From: a virus
Strand: one strand, 5' to 3'
DNA length: 34,884 bases
IMG/VR virus record: IMGVR_UViG_3300032462_000034
Coordinates: 1 to 34,884 of that record
Positions 1-34,884 of this stretch are shown here, piece by piece. Under the pieces are notes generated by a model. That model was not told where the DNA came from, made no database searches, and was given only the letters and a program-made list of their open reading frames with translations. Position numbers and translations under genes: made by a program. Each line of letters opens with the position of its first letter. Within the stretch, counting starts at the first letter, position 1.

Positions 1-351
1 ACAGTAGAACAAATTAAAGCGGAAATACTATTAGCCGGGAAAACGCTAGCCGGATTACAACGGCTGCTTGAAACAAAGCGACAATCCGAACTATCAAAAC
101 GTCTCACATTCGGCGACCTGAAAATAGGTGATAGATATTACAGATTGGAAGATGAATATGTTGATGCCGACGGCGATCTTGCCCGCCGGGTCAAACGAAT
201 GAAGGTTTCCGATGCAGCAGCGGTATGGATTTCGGATTCAGGGCAAATACAATTTTTCAAATATCCAGGACGTGATAGGTTGGTTGTTCATACGAACTCG
301 GATGGACAGGAAATTTCTCGAATTAAAAATGAAATTCCGCTCATATCATAA
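1..351 (+). CDS. Hypothetical protein, 5' end outside window
   Basis: The frame is open from the first base of the window to the TAA at 349-351, giving the last 116 residues of a protein. An internal ATG lies at 145, but the open frame upstream of it reads like normal helical protein (Leu/Lys/Glu-rich, e.g. LAGKTLAGLQRLLETK), so the true start is probably left of the window. The C-terminal half is mixed alpha/beta with a short RRVKRMK basic patch. I recognise no family. The promoter-like repeat at 359 starts only a few bases after the stop, so this gene ends its transcription unit. Confidence 0.6.
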   Translation, partial: TVEQIKAEILLAGKTLAGLQRLLETKRQSELSKRLTFGDLKIGDRYYRLEDEYVDADGDLARRVKRMKVSDAAAVWISDSGQIQFFKYPGRDRLVVHTNSDGQEISRIKNEIPLIS

Positions 352-358
352 AATTGTG

Positions 359-414
359 AATTCATAATATCTTCATCAAATTAGTTTGGGTTACTCGACA
401 TCTTATTGTATATT
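359..414 (+). promoter_or_regulatory. Bipartite promoter-like element, copy 1
   Basis: A 22-base box containing TTCATAATATCTTCATC starts at 359, and TTATTGTATATT follows at 403-414. Copy 2 (1008-1063) has the identical box and identical 44-base spacing. A GAAACAGTAACAAA leader follows at 425 in this copy and at 1073 in copy 2. The TATATT is the likely -10 element. The upstream box is far enough away to be an activator or middle-promoter site. It drives the gene at 452. The repetition is directly visible; the promoter function is inferred. Confidence 0.6.
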
Positions 415-451
415 GATCATAGTTGAAACAGTAACAAAATAAAAGAAGAAA

Positions 452-751
452 ATGAAATCAATTTTTAGATCAGACACAAAGTCCACAACCATTGAAATGA
501 TTCAATGTAACCTTCAGCAATCAACAGCTATTGTTGAGTTTGAATTAAAGCAAACTGCACCATTACCATCGAAATTTGCCGTAGTATCAATTGCTACCGA
601 AGATGAAGCAATCACAGTTCGTTCAATGATTGGCAGTAATGGTTTAACTGAACGTCTGCGTTTTCGGTTTACTGGAGATGGTATTGAAATCGCAGGTAAA
701 ACGTACACACCTAGGCAGATTCGAGAAGCACTAGATTCATTAAACGTATAA
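452..751 (+). CDS. Hypothetical protein, 99 aa
   Basis: A small soluble protein of 99 residues, with no membrane segment or signal peptide. The N-terminal half is rich in Thr/Ser and looks like beta strands (STAIVEFELKQ, SKFAVVSIA). The C-terminus (TPRQIREALDSL) looks like an amphipathic helix. It sits behind bipartite promoter copy 1, which ends about 37 bases upstream of the ATG, and its leader shares GAAACAGTAACAAA with the gene at 1103, so the two are probably co-regulated, perhaps as early or middle genes. I do not recognise the family. No strong Shine-Dalgarno is visible, only an A/G-rich AAAGAAGAAA. Confidence 0.65.
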   Translation: MKSIFRSDTKSTTIEMIQCNLQQSTAIVEFELKQTAPLPSKFAVVSIATEDEAITVRSMIGSNGLTERLRFRFTGDGIEIAGKTYTPRQIREALDSLNV

Positions 752-801
752 CAACACAATGTCAGCCGACACGTTCGCAGTTTATCCAAAACACTAATTC
801 G

Positions 802-1005
802 ATGCAACCAACGATAAAGTGGTATACATTCAATTCATTTTTTGCACAATGGTCAGCTGGGAAGTTTGGTGACCAGAGATTGGGACAGGCATTTATAAAT
901 GAACATATACCAGCGAAATCCGAACCTGATCCTGAACTGTATTATTGCGAAGATATTGAAATTTCTGTTACAATGATTCGTGATAAATACGTTGATTGGA
1001 ATTAA
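802..1005 (+). CDS. Hypothetical protein, 67 aa
   Basis: A 67-residue protein of the short accessory type common in T4-like phages. It has an aromatic N-terminus (WYTFNSFFAQW), a central KFGDQRLGQAFINEH segment that looks like a helix, and an acidic C-terminal half. There are no Cys clusters or membrane segments. It starts 50 bases after the preceding stop with no recognisable promoter between them, so it is probably co-transcribed with the gene at 452. Function unknown. Confidence 0.6.
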   Translation: MQPTIKWYTFNSFFAQWSAGKFGDQRLGQAFINEHIPAKSEPDPELYYCEDIEISVTMIRDKYVDWN

Positions 1006-1007
1006 TC

Positions 1008-1066
1008 AATTCATAATATCTTCATCAAAGTAATTAGGAATATTAACAAATTTATTGTATATTTAT
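1008..1066 (+). promoter_or_regulatory. Bipartite promoter-like element, copy 2
   Basis: This is the same 22-base box as at 359, followed after the same spacing by TTATTGTATATTTATC (1052 onward). The start codon of the next gene is at 1103, after a leader carrying GAAACAGTAACAAA that matches the leader of copy 1. The TATATTTAT at 1058-1066 also matches the element seen before several later genes. Confidence 0.6.
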
Positions 1067-1102
1067 CTATACGAAACAGTAACAAAGACAAAGATAAAGA
1101 AA

Positions 1103-1771
1103 ATGATTGATTTTAACGTTTCATCCGGCCGATTGTTCATATCCGACCCGAGTTATACACCAAATGATGAATCACTGGCTGACATTGTTGGCAATGAAAA
1201 AGCCAAAAATGGACAGTGGAGTGCTTGGTGTGAGTATGAAGAAAGCGAAGGGCGTGTAGCACAATTGCACGCATATATTCCAGTAGCACTTAACGGGTGC
1301 ATTCGAGAAAAATTTATTACGGTTGGAGTTGATTCGGGACAAATGGGAATTTTTGATTCTAACAAATGGGAAGATTCGAATGAATATTCCGGCACAAAAT
1401 TCCATAATAAATTTGATTCTTTCGGTTCTTCATTATGGTACGATGTATGTTGTAATATTACATGCAATACCGATGAAGAACAAGAAAACAAAAGTTTCGG
1501 TAACATGGATGGTGGAGTTGTTTGTTCAACTGGGTATGGAGATGGTTCATACGATTGTGTTCTTGGTTTCGACAAAGATGATTTTCTGGTTTCCGTATCA
1601 ATCACTTTCATTGAAGAAGATGAAGATACGTGCTGGAGTTGCAGTTATTTTGTTGACAACTGCGTTTGTGGTGATGATTGTGAAAATTGCGGAGAATCAG
1701 AAGATTATTGTTCATGTTGCCATGATTGTGATGAAGCAAACAACGGATCCTGTACTTGTGATGATGAATAA
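1103..1771 (+). CDS. Hypothetical protein with cysteine-rich C-terminal tail
   Basis: A 222-residue protein. I place the start at ATG 1103 (MIDFNVSSGRLFISDPSY) because the in-frame ATG at 1055 lies inside the promoter element. The N-terminal 175 residues look like a beta-rich globular domain. The opening 'SSGRLFISDPSY' and 'VDSGQMGIFD' resemble a domain I have seen in other phage unknowns, but I cannot name it. The last 44 residues hold 12 cysteines, mostly as CxC, CxxC and CC pairs separated by Asp/Glu, which suggests a zinc- or metal-binding tail. A convincing open frame also exists in another phase over 1323-1793, but it is a shadow of this one. Function unknown. Confidence 0.7.
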   Translation: MIDFNVSSGRLFISDPSYTPNDESLADIVGNEKAKNGQWSAWCEYEESEGRVAQLHAYIPVALNGCIREKFITVGVDSGQMGIFDSNKWEDSNEYSGTKFHNKFDSFGSSLWYDVCCNITCNTDEEQENKSFGNMDGGVVCSTGYGDGSYDCVLGFDKDDFLVSVSITFIEEDEDTCWSCSYFVDNCVCGDDCENCGESEDYCSCCHDCDEANNGSCTCDDE

Positions 1772-1785
1772 TATTAATCAATTGA

Positions 1786-1841
1786 TTCATTAACACTTCA
1801 TATAAAAAACGAACGTTTTCGAAATTAGTTGTATATGTATA
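1786..1841 (+). promoter_or_regulatory. Bipartite promoter-like element, copy 3 (before the structured RNA)
   Basis: A degenerate copy of the elements at 359 and 1008. TTCATTAACACTTCAT begins at 1786 and TTAGTTGTATATGTATA at 1825-1841. The box-to-TATAT distance is 46 bases, against 48 in the other two copies. No protein gene follows for 1.1 kb, so transcription from here would start about where the structured noncoding region begins. Confidence 0.5.
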
Positions 1842-1844
1842 TAC

Positions 1845-2840
1845 ACAAAAGGGAACGAAAGTTTTAGTTCTTTAAAATAATGATAATCGGGTTGTTTGGG
1901 ATCCAATCTCTTCGGAGATAAAGAATATGACATCGCAAGGTGTTGAAAGGGCGTAGTCTACACTATCCCGCCAGAGTTTACTTTGGTTCATCTAAACAAG
2001 CGTACGCTTTACATCTGGTCGACAGATGTTCTCCTGTAACGGGGAAGTAAAGAGAAAAGTATGTATGTTAAGTCTTTTGACAAAGATATGAATTTGGCTA
2101 ACAGTGGAATTCAGAATAGAAGTGGGAACTTCACCTAGCATAATCCAACATATGAACTCTAATAGAGTAAGACGTAGATTGAAGTCTGAGCATCACCAAT
2201 GTAAAGGCAGAAAATCAATATTAAAGGTAAACGGGTTATTTAGATAATCCTAGTAATCTTGAAATATCGCACAGTAGGGTTGGTAGCCCGAAACGTATAA
2301 AGGCGTGTTGTATTCTGTATCTCAAACGGATATGGAGCGACTGGTGAAGCACGCCTTAGTAGAAACACAAAATAGCTTAGTGGTTAAGCATTTTCTTTAT
2401 CAGAAAACATCGGTGGTTCAATTCCATCTGTGAAACGCAAAGACTTCACCGGTAGTAACTAATCAAATTGCCTAATCCTTCACCATTTATGGAATGAAGG
2501 CTTATTGAAACTCGCAAGGTTGACGTAAGTTGATTGAAATCTGCATCCAATCCCATCGCTGGGACCAACTGCTCGCAAGGTAGGGAGAAGGACGATAATC
2601 GAGAATGGTTACTATGACAAGTGAATGGCCTCACTTTATAAAAAGGCGGCAATGTTGCTAGACATATTCGATGAATATGTGGATACGTTCTTAACGATAG
2701 GGTCGCACCGACTCGGTACGGGAACAAAGGTAGTAATGGAATATACGTAATCTCAGTATACAATTTGCGGAAGAAGAGTTAATAGAACTCGCCTGGCTAC
2801 CAGTTAGGAGAAGATGGCGCGCTCCCATCCTTCCGCTCTT
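1845..2840 (+). ncRNA. Large structured noncoding RNA, GOLLD/ROOL-like candidate
   Basis: About 1 kb without a credible gene but full of local and long-range complementarity. Hairpins include 1906-1919 (5 bp closed by a C-UUCG-G loop), 2011-2029 (7 bp), 2119-2132 (GGGA loop), 2156-2168, 2233-2250 (7 bp), 2477-2500, 2551-2564 and 2662-2680 (8 bp). A 7 bp helix 1977-1983/2045-2051 encloses two stems. A pseudoknot spans 2302-2453. The 3' domain is closed by 2767-2773/2830-2836 and holds three hairpins (2776-2790, 2793-2803, 2813-2829). The 9-mer TCGCAAGGT, which presents a GCAA tetraloop, occurs three times (1933, 2512, 2573). Promoter copy 3 precedes it and a terminator at 2933 follows. Giant ornate RNAs (GOLLD, ROOL) are known from phages and are often near tRNAs; I assign the class by resemblance only and could not compare with a covariance model. 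Exact ends are uncertain. Confidence 0.7.
2366..2432 (+). other. tRNA-like fold inside the structured RNA
   Basis: The D-arm is GCTT/AAGC (2375-2378, 2386-2389). The anticodon arm is TTTTC/GAAAA with a 7-base loop TTTATCA (2391-2407). A 4-base variable loop follows, then a T-arm GGTGG/CCATC with loop TTCAATT (2412-2428). Only 4 bp of acceptor stem (CACA 2366-2369 with TGTG 2429-2432) can form, with a 5-base linker before the D-arm instead of two, and there is no CCA. In standard register the anticodon would be TAT. It is either a degenerate tRNA or a tRNA-mimic domain. It lies between the two halves of a pseudoknot, so it is more likely a domain of the large RNA than a free tRNA gene. Confidence 0.55.
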
Positions 2841-2930
2841 AATCAATCAAATGTTAAATAATTATTTAACATTAATGTTAAATAACATGTTGGGTTTGGT
2901 TCATTTTTCATGAAAAACATTTGATTGATT
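2841..2930 (+). repeat. Nested inverted repeats after the structured RNA
   Basis: Perfect 15-base arms AATCAATCAAATGTT (2841-2855) and its complement (2916-2930) flank an 18-base perfect palindrome, GTTAAATAATTATTTAAC (2853-2870), and a second TGTTA/TAACA hairpin. The 11-mer ATGTTAAATAA is directly repeated at 2851 and 2875. It could be a long terminal stem-loop of the RNA, a processing site, or a protein-binding site. Confidence 0.75.
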
Positions 2931-2932
2931 TG

Positions 2933-2967
2933 AAGGTAGTAGTCTATGGTGGGCTACTACCTTTTCC
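2933..2967 (+). terminator. Intrinsic terminator ending the structured RNA
   Basis: A perfect 10 bp stem, AAGGTAGTAG (2933-2942) with CTACTACCTT (2954-2963), an 11-base loop, then TTTTCC. It separates the noncoding region from the gene that starts at 2984. Confidence 0.8.
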
Positions 2968-2983
2968 TATTTAAACAAATATA

Positions 2984-3778
2984 ATGATTATACATCAAAT
3001 TCCGAAAAGTACAGCGATTCAGTTTATACATCAATATCATTATTCCAAGATCTTGCCTAGACTCACAAAACATTATCTTGGGTTTTATGAAGATGATATA
3101 TTAGTCGGAGTTGTTACATTAGGATGGGGCACACAGCCACTTGGAACGATTAATAAATTGTTTCCAAATCACAATCTGACCACACTGGATTACTTCGAAA
3201 TTGGAAAGATGTGTTTTCTGCCTGAAAAAAACCAATCTAATTTTGGGTCTCAGGCAATGGCTCTTCTTATTAAATACATAAAGGCAAATCTGAATATTCA
3301 GTTTCTCTATACATTGGCTGATGGAATAATGGGTAAATGTGGATACGTTTATCAAGCCTCCAATTTCAAATATTTGGGGTACTTTAAGACCGATGTTTAT
3401 ATGGATAAGAAAACAAAGGAAAAGGTACATCCAAGAAGTGCCAGAAAGTTATGTGAAGAAAACGCAATCTTTTCGAAAAGAGAAAAGATATTTTGGCTAA
3501 CACATGATTTTTGTGAATCAAAGGGTATTGACAGAATCCGGGGATTAATGTTTCGGTATATGTACCCATTGAATAAACAAAGTAAACGCATACTTAATTC
3601 ATATGACGCTTACAACAATAATAAAAATCCAAAAGAAGGAGATTTGTTATTTGAAGTTAGGTCAACTAATGGAAAGTATGTTGAAATAGACCAACCAGAA
3701 TTCAATATGAATGAATTTGGGCATAATTACCAAAAGTGGGGAAGTAATTCTTCAAATAAATTCTTTACAGGAGTATAA
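2984..3778 (+). CDS. Mom-like GNAT-fold DNA modification protein
   Basis: A 264-residue protein resembling the phage Mu Mom family, whose members modify adenine in phage DNA so that host restriction enzymes cannot cut it. Visible family-like segments are HYSK near residue 19, a strand pair 'YLGFYEDDILVGVVTLGWG' (31-49), 'SQAMALLIKYIK' (89-100) and the most telling 'LADGIMGKCGYVYQASNFKYLG' region (111-132), which matches the Mom-type 'ADxxxGHxGxxYxAxNF/W' pattern. The C-terminal 100 residues are basic and may contact DNA. It directly abuts the dCMP deaminase gene (TAA then ATG), so the two are co-translated. The family call rests on motif memory; the substrate is unknown. Confidence 0.6.
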   Translation: MIIHQIPKSTAIQFIHQYHYSKILPRLTKHYLGFYEDDILVGVVTLGWGTQPLGTINKLFPNHNLTTLDYFEIGKMCFLPEKNQSNFGSQAMALLIKYIKANLNIQFLYTLADGIMGKCGYVYQASNFKYLGYFKTDVYMDKKTKEKVHPRSARKLCEENAIFSKREKIFWLTHDFCESKGIDRIRGLMFRYMYPLNKQSKRILNSYDAYNNNKNPKEGDLLFEVRSTNGKYVEIDQPEFNMNEFGHNYQKWGSNSSNKFFTGV

Positions 3779-4285
3779 ATGGACTGGACACAATATTTTA
3801 TTAACATTGCCGAACAAGTAAAGTTAAAATCGAAAGACGAAAGCACCCAAATCGGGGCTGTTATTGTTGGGTCGAATCATCAAATTATATCAACTGGATA
3901 TAATTCATTTCCAAGAGGAATTGATGATAATGTATCTGAACGACAGGAAAGACCTGAAAAGTATTTCTGGTTTGAACACGCAGAAAGAAATTCTATTTTT
4001 AATGCAGCATTGACTGGTGTATCTACTAAAGATTGTACCATATACCTTACATGTGGCTTACCCTGTGCTGATTGTGCAAGGGGTATCATAAGTGCCGGTA
4101 TTTCTAAAATAGTGTGTGTGACAGGAGCAGGAACATCAAATGAAATATGGAAAGAACACTTTAGAGTATCCAAACAAATGCTTAAAGAAGCAAATGTTGA
4201 AGTTGTGTTTCTTGAATACGATTTAGATGGGACGGTGCATATATGCGGTACTCGTGACCCAAAGAGAACTATGAATATTAAATGA
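3779..4285 (+). CDS. Deoxycytidylate (dCMP) deaminase
   Basis: A zinc-dependent cytidine deaminase-fold enzyme that converts dCMP to dUMP, feeding thymidylate synthesis for phage DNA. The zinc site is complete: HAE at residues 67-69 (His ligand, Glu proton shuttle) and PCADC at 95-99 (two Cys ligands). The N-terminus 'AEQVKLKSKDESTQIGAVIV' and 'GYNSFPRG' are typical of the dCMP deaminase branch. The length of 168 residues fits the family. It starts right after the Mom-like gene's stop codon. Phage versions are often allosterically regulated by dCTP/dTTP; I cannot judge that here. Confidence 0.88.
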   Translation: MDWTQYFINIAEQVKLKSKDESTQIGAVIVGSNHQIISTGYNSFPRGIDDNVSERQERPEKYFWFEHAERNSIFNAALTGVSTKDCTIYLTCGLPCADCARGIISAGISKIVCVTGAGTSNEIWKEHFRVSKQMLKEANVEVVFLEYDLDGTVHICGTRDPKRTMNIK

Positions 4286-4295
4286 ATAAAAAATA

Positions 4296-4565
4296 ATGAA
4301 TTGGATTTTCGGAATATTAATCGTATTATTAATAGTAGGGGTTGTGTATTTATACACAATAATAGATGCGTTGACTAACACGGCTACTAAAATAAATAAT
4401 GATTTAAATAAGGCTAATACAGCAGCCAATGGTAATTTTAACACGTTGCATAATGCATCGAATAAATTTATCAGAGATTTAAGGGCAACCAATATGAAAG
4501 TTGCTAGATTGGAAACGGGAGTAAAACGAATGAATAATGAAAACAAAGGAAGATCAGAAATATAA
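4296..4565 (+). CDS. Small single-pass membrane protein
   Basis: An 89-residue protein. Residues 2-24 (NWIFGILIVLLIVGVVYLYTII) form one hydrophobic transmembrane segment. The rest is a polar, Asn/Lys-rich helix with heptad-like spacing, so it is probably an inner-membrane protein with a cytoplasmic coiled coil. It begins 10 bases after the deaminase stop and overlaps a possible upstream start of the RNA ligase gene. No family recognised. Confidence 0.65.
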   Translation: MNWIFGILIVLLIVGVVYLYTIIDALTNTATKINNDLNKANTAANGNFNTLHNASNKFIRDLRATNMKVARLETGVKRMNNENKGRSEI

Positions 4566-4572
4566 TTCAATT

Positions 4573-5559
4573 ATGAATGTTAGGAACTTTTCTAAAAGTT
4601 GCGAATTGCTTGGACCTAATATTACAAATGAATTACTTGATTTAAAATGTATAGTTACTGAAAAGATTCACGGTGAAAACTTTAGAGTCGGAGTAACCGA
4701 AACCGGCGATCCGTTTATTGGACAGCGGAATCAAATATTTTATGTAATGTACACTGGAGATATATCTGAACCGACGTGGGTCGGGCAATCAGCCCATCCA
4801 AATTGGAATAAATTGACGAGTGCAGCACGGAATAAAATTGATAAACTTTTGGGAGTTTGCGTAATGAAGTTCGAAGAAACAGGCACGGGGTTTGTGTTCT
4901 TTGGAGAATTATGTGGCAACGGGTTGAAAACTGGATTTACTTACCCTTGGGACGGGCTGTCTGTATTGTACTTCGATGTTCTATTTAAAGAACGGGATGA
5001 GGATGCTCACTATCTCGCCCACCGTGATGCGTACTATTGGATGGATTATTTTAACGTACCAAGAGTACCGGTTGTAGCGACCCAAAATACAATACGAGAA
5101 GCATTAGCGCTAGACGTTGAAGCAATGAAATCAGAAGTTACAGGTGACGGGTTTATTGAGGGAGTAGTAATCAAACCCGTAGATAGATTACTGGTTAATG
5201 CTATTTGGCATAGCGATCATCGTTTGATTATCAAACATAAAACAGAGCGATATTCAGAAGAAGCACATAGAAAAGTAAAAGTTACTGTTGCTGATATTAA
5301 TTCTCCATTTTGTGAGTTTGTCACGATTGCTAGGATTGAACATGCAATTGAAAAAATAGAGGAAAATGGTAATCCAATTGAATACGAAATGAAAGACATG
5401 CAATATATTCGAAACGAAGTGGTTCAAGATATTGAGCGAGAAGAAAATAATGGATATCCATTAACACCAGAGGACAATAAAGCTTTGAATAAGTTTATAC
5501 CCAAGGTTTATGCCGAATTACTTAGAGAAAAAACAAATGCCGCATTTGGAATTATTTAA
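4573..5559 (+). CDS. RNA ligase (Rnl2-like nucleotidyltransferase)
   Basis: An ATP-dependent ligase of the Rnl2-type family, which seals nicks in RNA, for example in tRNAs cut by host anti-phage nucleases. Motif I is TEKIHGEN (residues 29-36), with Lys31 as the predicted adenylated residue. Motif III is FFGELCG (109-115), motif IV EGVVIKP (196-202) and motif V LIIKHKT (218-224). All the hallmark lysines are present, so it should be active. I chose ATG 4573 because it lies just after the previous stop; an in-frame ATG at 4537 would add 12 residues and overlap the membrane gene. The C-terminal 100 residues are helical and probably set RNA specificity. Confidence 0.85.
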   Translation: MNVRNFSKSCELLGPNITNELLDLKCIVTEKIHGENFRVGVTETGDPFIGQRNQIFYVMYTGDISEPTWVGQSAHPNWNKLTSAARNKIDKLLGVCVMKFEETGTGFVFFGELCGNGLKTGFTYPWDGLSVLYFDVLFKERDEDAHYLAHRDAYYWMDYFNVPRVPVVATQNTIREALALDVEAMKSEVTGDGFIEGVVIKPVDRLLVNAIWHSDHRLIIKHKTERYSEEAHRKVKVTVADINSPFCEFVTIARIEHAIEKIEENGNPIEYEMKDMQYIRNEVVQDIEREENNGYPLTPEDNKALNKFIPKVYAELLREKTNAAFGII

Positions 5560-5569
5560 TCATTTTATT

Positions 5570-5580
5570 GATATTTATAG
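5570..5580 (+). promoter_or_regulatory. Candidate phage promoter (TATATTTATA family)
   Basis: GATATTTATAG, preceded by TTATT, lies in the short gap between the RNA ligase stop (5559) and the next start (5602), 22 bases before the ATG. The same 11-mer occurs at 29592 and the TATATTTATA form at 7912, 12481 and 28824. Confidence 0.45.
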
Positions 5581-5601
5581 TAGATACAAACCGTCATATG
5601 A

Positions 5602-5904
5602 ATGGCAATCAATATGAGAAGTAATATGTTCGATGATGAGGAATTCGATGGAGAACCGGATGGAAACGACGGGTTCGATGATCTTAATAATATGTCAATG
5701 AGTGATTTTCTAGAATACTTATATGAACATAGATTTCATTTTTTTGGATCATTAGATGAATTCGATGAATCAGTTGAATATGAACTAAAAGAAAAGCTTA
5801 GTGAATACATCGTTAAACCATCAAGTTATGCATATCAACGATTTGGGAATATGGAATATCCTATCGCTGTTTCATATGGTGAATGGGTAGTTTTTAAAAA
5901 TTAG
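5602..5904 (+). CDS. Acidic hypothetical protein, 100 aa
   Basis: The protein is strongly acidic over its first 40 residues (FDDEEFDGEPDGNDGFDDL). An aromatic helix-like stretch (FLEYLYEHRFHFFGSLDEF) follows, then a C-terminal part with alternating hydrophobics. No membrane segment or metal motif. It is the first gene after the candidate promoter at 5570 and leads a run of very short, closely spaced genes reaching 7854. An acidic protein of this size could bind another protein or mimic DNA charge, but nothing shows this directly. Family unknown. Confidence 0.6.
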   Translation: MAINMRSNMFDDEEFDGEPDGNDGFDDLNNMSMSDFLEYLYEHRFHFFGSLDEFDESVEYELKEKLSEYIVKPSSYAYQRFGNMEYPIAVSYGEWVVFKN

Positions 5905-5910
5905 GAAACA

Positions 5911-6180
5911 GTGGATAATAAATTTGTTATAGATTTAAATGATGGTCGGTTGTCGGTTACATACCTGGAATCGTTAATATATGCAATTGAATCCAGTAAA
6001 CCACATGGCAAAGCCGCGGATATAACTATAACATATTGGGATGGTTCGAACGTAAATAACTATGAAATAAAAATAACGGATGTTGACACTATGTTTGAAC
6101 TAATTATGGATCACTTAATTAAATGTGAAGAATATGAATTATGTGATACGCTTTTAACTGTTAAAAATGATATAAAATAA
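5911..6180 (+). CDS. Hypothetical protein, 89 aa, GTG start
   Basis: It starts with GTG at 5911, preceded by a plausible ribosome site (TTAGGAAACA), six bases after the previous stop. The 89-residue product begins with DNKFVIDLNDGRLSVTYLESLIYAIESS, suggesting a strand followed by a helix. It looks like a compact alpha/beta protein with an acidic C-terminal helix (MFELIMDHLIKCEEYELCDTL). It ends one base before the thioredoxin start. No family recognised. Confidence 0.6.
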   Translation: MDNKFVIDLNDGRLSVTYLESLIYAIESSKPHGKAADITITYWDGSNVNNYEIKITDVDTMFELIMDHLIKCEEYELCDTLLTVKNDIK

Positions 6181-6181
6181 T

Positions 6182-6436
6182 ATGAGTAATAAAATGATTG
6201 TATTCTCCGCGTCTTGGTGTGGGCCATGTAGAGTATATAAAGGAATATATGAACAATTTCTAGCAGCTAATGGAAATGTTCAAATCGAACGAATAGATAT
6301 TGATTCAAATAAGAAATTAACCGAACAGTATAATGTTAGATCCGTACCATCTACTGTATTCTTGAGAAATGGAGTAGAAATTGGACAAATAAGCGGCGTG
6401 GTACAGCGCCGAGAACTGGAAAAAATCTTTAGTTAA
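6182..6436 (+). CDS. Thioredoxin-like protein
   Basis: An 84-residue minimal thioredoxin. The redox site WCGPC is at residues 12-16, directly after the first strand (KMIVFSAS), and the cis-proline loop SVPST is around residue 56. The order beta-CGPC-helix-beta-beta matches the family although the N-terminal helix is missing; phage thioredoxins and glutaredoxins are often this short. Its likely role is to supply electrons to a phage ribonucleotide reductase, which is not in this window, or to other disulfide exchange. The active-site residues are intact. Confidence 0.88.
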   Translation: MSNKMIVFSASWCGPCRVYKGIYEQFLAANGNVQIERIDIDSNKKLTEQYNVRSVPSTVFLRNGVEIGQISGVVQRRELEKIFS

Positions 6437-6443
6437 TAATACA

Positions 6444-6638
6444 ATGGGAAGGACTTACAAAAAAGAAAAAAAAGAATCAAGTAACCGCCGCAAACCACAC
6501 GTTGAATCGAACGTGAAATACAAAAATCAATTCATTAATGATAATATGACAAATACGTTATTGGATTTGGATGAATTATTGAAACTCGATCCATGGGAAA
6601 CGGAAGAATCCGAGGATTTTGATGGAGATTCCATATGA
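6444..6638 (+). CDS. Small hypothetical protein, basic head and acidic tail
   Basis: A 64-residue protein with a very basic N-terminal 30 residues (MGRTYKKEKKESSNRRK) and an acidic C-terminus (DPWETEESEDFDGDS). Probably largely disordered. It starts seven bases after the thioredoxin stop, and its stop overlaps the ATG of the next tiny gene (ATGA at 6635-6638), which supports it as a real member of the operon. Function unknown. Confidence 0.55.
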   Translation: MGRTYKKEKKESSNRRKPHVESNVKYKNQFINDNMTNTLLDLDELLKLDPWETEESEDFDGDSI

Positions 6639-6784
6639 AAACTTTAATAATCGCAGCTGTCGGGTGTTTAATGTATTGGATAATGGCTACTCCGTTCTTC
6701 GGGCACCCAGGAATACCTGAACCATATGCTCTAATTATCGCTGGAGTATTCATACTCAATCTGTTCGATGGCTGGAAGGATTAA
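6635..6784 (+). CDS. Tiny two-helix membrane protein, 49 aa
   Basis: A 49-residue frame whose ATG overlaps the previous stop (ATGA). It has two hydrophobic segments, residues 3-18 (TLIIAAVGCLMYWIMA) and 31-44 (YALIIAGVFILNLF), joined by a Pro/Gly turn (FFGHPGIPEP), and ends with a polar DGWKD. Hydrophobicity, the overlap and the lack of any other gene here support it. The hairpin topology suggests an inner-membrane protein. A minus-strand frame over the same bases is less convincing. Confidence 0.5.
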   Translation: MKTLIIAAVGCLMYWIMATPFFGHPGIPEPYALIIAGVFILNLFDGWKD

Positions 6785-6948
6785 TGAAAAGAAGCGAACA
6801 GCGGTTACTTGGATGTTATGAAGCATCACATAAAAAATTATCGACAGTACTAAAATCAGTTTTTAAATTATGGCAAAGCGCGGTCGGCCGAAAGGTTCGA
6901 AGAATAAAAAAGCAATTGCTAAAGAGGAATCGGATAAATTCAAAATAA
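6784..6948 (+). CDS. Possible small basic protein, 54 aa
   Basis: An open frame starting in the TAATG overlap with the previous stop. The 54-residue product is highly basic towards its end (VGRKVRRIKKQLLKRNR), but that part overlaps the first 79 bases of the AT-hook gene at 6870, whose basic codons could produce the effect in the second frame. The gap 6785-6869 has no other explanation. It may be real with a long overlap, or may be just an untranslated spacer. Confidence 0.3.
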   Translation: MKRSEQRLLGCYEASHKKLSTVLKSVFKLWQSAVGRKVRRIKKQLLKRNRINSK

Positions 6949-7172
6949 ATCCGAATGCTAAAGTCTGGTATGAAATTTGGTATAAAGCCACATTTTACGG
7001 GTGGTCAAACCGAGACCAACAAGCTGGAATCATATCGTTACTACATAGTAACAGCGGCAATCTAAAGAAAGCAAAGAAGATGGATTACAATAATATGTAT
7101 TTTCCTTTTCTTGAAATAATCAAACCAACGGGAACGAAAAAGAAACCCATCCACATTACTAGGACAATTTAA
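6870..7172 (+). CDS. AT-hook-like DNA-binding protein
   Basis: A 100-residue basic protein opening with KRGRPKGSKNKK, an AT-hook-like RGRPKGS motif of the type that inserts into the minor groove of AT-rich DNA. The rest (VWYEIWYKATFYGWSNRDQQAGIISLL) is aromatic and may fold as a small helical domain. It probably binds phage or host DNA; whether it regulates transcription or compacts DNA cannot be told. It is followed 16 bases later by the HD-domain gene. Confidence 0.6.
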   Translation: MAKRGRPKGSKNKKAIAKEESDKFKINPNAKVWYEIWYKATFYGWSNRDQQAGIISLLHSNSGNLKKAKKMDYNNMYFPFLEIIKPTGTKKKPIHITRTI

Positions 7173-7188
7173 ATAATAAATTACTGAA

Positions 7189-7854
7189 ATGAAACAATAC
7201 ACAGATACACAGTTACAAGAAAACTACGAAAAGTTCATCGATGAACTAAAATCACATTTCACAGGCGTACGCCTGGAAAAACTCCTACATATGTATTCGG
7301 AGGATGAACTTGGGGTGGAATTAGCGATCGCTCCAGCAAGTGGTAAGTTACACTTTCACTCTGCATATAGAGGCGGATATATCGACCATGTTCTTAGAGT
7401 AGTTCAGAATTCATTAATGCTTAAAAAGTTATTCCTCCACGGTGGCGGAATATTAGAACATGACTTCGCAGATGAAGAATTAGTATTCGCGGCATTTCAT
7501 CATGATTTAGGAAAGCTGGGTGATGGGAAGCATTCATATTATATACCTCAATCTGATAAATGGGCACAGGATAAGAAAAATGAATACTTTACAATCAATC
7601 CAAAGTTACAATTTATGGACGTTACAGACCGTGCCATATTGCTTCTCAATCGATATGGAGTTACGTTCACTCAGAATGAACAGCTCGGTATTATGTTGGC
7701 TGATGGGTTATTCAATGAACAACGCAAGAAATATTGGGTTTCTTATTCTCAAGATTTTCAATTAAAAACATCATTACCATATATTTTGCATTGGGCAGAT
7801 TGGATGTCTTGCCGACAAGAACATACAGTATGGGATCAAATTAGTAATATCTAA
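7189..7854 (+). CDS. HD-domain metal-dependent phosphohydrolase
   Basis: A 221-residue protein with an HD-type metal site: His67 in GGYIDHVLRVV, His104-His105-Asp106 in FHHDLGKLGD and a distal Asp204 in HWADWMS, in the family's order and spacing. HD proteins hydrolyse phosphate esters, from nucleotides to cyclic dinucleotides. In phages this kind often sits among nucleotide-metabolism or RNA-repair genes, as here (dCMP deaminase and RNA ligase upstream). The substrate cannot be deduced. It is the last gene of its unit: an intrinsic terminator follows at 7880. Confidence 0.75.
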   Translation: MKQYTDTQLQENYEKFIDELKSHFTGVRLEKLLHMYSEDELGVELAIAPASGKLHFHSAYRGGYIDHVLRVVQNSLMLKKLFLHGGGILEHDFADEELVFAAFHHDLGKLGDGKHSYYIPQSDKWAQDKKNEYFTINPKLQFMDVTDRAILLLNRYGVTFTQNEQLGIMLADGLFNEQRKKYWVSYSQDFQLKTSLPYILHWADWMSCRQEHTVWDQISNI

Positions 7855-7879
7855 TTTTCACATATATAATATATACAAT

Positions 7880-7902
7880 AAAGGGATGTCGTGTCCCTTT
7901 TT
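7880..7902 (+). terminator. Intrinsic terminator after the HD-domain gene
   Basis: The stem is AAAGGGA (7880-7886) with TCCCTTT (7894-7900), a 7-base loop, and a T run through 7902. A candidate promoter starts ten bases downstream. Confidence 0.8.
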
Positions 7903-7911
7903 GTATTTGTA

Positions 7912-7921
7912 TATATTTATA
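7912..7921 (+). promoter_or_regulatory. Candidate phage promoter TATATTTATA
   Basis: TATATTTATA sits directly downstream of a terminator and 27 bases before the ATG at 7949. The arrangement terminator, TATATTTATA, then start codon is repeated at 12441-12517 with almost the same spacing. Confidence 0.5.
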
Positions 7922-7948
7922 GCCACAAATTACAATGGTATAGTACAG

Positions 7949-8122
7949 ATGTATAAAGAAAATATTCTTAATAAATTAGACAAAGCTCTTATGCAAGTGC
8001 ATATGCTTGAACGTATTGAACAACGACACGTACAAGCAACTGCTCTGCAAGTGTCTGATACAATTAAACGGCTTCGGCAATCAGTAGAAGAAGCACGTCG
8101 GTTGATAGAATTATCTAAATAA
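7949..8122 (+). CDS. Small helical protein, 57 aa
   Basis: I start it at ATG 7949 (MYKENILNKLDKALMQ); the longer in-frame start at 7886 lies inside the terminator and promoter and would add an implausible hydrophobic leader. The 57 residues look like two amphipathic helices with heptad-like Leu/Ile/Val spacing (LERIEQRHVQATALQVSDTIKRL), so probably a small coiled-coil dimer. It is the first gene after the promoter at 7912 and is followed 13 bases later by a large coiled-coil membrane protein. Function unknown. Confidence 0.6.
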   Translation: MYKENILNKLDKALMQVHMLERIEQRHVQATALQVSDTIKRLRQSVEEARRLIELSK

Positions 8123-8135
8123 TTCAGAGCCCAAA

Positions 8136-9203
8136 ATGCGATTAATGACATTCCTTACCGGCATCGCCGCGATATTAATCGCAGGTGTGGCGGCCTACTT
8201 CTCAGTAACAGGTCTTGGTCTCCTGTTTAGTGGAGCTACATTGCAAGTTATAATTATGGCAGCGGCATTAGAGTTCGGGAAACTCGTAGCCGCGGCATAT
8301 CTCCATAACCATTGGAAAGCCACAAATAATGTTATGAAAACATATATGATAATTGGTGTCGTTGTGTTGATTAGTATTACATCGGCTGGTATATTTGGAT
8401 TCCTTTCGAACGCGTATACACAGACTCAAATTAATGTCAATCAAGTGGATTCCAAAGTTGAGTTATTTGAAAGTCAAAAGGAACGTGTTCAGAATGATAT
8501 TCCAAGATGGGAAAGCAGGATCCAAATTCTTTCTGATAATAGAACCAGACAAGAGGTAAGATATAATAGTTTGGTTGAAGGTGAAAATTGGACAAATGCT
8601 AGAACCACTACTAATCTTATTAATGAAGCCAACGTCGAAATTAACCAACTGAGTACACGCATCGATAATGCAAGAGTAACTGTCGATTCATTAGATCAAT
8701 TAATTTATCAAACGAGAATGGAAAATGTTGATGTTGAACGTGAAATTGGAGGCTTTAGATTTATAGCCATAGCATTCGGGCAAGATACGGACACTATTGT
8801 AAAATGGTTCATCATGTTACTTATCTTCGTATTCGATCCATTTGCAGTGATTCTTGTTATAGCGTTTTTAAATTCATATGATGAGGATAAAAAAGTTAAA
8901 CTGTTAAGGGATGTTTCTGGTGCCATCAAATTGAATAGATATAAAGTATATGGGGATGTTGCAGAAGAAGCCACAAATATATTGCCAGATTTGCCGACAA
9001 ATAATGATGAAATAGATATAGATAAACATGACCAATTTGTTGAAGAAATAACGAATAGAATAGATTACGTTAAACATGATGGAACAAAAGGTGATATAGT
9101 TGGGTTAAAGATAAAAACGTCTGGCGGTAATTTAATATTAAAACCGAAATACAGAGAAGAATTAAAAAAGAACGGCATCTCATATGAAGAAATCAAAGAA
9201 TAG
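8136..9203 (+). CDS. Membrane protein with long periplasmic or cytoplasmic coiled coil
   Basis: A 355-residue protein with three N-terminal hydrophobic segments (about residues 5-30, 35-56, 69-91), a long helical, Gln/Asn/Arg-rich stretch (about 100-205) with coiled-coil character, a fourth hydrophobic segment (222-247) and a charged 100-residue C-terminal tail. This architecture recurs in unnamed membrane proteins of large phages. It may act at the host inner membrane, for example in superinfection exclusion or lysis timing, but no motif proves that. Its end overlaps the deformylase start by 20 bases, so the two genes are translationally coupled. Confidence 0.65.
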   Translation: MRLMTFLTGIAAILIAGVAAYFSVTGLGLLFSGATLQVIIMAAALEFGKLVAAAYLHNHWKATNNVMKTYMIIGVVVLISITSAGIFGFLSNAYTQTQINVNQVDSKVELFESQKERVQNDIPRWESRIQILSDNRTRQEVRYNSLVEGENWTNARTTTNLINEANVEINQLSTRIDNARVTVDSLDQLIYQTRMENVDVEREIGGFRFIAIAFGQDTDTIVKWFIMLLIFVFDPFAVILVIAFLNSYDEDKKVKLLRDVSGAIKLNRYKVYGDVAEEATNILPDLPTNNDEIDIDKHDQFVEEITNRIDYVKHDGTKGDIVGLKIKTSGGNLILKPKYREELKKNGISYEEIKE

Positions 9204-9813
9204 ATTAGTTACAGATTTGAAGAAATTAGCAATACCAGTTGCCGTTTCAGAATTCAAACCAAAAGAAGCAGAAGTTATTTCAGCGGCTCTATTTACAGAA
9301 TTAAAGAATCACGGTGGTTTGGGATTATCCGCAAATCAGCTCGGAATAAACAAGCGCATCTGTGTGATAAATGTAAAAGAACCTTTCTACCTAGTCAACC
9401 CAAGAATCGTTGAAGCATCCGAAGAAAAATATTCATACATGGAAGCATGTCTATCGATACCTAGGTCGCTCAGGAAGCCAATCAAAACATTACGTAGATT
9501 ATCCGTCACGGTAGAAGCCGACAACTTTGAAGGGCAATTGGACTTCGGTCCTGATGATGATTCGAATTGGGCTAACAATATTGAATCGTTTTGGTCTGAT
9601 CTTGGATTTTTGGAATGTGTAGTGATACAACATGAAATAGATCATTTAGACGGTATTACAATTAAGAACAGACAATACGCGCAACCAGTTACATCATCGA
9701 AATTCGAACGCAATAAAAAATATATGTTTAAAAGCCCAGATGGTGAAATGGAATTTATAAAATATAAGAAAGGAGAATCGCTACTATCTACGGGATGGGA
9801 GGCGATGGTGTGA
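9184..9813 (+). CDS. def: Peptide deformylase
   Basis: A metalloenzyme that removes the formyl group from new proteins' N-terminal methionine. All three family motifs are present: GLSANQLGI at residues 47-55 (GxGxAAxQ type), EACLSIP at 87-93 with the metal-ligand Cys89, and HEIDH at 149-153 with both His ligands and the catalytic Glu150. Between motifs two and three there is an acidic, Trp-containing insertion (GPDDDSNWANN) longer than in compact phage versions. At 209 residues it is slightly longer than bacterial enzymes. Phage deformylases are known from marine T4-like viruses. Confidence 0.9.
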   Translation: MKKSKNRLVTDLKKLAIPVAVSEFKPKEAEVISAALFTELKNHGGLGLSANQLGINKRICVINVKEPFYLVNPRIVEASEEKYSYMEACLSIPRSLRKPIKTLRRLSVTVEADNFEGQLDFGPDDDSNWANNIESFWSDLGFLECVVIQHEIDHLDGITIKNRQYAQPVTSSKFERNKKYMFKSPDGEMEFIKYKKGESLLSTGWEAMV

Positions 9814-10121
9814 TGACTGAAGCTATGACTGAAGCTTTGATTTTAGGATTTGATAAATCGATTGGAAAATCGGAAACGAAATATCACATTGCAATTTTAG
9901 ACGCATTAGAATTGAATGTTAATTCGAATACGGTTGTATCTATTATAGATAAACCAGTCTTACTTTCAACGATACGAGTAGTAGTGAATATGGGAGATTG
10001 GCCATTGGCCATTTCTATGTGTGAAGGGTTTTTTAAGGATGATGTTACCATATTGGGTAGAGTTCATTTGATTAAACAAAAAGTGCTGGAGATATATGAA
10101 CGACAAGAACAAATTAATTAA
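9813..10121 (+). CDS. Hypothetical protein, 102 aa
   Basis: I use ATG 9813, which overlaps the deformylase stop as TGATG; an in-frame ATG at 9795 would add six residues. GGGAGG at 9796-9801 could be the ribosome site. The product looks mostly helical, with a hydrophobic middle (NTVVSIIDKPVLLSTIRVVVNMGDWPLAISM) and a charged C-terminal helix. No known motif. Its end overlaps the next gene's start by 26 bases, as is usual in this operon. Confidence 0.6.
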   Translation: MTEAMTEALILGFDKSIGKSETKYHIAILDALELNVNSNTVVSIIDKPVLLSTIRVVVNMGDWPLAISMCEGFFKDDVTILGRVHLIKQKVLEIYERQEQIN

Positions 10122-10557
10122 AGATAAAATTATTTATATTCGAAATTTTGAAAATATAGAAGATGAATCAACCGAAGTGTCCATGGCTGGTGAGCCAACT
10201 AGATTAGAGTTTGAAGTTTCAACTGATATGAATATTTGGGAATTTAAACAATTGATAAGGCGATTGGCATTTGCACTTGGATATGGGCCATCGTGTGTAT
10301 TGGGCGCTTTTCCTATTACAAAGGAAGAGGATATGTCATTCGAACAACGGCTTGAAGAGATGAATGATATGGATGATGGATATGATTATACTGCATTTCG
10401 TGAAATATTTAAAACAAAAGAAATAGGAAGTGTGGATACTGGAATAACATTACATTCTGATTTTGAAAATATAATAGAAGCGGAAATAAAACGAATACTC
10501 GAATGGAATACGACGGGTTCAATGGACGACACCGAGACGAACGATGAAGTCGAATGA
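10096..10557 (+). CDS. Hypothetical protein, 153 aa
   Basis: It starts at ATG 10096 behind GGAG, inside the end of the preceding gene. The 153-residue product has a basic N-terminus, a strand-helix unit (LEFEVSTDMNIWEFKQLIRRLAFALGYG) and a long acidic C-terminal half with many Met/Asp/Glu. Probably cytoplasmic. The stop overlaps the next start by 14 bases. No family recognised. Confidence 0.6.
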   Translation: MNDKNKLIKDKIIYIRNFENIEDESTEVSMAGEPTRLEFEVSTDMNIWEFKQLIRRLAFALGYGPSCVLGAFPITKEEDMSFEQRLEEMNDMDDGYDYTAFREIFKTKEIGSVDTGITLHSDFENIIEAEIKRILEWNTTGSMDDTETNDEVE

Positions 10558-10816
10558 TGATTTAAAAGAGAAAATTATTACATTATTCGACAATATGGCA
10601 GATATAAATCAATTATTTGAAACCATTGGTTCGTATTTAGATGCAATTGTATACTTATTGAATGAAAAAGAAATAATCACAGATACCGAATTACATTTAG
10701 TTCTTACTGAAATCGTGAAGCAAAACGAAAGACATAAGAAAAATATGAATGATTCATATACAGCGAATGTTTCATATATTTCTGGATTTATGAATCCTAA
10801 AATCGGAGAAGCTTAA
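10544..10816 (+). CDS. Hypothetical helical protein, 90 aa
   Basis: A 90-residue acidic, helical protein (DLKEKIITLFDNMADINQLFETIGSYLDAIVYLL), probably a small helical bundle. It shares coupled start/stop overlaps with both neighbours (14 bases upstream, TAATG downstream). The codon pattern resembles neighbouring genes. Function unknown. Confidence 0.6.
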   Translation: MKSNDDLKEKIITLFDNMADINQLFETIGSYLDAIVYLLNEKEIITDTELHLVLTEIVKQNERHKKNMNDSYTANVSYISGFMNPKIGEA

Positions 10817-10953
10817 TGTTAGAAAAGGTAATTTATTTATTGCAACAAGCAATAGAAGAAGAAAATTGGGAAATTGTAAAATCAGTATTACAACTTATCC
10901 AAGATATTGAGGATGGGTATTTCGACAATGATAATACTAATCTCGATGATTAA
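10816..10953 (+). CDS. Small helical protein, 45 aa
   Basis: A short frame that begins in the TAATG overlap with the previous stop: 45 residues, amphipathic (MLEKVIYLLQQAIEEENWEIV), with an acidic disordered tail (DNDNTNLDD). It ends ten bases before the tmRNA 5' end, so the operon transcript probably reads into the tmRNA, which would then be cut out by RNase processing. Real by position and composition; function unknown. Confidence 0.5.
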   Translation: MLEKVIYLLQQAIEEENWEIVKSVLQLIQDIEDGYFDNDNTNLDD

Positions 10954-10962
10954 ATATAAAAT

Positions 10963-11316
10963 GGGCTCGAAACGGTAATCGACAGATGGCCGTTGGGTGA
11001 GAGTGCAAGTTGTCTAGAAAAGACATAAACATCAAAAAACAAATAAATGCAGAAGAAATTTCTAATTTTACCTTCGAAGATGCTATGGCACTCGTGGGGA
11101 CTCCAGTAGAAGAATTAGTGTAAACTAACGGAGTCTTAACCAGACTTCTACAACCATTCGAATTCCGAGTAGAATTAAAATGTTCGGTACGTTAAACAGC
11201 GCATAACGATAAATTCACTGTGGCTTTGTTAGTTGGGAAGAAACTAAATAAACTTGTGAATGACTTTTATCTGAACATCATACTGCACGAGGGTTCGAAT
11301 CCCTCCGAGTCCACTA
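10963..11316 (+). ncRNA. ssrA: Transfer-messenger RNA (tmRNA)
   Basis: tmRNA rescues stalled ribosomes by acting first as tRNA, then as a short mRNA for a tag. The acceptor GGGCTCG (10963-10969) pairs with CGAGTCC (11306-11312), with one G-U. The T-arm is GAGGG-TTCGAAT-CCCTC (11289-11305), with perfect stem pairing. The D-like segment contains ATCGACAG, and CAGAT at its end can pair with ATCTG near 11270, forming helix H2. Resume codon GCA at 11049 opens a 24-codon tag ending at TAA 11121; it begins AEEISN and ends TPVEELV. A GGAGTC/GACTTC hairpin follows, fitting a pseudoknot region. The discriminator is A11313; CTA follows instead of CCA, so CCA would have to be added. The length of about 350 nt is normal. 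tmRNAs are known in some phages (for example the Bxz1-type mycobacteriophages). Confidence 0.88.
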
Positions 11317-11334
11317 CTTAAAACAAAAATAGTT

Positions 11335-11586
11335 ATGACAACATTCTTATTAATATTATTTATACTTTCAACACTTGGGTTTATATATGTAACTTATATA
11401 ACAATGTTAAAACTGGAAGCCGCGGAAGATTATATAGTAGAACGTGAAAGTGAATTATCAGAAACCATTGAAATTATGGAAGAAATCGATGCAAGCGGAG
11501 CATTTGAAGCGGAAGATGAAGTAGGGGTTGTTTTTAGACAACTTAAAGAAATGGTAACTGAATTAAGAAAAACATATGATCAATGA
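11335..11586 (+). CDS. Small membrane-anchored acidic helical protein
   Basis: An 83-residue protein with one N-terminal hydrophobic segment (TTFLLILFILSTLGFIYVTYI, residues 2-22) and an acidic helical remainder (KLEAAEDYIVERESELSETIEIMEE). It includes 'DASGAFEAEDEVG', a phrase that resembles a conserved small protein of marine T4-like phages. It starts 19 bases after the tmRNA 3' end and its stop lies inside the sigma factor gene, so it is coupled to it. Function unknown. Confidence 0.65.
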   Translation: MTTFLLILFILSTLGFIYVTYITMLKLEAAEDYIVERESELSETIEIMEEIDASGAFEAEDEVGVVFRQLKEMVTELRKTYDQ

Positions 11587-12415
11587 GCCATATTATACTA
11601 GTATAATAGAGAAAGAAATAATAAATAAATCAAGAGAACAAAAAGCAAAGGCATTATTGAAGGCTAGAAAGGGTAAAAAGAAAGTAAGTAAGAATATGTA
11701 TTTTACGCTTGAAACAGAAAATGCTATTATTTTATACAATAAAGAAACAAATCAAATTGTAAAAAATAAAATATATAACACCTACATTCAATATCCACTT
11801 GCAAAATTAGTAGAAAACATTTTTAATAGATTTGGGTTTTCATATTTCGATTCCCATCCAGTTGATGTAATGGCAGGTTCAGTTTCGTTTATATTATTAA
11901 ATCTTCATAAATTCAAAGAGGGCAAGGGAAAGGCTTTCTCGTATTTTAGCATCGTGTGTAAAAACTATTTAATCCAATTGAATAACAAAAATCACGAAAA
12001 ATGGAAAAACCGAGAAACATTAATATCAGCGATGCCTGAAAATTGGGATATAGAGGGGGATTCCCATATACAGGAAAGACAGGCTGAATCGAATGAGTTT
12101 ATTATAATGATGATGGATTTTTGGAACACCAACGTTAATTCAATTTTTCAGAAAAAGAGAGATATTGAAATAGCTCAAGCGGTATTGGAATTATTTAGAA
12201 AGAAAGATAATCTAGAATTATTTAATAAAAAAGCATTGTATTGTTATATACGAGAAATGACTGGGTGTAAAACTTCTCATATAACAAAGGTTATTAAAAT
12301 GATGAAGGAAATCGTTCATCAATTGTTGATGGAATACACAGATACCGGCGACATAATCGAAACAAGAGAAAAATATAACAATATGTTTTGGAGTAAAAGA
12401 AATATAGAAGCTTAA
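11576..12415 (+). CDS. gp55-like late-transcription sigma factor
   Basis: A 279-residue protein whose middle resembles sigma region 2 of T4 gp55 and its marine-phage relatives: 'YPLAKLVENIFNRFGFSYFD' followed by 'NLHKFKEGKGKAFSYFSIVCKNYLIQ' (about residues 72-135), the 'KAFSYF..KNY' phrase being the best marker. A basic patch (KARKGKKKVSKN) lies at 29-40. The last 100 residues are helical and may add a region-4-like or clamp-binding part; T4 gp55 itself is only about 185 residues. In T4, gp55 directs host RNA polymerase to late promoters with the sliding clamp. The gene sits just before the structural block and is closed by a strong terminator. Confidence 0.65.
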   Translation: MINEPYYTSIIEKEIINKSREQKAKALLKARKGKKKVSKNMYFTLETENAIILYNKETNQIVKNKIYNTYIQYPLAKLVENIFNRFGFSYFDSHPVDVMAGSVSFILLNLHKFKEGKGKAFSYFSIVCKNYLIQLNNKNHEKWKNRETLISAMPENWDIEGDSHIQERQAESNEFIIMMMDFWNTNVNSIFQKKRDIEIAQAVLELFRKKDNLELFNKKALYCYIREMTGCKTSHITKVIKMMKEIVHQLLMEYTDTGDIIETREKYNNMFWSKRNIEA

Positions 12416-12440
12416 TCGTTCTATACATATATACATATTT

Positions 12441-12473
12441 AAAGGGATAGCGGTAATTCGTTATCCCTTTTTT
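12441..12473 (+). terminator. Strong intrinsic terminator after the sigma factor gene
   Basis: A 12-pair stem (12441-12452 with 12459-12470, one G-U) begins AAAGGGATA and ends TATCCCTTT, with a 6-base loop GTAATT and six Ts. It separates the upstream regulatory unit from the late structural genes. Confidence 0.88.
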
Positions 12474-12480
12474 GTTATCG

Positions 12481-12490
12481 TATATTTATA
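12481..12490 (+). promoter_or_regulatory. Candidate late promoter TATATTTATA
   Basis: Directly downstream of the terminator and 26 bases before ATG 12517, the first gene of the structural block. It is identical to the element at 7912. Confidence 0.55.
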
Positions 12491-12516
12491 ACATAGAACC
12501 AACACAGAGAAATAAT

Positions 12517-12912
12517 ATGGATTTAGATAAAAAAATATTCAGTGGTATCGCATTTAGTGATTTATTAAATGACATATATGTTAATACCCGGACTAAGAAT
12601 AGAAAGATTGATTCAGCGATCGACCTGTTTACTGGTAAAATTAAAACAATCAATGATGCAGTCATTATTGCTCCCATTATAAGGGAATATATGGATACCG
12701 CCGTGAAAAATGACCAACTTCTTATCAAATTAACTGAAATAGTTCAGAAGTTTATGATCGCAGATAGTAAGACATCGGGCACCGGCGATTTGGATATAGC
12801 GGCTTGGGATCTAAGTGATGAGGAAAAGCAACAGTTAATTGAAGATATGGATAAGGCTTTGGATGAAGCAAAGATTACGTTAAATAAACCACTGCCAGGA
12901 GAGGATATATAA
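12517..12912 (+). CDS. Hypothetical protein at head of structural operon
   Basis: The start ATG 12517 (MDLDKKIFSGIAFSDLLNDIY) is chosen because the longer in-frame start at 12472 would lie in the terminator and promoter. The 131-residue product is helical throughout (TINDAVIIAPIIREYMDTAVKNDQLLIKLTEIVQKFM), with an acidic C-terminus. A similar protein often accompanies T4-like structural genes in marine phages, but I do not know its role; an assembly factor or minor virion protein is possible. Its stop overlaps the next start (TAATG). Confidence 0.65.
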   Translation: MDLDKKIFSGIAFSDLLNDIYVNTRTKNRKIDSAIDLFTGKIKTINDAVIIAPIIREYMDTAVKNDQLLIKLTEIVQKFMIADSKTSGTGDLDIAAWDLSDEEKQQLIEDMDKALDEAKITLNKPLPGEDI

Positions 12913-14300
12913 TGAGTGGAATTGGTTGGTATGATTCCCGTACACGTAGCACAGGGAAAAATGTTAAAATAAAAACGGCAGCGAATACTGATTATGATAT
13001 TATAAATAAATATAATCAGTTTGACACCGCAGTCGTTATACAAGTATTGAGAAATGAAAAAGATATCGGTACTAATTCAAAATCCGGAAATATAGCTTCT
13101 GATATTGGGGCTATTTTATGCAAACCAATAAATAAAAATTCAGCTGGGTATATAAAAGCATACCCATTGAATGTGAATATCATACAATACCCAGCCGAAG
13201 GTGAATATGTAAAGGTGGGCTCTCTTGGTGGCGATTCCGAAAAGGTATTTTATGAACTAATAACAACGTCAGGCCTTGTCAATTATAATGGAAACACTTC
13301 CCGCTTAGCACTCGAAACTAAGAATAATTCAAATATAACATTACGGGATGGAGAAACACTAGTATCTACATCATCTACATTTAAAATACGTAATCAAGTT
13401 AAGCTCAATCCGCTTTCATCTGATTTAATTTTGCAAAGTAGATTTGGCTCTAATATTAGAATGACTGATATGACTCCTAATTCAGATTCTAATATTTCAC
13501 CTACTATGATCTTGTCTAATAATATAGCTCCTGGATTTAATACAAGCATAGAAGAAAATATAAATAACCAAGGCTCATATATAATTTTAACTTCGGGCCC
13601 GAGCCATTTTGAATTTTTCCCTACAGTGTATAGAGATTTTGTGAATTCAAATCAAATTCGAAAATCACCAACTGCATTTGAATCATCTACAACTTATAGA
13701 GAATACTCACACGTTAACAGAGCGAATGGCGGTTGGATTCAAGATAAGTTTGAAATTGGTACATACGCATTCAAGCCGGACTTCACAGGAGATCGTATTA
13801 TACTATCATCCGATGAAATAATAAATCAATCAACATCGGGTGATTCATATTATTTATCAAATAAAAATATAGTAATGTTTTCAAACTACGCTACATCGAT
13901 AGATGCGTTACGTGGAATGGATATTAATACAAACAAGGCAAGTTTTAGACTTAAATCAAATAATACGTATATCAATTCTCCTAACATATACTTGGGAATG
14001 GAAGAAGATAGATCACAGCCGGCTTTATTGGGCGAAAATTTATTAGTATTTTTGGAACTTATTATTGGAGCATTGAAAAAGTATTTGGACTTGAGTTCAA
14101 TTTTCGATGGGGCTGTATATGATGCTCCAGGACAATCAGAATCAGCAGAAAATCTAAGAAATATGTTGAATGAATTATTAGTTACGGGAAGAATACCAGA
14201 AGATTTAAGACGAAACCTATTATCGGATAAGGTTTTCATAGGGTCTAACAGAGTGGATCCACAGATAGATTCACCGCCAACTCAAAAAACGGAGCAGTAA
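12912..14300 (+). CDS. Probable baseplate hub-like protein with OB-fold domain
   Basis: A 462-residue virion protein candidate. The N-terminal half looks beta-rich: 'VVIQVLRNEKDIG', then 'AYPLNVNIIQYPAEGEYVKV', which fits the OB-fold start of gp5/gpV-type hub or spike proteins, and 'LQSRFGSNIRMTD', a phrase common in hub-like proteins of marine T4-like phages. I see no lysozyme domain, unlike T4 gp5. The C-terminal part carries 'LGENLLVFLELIIGALKKYL', a conserved-looking helix. Position upstream of gp25/gp6 supports a baseplate role. The precise equivalence to gp5 is an inference. Confidence 0.5.
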   Translation: MSGIGWYDSRTRSTGKNVKIKTAANTDYDIINKYNQFDTAVVIQVLRNEKDIGTNSKSGNIASDIGAILCKPINKNSAGYIKAYPLNVNIIQYPAEGEYVKVGSLGGDSEKVFYELITTSGLVNYNGNTSRLALETKNNSNITLRDGETLVSTSSTFKIRNQVKLNPLSSDLILQSRFGSNIRMTDMTPNSDSNISPTMILSNNIAPGFNTSIEENINNQGSYIILTSGPSHFEFFPTVYRDFVNSNQIRKSPTAFESSTTYREYSHVNRANGGWIQDKFEIGTYAFKPDFTGDRIILSSDEIINQSTSGDSYYLSNKNIVMFSNYATSIDALRGMDINTNKASFRLKSNNTYINSPNIYLGMEEDRSQPALLGENLLVFLELIIGALKKYLDLSSIFDGAVYDAPGQSESAENLRNMLNELLVTGRIPEDLRRNLLSDKVFIGSNRVDPQIDSPPTQKTEQ

Positions 14301-15722
14301 ATGGGTCTTGGTAGCATTAGAAAATTAAGAGGAGTACTCAAAGGCGGGCTACGTCGAAAGATTGGTAAATTATTGGGAAAGGTGGACGGCCGATTAGGAA
14401 AAGTCCTTAAATTTATCTTCAAATTAAAAATAAGCCAAATAAATAGAATAGCTGGAAGCACATCCGTTGTGGCTGCTCAAGCGTCGGCAATCGGAGGCGC
14501 AATCGGTACGCTTTCTGGGCCAGTTGGATATGTAGCAGGTGGGCTTAGTTCAGTAGCAGGTTCGCTGGATGATGTGTCGGCGCAAGCGAATGGATTCTTG
14601 ACTTCATTAGATGAAAAAATATTCAGAACAGGCCGGAAGTTATATAAGAGATGTTATAGGATCCTACGGCTTTGTACTAAGGTGCTGGGTACAATATCTA
14701 AATTTGCAAGGAAAATCAGAAAGATAATAAAAATAGTTAAATTTGCATTAAAAATAGCCAAATTTGTCATGCGAATCGTCGGCGTCGGGGCCGGGACAAA
14801 ACTCATTACAAAGGCTTTGGAATTTTTGAAACAAATCGATGATGTTCTACTGATAGTCCAGCGCGCAACTGGACAATTCGCAGCAATTTGCAGAGACCTA
14901 TCAGACCAACTTGAAGGGATGAAGGAAAAGTATGAAATAGCAGAGCAGGACTTATCAGGATTAGAATCCGATAATAGGGTTTGTATTAAAGATAGATTCT
15001 GGGTTGAATCAGTTGAAGATGAATTTTGCGATCCAGATTGGGATGATGAAATCGATGATACATCAAAAATTGATTCCGACCTTGCCATTCTTGATACTGA
15101 ATTAGATAATATCGAACGTGAAATACAATTGTTATTAGATAGGAGAGCACCTCAAACTAAAAATGAATGCCTTAGGTTCTTAGCTGATTTGGATTGTGTT
15201 GATAGGTTAGATGCCATAGTGAATGGATTAGATAATATCAATAGTCCTGATCCTGGTGCTCAAGCTATTATAGATAGAGCCAAAGCGAATATAGATTCAG
15301 CCAAAACGAACATTGAAACCGCGGTAGGTGTGTTGGACTTTGAATCTGTAAACTTTCCGCCACACGATACTGCAAATGCACCCATAATTGAAACAATTAG
15401 TGGAACAAAGCAAGCGGCCGATTCTATCAAAGGATTAAAGAAAGCAAATCTTACCAATATATCCAAAGATGGGTTCGCAGGTGTTGAATATAATGATAAT
15501 AAAATTCCTGAATATTTAAACTATAGAAAGGACATTGATGATCAAAATCTAACCAAGTTGACCGGCAGTGATTTTATTAGTAGATATAAAAAAGGCATAA
15601 GCCTTAGAGAAGCGATCGATGCAGGTGATGCTGGGCGGCATGTTCAAATTGAAGAAGCATCGAGACCTGAAATACTTATTATGGAAAATAAAGTATTAAC
15701 TAATTTAACGTTAAGTGAATAA
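14301..15722 (+). CDS. Predicted virion structural protein, helical
   Basis: A 473-residue protein starting right at the previous stop. The N-terminal 60 residues are extremely basic (GGLRRKIGKLLGKVDGRLGK). An Ala/Gly/Ser-rich hydrophobic segment follows (VVAAQASAIGGAIGTLSGPVG, about residues 56-76), then another basic helix array (ISKFARKIRKIIKIVKFALK) and long coiled-coil-like regions (SDLAILDTELDNIEREIQLLLD). The composition suggests a tail-tube interior, tape-measure-like or baseplate-associated protein, but I recognise no family. Three cysteines in 'RVCIKDRF', 'EFCDPDW' and 'NECLRF' lie close together. Confidence 0.55.
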   Translation: MGLGSIRKLRGVLKGGLRRKIGKLLGKVDGRLGKVLKFIFKLKISQINRIAGSTSVVAAQASAIGGAIGTLSGPVGYVAGGLSSVAGSLDDVSAQANGFLTSLDEKIFRTGRKLYKRCYRILRLCTKVLGTISKFARKIRKIIKIVKFALKIAKFVMRIVGVGAGTKLITKALEFLKQIDDVLLIVQRATGQFAAICRDLSDQLEGMKEKYEIAEQDLSGLESDNRVCIKDRFWVESVEDEFCDPDWDDEIDDTSKIDSDLAILDTELDNIEREIQLLLDRRAPQTKNECLRFLADLDCVDRLDAIVNGLDNINSPDPGAQAIIDRAKANIDSAKTNIETAVGVLDFESVNFPPHDTANAPIIETISGTKQAADSIKGLKKANLTNISKDGFAGVEYNDNKIPEYLNYRKDIDDQNLTKLTGSDFISRYKKGISLREAIDAGDAGRHVQIEEASRPEILIMENKVLTNLTLSE

Positions 15723-15724
15723 CA

Positions 15725-16258
15725 ATGAAAACTAAAAAAAACAAAACAATTGAACTATTGAATAGGTTCATAGATGAGCGTATCAAGGCAATTCTACCCG
15801 GATTGATAGAGGAAGGAGTTCGGATGCATATGAAGGCATTAACAGAATCTTCACACTCGGACTCATCGCTACTTAATGCACTTGGGTCTGCATTGGAAAC
15901 CAGCAAAAAACCAATTAATGAAAATATTGAACAAGCGAATACTGCCCCAATGAAGCCGAGGAAGCAAATGAACTTCAATACTGGAAATTCTGCAATCGAT
16001 TCCATATTGCGCGCGACTAGGGGGGGAATTCCTCAAGCTCCTGGTGCAACCATCAATGAATCATACAGAAATTTAATGGGAGTGGAAACGTTCACTTCCG
16101 ATGATATGGGCAAATTCCCATCCGTCCAAAAGAAATCAATTGCAGAAACTACAGGGCATTCTGGAAGATCAATTGACGCCAATTCTGAAATGGGTAAGGT
16201 GCTTGACGCGGCTATGAATAGAGATTATTCAGAACTAGTTAAAAAATTCAAAAAATAA
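15725..16258 (+). CDS. Hypothetical virion-associated protein, 177 aa
   Basis: A 177-residue protein with a helical N-terminus (IELLNRFIDERIKAILPGLIEEGVRMHMKAL) and a long, probably disordered middle rich in Asn, Ser and Pro. The C-terminus contains two short helices (MGKVLDAAMNRDYSELVKKFKK). Located between two structural genes and coupled to gp25 by TAATG. Function unknown; a chaperone or minor baseplate component would fit the position. Confidence 0.55.
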   Translation: MKTKKNKTIELLNRFIDERIKAILPGLIEEGVRMHMKALTESSHSDSSLLNALGSALETSKKPINENIEQANTAPMKPRKQMNFNTGNSAIDSILRATRGGIPQAPGATINESYRNLMGVETFTSDDMGKFPSVQKKSIAETTGHSGRSIDANSEMGKVLDAAMNRDYSELVKKFKK

Positions 16259-16695
16259 TGGCTATCATCGTATCTCAGTCGTTGGCATCTTCTCACCCGC
16301 TTGATCATAATGCAAGCGCGGCGGTCGGTATTGATTTGCCAATAACCAGATCAAGTACAGGTTGGTTTGCTCAAACACATACAACGGCACATGCGATACG
16401 AAATAATCTTATTAATTTATTATTGACACATAAGGGTGAGAGGCCAATGAATCCTAGATTCGGATCCAATTTGCATAAAGTTGTATTTGAACAAAATGAT
16501 GATTCTATTCAAGAGAAAATTGATGGGGCAGTTCGTACCGCTGTTGCGGAGTATTTACCATTTGTTGTTATTGATGCGGTTCAAACTGCTAGAGAAAACA
16601 TAGATGTTAATATTTATAGGTTGAAGGTTTTAATAACATACCACATACCAAATGTGGTAGGGTATCAAGATTTAGCATTTTTGGTACAATCATAA
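16258..16695 (+). CDS. Baseplate wedge protein, gp25-like
   Basis: A 145-residue member of the gp25/lysozyme-like baseplate wedge family, which forms the inner wedge core at the sheath-initiation point. The hallmark 'KGERPMNPRFGSNL' (residues 59-72) matches the family's GER-P-FGS signature, followed by the helix 'IQEKIDGAVRTAVAEYLPFV' and the strand pair before the C-terminus. Its length fits T4 gp25 (132 aa). It directly precedes gp6, the order found in contractile tails. A ribosome site AAGGAG lies just after it for the next gene. Confidence 0.88.
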   Translation: MAIIVSQSLASSHPLDHNASAAVGIDLPITRSSTGWFAQTHTTAHAIRNNLINLLLTHKGERPMNPRFGSNLHKVVFEQNDDSIQEKIDGAVRTAVAEYLPFVVIDAVQTARENIDVNIYRLKVLITYHIPNVVGYQDLAFLVQS

Positions 16696-16705
16696 GGAGA
16701 TATAA

Positions 16706-18652
16706 ATGGCATTAACATCAATAGATAGCAATCCGAATAGTAAAAAGGATGTGAAGTACCTCAATAAGGATTTCAGTCAATTTAGACAGAATTTAATAGA
16801 TTTTGCTAAAACGTATTATCCGGACAGCTATAACGATTTCAATGAAGCTTCGCCTGGAATGATGCTAATTGAAATGTCGGCTTATATTGGCGATGTTCTT
16901 TCGTATTATCTTGATGATACGTTAAAAGAATCTCTTCTTGGATATGCGCAAGAAAGAAAATCAATATATAATTTAGCACAGTTTTTCGGATATAAAATAA
17001 ACCCAATCACACCAGCTAGAACTAGATTAAGCATTTATCAACTCATCCCATCTATAGGGGCAGGTGCGACTATTCGTCCTGATTACACATATGCGCTTAC
17101 AGTGAAGGCGGGAATGGAAGTACAATCAAAGACAGATCCTAATGTTAAATTCAGAACAGATATCCCGGTCGATTTCGGATACAGTAGTTCATTTGATGCG
17201 ACTGAGGTTACGGTATACAGTAGAGATTCATCAAATGCTCCATCGTTCTATCTCATTAAAAAGCAAGTTGATGCGTTGGCTGGTACTGAAAGGTCAACTA
17301 CATTTTCAATTGGTAGCCCAACCCCATATAAAACAATTTCCATTGAAAATAAAAGAGTAGTAGAAATAACATCAATTACGGATGATGGGAATAACAAATA
17401 TTACGAGGTTCCATTTTTGGCTCAAGATTTTGTATATGTAGATTATCCAAATGTCGATAGGTACGATGAAAAGTTATCTCGTTTCAAAGATTCCGTACCG
17501 TTCCTACTTAGAATGTTAAAAACACCGAAGCGATTTGTTACTCGCTTAAGAGAAGATGGAAATATGGAAATTCAATTCGGGGCTGGAACTTCGGCATCGG
17601 ATGATCAGATTCTAATTCCGACTCCGAAGAATATCGGACTGGGTACAAATGCTAAGGCTTTATCAAGTCCAATTGACCCACAGAATTTCTTTGCAACAAA
17701 AACATATGGACAGGCTCCTGGTAATACAACGTTGACTGTTAAGTATATTGAGGGTGGTGGATTATCATCAAACGTTCCAGTGGATGATTTAACCAAAATC
17801 AGAAAAATAGAATTTGAAGATTTCAACCAAGATGTTTCAACCGCGGTATCTTCAACTCTGAATGATTTAAAAGAAACAATATCAGTCACCAATACGGTGC
17901 CTGCCACAGGTGGAAGAAATGAAGAACCGCTAGATAATATTAGAAATGATGCATTGGCATGGTTCTCGTCTCAAGGCAGAGCGGTAACGAAACGAGATTA
18001 TGAAATAAGAGCACTTTCGATGCCTCCTAGATTCGGTTCCATATCCAAAGTATTTGTGGTTCCAGATGGTGATTTGGATTTAACAGGACAAGTTGACCAG
18101 ATATCAAATACAGGAAGAGAAAAGAATAATCCGTTTGCGGTTAATATGTACATATTGGGGTATGATAAGAATAAACACCTCACTACAATAAATCAAGCTA
18201 TTAAGCAGAACATTAAAACATATTTAAGCGAATACAGGATGGTCACAGATGGAATTAATATGTTAGATGGATTTATAGTGAACATAGGAGTTGATTTTGC
18301 AATAACTACATTCAATTCTTTCAATAAGCAAGAAGTATTATTAAAGGCTATTAATAAATGTAAATCATTCTTTGAAATAGATAAGTGGACATTTAATCAA
18401 CCCATTAATCTATCTGAACTTGAATTGGAAATAGCAACGGTTGAAGGTGTATCGTCTGTTCAAAATATAACGATTCGCAATCTAGTCGGCGGATTATACG
18501 CCGCATTTTCATATGATATTGATTCGGCAAGACGACACGTTACAACTTCGAATACTTCTTCGCAATTGGGAAAGATTATATATCCATCATTAGATCCATG
18601 TATATTCGAAGTAAAATATCCTAATAAAGACATTAGGGGGCGGGTAGTATAA
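16706..18652 (+). CDS. Baseplate wedge protein, gp6-like
   Basis: A 648-residue protein, close to T4 gp6 (660), behind a strong AAGGAG ribosome site. The N-terminus 'DVKYLNKDFSQFRQNLIDFAKTYYPDSYNDFNEASPGMMLIEMSAYIGDVLSYYLD' is the classic gp6/baseplate-J opening, with the FNEASPGMM phrase and a helix that lines the wedge. The central beta-rich part contains 'FGAGTSASDDQILIP', and 'RNDALAWFSSQGRAVTKRDYEIRAL' is the conserved J-like domain. With gp25 it builds the inner baseplate ring that triggers sheath contraction. Intact. Confidence 0.9.
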   Translation: MALTSIDSNPNSKKDVKYLNKDFSQFRQNLIDFAKTYYPDSYNDFNEASPGMMLIEMSAYIGDVLSYYLDDTLKESLLGYAQERKSIYNLAQFFGYKINPITPARTRLSIYQLIPSIGAGATIRPDYTYALTVKAGMEVQSKTDPNVKFRTDIPVDFGYSSSFDATEVTVYSRDSSNAPSFYLIKKQVDALAGTERSTTFSIGSPTPYKTISIENKRVVEITSITDDGNNKYYEVPFLAQDFVYVDYPNVDRYDEKLSRFKDSVPFLLRMLKTPKRFVTRLREDGNMEIQFGAGTSASDDQILIPTPKNIGLGTNAKALSSPIDPQNFFATKTYGQAPGNTTLTVKYIEGGGLSSNVPVDDLTKIRKIEFEDFNQDVSTAVSSTLNDLKETISVTNTVPATGGRNEEPLDNIRNDALAWFSSQGRAVTKRDYEIRALSMPPRFGSISKVFVVPDGDLDLTGQVDQISNTGREKNNPFAVNMYILGYDKNKHLTTINQAIKQNIKTYLSEYRMVTDGINMLDGFIVNIGVDFAITTFNSFNKQEVLLKAINKCKSFFEIDKWTFNQPINLSELELEIATVEGVSSVQNITIRNLVGGLYAAFSYDIDSARRHVTTSNTSSQLGKIIYPSLDPCIFEVKYPNKDIRGRVV

Positions 18653-18885
18653 TGATTAAACTAATTGACATATTGAATGAAGAAGCGAAGAAAAACAGCA
18701 TAGAGGATGTTTCGTTGGAAGCGGTAGTTGATCGAATGACACAACTTCGTAAATACGCACCATATCGTTTTAGTGGAACTTGGTTTATAGTACAAATAGG
18801 TGACCGAGTGTTTAAATCTTATAGATCGAAACAATCCGCGATAAAACACACGATTAATAATAAACTTTGGAAAGTAGTTGTATAA
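18652..18885 (+). CDS. Small protein with putative capsid-targeting N-terminus
   Basis: A 77-residue protein starting in the TAATG overlap with gp6. Its first ten residues, MIKLIDILNE, have the same length and ending pattern (hydrophobic-x-E) as the T4 capsid-targeting sequence MKTYQEFIAE, which prohead protease removes. A near copy (MIKLINILSE) stands alone at 29534. The rest, 'YRFSGTWFIVQIGDRVFKSYRSKQSAIKHTINN', looks like a small beta-alpha domain, basic, able to bind nucleic acid or a host protein. If the first ten residues are a tag, this would be an internal protein packaged in the head. The role is inferred. Confidence 0.6.
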   Translation: MIKLIDILNEEAKKNSIEDVSLEAVVDRMTQLRKYAPYRFSGTWFIVQIGDRVFKSYRSKQSAIKHTINNKLWKVVV

Positions 18886-18973
18886 TAAATTTAAAAGATA
18901 TTGCCCTGAATGTAATAAGGAGATTAGTTACGCTAATCATCAAGGATATTATAGAGATGAAAACAAAAATTAA
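18878..18973 (+). pseudogene. Zinc-finger fragment, possible remnant of a homing endonuclease
   Basis: A 31-codon frame from a TTG to TAA reads '...KFKRYCPECNKEISYANHQGYYRDEN'. A CPEC knuckle with such a context is typical of the N-terminus of HNH-type phage endonucleases, but nothing recognisable follows and there is no second Cys pair. It overlaps the end of the preceding gene by eight bases. Likely a leftover of an inserted mobile endonuclease gene; chance is possible at this length. Confidence 0.35.
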
Positions 18974-18995
18974 ATGAATAAACGAGATTAACTGA

Positions 18996-20087
18996 ATGCA
19001 TCATTTTATCTATCCATCTGGCGACGCTACTATGTATAAGGTGCAAAATACACAAAATACAGGGCTAGATGAGATCATTGAAATTGAGAAGGCATATTAT
19101 AATAATACGCTTCGTGAAATTGCACGTGGATTACTTAAATTTGATATTTCTTCAATATCATCATCTATAGCAGGTGGCACGATTTCAAAAAATCATAAAT
19201 TTTATTTGAATCTAAAAATAGCCCAAGCACATCAAATTCCGCTGACTTATACACTGTATATATATCCGGTATCTCAAAGCTGGCAAAATGGAGTTGGTAC
19301 TAAATTCGACGGCGTGACAACGACTGGTGTATCTTGGTTATATCGTGACTCCGGCGACGCCGCAACGAAGTGGGTCAGCGGGTCAACGCTTATAACAGGT
19401 TCATTGGGAGTTGGTACAACTGGCTCAATTGACGGTACAGGTGGAGGTGCGTGGTATACCGCATCGGTAGCCAGCCAATCATTTGATTATGAATCGGCTG
19501 ATATTCGGATGGATGTTTCATCAATCGTACATCAATGGTTGAGCGGTTCAATTCCAAATGAAGGCATGATTGTAAAGCATAGCTTCGCAGTTGAAGAAGA
19601 TTCACAGGATTATGGTACTCTAAAGTTTTATTCAAGGGATACTCATACAATATTTCCACCAACATTAGAAGTGGCTTGGGATGGTTCCACAATCACATCA
19701 GGTTCGCTTTCAGAGATTACTGATGAGGATAGAATAGTGAAGGTAAAGAATTTACGTAAAGATTACCGACAGGACTCTAAACCACGTTTTAGAGTGTTCG
19801 CTCGTTCATTATATCCAGCAAGAACATTTTCGGCTGGTAGTCCTTATAATACAAATAAATATCTACCGACAGCATCATACTATTCTATTGTGGATGCGGA
19901 TACAGAATATACAATTGTTCCATTCAGCGACTACACTAAATTAAGTGTGGATGTAAGTGGGTCATTCTTTGATCAATGGTTGAGTGGATTTCAACCTGAA
20001 AGATTTTATAGAGTAGTAATTAAAGTAACCAAGAACGGATTAACTGATTACTATGACATAGACGATATATTTAAAGTGGTGCGATAA
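18996..20087 (+). CDS. Predicted virion structural protein, DNRLRE-like
   Basis: A 363-residue beta-rich protein. The start 'HHFIYPSGDATMYKVQNTQNTGLDEIIEI' and the later 'ARGLLKFDISSI' fit the pattern of DNRLRE-like jelly-roll domains ('DATIY...N.G....L...R.LLKFD'), seen in phage tail or baseplate proteins that bind surfaces. The middle is Gly/Ser/Thr-rich. The C-terminus has 'RFYRVVIKVTKNGLTDYYDIDDIFKVV', an Ig- or fibre-like strand set. Likely part of the tail-fibre/baseplate periphery. Family assignment is tentative. Confidence 0.55.
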   Translation: MHHFIYPSGDATMYKVQNTQNTGLDEIIEIEKAYYNNTLREIARGLLKFDISSISSSIAGGTISKNHKFYLNLKIAQAHQIPLTYTLYIYPVSQSWQNGVGTKFDGVTTTGVSWLYRDSGDAATKWVSGSTLITGSLGVGTTGSIDGTGGGAWYTASVASQSFDYESADIRMDVSSIVHQWLSGSIPNEGMIVKHSFAVEEDSQDYGTLKFYSRDTHTIFPPTLEVAWDGSTITSGSLSEITDEDRIVKVKNLRKDYRQDSKPRFRVFARSLYPARTFSAGSPYNTNKYLPTASYYSIVDADTEYTIVPFSDYTKLSVDVSGSFFDQWLSGFQPERFYRVVIKVTKNGLTDYYDIDDIFKVVR

Positions 20088-20314
20088 TGAAACTAAAAGA
20101 GGCAATTAAATATCCCAAGGGATTTGAGCGGTTTTTAGATGCGGCTCGAAAAAGCCAAAATGGTAGAGAATTTATCGATAAGGTTAGAGATATAAAAGAT
20201 GTCCCATCTGCAACATCGACGTGGTTTATGGGTAAATACGATAAGGGAAGGTGGGATATGTTTAAGGCATCTGATGATTTTGTTAAGGATGTGAAAAATG
20301 GAAAATATGATTAA
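20087..20314 (+). CDS. Small basic hypothetical protein, 75 aa
   Basis: Starts in a TAATG overlap with the previous gene. The 75-residue product is basic and helical (LKEAIKYPKGFERFLDAARKSQNGREFIDKVRDI) with an aromatic end (TSTWFMGKYDKGRWDMF). It is compact, with no cysteines or membrane segment. Small soluble proteins inside structural operons are often chaperones or injected internal proteins; its N-terminus lacks the hydrophobic-x-E ending of the putative tags at 18652 and 31563, so I do not place it in that group. Confidence 0.55.
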   Translation: MKLKEAIKYPKGFERFLDAARKSQNGREFIDKVRDIKDVPSATSTWFMGKYDKGRWDMFKASDDFVKDVKNGKYD

Positions 20315-20316
20315 TA

Positions 20317-21618
20317 ATGGCATCTCAACTTTCAAATAGAAACGATAGGATAGACCTTCAACCGGATAATGCTACATCTCGAGTGTACAACATTGATCCT
20401 AAGACTGGTTTGCCTCTTTCTGCTCAATATGAAATTAGAGACCAAGATGGAAATTTAGTATATACCGACGCGGATGGTAATGTCTTATTCAATGGATTGA
20501 CAACATTTGGTGATTTGAAAGTTGAAAACGTCGAAGGGGCAAGGATATTTTCAAAAACAGCAACTCAATACAACTTAGAATACCTACTAAGGACTCTTGA
20601 TTTTTCAATATCCGAACTAACAGGCGGAGTAATCAATACCATCAATTTTTTACCAGGAGGGAGTGATAATACCGATGTCGATGATATTGTATTTCATCCA
20701 CATGATGGAACGGTGTTTGGTGGAAGTGGTGGAGGAACCAACGGTCCTGGTTCGACATCCGACCAAATCGGTGATTACACAAGTATCAATGATTTAATTG
20801 ATCTGATAAATTCGCTCCGAGATAAAATTGATGATCTTGAAATTCAACTACGAGACTGTGACGCTTTAAAACAAGCAATTGATGATTTAAAGGCTGAATT
20901 AGATGAAGTCATATCTGATAATGAAGATTTGCTTGATTTGGTTGAAGCACTTCAAGATTGTAAGGAAAGGTTGGAACGAGTTGTTACTGCTAAAAATGAT
21001 GAAATTATTAGGTTAGCTGATGAATTGGCTAGGGCATCTGTAGAAAATGCCAATCTAGAACAACGCATAACGGAATTGGAAAAAACAAATGTGGCGTTGA
21101 TTAGACAAAATACAGAATTGGCAACAAGGCCGGCGATTCAAGTAGTTGAAGTTCCTGGTACTCAAACTATAAATGTGACACTTGAAGGTGGAGGCTCGAC
21201 TGGTGGAGGTTCGAATGATGGAGGATCTGGTGGCGGTGGAACGGGCCTTGATGGAGATGGTAATCCATTAGTGGGAACCGGGCGATTTTCAGACGCATTC
21301 CGGAATGCCGCTGTATCCAGCTATCAACTATGGGTACGCTGGTCGACATTCATCGGTAGGGTAGATACGTTTGGAATATGGGATACACAATTGACATGGT
21401 GGCAGACAAGCCCATCGGATTGGCTGTCTCTGTATAAAATACGAGCAGGCGCTCTCGTATCATCATTAAGGTCAGAAGCGGATTTAATAACTACAGAACG
21501 GCTATTGCCTCTCGCCGGCGGACCTGAAAATGATCCAGTGTATACGACATACCTAGAATATCAAAGACAATTCCGTGAAAAAGCGGCGGAATTGGAAGCT
21601 CAAATAAATGCGGCATAA
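20317..21618 (+). CDS. Predicted tail/baseplate protein with coiled coil and glycine-rich hinge
   Basis: A 433-residue protein. Residues 1-150 form a beta-rich head ('EIRDQDGNLVYTDADGNVLFNG'), with a Gly-rich loop near 135-145. Residues 155-270 are a long Leu/Asp/Glu heptad coiled coil. Residues 291-310 are a glycine/serine linker (GGGSTGGGS), and the C-terminal 120 residues are aromatic and helical (SSYQLWVRWSTFIGRVDTF). This rod-hinge-head layout fits a trimeric tail fibre or baseplate arm. It directly follows the small basic gene and precedes another structural candidate. No close family recognised. Confidence 0.55.
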   Translation: MASQLSNRNDRIDLQPDNATSRVYNIDPKTGLPLSAQYEIRDQDGNLVYTDADGNVLFNGLTTFGDLKVENVEGARIFSKTATQYNLEYLLRTLDFSISELTGGVINTINFLPGGSDNTDVDDIVFHPHDGTVFGGSGGGTNGPGSTSDQIGDYTSINDLIDLINSLRDKIDDLEIQLRDCDALKQAIDDLKAELDEVISDNEDLLDLVEALQDCKERLERVVTAKNDEIIRLADELARASVENANLEQRITELEKTNVALIRQNTELATRPAIQVVEVPGTQTINVTLEGGGSTGGGSNDGGSGGGGTGLDGDGNPLVGTGRFSDAFRNAAVSSYQLWVRWSTFIGRVDTFGIWDTQLTWWQTSPSDWLSLYKIRAGALVSSLRSEADLITTERLLPLAGGPENDPVYTTYLEYQRQFREKAAELEAQINAA

Positions 21619-21621
21619 TAA

Positions 21622-22503
21622 ATGGCAATTAGAAGTTATAAAAATAACACAAATGATGTAGACTACCGGGGACAACGAGTATCGAATGAAGATCTAAGCT
21701 TCTTTGGAGATGGGCTGGAGAATGTGGAATTCACCGCTGATGGTAATAATGTAGTTGTTACAAAGATATATGATGGGTCTAATAATCTATTGAATATCAA
21801 ATTTGAAAAAGCTACTCCGCCGACTGACCCAGCGACTGGTTATTTTTATCTCCGCCCGGATTTAGAAGTAAAGGAACTTGGGTATCAAGCAGGAACATTC
21901 AGAGTAGAATATAATTTCTGGAAATTCATGGCTGGATCTGATCAACTTCCCGGTGTTTTTATTAAAGATATTTCAACATCAAGAACGGAAGTCCGAATTC
22001 TACAAAATCCAAATCCAAATGCAGATGTGGATTTAACGCTGAAAACAGAATTTTTTAACTTCGCGAACCTGGTAATGGACTCGAAAGAATTCAATGTTTT
22101 GCTCGGTGATATATTTAATGATATAGATATTGGTGTAACTATAAATAAATTAGACTTGGGATTTTTAAATAAGCTCCAAACTGATTTTGGAATAAGTGAC
22201 ATTCAATTTGCCGACCTTTTGTCTAGAATTTTGATACATGCTAAAGAAACTATGTTATTAAAATTACTGGAAATTGGATTCGTTGGCTATAATGAATTTA
22301 TTCGGATGTTCGATACTGTGATGAAAGAATCTATTGCTTTATATATGGTGGAAGGAGGGCCATCAACGACTGATGCAAATGGAAACACAATTGGATTTCC
22401 CTTGCCGCTGGATTATTCCGGAGCGGATAATTATGAATATATAAGCACCGCAGAGCGAACACAGGAAGAATTAGATGCTCAAAATGCCGCTACTCGGTAT
22501 TAA
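21622..22503 (+). CDS. Predicted virion structural protein, 293 aa
   Basis: A 293-residue protein. The N-terminal 130 residues are beta-rich and end with 'GVFIKDISTSRTEVRI', a phrase typical of tail proteins in large phages. Residues 140-250 are helical ('FNFANLVMDSKEFNVLLGDIFNDIDIG', 'LLKLLEIGFVGYNEFIRMFDTV'). The C-terminus is acidic and ends in a Gln/Ala-rich helix. It lies three bases after the previous stop, and the giant tail protein follows 18 bases later, so the three likely form parts of the same appendage. Confidence 0.55.
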   Translation: MAIRSYKNNTNDVDYRGQRVSNEDLSFFGDGLENVEFTADGNNVVVTKIYDGSNNLLNIKFEKATPPTDPATGYFYLRPDLEVKELGYQAGTFRVEYNFWKFMAGSDQLPGVFIKDISTSRTEVRILQNPNPNADVDLTLKTEFFNFANLVMDSKEFNVLLGDIFNDIDIGVTINKLDLGFLNKLQTDFGISDIQFADLLSRILIHAKETMLLKLLEIGFVGYNEFIRMFDTVMKESIALYMVEGGPSTTDANGNTIGFPLPLDYSGADNYEYISTAERTQEELDAQNAATRY

Positions 22504-22521
22504 ATAAATGGAAAGTAAGTA

Positions 22522-25500
22522 ATGGCTATAGAAAGAGAACTACCGGAAGGAAATGATTTAGACGGCGACGGTCAAGACACCGGGGGTGGATTCACACGCC
22601 CAACAACTGAATTTACTCCGCCGTCCATAAACGTATCATCAACTGGTCAAGTTACTGTAACTCCAGGATTTACGGAGCTGGTTGAAACTCAGACTGAAGA
22701 TGTAGACGAAGAACGGGAAGACCAGGACACAGATGGAGCGACGGAGGGTAAGGGTGTATACGAACCTCCTGTAATTGCGAGGGTAATTGGAAATATACCA
22801 TCTGTTTCCCTTTCATCTGCAAACGGAGGTACACCTGAAAAACGAATAAACTTACTATTAGGAAATCGTACTTCTTTTTCTGTCCGTGTTGATCGCTCAT
22901 CATTAGTCGGTAACATAACAGTCCAAGCAATCAAAGCGGCAGGTGACGCCGATATTACAATAAGCGCTCCGTTTTTGTTCACAGAAACAAATGGTTCTGT
23001 AATTGCGTCGTATACCATCGAGTCTCGGGGGACGACAACTGGAAACTTTAGAATAGATGTAACGGCTCATACAGTTGGAGTAGATAATGAGCCGCTGAAA
23101 TCTAGTATATTAAATATATATGGTAAAATTTCCCTCCAGGATTCTAACGCAGGAGGAGGCGGAGGAACGGGAACCGTTATACCATTGAGAAGTGTGGTTC
23201 AGATTTCAACCAATCAATTTGAATTGGCAGAAGAGGGATCTACTAGAATCAATGCGTTCCAAATAAATACCAATATTACAAACACATTGCCCGATTTTGA
23301 AATATTGAGCGTTAGTTTAGATATTATTGATCCACTATACAATCCACCAGAGTTTTTAGATAAGCGATTTTCAGCAACTAGAATTTCGAATTCGTTTTCA
23401 TTCAACGTAACCGCTGAAGATTTCAGACATGGGCAAGATCCAATATCGGGAACATTGACTGTAACTGGGAAAACGAATACAGTTGAGGTGCAGACCATTA
23501 CGGATGAATTCATATTCAGCCCAAAACGTAATATATTAAACCTAATTCAAACCAAGACCGCTGTAATTGATTTAGAAAATGGAACGCGTGGAAATATTGA
23601 ATTATTTCAAATAAATTCACCAGATATAATTGTCGAATCGGTTGATGTAGATAGTGAATCGGATCAAGTAATATTCCATGATACATACCGGATTGATGAT
23701 ACCATCGGAGTAGTAGTCGATAATGTAACGGGCACTCGGCCAGTATCATTCATTGCTAGAATGGGAGTTCGGTATAATAATTCAGATGAAGTGTTTTATA
23801 TATCAAACACAGGGACAATTACTACTACTCAAATTCCAGGGCCACATATATTTGAACCCGTAACGTTTTATGTTGAAATTAATAATTCGATAATCAATAT
23901 AGACGAATCAAAGGGAGAAACTCAAACATCCAAGCTTATTGTAAGTCCGAAGAGTAATGTGGTAAGTGGTATTCAAGTTCTTCCAATTGCAGGTACACCT
24001 GGAATGTCTGTTATTCCTAGAGTGGACAGCGGAAAGGTTTATATAGATGTAGGGGTACAAAACTTCGATCTTGCAAAGGGAGGAACAACTATATCGGTTG
24101 AAGTTTTAGTTTCTCTAGTCGACGGATCAAATTCTACAACTAAAACAGTTACAGTACAAGTTCCAATATATGTAAAAGCAATAGTCGCCACACCTGCTCC
24201 TACTCAATTTGATGTTAGTTTTAACATAACACCAACAATAGCGCATACCATTTCCAATTTAGTTGAAGTACAGGAACTAGATTCTCAGGGAACTCCTGTC
24301 GATGTAATATTGATTTCAAATGGACAGCTCCGGCGCTCTTGGACACGTGGAACTAGAATACGGATCATTCCCATTGCATCTACTACGTTTGATAATAAAG
24401 TATTCAATATTCAATCGGTTGCGGGTATCAATGGCAACATCATGCCCAGCAGTGTCAATGGCAGATTTGTGTATGATTTTATCGTCGGACCAAACACCAC
24501 GCAATATACCATAGATTATGAAGTAAACGCAATCGGGCCAAACGTTTCGGCAAACTTTAGCCCTGAAAATATAAACATACGGAATGGACAAATACCGCCT
24601 GCTTCTCCTGATATAAATATTACGTATTCAAATGCAACAAAAATTCAAATTGTTGGAATTGGATTTAATAATTCGGAAGCTTATGAATTTGATGTACAAT
24701 ATTCTACTAAAAATCAATACATAACAGAATATTTACCTTGGAATTTATTTGATAATTCATACGGCGCGTTCACAGTAAATGTCATAGCGTCGAATCGAGA
24801 TGGATTAATATCACAAGCACCGGTGACTATTAATTTTATTGCAGTAACAGAACCGCCGCCAACTACCGGTAGACCAGAACGACCTGAAATTCCGGCAGCT
24901 GGTATAGTATATGGTCCGTACATAACGGACGTTCGCATAAGTCAACCTGCAATTGAAAACGGGCATACTCTCACAGTTGATTATGACATACGAAATGTTG
25001 GACAATTAATTCTATCAGACGGAACCGGGAATGATAGATTGGCTAATGTGCATGTGGGAGTTGTGACACCTGCAGGCAATTCGGTTATATTGAGTTCGAA
25101 CATACCGACTCTTAAAACTCGAAAGATAAATATAACCTTACCGGAGGGATCATATACGGTATTTGCTGAAATAGAAAATAGGACATTCCCGATCGGGGCT
25201 AGAGATTCTATTGATACTAGATTGTTCGCTAATACAATTTTAAGCATATTACCACAAGCTACTCCGCCTCCTCCTCCTCCATTGACTATAGATGATATAA
25301 TCAATGCACTTGTACCGGTTATTAATGATCAGCTTGGCATAGGAGATTCATTTACAAACGTAATCAATGATAGAAAAATACTTAGAAACTTATTAGTAAG
25401 TGAAGATTCCAGGCGTGAATACCTGATTACAAACTATATTAAAGATGTAGATTCATCTGTTATATTGAAATTATATGATCCGCTTGACCAATCAGAAGTA

Positions 25501-28500
25501 ACTAAGGGGCGACATTATATTGCGTACGAATTGATAGATCCATTCATTACGAACGTTGAATTGAAAAATAATGTGACTACATCTAATTTCAGCCTTAGAG
25601 GGGCGAATTTCAATATAGATGATCAAACCGACTTGGGTATGCCAATTAGTAATATCAACTTGATTGATATTTCAAGCGCCGGTTCAACTGGGTTATTACG
25701 ATATGACGAATTACTAAACTTTAAAACTGAAAATTCGCTATTAACAATATCAGACACCGACCTTGATGGATCTGGTTATATATTATCAGGAAGCATTACA
25801 ACTGATATTTTAAATGATATAATTTCGGGTCGTTTAGTAACGGATGATGGGCTTGGTATAGATTTCACCAACTATGGCAACTTTGTATTCTATAGTTCAG
25901 CACTGGAACGGTTAGCAAATTTCAAATATAAACTTGGATTAATAGAATCAAAAACTACATCTCGTAATTTTATAAATTCATCGTCCGTATCAGCTTCAAT
26001 TGCAGTTAGAGATGAAATTAACCAATATAATGTACAAATCAATGAAGTCACAACCACATTTGATGGTTATGAAAAATTCTTATATTTTGAAACAGGAAGT
26101 ACCAGCTGGCCGAAGATTAATGGTAGATTAGAAGCGACCACTGCGTCTCTAGCAGTTAATTATTATGTAAGCCAATCCGGAGTATCTGAATTGTATGATG
26201 ACGCCAATCAATACAATTTACATAAGGATTTGCCAGAACACATTCGCAGGGATCCATCCAATACAGACTTCCTATTGTTCATTTCTATGATAGGGCACCA
26301 TTTTGACCTAATCAAAGTTCATATAGATGCGATTAATAGATTATTTGTAAGGTCACACGATCCAAACGTAGGTACTCCGACTAAACTTGTAAAGAAACTT
26401 CTTGAATCATTTGGTTGGCAGATACGAACGCGGGGAGCACAAGAAGATTTAGTAAATTATCTTCTTGGTAAAAAACGCAATGGTGATGCACTATCATCAA
26501 CAAGTGCTAAGGCTAGAGAAGAAGAATTACATCGCAGATTTTTAAATAACCTTCCATATGTTTTAAAGGCAAAGGGTACTCGTGCTTCAATTAGAGCATT
26601 GTTTAATATGTATGGAATTCCTTCATCTATAATTAGATTGTATGAATTCGGAGGCCCCAAATTAACAACGGATGCTATCAGATATTACACATTTGATGAT
26701 TCCACTCAGATTCTTAATATGAGCGGGTCGAATCAAGTACAGTTGGATATCATTGCTAGTGATTTAAATAGAAAACCTGATTCGTTTGAAATAACGTTCA
26801 GAACCGCCAACAAACCAGCTGGGCATGGTGACGCCACATCCGGATCGTATCAATTATTAACAGCGAAGGATTTGAGTAATTCATACGTTACACTTAACGT
26901 TGATTCTGTTCCTGGATCTGATTTCAATGGCAAACTTAGATTGGTTGTATCTGGATCCGCTGGCGTAACTCATGTGACATCATCCAAATTCCCTATATTT
27001 GATAATGATTTATATACAGTTGGATTGATACGTTCAAGAGCAGGAACTACAGATGTAATTGATATGTATGTGAAGAAATCCATATATGAATTATTCACAC
27101 ACGAAACATCAGCTTCAATATCAGTTGCGAGATCGATGTGGGAATCTTCATCTCTGATGCAAATTGGAAATGATTTTTATGGAAGCGTTAGCGAATTCAG
27201 AGCATGGAAACGTCCTCTAAGCGAAACTGCATATGATAGACATGTATTATATAATGAATCCACTAGCGGAGATCATTATACATCGTCTCTTAATGATTTA
27301 TTGATTAGGATTCCGTTCGAACGGCCTCAGAATCTAAATACAAATACTATACTCACAAACTTCGCATTGACGGGTTCAAATGGTTATATGGTAGCGGCCG
27401 CTACCGCATCTAATTTTGCATCCATCACAGCTGATCCATATCAGTTTGAATACATAGACATTAATTCCGCTACCGAAATACCATCGATCGGATTCAGGGC
27501 AGATACGGATAAGATACGGTTTGAATCGCAATCTTTAATTGATACAGCCGCTCTGAGTGTATCAACTCGTATCACTAAAAAGCAATTTGATGATGCTCCT
27601 GTTGATTCTAATAAACTTGGAGTTTTCATATCACCAGTTGATGAAGTTAATCGTGATATTGTTAGAGCATTTGGTGGCCTTGATTTTATGAATGAAATCG
27701 GAGACCCTGCGGCTTACTATTCATCATCTTACTCATCCCTTGATACTATAAATGAACATTATTGGTCTCGCCATTCAGCCGGTATGAACATATATGATTA
27801 TATTACACTTGCCAGACAGTTTGATAAAACGGTTTTTGATTACTTAGATGATGTAAAACCTGCGCGGGTGAAATTGGTAAAGGGATTATTGATAGAACCT
27901 CATATATTAGAAAGAAATAAGGTTCAACATAAACGACCTACAAAGGAAAATCTATTTTGGGACGGAACGATAGATGCGTCAATGACGGCATCGGTTCAAA
28001 GCGAATATCCAACATATGAATCAAATAACGTCGATTTGGCTACTGATTTTATATTAGTTGGAGACTTTCCAACGTATACCGACACAGTTGAAGTGGAATC
28101 CGACTTATTAGTTGCAACTGGAGAACAATTAAATTGGGATGGTATAATCGATGCGGTGATTCCTAGTACAAACATCACTGGAAGCTATCCAGTATACTCA
28201 GCCACCATTAGAGCAAACGTAACGCATTCAATTTCAGTTGATTATGAAGAAACATCTAAATTAACAGTGATAGGATTTGAAGAAAACTTCAAAATTCCCA
28301 AATCATTATCACCTACGTTTACAGGTGGAGGATATGGAGAACCACAATCGGCATTTGGCCTTTTTGCAAAAAACGGATACACTGATATAATTTTCATCAA
28401 AGAGGGTGTACGGAAACAACGAAGATTCAAAATTGAATTAATCAATCTCATAGTTTCTAGATCAGTAGATCAACTTATTAATGGTACTTTGCAGGGGCAA

Positions 28501-28800
28501 GCTGGTGAATATCATACGGTAGTTGTGGGCGATACATACACAGTATTGAACATTCTGCATGCAACGGCTTCATTTACAGCAAACTCAGAAAGAGTAGATG
28601 GATACTTACCATTCCATAGAATATACACCTCTGATTTGACGTTGGGTATGAGAAATTCATATTATAATGGGTCAAAAACAGGAGTGAATAGCTTTGTGGA
28701 TGATACCAAAGCAGTTGAAATATTTATTTCGAAACCTGGTATATTAAAAGTGAATAAAAAAGGTGATTCTGAGGTTGAACCGATACTGCAGATCGAATAA
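22522..28800 (+). CDS. Giant tail/baseplate protein, 2092 aa
   Basis: By far the largest gene here. The Asp/Gly-rich N-terminus is followed by about 850 residues of repeated beta-strand, Ig-like sequence. A hinge with six prolines in a row is near residue 915. A helical module (about 1235-1375) includes 'LLESFGWQIRTRG' and 'NLPYVLKAKGTRASIRALFNMYGIPSS', a phrase I associate with large phage tail proteins. A LamG-like domain (about 1385-1625) begins 'RYYTFDDSTQ' and contains 'FEITFRT'. The C-terminal region has two related units starting 'LFWDGTIDA' and 'LNWDGIIDA'. The modules suggest a host-binding appendage or baseplate hub extension. No frameshift seen. Starts at ATG 22522 after a weak GGAAAG ribosome site. 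Confidence 0.7.
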   Translation: MAIERELPEGNDLDGDGQDTGGGFTRPTTEFTPPSINVSSTGQVTVTPGFTELVETQTEDVDEEREDQDTDGATEGKGVYEPPVIARVIGNIPSVSLSSANGGTPEKRINLLLGNRTSFSVRVDRSSLVGNITVQAIKAAGDADITISAPFLFTETNGSVIASYTIESRGTTTGNFRIDVTAHTVGVDNEPLKSSILNIYGKISLQDSNAGGGGGTGTVIPLRSVVQISTNQFELAEEGSTRINAFQINTNITNTLPDFEILSVSLDIIDPLYNPPEFLDKRFSATRISNSFSFNVTAEDFRHGQDPISGTLTVTGKTNTVEVQTITDEFIFSPKRNILNLIQTKTAVIDLENGTRGNIELFQINSPDIIVESVDVDSESDQVIFHDTYRIDDTIGVVVDNVTGTRPVSFIARMGVRYNNSDEVFYISNTGTITTTQIPGPHIFEPVTFYVEINNSIINIDESKGETQTSKLIVSPKSNVVSGIQVLPIAGTPGMSVIPRVDSGKVYIDVGVQNFDLAKGGTTISVEVLVSLVDGSNSTTKTVTVQVPIYVKAIVATPAPTQFDVSFNITPTIAHTISNLVEVQELDSQGTPVDVILISNGQLRRSWTRGTRIRIIPIASTTFDNKVFNIQSVAGINGNIMPSSVNGRFVYDFIVGPNTTQYTIDYEVNAIGPNVSANFSPENINIRNGQIPPASPDINITYSNATKIQIVGIGFNNSEAYEFDVQYSTKNQYITEYLPWNLFDNSYGAFTVNVIASNRDGLISQAPVTINFIAVTEPPPTTGRPERPEIPAAGIVYGPYITDVRISQPAIENGHTLTVDYDIRNVGQLILSDGTGNDRLANVHVGVVTPAGNSVILSSNIPTLKTRKINITLPEGSYTVFAEIENRTFPIGARDSIDTRLFANTILSILPQATPPPPPPLTIDDIINALVPVINDQLGIGDSFTNVINDRKILRNLLVSEDSRREYLITNYIKDVDSSVILKLYDPLDQSEVTKGRHYIAYELIDPFITNVELKNNVTTSNFSLRGANFNIDDQTDLGMPISNINLIDISSAGSTGLLRYDELLNFKTENSLLTISDTDLDGSGYILSGSITTDILNDIISGRLVTDDGLGIDFTNYGNFVFYSSALERLANFKYKLGLIESKTTSRNFINSSSVSASIAVRDEINQYNVQINEVTTTFDGYEKFLYFETGSTSWPKINGRLEATTASLAVNYYVSQSGVSELYDDANQYNLHKDLPEHIRRDPSNTDFLLFISMIGHHFDLIKVHIDAINRLFVRSHDPNVGTPTKLVKKLLESFGWQIRTRGAQEDLVNYLLGKKRNGDALSSTSAKAREEELHRRFLNNLPYVLKAKGTRASIRALFNMYGIPSSIIRLYEFGGPKLTTDAIRYYTFDDSTQILNMSGSNQVQLDIIASDLNRKPDSFEITFRTANKPAGHGDATSGSYQLLTAKDLSNSYVTLNVDSVPGSDFNGKLRLVVSGSAGVTHVTSSKFPIFDNDLYTVGLIRSRAGTTDVIDMYVKKSIYELFTHETSASISVARSMWESSSLMQIGNDFYGSVSEFRAWKRPLSETAYDRHVLYNESTSGDHYTSSLNDLLIRIPFERPQNLNTNTILTNFALTGSNGYMVAAATASNFASITADPYQFEYIDINSATEIPSIGFRADTDKIRFESQSLIDTAALSVSTRITKKQFDDAPVDSNKLGVFISPVDEVNRDIVRAFGGLDFMNEIGDPAAYYSSSYSSLDTINEHYWSRHSAGMNIYDYITLARQFDKTVFDYLDDVKPARVKLVKGLLIEPHILERNKVQHKRPTKENLFWDGTIDASMTASVQSEYPTYESNNVDLATDFILVGDFPTYTDTVEVESDLLVATGEQLNWDGIIDAVIPSTNITGSYPVYSATIRANVTHSISVDYEETSKLTVIGFEENFKIPKSLSPTFTGGGYGEPQSAFGLFAKNGYTDIIFIKEGVRKQRRFKIELINLIVSRSVDQLINGTLQGQAGEYHTVVVGDTYTVLNILHATASFTANSERVDGYLPFHRIYTSDLTLGMRNSYYNGSKTGVNSFVDDTKAVEIFISKPGILKVNKKGDSEVEPILQIE

Positions 28801-28823
28801 AATAACCTATTTTAAACGTCGAC

Positions 28824-28833
28824 TATATTTATA
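28824..28833 (+). promoter_or_regulatory. Candidate promoter before the GIY-YIG gene
   Basis: TATATTTATA lies only three bases before the ATG at 28837. If it is used as a -10 element, the transcript would start at or just inside the start codon, giving a leaderless message or a message for a later start. It may instead be a chance or decayed copy of the element at 7912 and 12481. Confidence 0.35.
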
Positions 28834-28836
28834 TAC

Positions 28837-29511
28837 ATGAAACATTACGTATATAAATTAGAAGATTCAAATACAAAAGAATTTTACTTTGGAAGTAGGA
28901 GTTATAAAGGAAAGCCGGGAGATGATCCATATAAAGGATCTATGAAAACATGGATACCAAAAGATAAAGATTCTCTGATCAAGATAATATTAAGAGATGA
29001 TTTTAGAACAAGAGATGAAGCTTTGAAATATGAACGATCTTTAATAAAAGAACATATTAATGATGGACTAAACAGAAATTATCATATACCAACCGAACGC
29101 CATTATAATTTTTATGTAAGCAACGATGTATCCGGAGAAAAGAATCCAATGTACGGCAAGAAACGAAGTGAAGAGTGGAAAAAGAAACAAAGCAAACGAA
29201 TGGTGGAATTTTATAAAAAGCATCCAGATCGGACTAATAGGGGAAGTAAATGGAATATAGAATCAAAAAGAAAACAAAGTAGAACAAGAATAGAACGGAA
29301 ATTAGCAGTCGGGAAAAATAATAATACTTGGATTGGGTATTGTAAAATTACTGATTTGGATGGAAATGAATATTCATATGAAACGACAACGGAAGCCGCT
29401 CTGGTACTTGGTGTTGATAGATCATATTTGGTGTTTATGTGTAAAACAAATTCAACGTATCGTAGAGGTAAATATAAAGGATGGATATTTGAAATTACAC
29501 AAGAAAATTAA
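28837..29511 (+). CDS. GIY-YIG homing endonuclease with NUMOD domains
   Basis: A free-standing mobile endonuclease, 224 residues. The N-terminal GIY-YIG-type domain shows 'HYVYKLED' and 'EFYFGSRSYKG' (residues 3-24, with Arg21 as the predicted catalytic Arg) and 'EALKYERSLIKEH' with the conserved Glu. A NUMOD3-like 'GEKNPMYGKKRSEEWKKKQSK' lies at 100-120. The C-terminal part has a NUMOD1/HTH-like segment 'EAALVLGVDRSYLVFMC'. These enzymes cut related phage genomes lacking the gene and so spread. It sits between two structural genes in a short intergenic gap, the usual site for such insertions. Confidence 0.82.
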   Translation: MKHYVYKLEDSNTKEFYFGSRSYKGKPGDDPYKGSMKTWIPKDKDSLIKIILRDDFRTRDEALKYERSLIKEHINDGLNRNYHIPTERHYNFYVSNDVSGEKNPMYGKKRSEEWKKKQSKRMVEFYKKHPDRTNRGSKWNIESKRKQSRTRIERKLAVGKNNNTWIGYCKITDLDGNEYSYETTTEAALVLGVDRSYLVFMCKTNSTYRRGKYKGWIFEITQEN

Positions 29512-29533
29512 AAGTGGGTATACTTAATGTTGA

Positions 29534-29584
29534 ATGATAAAACTAATTAACATATTGAGTGAAACGGAAAAATGGAAAACTTAG
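29534..29584 (+). pseudogene. Stub of a capsid-tagged small gene
   Basis: A 16-codon frame from ATG to TAG encodes MIKLINILSETEKWKT. Its first ten residues match the start of the gene at 18652 (MIKLIDILNE) and the two DNA stretches are clearly related. The rest of the gene is missing, so this looks like a decayed or recombined copy in which only the putative targeting tag survives, next to the homing endonuclease. Confidence 0.45.
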
Positions 29585-29591
29585 AAATGAT

Positions 29592-29602
29592 GATATTTAT
29601 AG
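29592..29602 (+). promoter_or_regulatory. Candidate promoter GATATTTATAG
   Basis: The 11-mer is identical to the one at 5570. It lies in the gap after the endonuclease and the tag stub, 61 bases before the structural gene at 29663. Confidence 0.45.
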
Positions 29603-29662
29603 ATAATCAAAAATAATAGAAATTATTGATTGTGAACTTAAACGAATTAATTGGATTGACAC

Positions 29663-30295
29663 ATGGCATATTTAAATAATGATACAATTACAGTAGATGC
29701 GATCCTGACTAAAAAGGGAAGAGAACTTCTTTCATCTGGTCGTGGTCTTGGAATAACCCAATTCGCATTATCGGATGATGAAGTTGACTATTCATTATAC
29801 GATACAGCGCATCCACTTGGGTCTGCATATTATGATAGTGCGATTAAAGCTCTTCCAGTAGTTGAAGCTACTCCAGATGAAACGCAATTGCTTAGATATA
29901 AGCTCGTAACATTACCAAAATCAACAACCCGTATTCCACAAGTAGACTCCGGTATTACATCTATTATTAGACAATACAATCAAGGCTCTACTCCAATTTC
30001 CCCATCTACTACAGGTGGAGGAAATACAAGATTGGGATATACTGCGATTCTACACAATAGAAGAGCAGGTGAAATTATTGGTACAGGACTGGAAGGAGTA
30101 ACGGTAGGTTCTATTCCAATTTTCTTGGGTGACGTTGGATTAGCAACTGCTCAAGTAGTAAAGGGTAAATCATTTGAATTTATTCCAAATTCACAAGTAA
30201 CCACAGACGTGACAACTAAAATAACATTGGTTGGTAATGAAACAGGCGGTACGACCGAAATTTCAGTTACAGTTACAGCACCAACCACATCGTAA
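29663..30295 (+). CDS. Predicted virion structural protein, 210 aa
   Basis: A 210-residue protein with a distinctive N-terminus, 'AYLNNDTITVDAILTKKGRELLSSGRGLGITQFALSDDEVDYSLYD', which I have seen in structural proteins of other large tailed phages. The rest is beta-rich with Gly/Thr loops and ends in 'TTEISVTVTAP', an Ig-like strand set. It probably belongs to the tail or neck. It is followed 12 bases later by another structural gene with a GAGGAATA ribosome site. No precise T4 equivalent known to me. Confidence 0.6.
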   Translation: MAYLNNDTITVDAILTKKGRELLSSGRGLGITQFALSDDEVDYSLYDTAHPLGSAYYDSAIKALPVVEATPDETQLLRYKLVTLPKSTTRIPQVDSGITSIIRQYNQGSTPISPSTTGGGNTRLGYTAILHNRRAGEIIGTGLEGVTVGSIPIFLGDVGLATAQVVKGKSFEFIPNSQVTTDVTTKITLVGNETGGTTEISVTVTAPTTS

Positions 30296-30307
30296 TAGAG
30301 GAATATA

Positions 30308-31501
30308 ATGGCATTAGACACAACTGGAAACTTAGCGGCTAGGATTGCATCGTATATATCAAATCCAGGAGCATCTGGAATTGATACAAATGCACTCGTA
30401 AGTATTGTTAATGACTTTCTCCCCGCCGGTCAACGAGTTGGGAATGTTGATCAAGGAGTAACAACGGGGGTCTATAAGAAATTAGGACCCAATGATATTG
30501 TAACGGGTAAAAATGAAGTGGTGACTGTTGGTCTATGGACAAACAATACAGGAAGCCTAAACACATTCCACACCAAATCTGCACAGGATACTGGGAATAG
30601 CGGTCGCTATTATTTAGATGTTTATCAAGCGGCAACATCATCAACAACGTCCGAAGTTCAATTTTCATTGGCATATGGCAATGCGACTGGACTGGGTGCA
30701 CCATCGCTTGCAAACTCTGATACTTCGGTTCTTTCAACTAAAGCAACGTATACACAATATCGTAATCTTCTTCTTGACCCAACCGATACTAGATTTACTG
30801 TTATAAGTGGATCTGCCGTAGGTACTGTGGATATTGATGATATATTCGTAATCAATATTAAACGAAGTAGGTACAAAGAAAAAGTAGATCCGGGAAATTG
30901 GGAACTTAAATTGAGCGGTTCTACTGGATTTACCCATTATATTGATGATTCCGGGCAAACAATATCAGATACCGTGGGGCGTGCAGGTAGGATATTTAAT
31001 ATAGTATCTGGTTCATTGAACCTAGGCTCAGCAGCCGCTTCCATTAGCGCCACAACTGCTTCTAATGGGCAAGGATTCGGATTGTTTTATCCGGATATTG
31101 GTATTTTCATTATTAATCCAGCGGCGCTTACAGCGTCAGTAGGAGCAGAAATTCTACCTAATAAATCATTAACAGCATATCAGTATAATCAACGATTATT
31201 ATTCACTGCTATTTCTGGTGCGGCTGATTTCCAAGCTAGGTCAACTGAAAATGTTAGTTCTAATCATTATTTCATTCGTGTAAATAATCGTGAATTTAAC
31301 TTCTCAAACAATCCAACGTTTACAACTGGAAGCATTGGAAAGTTCAAGCATACTACAATGGAAGGCGATCCAAAGACATATCCGACTACAGTTGGGTTGT
31401 ATAATGACGCGAACGAAATTATAGCGGTAGCTAAACTAAGCCAAGCACAGAAGAAATCGTTTGATTCAGAAATGCTTATAAAAATAAAATTGGATTTTTG
31501 A
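30308..31501 (+). CDS. Predicted virion structural protein with shared C-terminal domain
   Basis: A 397-residue beta-rich protein, with a helical start ('NLAARIASYISNPG') and long Ser/Thr/Gly-rich strands. Its last 75 residues ('FIRVNNREFNFSNNPTF', then 'TTVGLYNDANEIIAVAKLSQ', ending 'MLIKIKLDF') match the end of the protein at 32858 ('FIEVSEGEFNVSQNPTA', 'TTIGLYTDNMDLVAVAKLAQ', 'NFIIRLDI'). The two proteins therefore share a C-terminal domain, likely an attachment or assembly module on the virion. Confidence 0.62.
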   Translation: MALDTTGNLAARIASYISNPGASGIDTNALVSIVNDFLPAGQRVGNVDQGVTTGVYKKLGPNDIVTGKNEVVTVGLWTNNTGSLNTFHTKSAQDTGNSGRYYLDVYQAATSSTTSEVQFSLAYGNATGLGAPSLANSDTSVLSTKATYTQYRNLLLDPTDTRFTVISGSAVGTVDIDDIFVINIKRSRYKEKVDPGNWELKLSGSTGFTHYIDDSGQTISDTVGRAGRIFNIVSGSLNLGSAAASISATTASNGQGFGLFYPDIGIFIINPAALTASVGAEILPNKSLTAYQYNQRLLFTAISGAADFQARSTENVSSNHYFIRVNNREFNFSNNPTFTTGSIGKFKHTTMEGDPKTYPTTVGLYNDANEIIAVAKLSQAQKKSFDSEMLIKIKLDF

Positions 31502-31562
31502 TACAATCTTCTTACTTAAACTAAAATTGGGACATATTGCAACCACCAGATAGAGATAAATT

Positions 31563-31823
31563 ATGAAAGATAGAACACAAGAAATTAGAAACCTGATGGA
31601 TCTTGTTAACGAGGGCATTACCATCGATGAAGGTTATGAATCAAACGAAGTCAAACAAGCCATCAAACAACACGAAAAGGGGCAGGGCAAGGGAGATGAT
31701 ACGCAATATAATATGAGATTGCAAATAACAGGAGACAATGGTGCTAAAACTAAATGGTTGAATGTTCTACCATCGACTGCCGTTAAAATAGCTGACCTGC
31801 TTGAAAAGGAAAAAAAGTATTAG
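31563..31823 (+). CDS. Small protein A with conserved putative capsid-targeting tag
   Basis: The first of four adjacent small genes that share an N-terminus. Residues 1-17, MKDRTQEIRNLMDLVNE, end in hydrophobic-x-E, the T4 prohead protease cleavage pattern. The 69-residue remainder has a charged helix (VKQAIKQHEKGQGKGDD) and a strand-like 'YNMRLQITGDNGAKTKWLNVL', unrelated to the bodies of its neighbours. The spacing and ATAAATT leader before the ATG are also alike in three of the four genes. Proposed: an internal head protein carried into the host, effect unknown. Confidence 0.6.
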   Translation: MKDRTQEIRNLMDLVNEGITIDEGYESNEVKQAIKQHEKGQGKGDDTQYNMRLQITGDNGAKTKWLNVLPSTAVKIADLLEKEKKY

Positions 31824-31835
31824 AGATTAATTACT

Positions 31836-32096
31836 ATGAAAGACCGAATTAATGAAATGCGACGTATTATGAATACCGTTGGCACACCATCAATCAGTAA
31901 TAAACCAATGGGACTTCATACCACAGATGAAACTATGAATGAAGCCAAATATAGTTTTATAAAGCAAAAGGATTTTAATTCATTTGAAGCTGACATTGGT
32001 AAATTGGTTAAAAAGTATTGGGATTCTGGTTGTACCATTGATGATTTTATCGGATCGATCGAACGATATGTTTCAAAGCCATTCAATAAAACCTAG
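31836..32096 (+). CDS. Small protein B with conserved putative capsid-targeting tag
   Basis: 86 residues beginning MKDRINEMRRIMNTVGTPS. It keeps the M-K-D-R-x-x-E-x-R-x-I-M core of the group, but the expected Glu at residue 17 is replaced; a second hydrophobic-x-E, 'MNE', occurs at about residue 35 before AKYSF and could be the processing site. The body (FIKQKDFNSFEADIGKLVKKYWDSG, then 'IDDFIGSIERYV') is helical and unlike its neighbours. It starts 12 bases after the previous stop. Confidence 0.6.
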   Translation: MKDRINEMRRIMNTVGTPSISNKPMGLHTTDETMNEAKYSFIKQKDFNSFEADIGKLVKKYWDSGCTIDDFIGSIERYVSKPFNKT

Positions 32097-32106
32097 GATA
32101 TAAATT

Positions 32107-32433
32107 ATGAAAGACAGAATCAATGAAACACGGAAGTTGATGGATTTATTATCCGAAAAGAAATATCCGATCGAAAAGGCCGACCTGGATAATACTACAC
32201 ACTTGGGTAAGATTAGAGATGCTCTTGTGAAGGCTGGATTTAAGGGAACATACGATGATCCATATAGCACCTTTGATATATTAGCACATGGTGTATATTG
32301 TGAGATCGAAGTCGGTAATGAAAATGTATTTATAAAATTCCCCCCTTCTGCTCTTAGAACAAACGGCGCATCTCCTGATAAGTGGGCGAAAACTCTAAAG
32401 GATTTTATGAAATTCATAGGAAATTACAAATAA
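32107..32433 (+). CDS. Small protein C with conserved putative capsid-targeting tag
   Basis: 108 residues. The tag MKDRINETRKLMDLLSE (1-17) ends in L-S-E, fitting the hydrophobic-x-E rule. The body looks like an alpha-beta fold (LGKIRDALVKAGFKGTYDD, 'GVYCEIEVGNENVFIKFPPSALR', 'WAKTLKDFMKFIGN') and has no resemblance to the other three. It starts ten bases after the stop of gene B, behind the same AAATTATGAAAGA start context. Confidence 0.6.
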   Translation: MKDRINETRKLMDLLSEKKYPIEKADLDNTTHLGKIRDALVKAGFKGTYDDPYSTFDILAHGVYCEIEVGNENVFIKFPPSALRTNGASPDKWAKTLKDFMKFIGNYK

Positions 32434-32494
32434 GCCGGCATAATTGAAGCTAAGGAGAAGTGCATCTTTCTACCAACTATAGAATGAAATAATT

Positions 32495-32791
32495 ATGAAA
32501 GACAAAACAGCAGAAGTTAGAAAATTAATGAATATCGTTAATGAAGGAGTCGTTAATTTACATGAAGGGTCTACATCATATAGTGTCGATGAATATGTTC
32601 ATGACCTGACGGATAAAGTAGAACGATTGCAATATGCCATTAACCGAAATGATTTTGTTGATGATGGCGATACTTTCACTGATAAGGGTGGACTGTGGGC
32701 GTCCTCGCGTGCGGTGTTGGAGGCATGCAAGGTTTTAGAAAAGAAAGCAATGAAAGAAAAACGCCCAGCTCTGGATATAATACGTATCTAA
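32495..32791 (+). CDS. Small protein D with conserved putative capsid-targeting tag
   Basis: 98 residues. The tag MKDKTAEVRKLMNIVNE (1-17) ends in V-N-E and is followed by Gly, as in protein A. The body (VDEYVHDLTDKVERLQYAINRNDFVDDGD, 'ASSRAVLEACKVLEKKAMKEKRP') is a charged helical domain, different from A, B and C. The gap of about 60 bases before it has no gene, and an intrinsic terminator at 32809 closes the four-gene group. Confidence 0.6.
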   Translation: MKDKTAEVRKLMNIVNEGVVNLHEGSTSYSVDEYVHDLTDKVERLQYAINRNDFVDDGDTFTDKGGLWASSRAVLEACKVLEKKAMKEKRPALDIIRI

Positions 32792-32808
32792 TGTGGAACT
32801 ACAATATT

Positions 32809-32840
32809 AAACCTTCTCATATTTATATGGGAAGGTTTTT
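32809..32840 (+). terminator. Intrinsic terminator after the tagged small genes
   Basis: AAACCTTC (32809-32816) pairs with GAAGGTTT (32831-32838), with an inner CATAT/ATATG stem, followed by more Ts. The loop region contains CATATTTATATG and the T-rich tail runs into ATTTATATGA, so a promoter for the gene at 32858 may overlap it. Confidence 0.8.
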
Positions 32841-32857
32841 ATTTATATGACTGTATT

Positions 32858-33772
32858 ATGATAAAGCGAATTAACCCACAAGATTTTTCAATTAGACCAT
32901 TCAAAGCCTATAAGTTATGGGATTTGAATCAGGGATCCAATGGTATAAAAGTATTTCGTGGATCACAGGAAACGGGAAGTTCTTTCATAAGCGCTTCAGT
33001 TGTTAGAACAAACGGAGTGCCGAAGCGTTCTATATTTGATGGAATTAATCAAATGTATTATAAGAATAATACAAATTTCCATATAATAGGACAGAGGGGC
33101 ATTTATGAAGAAAATATAAGAACAATTCATACTTTCTGTAACGTAATCAGTATACCGGGTATTTACATCGGGGAAGAAATAAAACCTACTACTATACGAA
33201 TAACAGATGCGGTAACAGGAAGAGTCTATGTCGATGATGGTAAGGGTAACCTGGTTGATAATGCCACATCATCCATATCAATTGGGAATGTAATTTATCC
33301 ACATGGACTTGTCATAGGAACTCACACTGGTTCATTGTATTCAGAATCATTTTCAGGAAACTTTGATCTTCAATTTAGATCGACAACTACCATATATGAA
33401 ACTGAGATATTCATTGAAGTGAGCGAAGGCGAATTTAACGTATCTCAAAACCCAACGGCTTATATAACGGATACTGGAAGCCGATGGGATGGGTTCATTC
33501 GTAAAAAAGGATGGTACGATGTTCCTGGACAAGGAGAAATATTCTATGATTTAAATTATACATCATCGTTCAATCCAAGTTCATTTGGCGGATTCGCTGA
33601 TTATGATTATTCATCTTCTATTGACCCAACTGGATCGTTCTTGGCACCATACATCACTACGATTGGATTGTATACTGATAATATGGATTTGGTGGCGGTA
33701 GCTAAGTTGGCTCAGCCCATTAAATCATTGCCCGATTGGCCAATAAACTTTATAATTCGGCTGGATATATAA
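32858..33772 (+). CDS. Predicted virion structural protein sharing a C-terminal domain with 30308
   Basis: A 304-residue beta-rich protein. The N-terminus 'IKRINPQDFSIRPFKAYKLWDL' and the Gly/Ser/Thr-rich strands are typical of phage structural proteins. The C-terminal 90 residues match the protein at 30308 (EFN-S-NPT ... TT-GLY-D ... AVAKL-Q). Likely a tail or baseplate component made late. It follows the terminator at 32809 and abuts the next gene (TAA, then ATG). Confidence 0.6.
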   Translation: MIKRINPQDFSIRPFKAYKLWDLNQGSNGIKVFRGSQETGSSFISASVVRTNGVPKRSIFDGINQMYYKNNTNFHIIGQRGIYEENIRTIHTFCNVISIPGIYIGEEIKPTTIRITDAVTGRVYVDDGKGNLVDNATSSISIGNVIYPHGLVIGTHTGSLYSESFSGNFDLQFRSTTTIYETEIFIEVSEGEFNVSQNPTAYITDTGSRWDGFIRKKGWYDVPGQGEIFYDLNYTSSFNPSSFGGFADYDYSSSIDPTGSFLAPYITTIGLYTDNMDLVAVAKLAQPIKSLPDWPINFIIRLDI

Positions 33773-34234
33773 ATGTGGAAATATAAAAATAAGGTTATAA
33801 ATGACATAATCGATATGCCGGAAGATGCAATTGGTTTTATTTATGAAGTAGAACACATCCCGACTGGAGCAAAGTATATCGGTAAGAAAGTTTTATTCTT
33901 TGAACGCAATGTGAAGATAGGGAAACGGGAAGTTGCGAAATTGAAAGAAGAAAGAAAAGCAAATGGCGTCGGCGGAAGGCCCGCATCTAAGAAAAAAGTA
34001 ATTAAGGAATCCGATTGGAAGGAATATTACGGTAGTTCTGAGAAGATGAAAACTCTTGTTAATGGTGGTGAATCAGCTGATTTCGATCGGACTATATTAC
34101 AATTTGTATCAACTAAAAAGTTATTAACTTATTATGAAGCCGAGTTGCTTTTTAGAAAGGATGTATTGAACGATGATACCTATATAAACGACAACATACT
34201 CGCTAAATTCTATAGAAAAGATTTTAGTAATTAA
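33773..34234 (+). CDS. GIY-YIG-like nuclease, 153 aa
   Basis: A protein of 153 residues with 'GFIYEVEHIPTGAKYIGKK' (21-39), which fits the two strands of the GIY-YIG fold, 'SDWKEYYGSSEKM' (80-92) and 'LLTYYEAELLFRKDVL' (118-132), whose Glu may bind the metal. A KKxxxK-rich linker precedes the DWKEYYG part. This family is widespread in phages as an unnamed endonuclease; it could act in recombination, host-DNA breakdown or mobility. It starts directly at the preceding stop and overlaps the 3' end of the convergent SbcC-like gene by 11 bases. Confidence 0.7.
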   Translation: MWKYKNKVINDIIDMPEDAIGFIYEVEHIPTGAKYIGKKVLFFERNVKIGKREVAKLKEERKANGVGGRPASKKKVIKESDWKEYYGSSEKMKTLVNGGESADFDRTILQFVSTKKLLTYYEAELLFRKDVLNDDTYINDNILAKFYRKDFSN

Positions 34235-34884
34235 TAGAGCTGAATCCGTCCACCTTTTTAATTTCAATTAGATTATCAATGATATCTCGCATTACATCTA
34301 AATGGGATATTACCATAATAAAATCAAATTGACCTTTTAGATAATCGAATAACCAAGCCAAGTTATTAATATTATTGGAATCCAACGAACCCATTCCTTC
34401 ATCAATCACAAGGAAATTAGAACGAGGCAGGTGGCATATATTCATAAGAGCAACTCGAATTGAAAGTCCAGATATAAATCTTTCCATTCCAGAGCACATT
34501 TCTAGCGGCCATTGATCATCTTCATATACTATCTTGCCGTTGATATTCTTTCCATCCATTTCCAATACCATTCCGAAATCAACAACTTGTTGCAGAATGT
34601 TATTCACTTCACCTTCAACGACTGGCAATGCCTTTGTAATAAGTTCATATGGGATACCATCTCGTTTAACTGCGGCAAGATAATACTCATATGTTTTATA
34701 TGTGTTTTCAAGCGACAGTAATAAATTCAATTCAGTATTACACATATCCAAATTAGCTTGAGTATTAGCAACGTCTCCATTGATACTCAATAGCTCTTTA
34801 TTCATTTTATCAATATTAGATGAAACTGAGTCAAGTATAACATCAATTTCGGCAATTTCAACATTGAGTTTCTTATTTTGTTTG
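34224..34884 (-). CDS. gp46/SbcC/Rad50-like recombination ATPase, C-terminal part
   Basis: The only clear gene on the minus strand. The frame stays open to the window edge, so the start is outside; about 219 residues are visible. It begins in coiled coil (LNVEIAEIDVILDSVSSN) and ends in the C-terminal ATPase lobe: ABC signature 'MCSGMERFISGLSIRVALM', Walker B 'NFLVIDEGMGSLDSNN' and the H-loop-like 'FIMVISHLDVMRDIID'. In T4, gp46 works with the gp47 nuclease to resect DNA ends for recombination and to degrade host DNA. Signature residues look intact. It marks the change from the late block to a leftward replication/recombination unit. Confidence 0.85.
   Translation of the reverse strand, partial: KQNKKLNVEIAEIDVILDSVSSNIDKMNKELLSINGDVANTQANLDMCNTELNLLLSLENTYKTYEYYLAAVKRDGIPYELITKALPVVEGEVNNILQQVVDFGMVLEMDGKNINGKIVYEDDQWPLEMCSGMERFISGLSIRVALMNICHLPRSNFLVIDEGMGSLDSNNINNLAWLFDYLKGQFDFIMVISHLDVMRDIIDNLIEIKKVDGFSSINY

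Follow-up and report, generated by a model that had tools for sequence, protein, structure and literature searches.

The window analyzed here, 34,884 nucleotides of viral DNA, is a single linear IMG/VR virus record (IMGVR_UViG_3300032462_000034), and a second contig, IMGVR_UViG_3300007523_000058, is identical to it across the RNA region described below. Among the proteins encoded in the window are a baseplate wedge subunit, an RNA ligase, a dCMP deaminase, a Mom-like protein, a peptide deformylase and an SbcC-like protein. The wedge protein is nearest to those of Microcystis phage Mel-JY01 and the Flavobacterium 'immuto' phages (∼40% identity), and the window is therefore a fragment of a T4-like myovirus. 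The RNA ligase (4537–5559, phrog_548) has no tblastn match among annotated phages. A sister phage, L375 (IMGVR_UViG_3300035034_001514), is syntenic, with relatives of ten or more neighboring proteins in the same order at ∼37–78% identity.

A 1.2-kb stretch of the window (1772–2983), between the end of a gene at 1771 and the start of the Mom-like gene at 2984, contains no convincing gene. The sole ORF overlapping it is a 105-residue antisense frame (2446–2763). Neither the window nor L375 has a long sense frame in the RNA region. A blastn search of this region against phage records returned no match. The Mom-like DNA modification protein (2984–3778) lies directly downstream of the RNA unit and is absent from that place in L375. 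Among 50 contigs with relatives of this protein, a GOLLD RNA was present only in the twin contig of the window; thus, GOLLD is not tied to the Mom-like gene, and this neighbor-gene route to further relatives was abandoned.

The RNA had been proposed to be a GOLLD, a ROOL or a member of a new class. A cmscan search against Rfam settles this choice, since the full GOLLD model (RF02032) matches at 174.3 bits, above its gathering score of 150 bits. ROOL, OLE and HEARO have no Rfam match in the window; for ROOL, there is none at the gathering score or at E-values up to 1. That the region is a GOLLD RNA, and so not a new class, is close to certain. The likeness in size and phage location also holds: positions 1850–2760 comprise ∼910 nt, above 800 nt, on a contig with phage proteins, and the RNA spans about 1850–2837 (∼1,000 bases) when the 3′ cloverleaf is included. 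In GOLLD RNAs, the 3′ domain is conserved and the 5′ domain divergent, and a variable linker sometimes holds tRNAs; cryo-EM of the env-38 GOLLD revealed a 14-mer cage of D7 symmetry whose interior contains the linker (PMC12286853).

Table 1. Features of the GOLLD unit in the window (L375, sister phage).
Feature	Positions	Strand	Evidence
Upstream block AACACTTCAT ... TGTATATGTATATACACAAAAGGGAA, probable promoter region	1792–1855	+	Conserved in L375
GOLLD 5′ domain, tRNA-linker subclass	1850–2299	+	Leave-one-out profile; 48/63 pairs; split-sample test; L375 compensatory changes
UUCG-capped hairpin, AUCUC-UUCG-GAGAU	1906–1919	+	Sequence; two double compensatory changes in L375
GCAA-capped hairpin	1929–1944	+	Covaries across 50 members and in L375
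GOLLD 3′ domain (full RF02032 model)	2300–2759	+	174.3 bits; E 5.4e-49; model 1–416
tRNA-like insert in GOLLD linker	2366–2433	+	RF00005, 40.0 bits; anticodon position UAU; acceptor 4 bp; no CCA
Long-range pseudoknot helix 2468–2472/2648–2652, crossing 2452–2464/2603–2615	2468–2652	+	Covariation Z 10.9–18.6; all pairs formed in window
Loop-linker pseudoknot 2619–2624/2631–2636, crossing 2628–2630/2645–2647	2619–2647	+	Covarying pairs 2619–2636, 2620–2635, 2629–2646, 2630–2645
Cloverleaf, apparently derived from tRNA-Gly	2767–2837	+	Geometry; alignment with L375 tRNA-Gly(TCC); 6 double compensatory changes
A+T-rich long palindromic hairpin, phage-specific	2841–2930	+	Fold of 2840–2975 (hairpin and terminator together), z −6.8
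Intrinsic terminator	2932–2967	+	Stem 2932–2964, 15 pairs; T-rich tail; L375 counterpart

Relatives were collected with a pattern across two conserved GOLLD segments, which gave 119 viral stretches. Of the first 80, 77 were identified as GOLLD by RF02032, two of these scoring just under the curated cut-off. Additional GOLLDs came from a second scan that allowed longer spacings and included annotated phages, and a profile filter resulted in 134 non-redundant GOLLD RNAs. A stringent class-specific pattern had zero matches, and the pattern AAAGCAAAAGTCT...CTAAT was rejected as its matches were almost all due to chance.

Alignment of 130 GOLLD 3′ domains (effective number 63) supports the fold of this region, as nearly all of the top covarying pairs are formed in the window. 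Both crossing helices are among the strongest covarying columns, and the long-range pseudoknot noticed initially is indeed formed in the window across a nested helix. The smaller, loop-linker pseudoknot is probably the published L22-J17/22 pseudoknot (PMC12286853). The symmetric kissing loops (B8/B9) were also considered, as was the intermolecular kissing pair B7 (L20-J13/15), for which covariation is uninformative because the J13/15 linker is nearly invariant.

The less conserved 5′ domain of ∼420 nt expected in a GOLLD RNA was located by homology to 55 other GOLLDs. An iterative profile search found one type of 5′ domain in these and the window, 56 in total, and a profile built without the window matches it at 1865–2362 (E 1.5e-47), including ∼63 nt of the 3′ domain. 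RNAalifold predicts 63 pairs from 50 members excluding the window, most of which show three to five types of standard pair, and 48 of the 63 form in the window, even though it was not part of the alignment. When the members were split, 74–76% of the structure from one half was formed in the other, compared to 38–45% with the partners slid by 1–3 columns; the corresponding values for the window are 64% and 34–51%. The alignment folds with about −75 kcal/mol, compared to about −1 for column-shuffled alignments. The UUCG and GNRA tetraloops reported earlier are present, and the pairing of both hairpins is preserved in L375 by compensatory changes.

The GOLLD RNA of L375 is 79% identical to that of the window over 1,099 aligned positions. 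A joint fold of 271 pairs, derived from both sequences, shows 31 double compensatory changes and 35 on one side only, and none of its pairs is broken; slid controls have 0–4 double changes. A fold derived from the window only still shows 24 double changes, with 22 of its 289 pairs broken in the comparison with L375.

The RNA had also been credited with its own promoter and terminator. The terminator is well supported by its 15-pair stem and T-rich tail, and the RNA of L375 is followed by a similar terminator that shares its GGTAGTA/TACTACC arms. The promoter claim stands in part: no sigma-70 site upstream of the RNA scores above chance, and this type of promoter was rejected, but a block ending in TGTATATGTATATACACAAAAGGGAA is conserved in L375. 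Here, the sequence between the two upstream blocks varies between the phages while the blocks themselves are kept. As the upstream block and the terminator arms are common to both phages, the unit of upstream signal, RNA and terminator is conserved. Of the proposed ends, 1845 is about right, with conservation starting near 1850; at 2967 it is the terminator, and not the structured RNA, that ends. The palindromic hairpin preceding the terminator has no convincing counterpart in L375.

The embedded tRNA-like fold noticed in the initial annotation is located in the GOLLD linker, at the same insertion point as other GOLLD linker tRNAs. It differs from a functional tRNA by its 4-bp, rather than 7-bp, acceptor stem, and it was missed by ARAGORN, which found no canonical tRNA in the window; the two elements of apparent tRNA origin are both inside the RNA unit. 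Linker tRNAs were recognized by ARAGORN in 44 of the 134 GOLLDs; their position is nearly fixed, and ∼20 different anticodons were called. Of two GOLLDs from cultivable phages, that of Phaeobacter phage MD18 has a linker tRNA, and in that of Acinetobacter phage Herod none was found. Linker tRNAs follow the 5′ domain type, being found in 42 of the 56 members of the subclass of the window, compared to 2 of the other 78; several members of this subclass have unrecognizable or non-tRNA linkers. Relative to free tRNAs of the same loci, linker tRNAs have fewer acceptor pairs (mean 5.4 versus 6.7, p 3e-13, unique sequences) and rarely encode CCA (7% versus 63%). In their D, anticodon and T stems, as in U33, the TTC T-loop and the GG D-loop, they cannot be told apart from free tRNAs; this contrast with the acceptor is partly due to ascertainment, since a linker needs good D and T arms to be called by ARAGORN. 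Free tRNAs passing the same filter show no weak acceptors. These comparisons suggest that the acceptor stems of linker tRNAs have been selectively weakened. The insert of the window is an extreme case, with the elbow motifs kept and only 4 bp in the acceptor.

The closed 3′ multi-hairpin domain described initially exists at exactly 2767–2836; however, it appears to be a tRNA-derived cloverleaf downstream of the GOLLD model, rather than a part of it. Its dimensions are exactly those of a tRNA (7; 2; D arm 15; 1; anticodon arm 17; 4; T arm 17; 7), and its score of 21 may be compared to shuffled sequences, where scores of at least 19 occur at 7e-4 per position. The cloverleaf of a functional tRNA is thus present, and the TTC T-loop and GG D-loop are replaced by CGCGCTC and AATAG, respectively. 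Neither the Rfam tRNA model nor ARAGORN detects a tRNA at 2767–2836. The last G of GTAATCTCAG precedes the start of the element by 11 nt, and 19 of 132 GOLLD loci have a tRNA starting 11–21 nt after this G (mode 12). Cloverleafs with abnormal T-loops are also found in L219 (+9) and L378 (+21). The corresponding position in L375 is occupied by a canonical tRNA-Gly(TCC), which aligns across the whole element, including CCAGTTAGGAG. All 24 pairs are kept between the two, six of them by double changes, and the elbow loops are lost in the window. We read 2767–2836 as a probable former tRNA-Gly whose function was lost while its shape was retained.

Several other RNA elements were observed in the window and at other GOLLD loci. 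ARAGORN did not find the tmRNA of the window (10963–11316), which matches RF00023 at 60 bits. The tag frame of this tmRNA, AEEISNFTFEDAMALVGTPVEELV followed by a stop, is identical at 19 of 24 positions to that of L375, AEETSEFTYEDAMALVGASVEELV followed by a stop, and does not end in the usual ALAA-type degron. Other tmRNA genes near GOLLD are in L161 (2591–3007), L162 (2744–3159), L290 (978–1364), L305 (2044–2453) and L320 (2720–3090), as well as in L240, L254, L278, L393 and L445, and a permuted tmRNA directly follows GOLLD in DSS3_MAL1 and MD18. By ARAGORN, tmRNAs are near GOLLD in 7 of 133 loci, compared to 2 of 79 and 0 of 67 controls, and with such small numbers the excess is suggestive only. 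In L363 (334–400) and L364 (837–912, minus strand), a Pistol self-cleaving ribozyme precedes the GOLLD model by ∼300–360 nt in the same orientation, as if setting the 5′ end of the RNA. L343 has a Group I intron near its GOLLD locus (2859–3082).

The initial observation is thus confirmed and its interpretation supported. We consider it likely that the region is a full-length GOLLD RNA, forming its own transcription unit in a T4-like myovirus, with a putative cage, a tRNA mimic in the linker and a 3′ cloverleaf that was once a tRNA-Gly. The occurrence of tRNAs in GOLLD linkers is already known. The weakening of the acceptor, the link to a 5′ subclass and the tRNA-derived 3′ cloverleaf were not found in the accessible literature, which excludes most subscription papers, including the first description of GOLLD in 2009.

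The linker and 3′ elements could instead be decaying, now functionless, tRNA genes caught in or beside GOLLD by tRNA islands, where it often sits. The wide variation of linker anticodons would fit such an origin, as would the mycobacterial GOLLD that contains a pseudo-tRNA for which no expression was found (PMC6582537). However, decay should affect all arms and the linker set is weak in the acceptor only, the 3′ cloverleaf retains 24 of 24 pairs relative to the sister tRNA-Gly with six double changes, and linker tRNAs are concentrated in one 5′ subclass (42 of 56 versus 2 of 78). We regard decay as a less likely alternative. GOLLD might also act as a carrier precursor, from which RNase P and tRNase Z excise the linker tRNA, freeing a phage tRNA and separating the domains. 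Many linker tRNAs are near-canonical with intact elbow motifs, but weaker acceptors and rarer CCA than in free tRNAs of the same loci, the 4-bp acceptor of the window and a diversity of anticodons that includes CTA and TCA make this quite improbable. Slightly more improbable still is that the 3′ cloverleaf is an ordinary structural domain of GOLLD with no kinship to tRNA: it has no T-loop or D-loop consensus and escapes both tRNA searches, yet it has exact tRNA dimensions at a tRNA position (+11) and aligns column by column with the canonical tRNA-Gly of L375, including CCAGTTAGGAG. Protein coding, for which the 105-residue antisense ORF might be invoked, or chance folding of the hairpins is very improbable in view of the covariation in held-out sequences and L375 and the lack of a long sense frame in either phage.

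For the preferred reading, a caged GOLLD with a tRNA mimic, we propose the following model. By homology to env-38, the RNA of the window likely forms a cage; for the tRNA-linker 5′ subclass the cage model rests on homology. As in the cryo-EM structure, monomers would form a closed 14-mer with no need of protein, in which the 5′ domain makes up the cap, the 3′ domain the ring, and the linker points into the hollow. The insert would be displayed within the cage as an uncharged tRNA mimic, and its elbow and anticodon arm may bind a tRNA-binding partner, such as the ribosome, a tRNA enzyme or a nuclease. The weak acceptor and missing CCA would block RNase P, tRNase Z and aminoacyl-tRNA synthetases; the insert would be neither cut nor charged, so that the 5′ and 3′ domains would stay joined. 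The 3′ cloverleaf, presumably without a decoding role, might define or protect the 3′ end, either through RNase P cleavage or as a stable cap. The absence from the cloverleaf of CCA and of the T-loop motif, both of which assist RNase P, counts against the former. More generally, and tentatively, one GOLLD subclass may have co-opted tRNAs, as an uncleavable, uncharged mimic with intact elbow and anticodon arm in the cage and, in this phage, as a purely structural cloverleaf made from a tRNA-Gly at the 3′ end, with the cage possibly capturing or hiding tRNA-binding factors or the ribosome. The evidence for the mimic is comparative only.

Few natural RNAs are known to form cages from RNA alone, and GOLLD is one of them. 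A testable clue to its function is the tRNA-shaped linker retained by one subclass, in which the decoding end is normal and the charging end weakened; the likely partner is therefore one that binds tRNA elbows or anticodons. The window and L375 offer what may be a natural before-and-after view of a tRNA turning into a structural element of a large RNA.

The RNA of the window shares with GOLLD RF02032 and env-38 the full 3′ domain model, pseudoknots, a separate 5′ domain, a variable linker after the first 3′ hairpin, phage origin and a length above 800 nt. Its 5′ domain belongs to the tRNA-linker subclass, and unlike env-38 it has a tRNA-like insert with a 4-bp acceptor, an apparently tRNA-Gly-derived cloverleaf immediately 3′ and its own terminator. 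ROOL is likewise a large, ornate phage RNA that forms an RNA cage, but the window RNA has no ROOL match in Rfam. The mycobacterial GOLLD also carries a tRNA pseudogene within the GOLLD gene, although it belongs to another phage lineage and no 3′ cloverleaf was described there (PMC6582537). The L375 GOLLD occupies the same place in a related phage, with the upstream block and terminator arms conserved; it differs in the absence of the Mom-like gene and in that its linker tRNA-Leu(TAG) and 3′ tRNA-Gly(TCC) are still recognizable by ARAGORN. Beyond phages, the arrangement, known here from sequence alone, resembles the tRNA-like 3′ processing of MALAT1/mascRNA type in eukaryotes, where a tRNA-like cloverleaf likewise directly follows a non-coding RNA.
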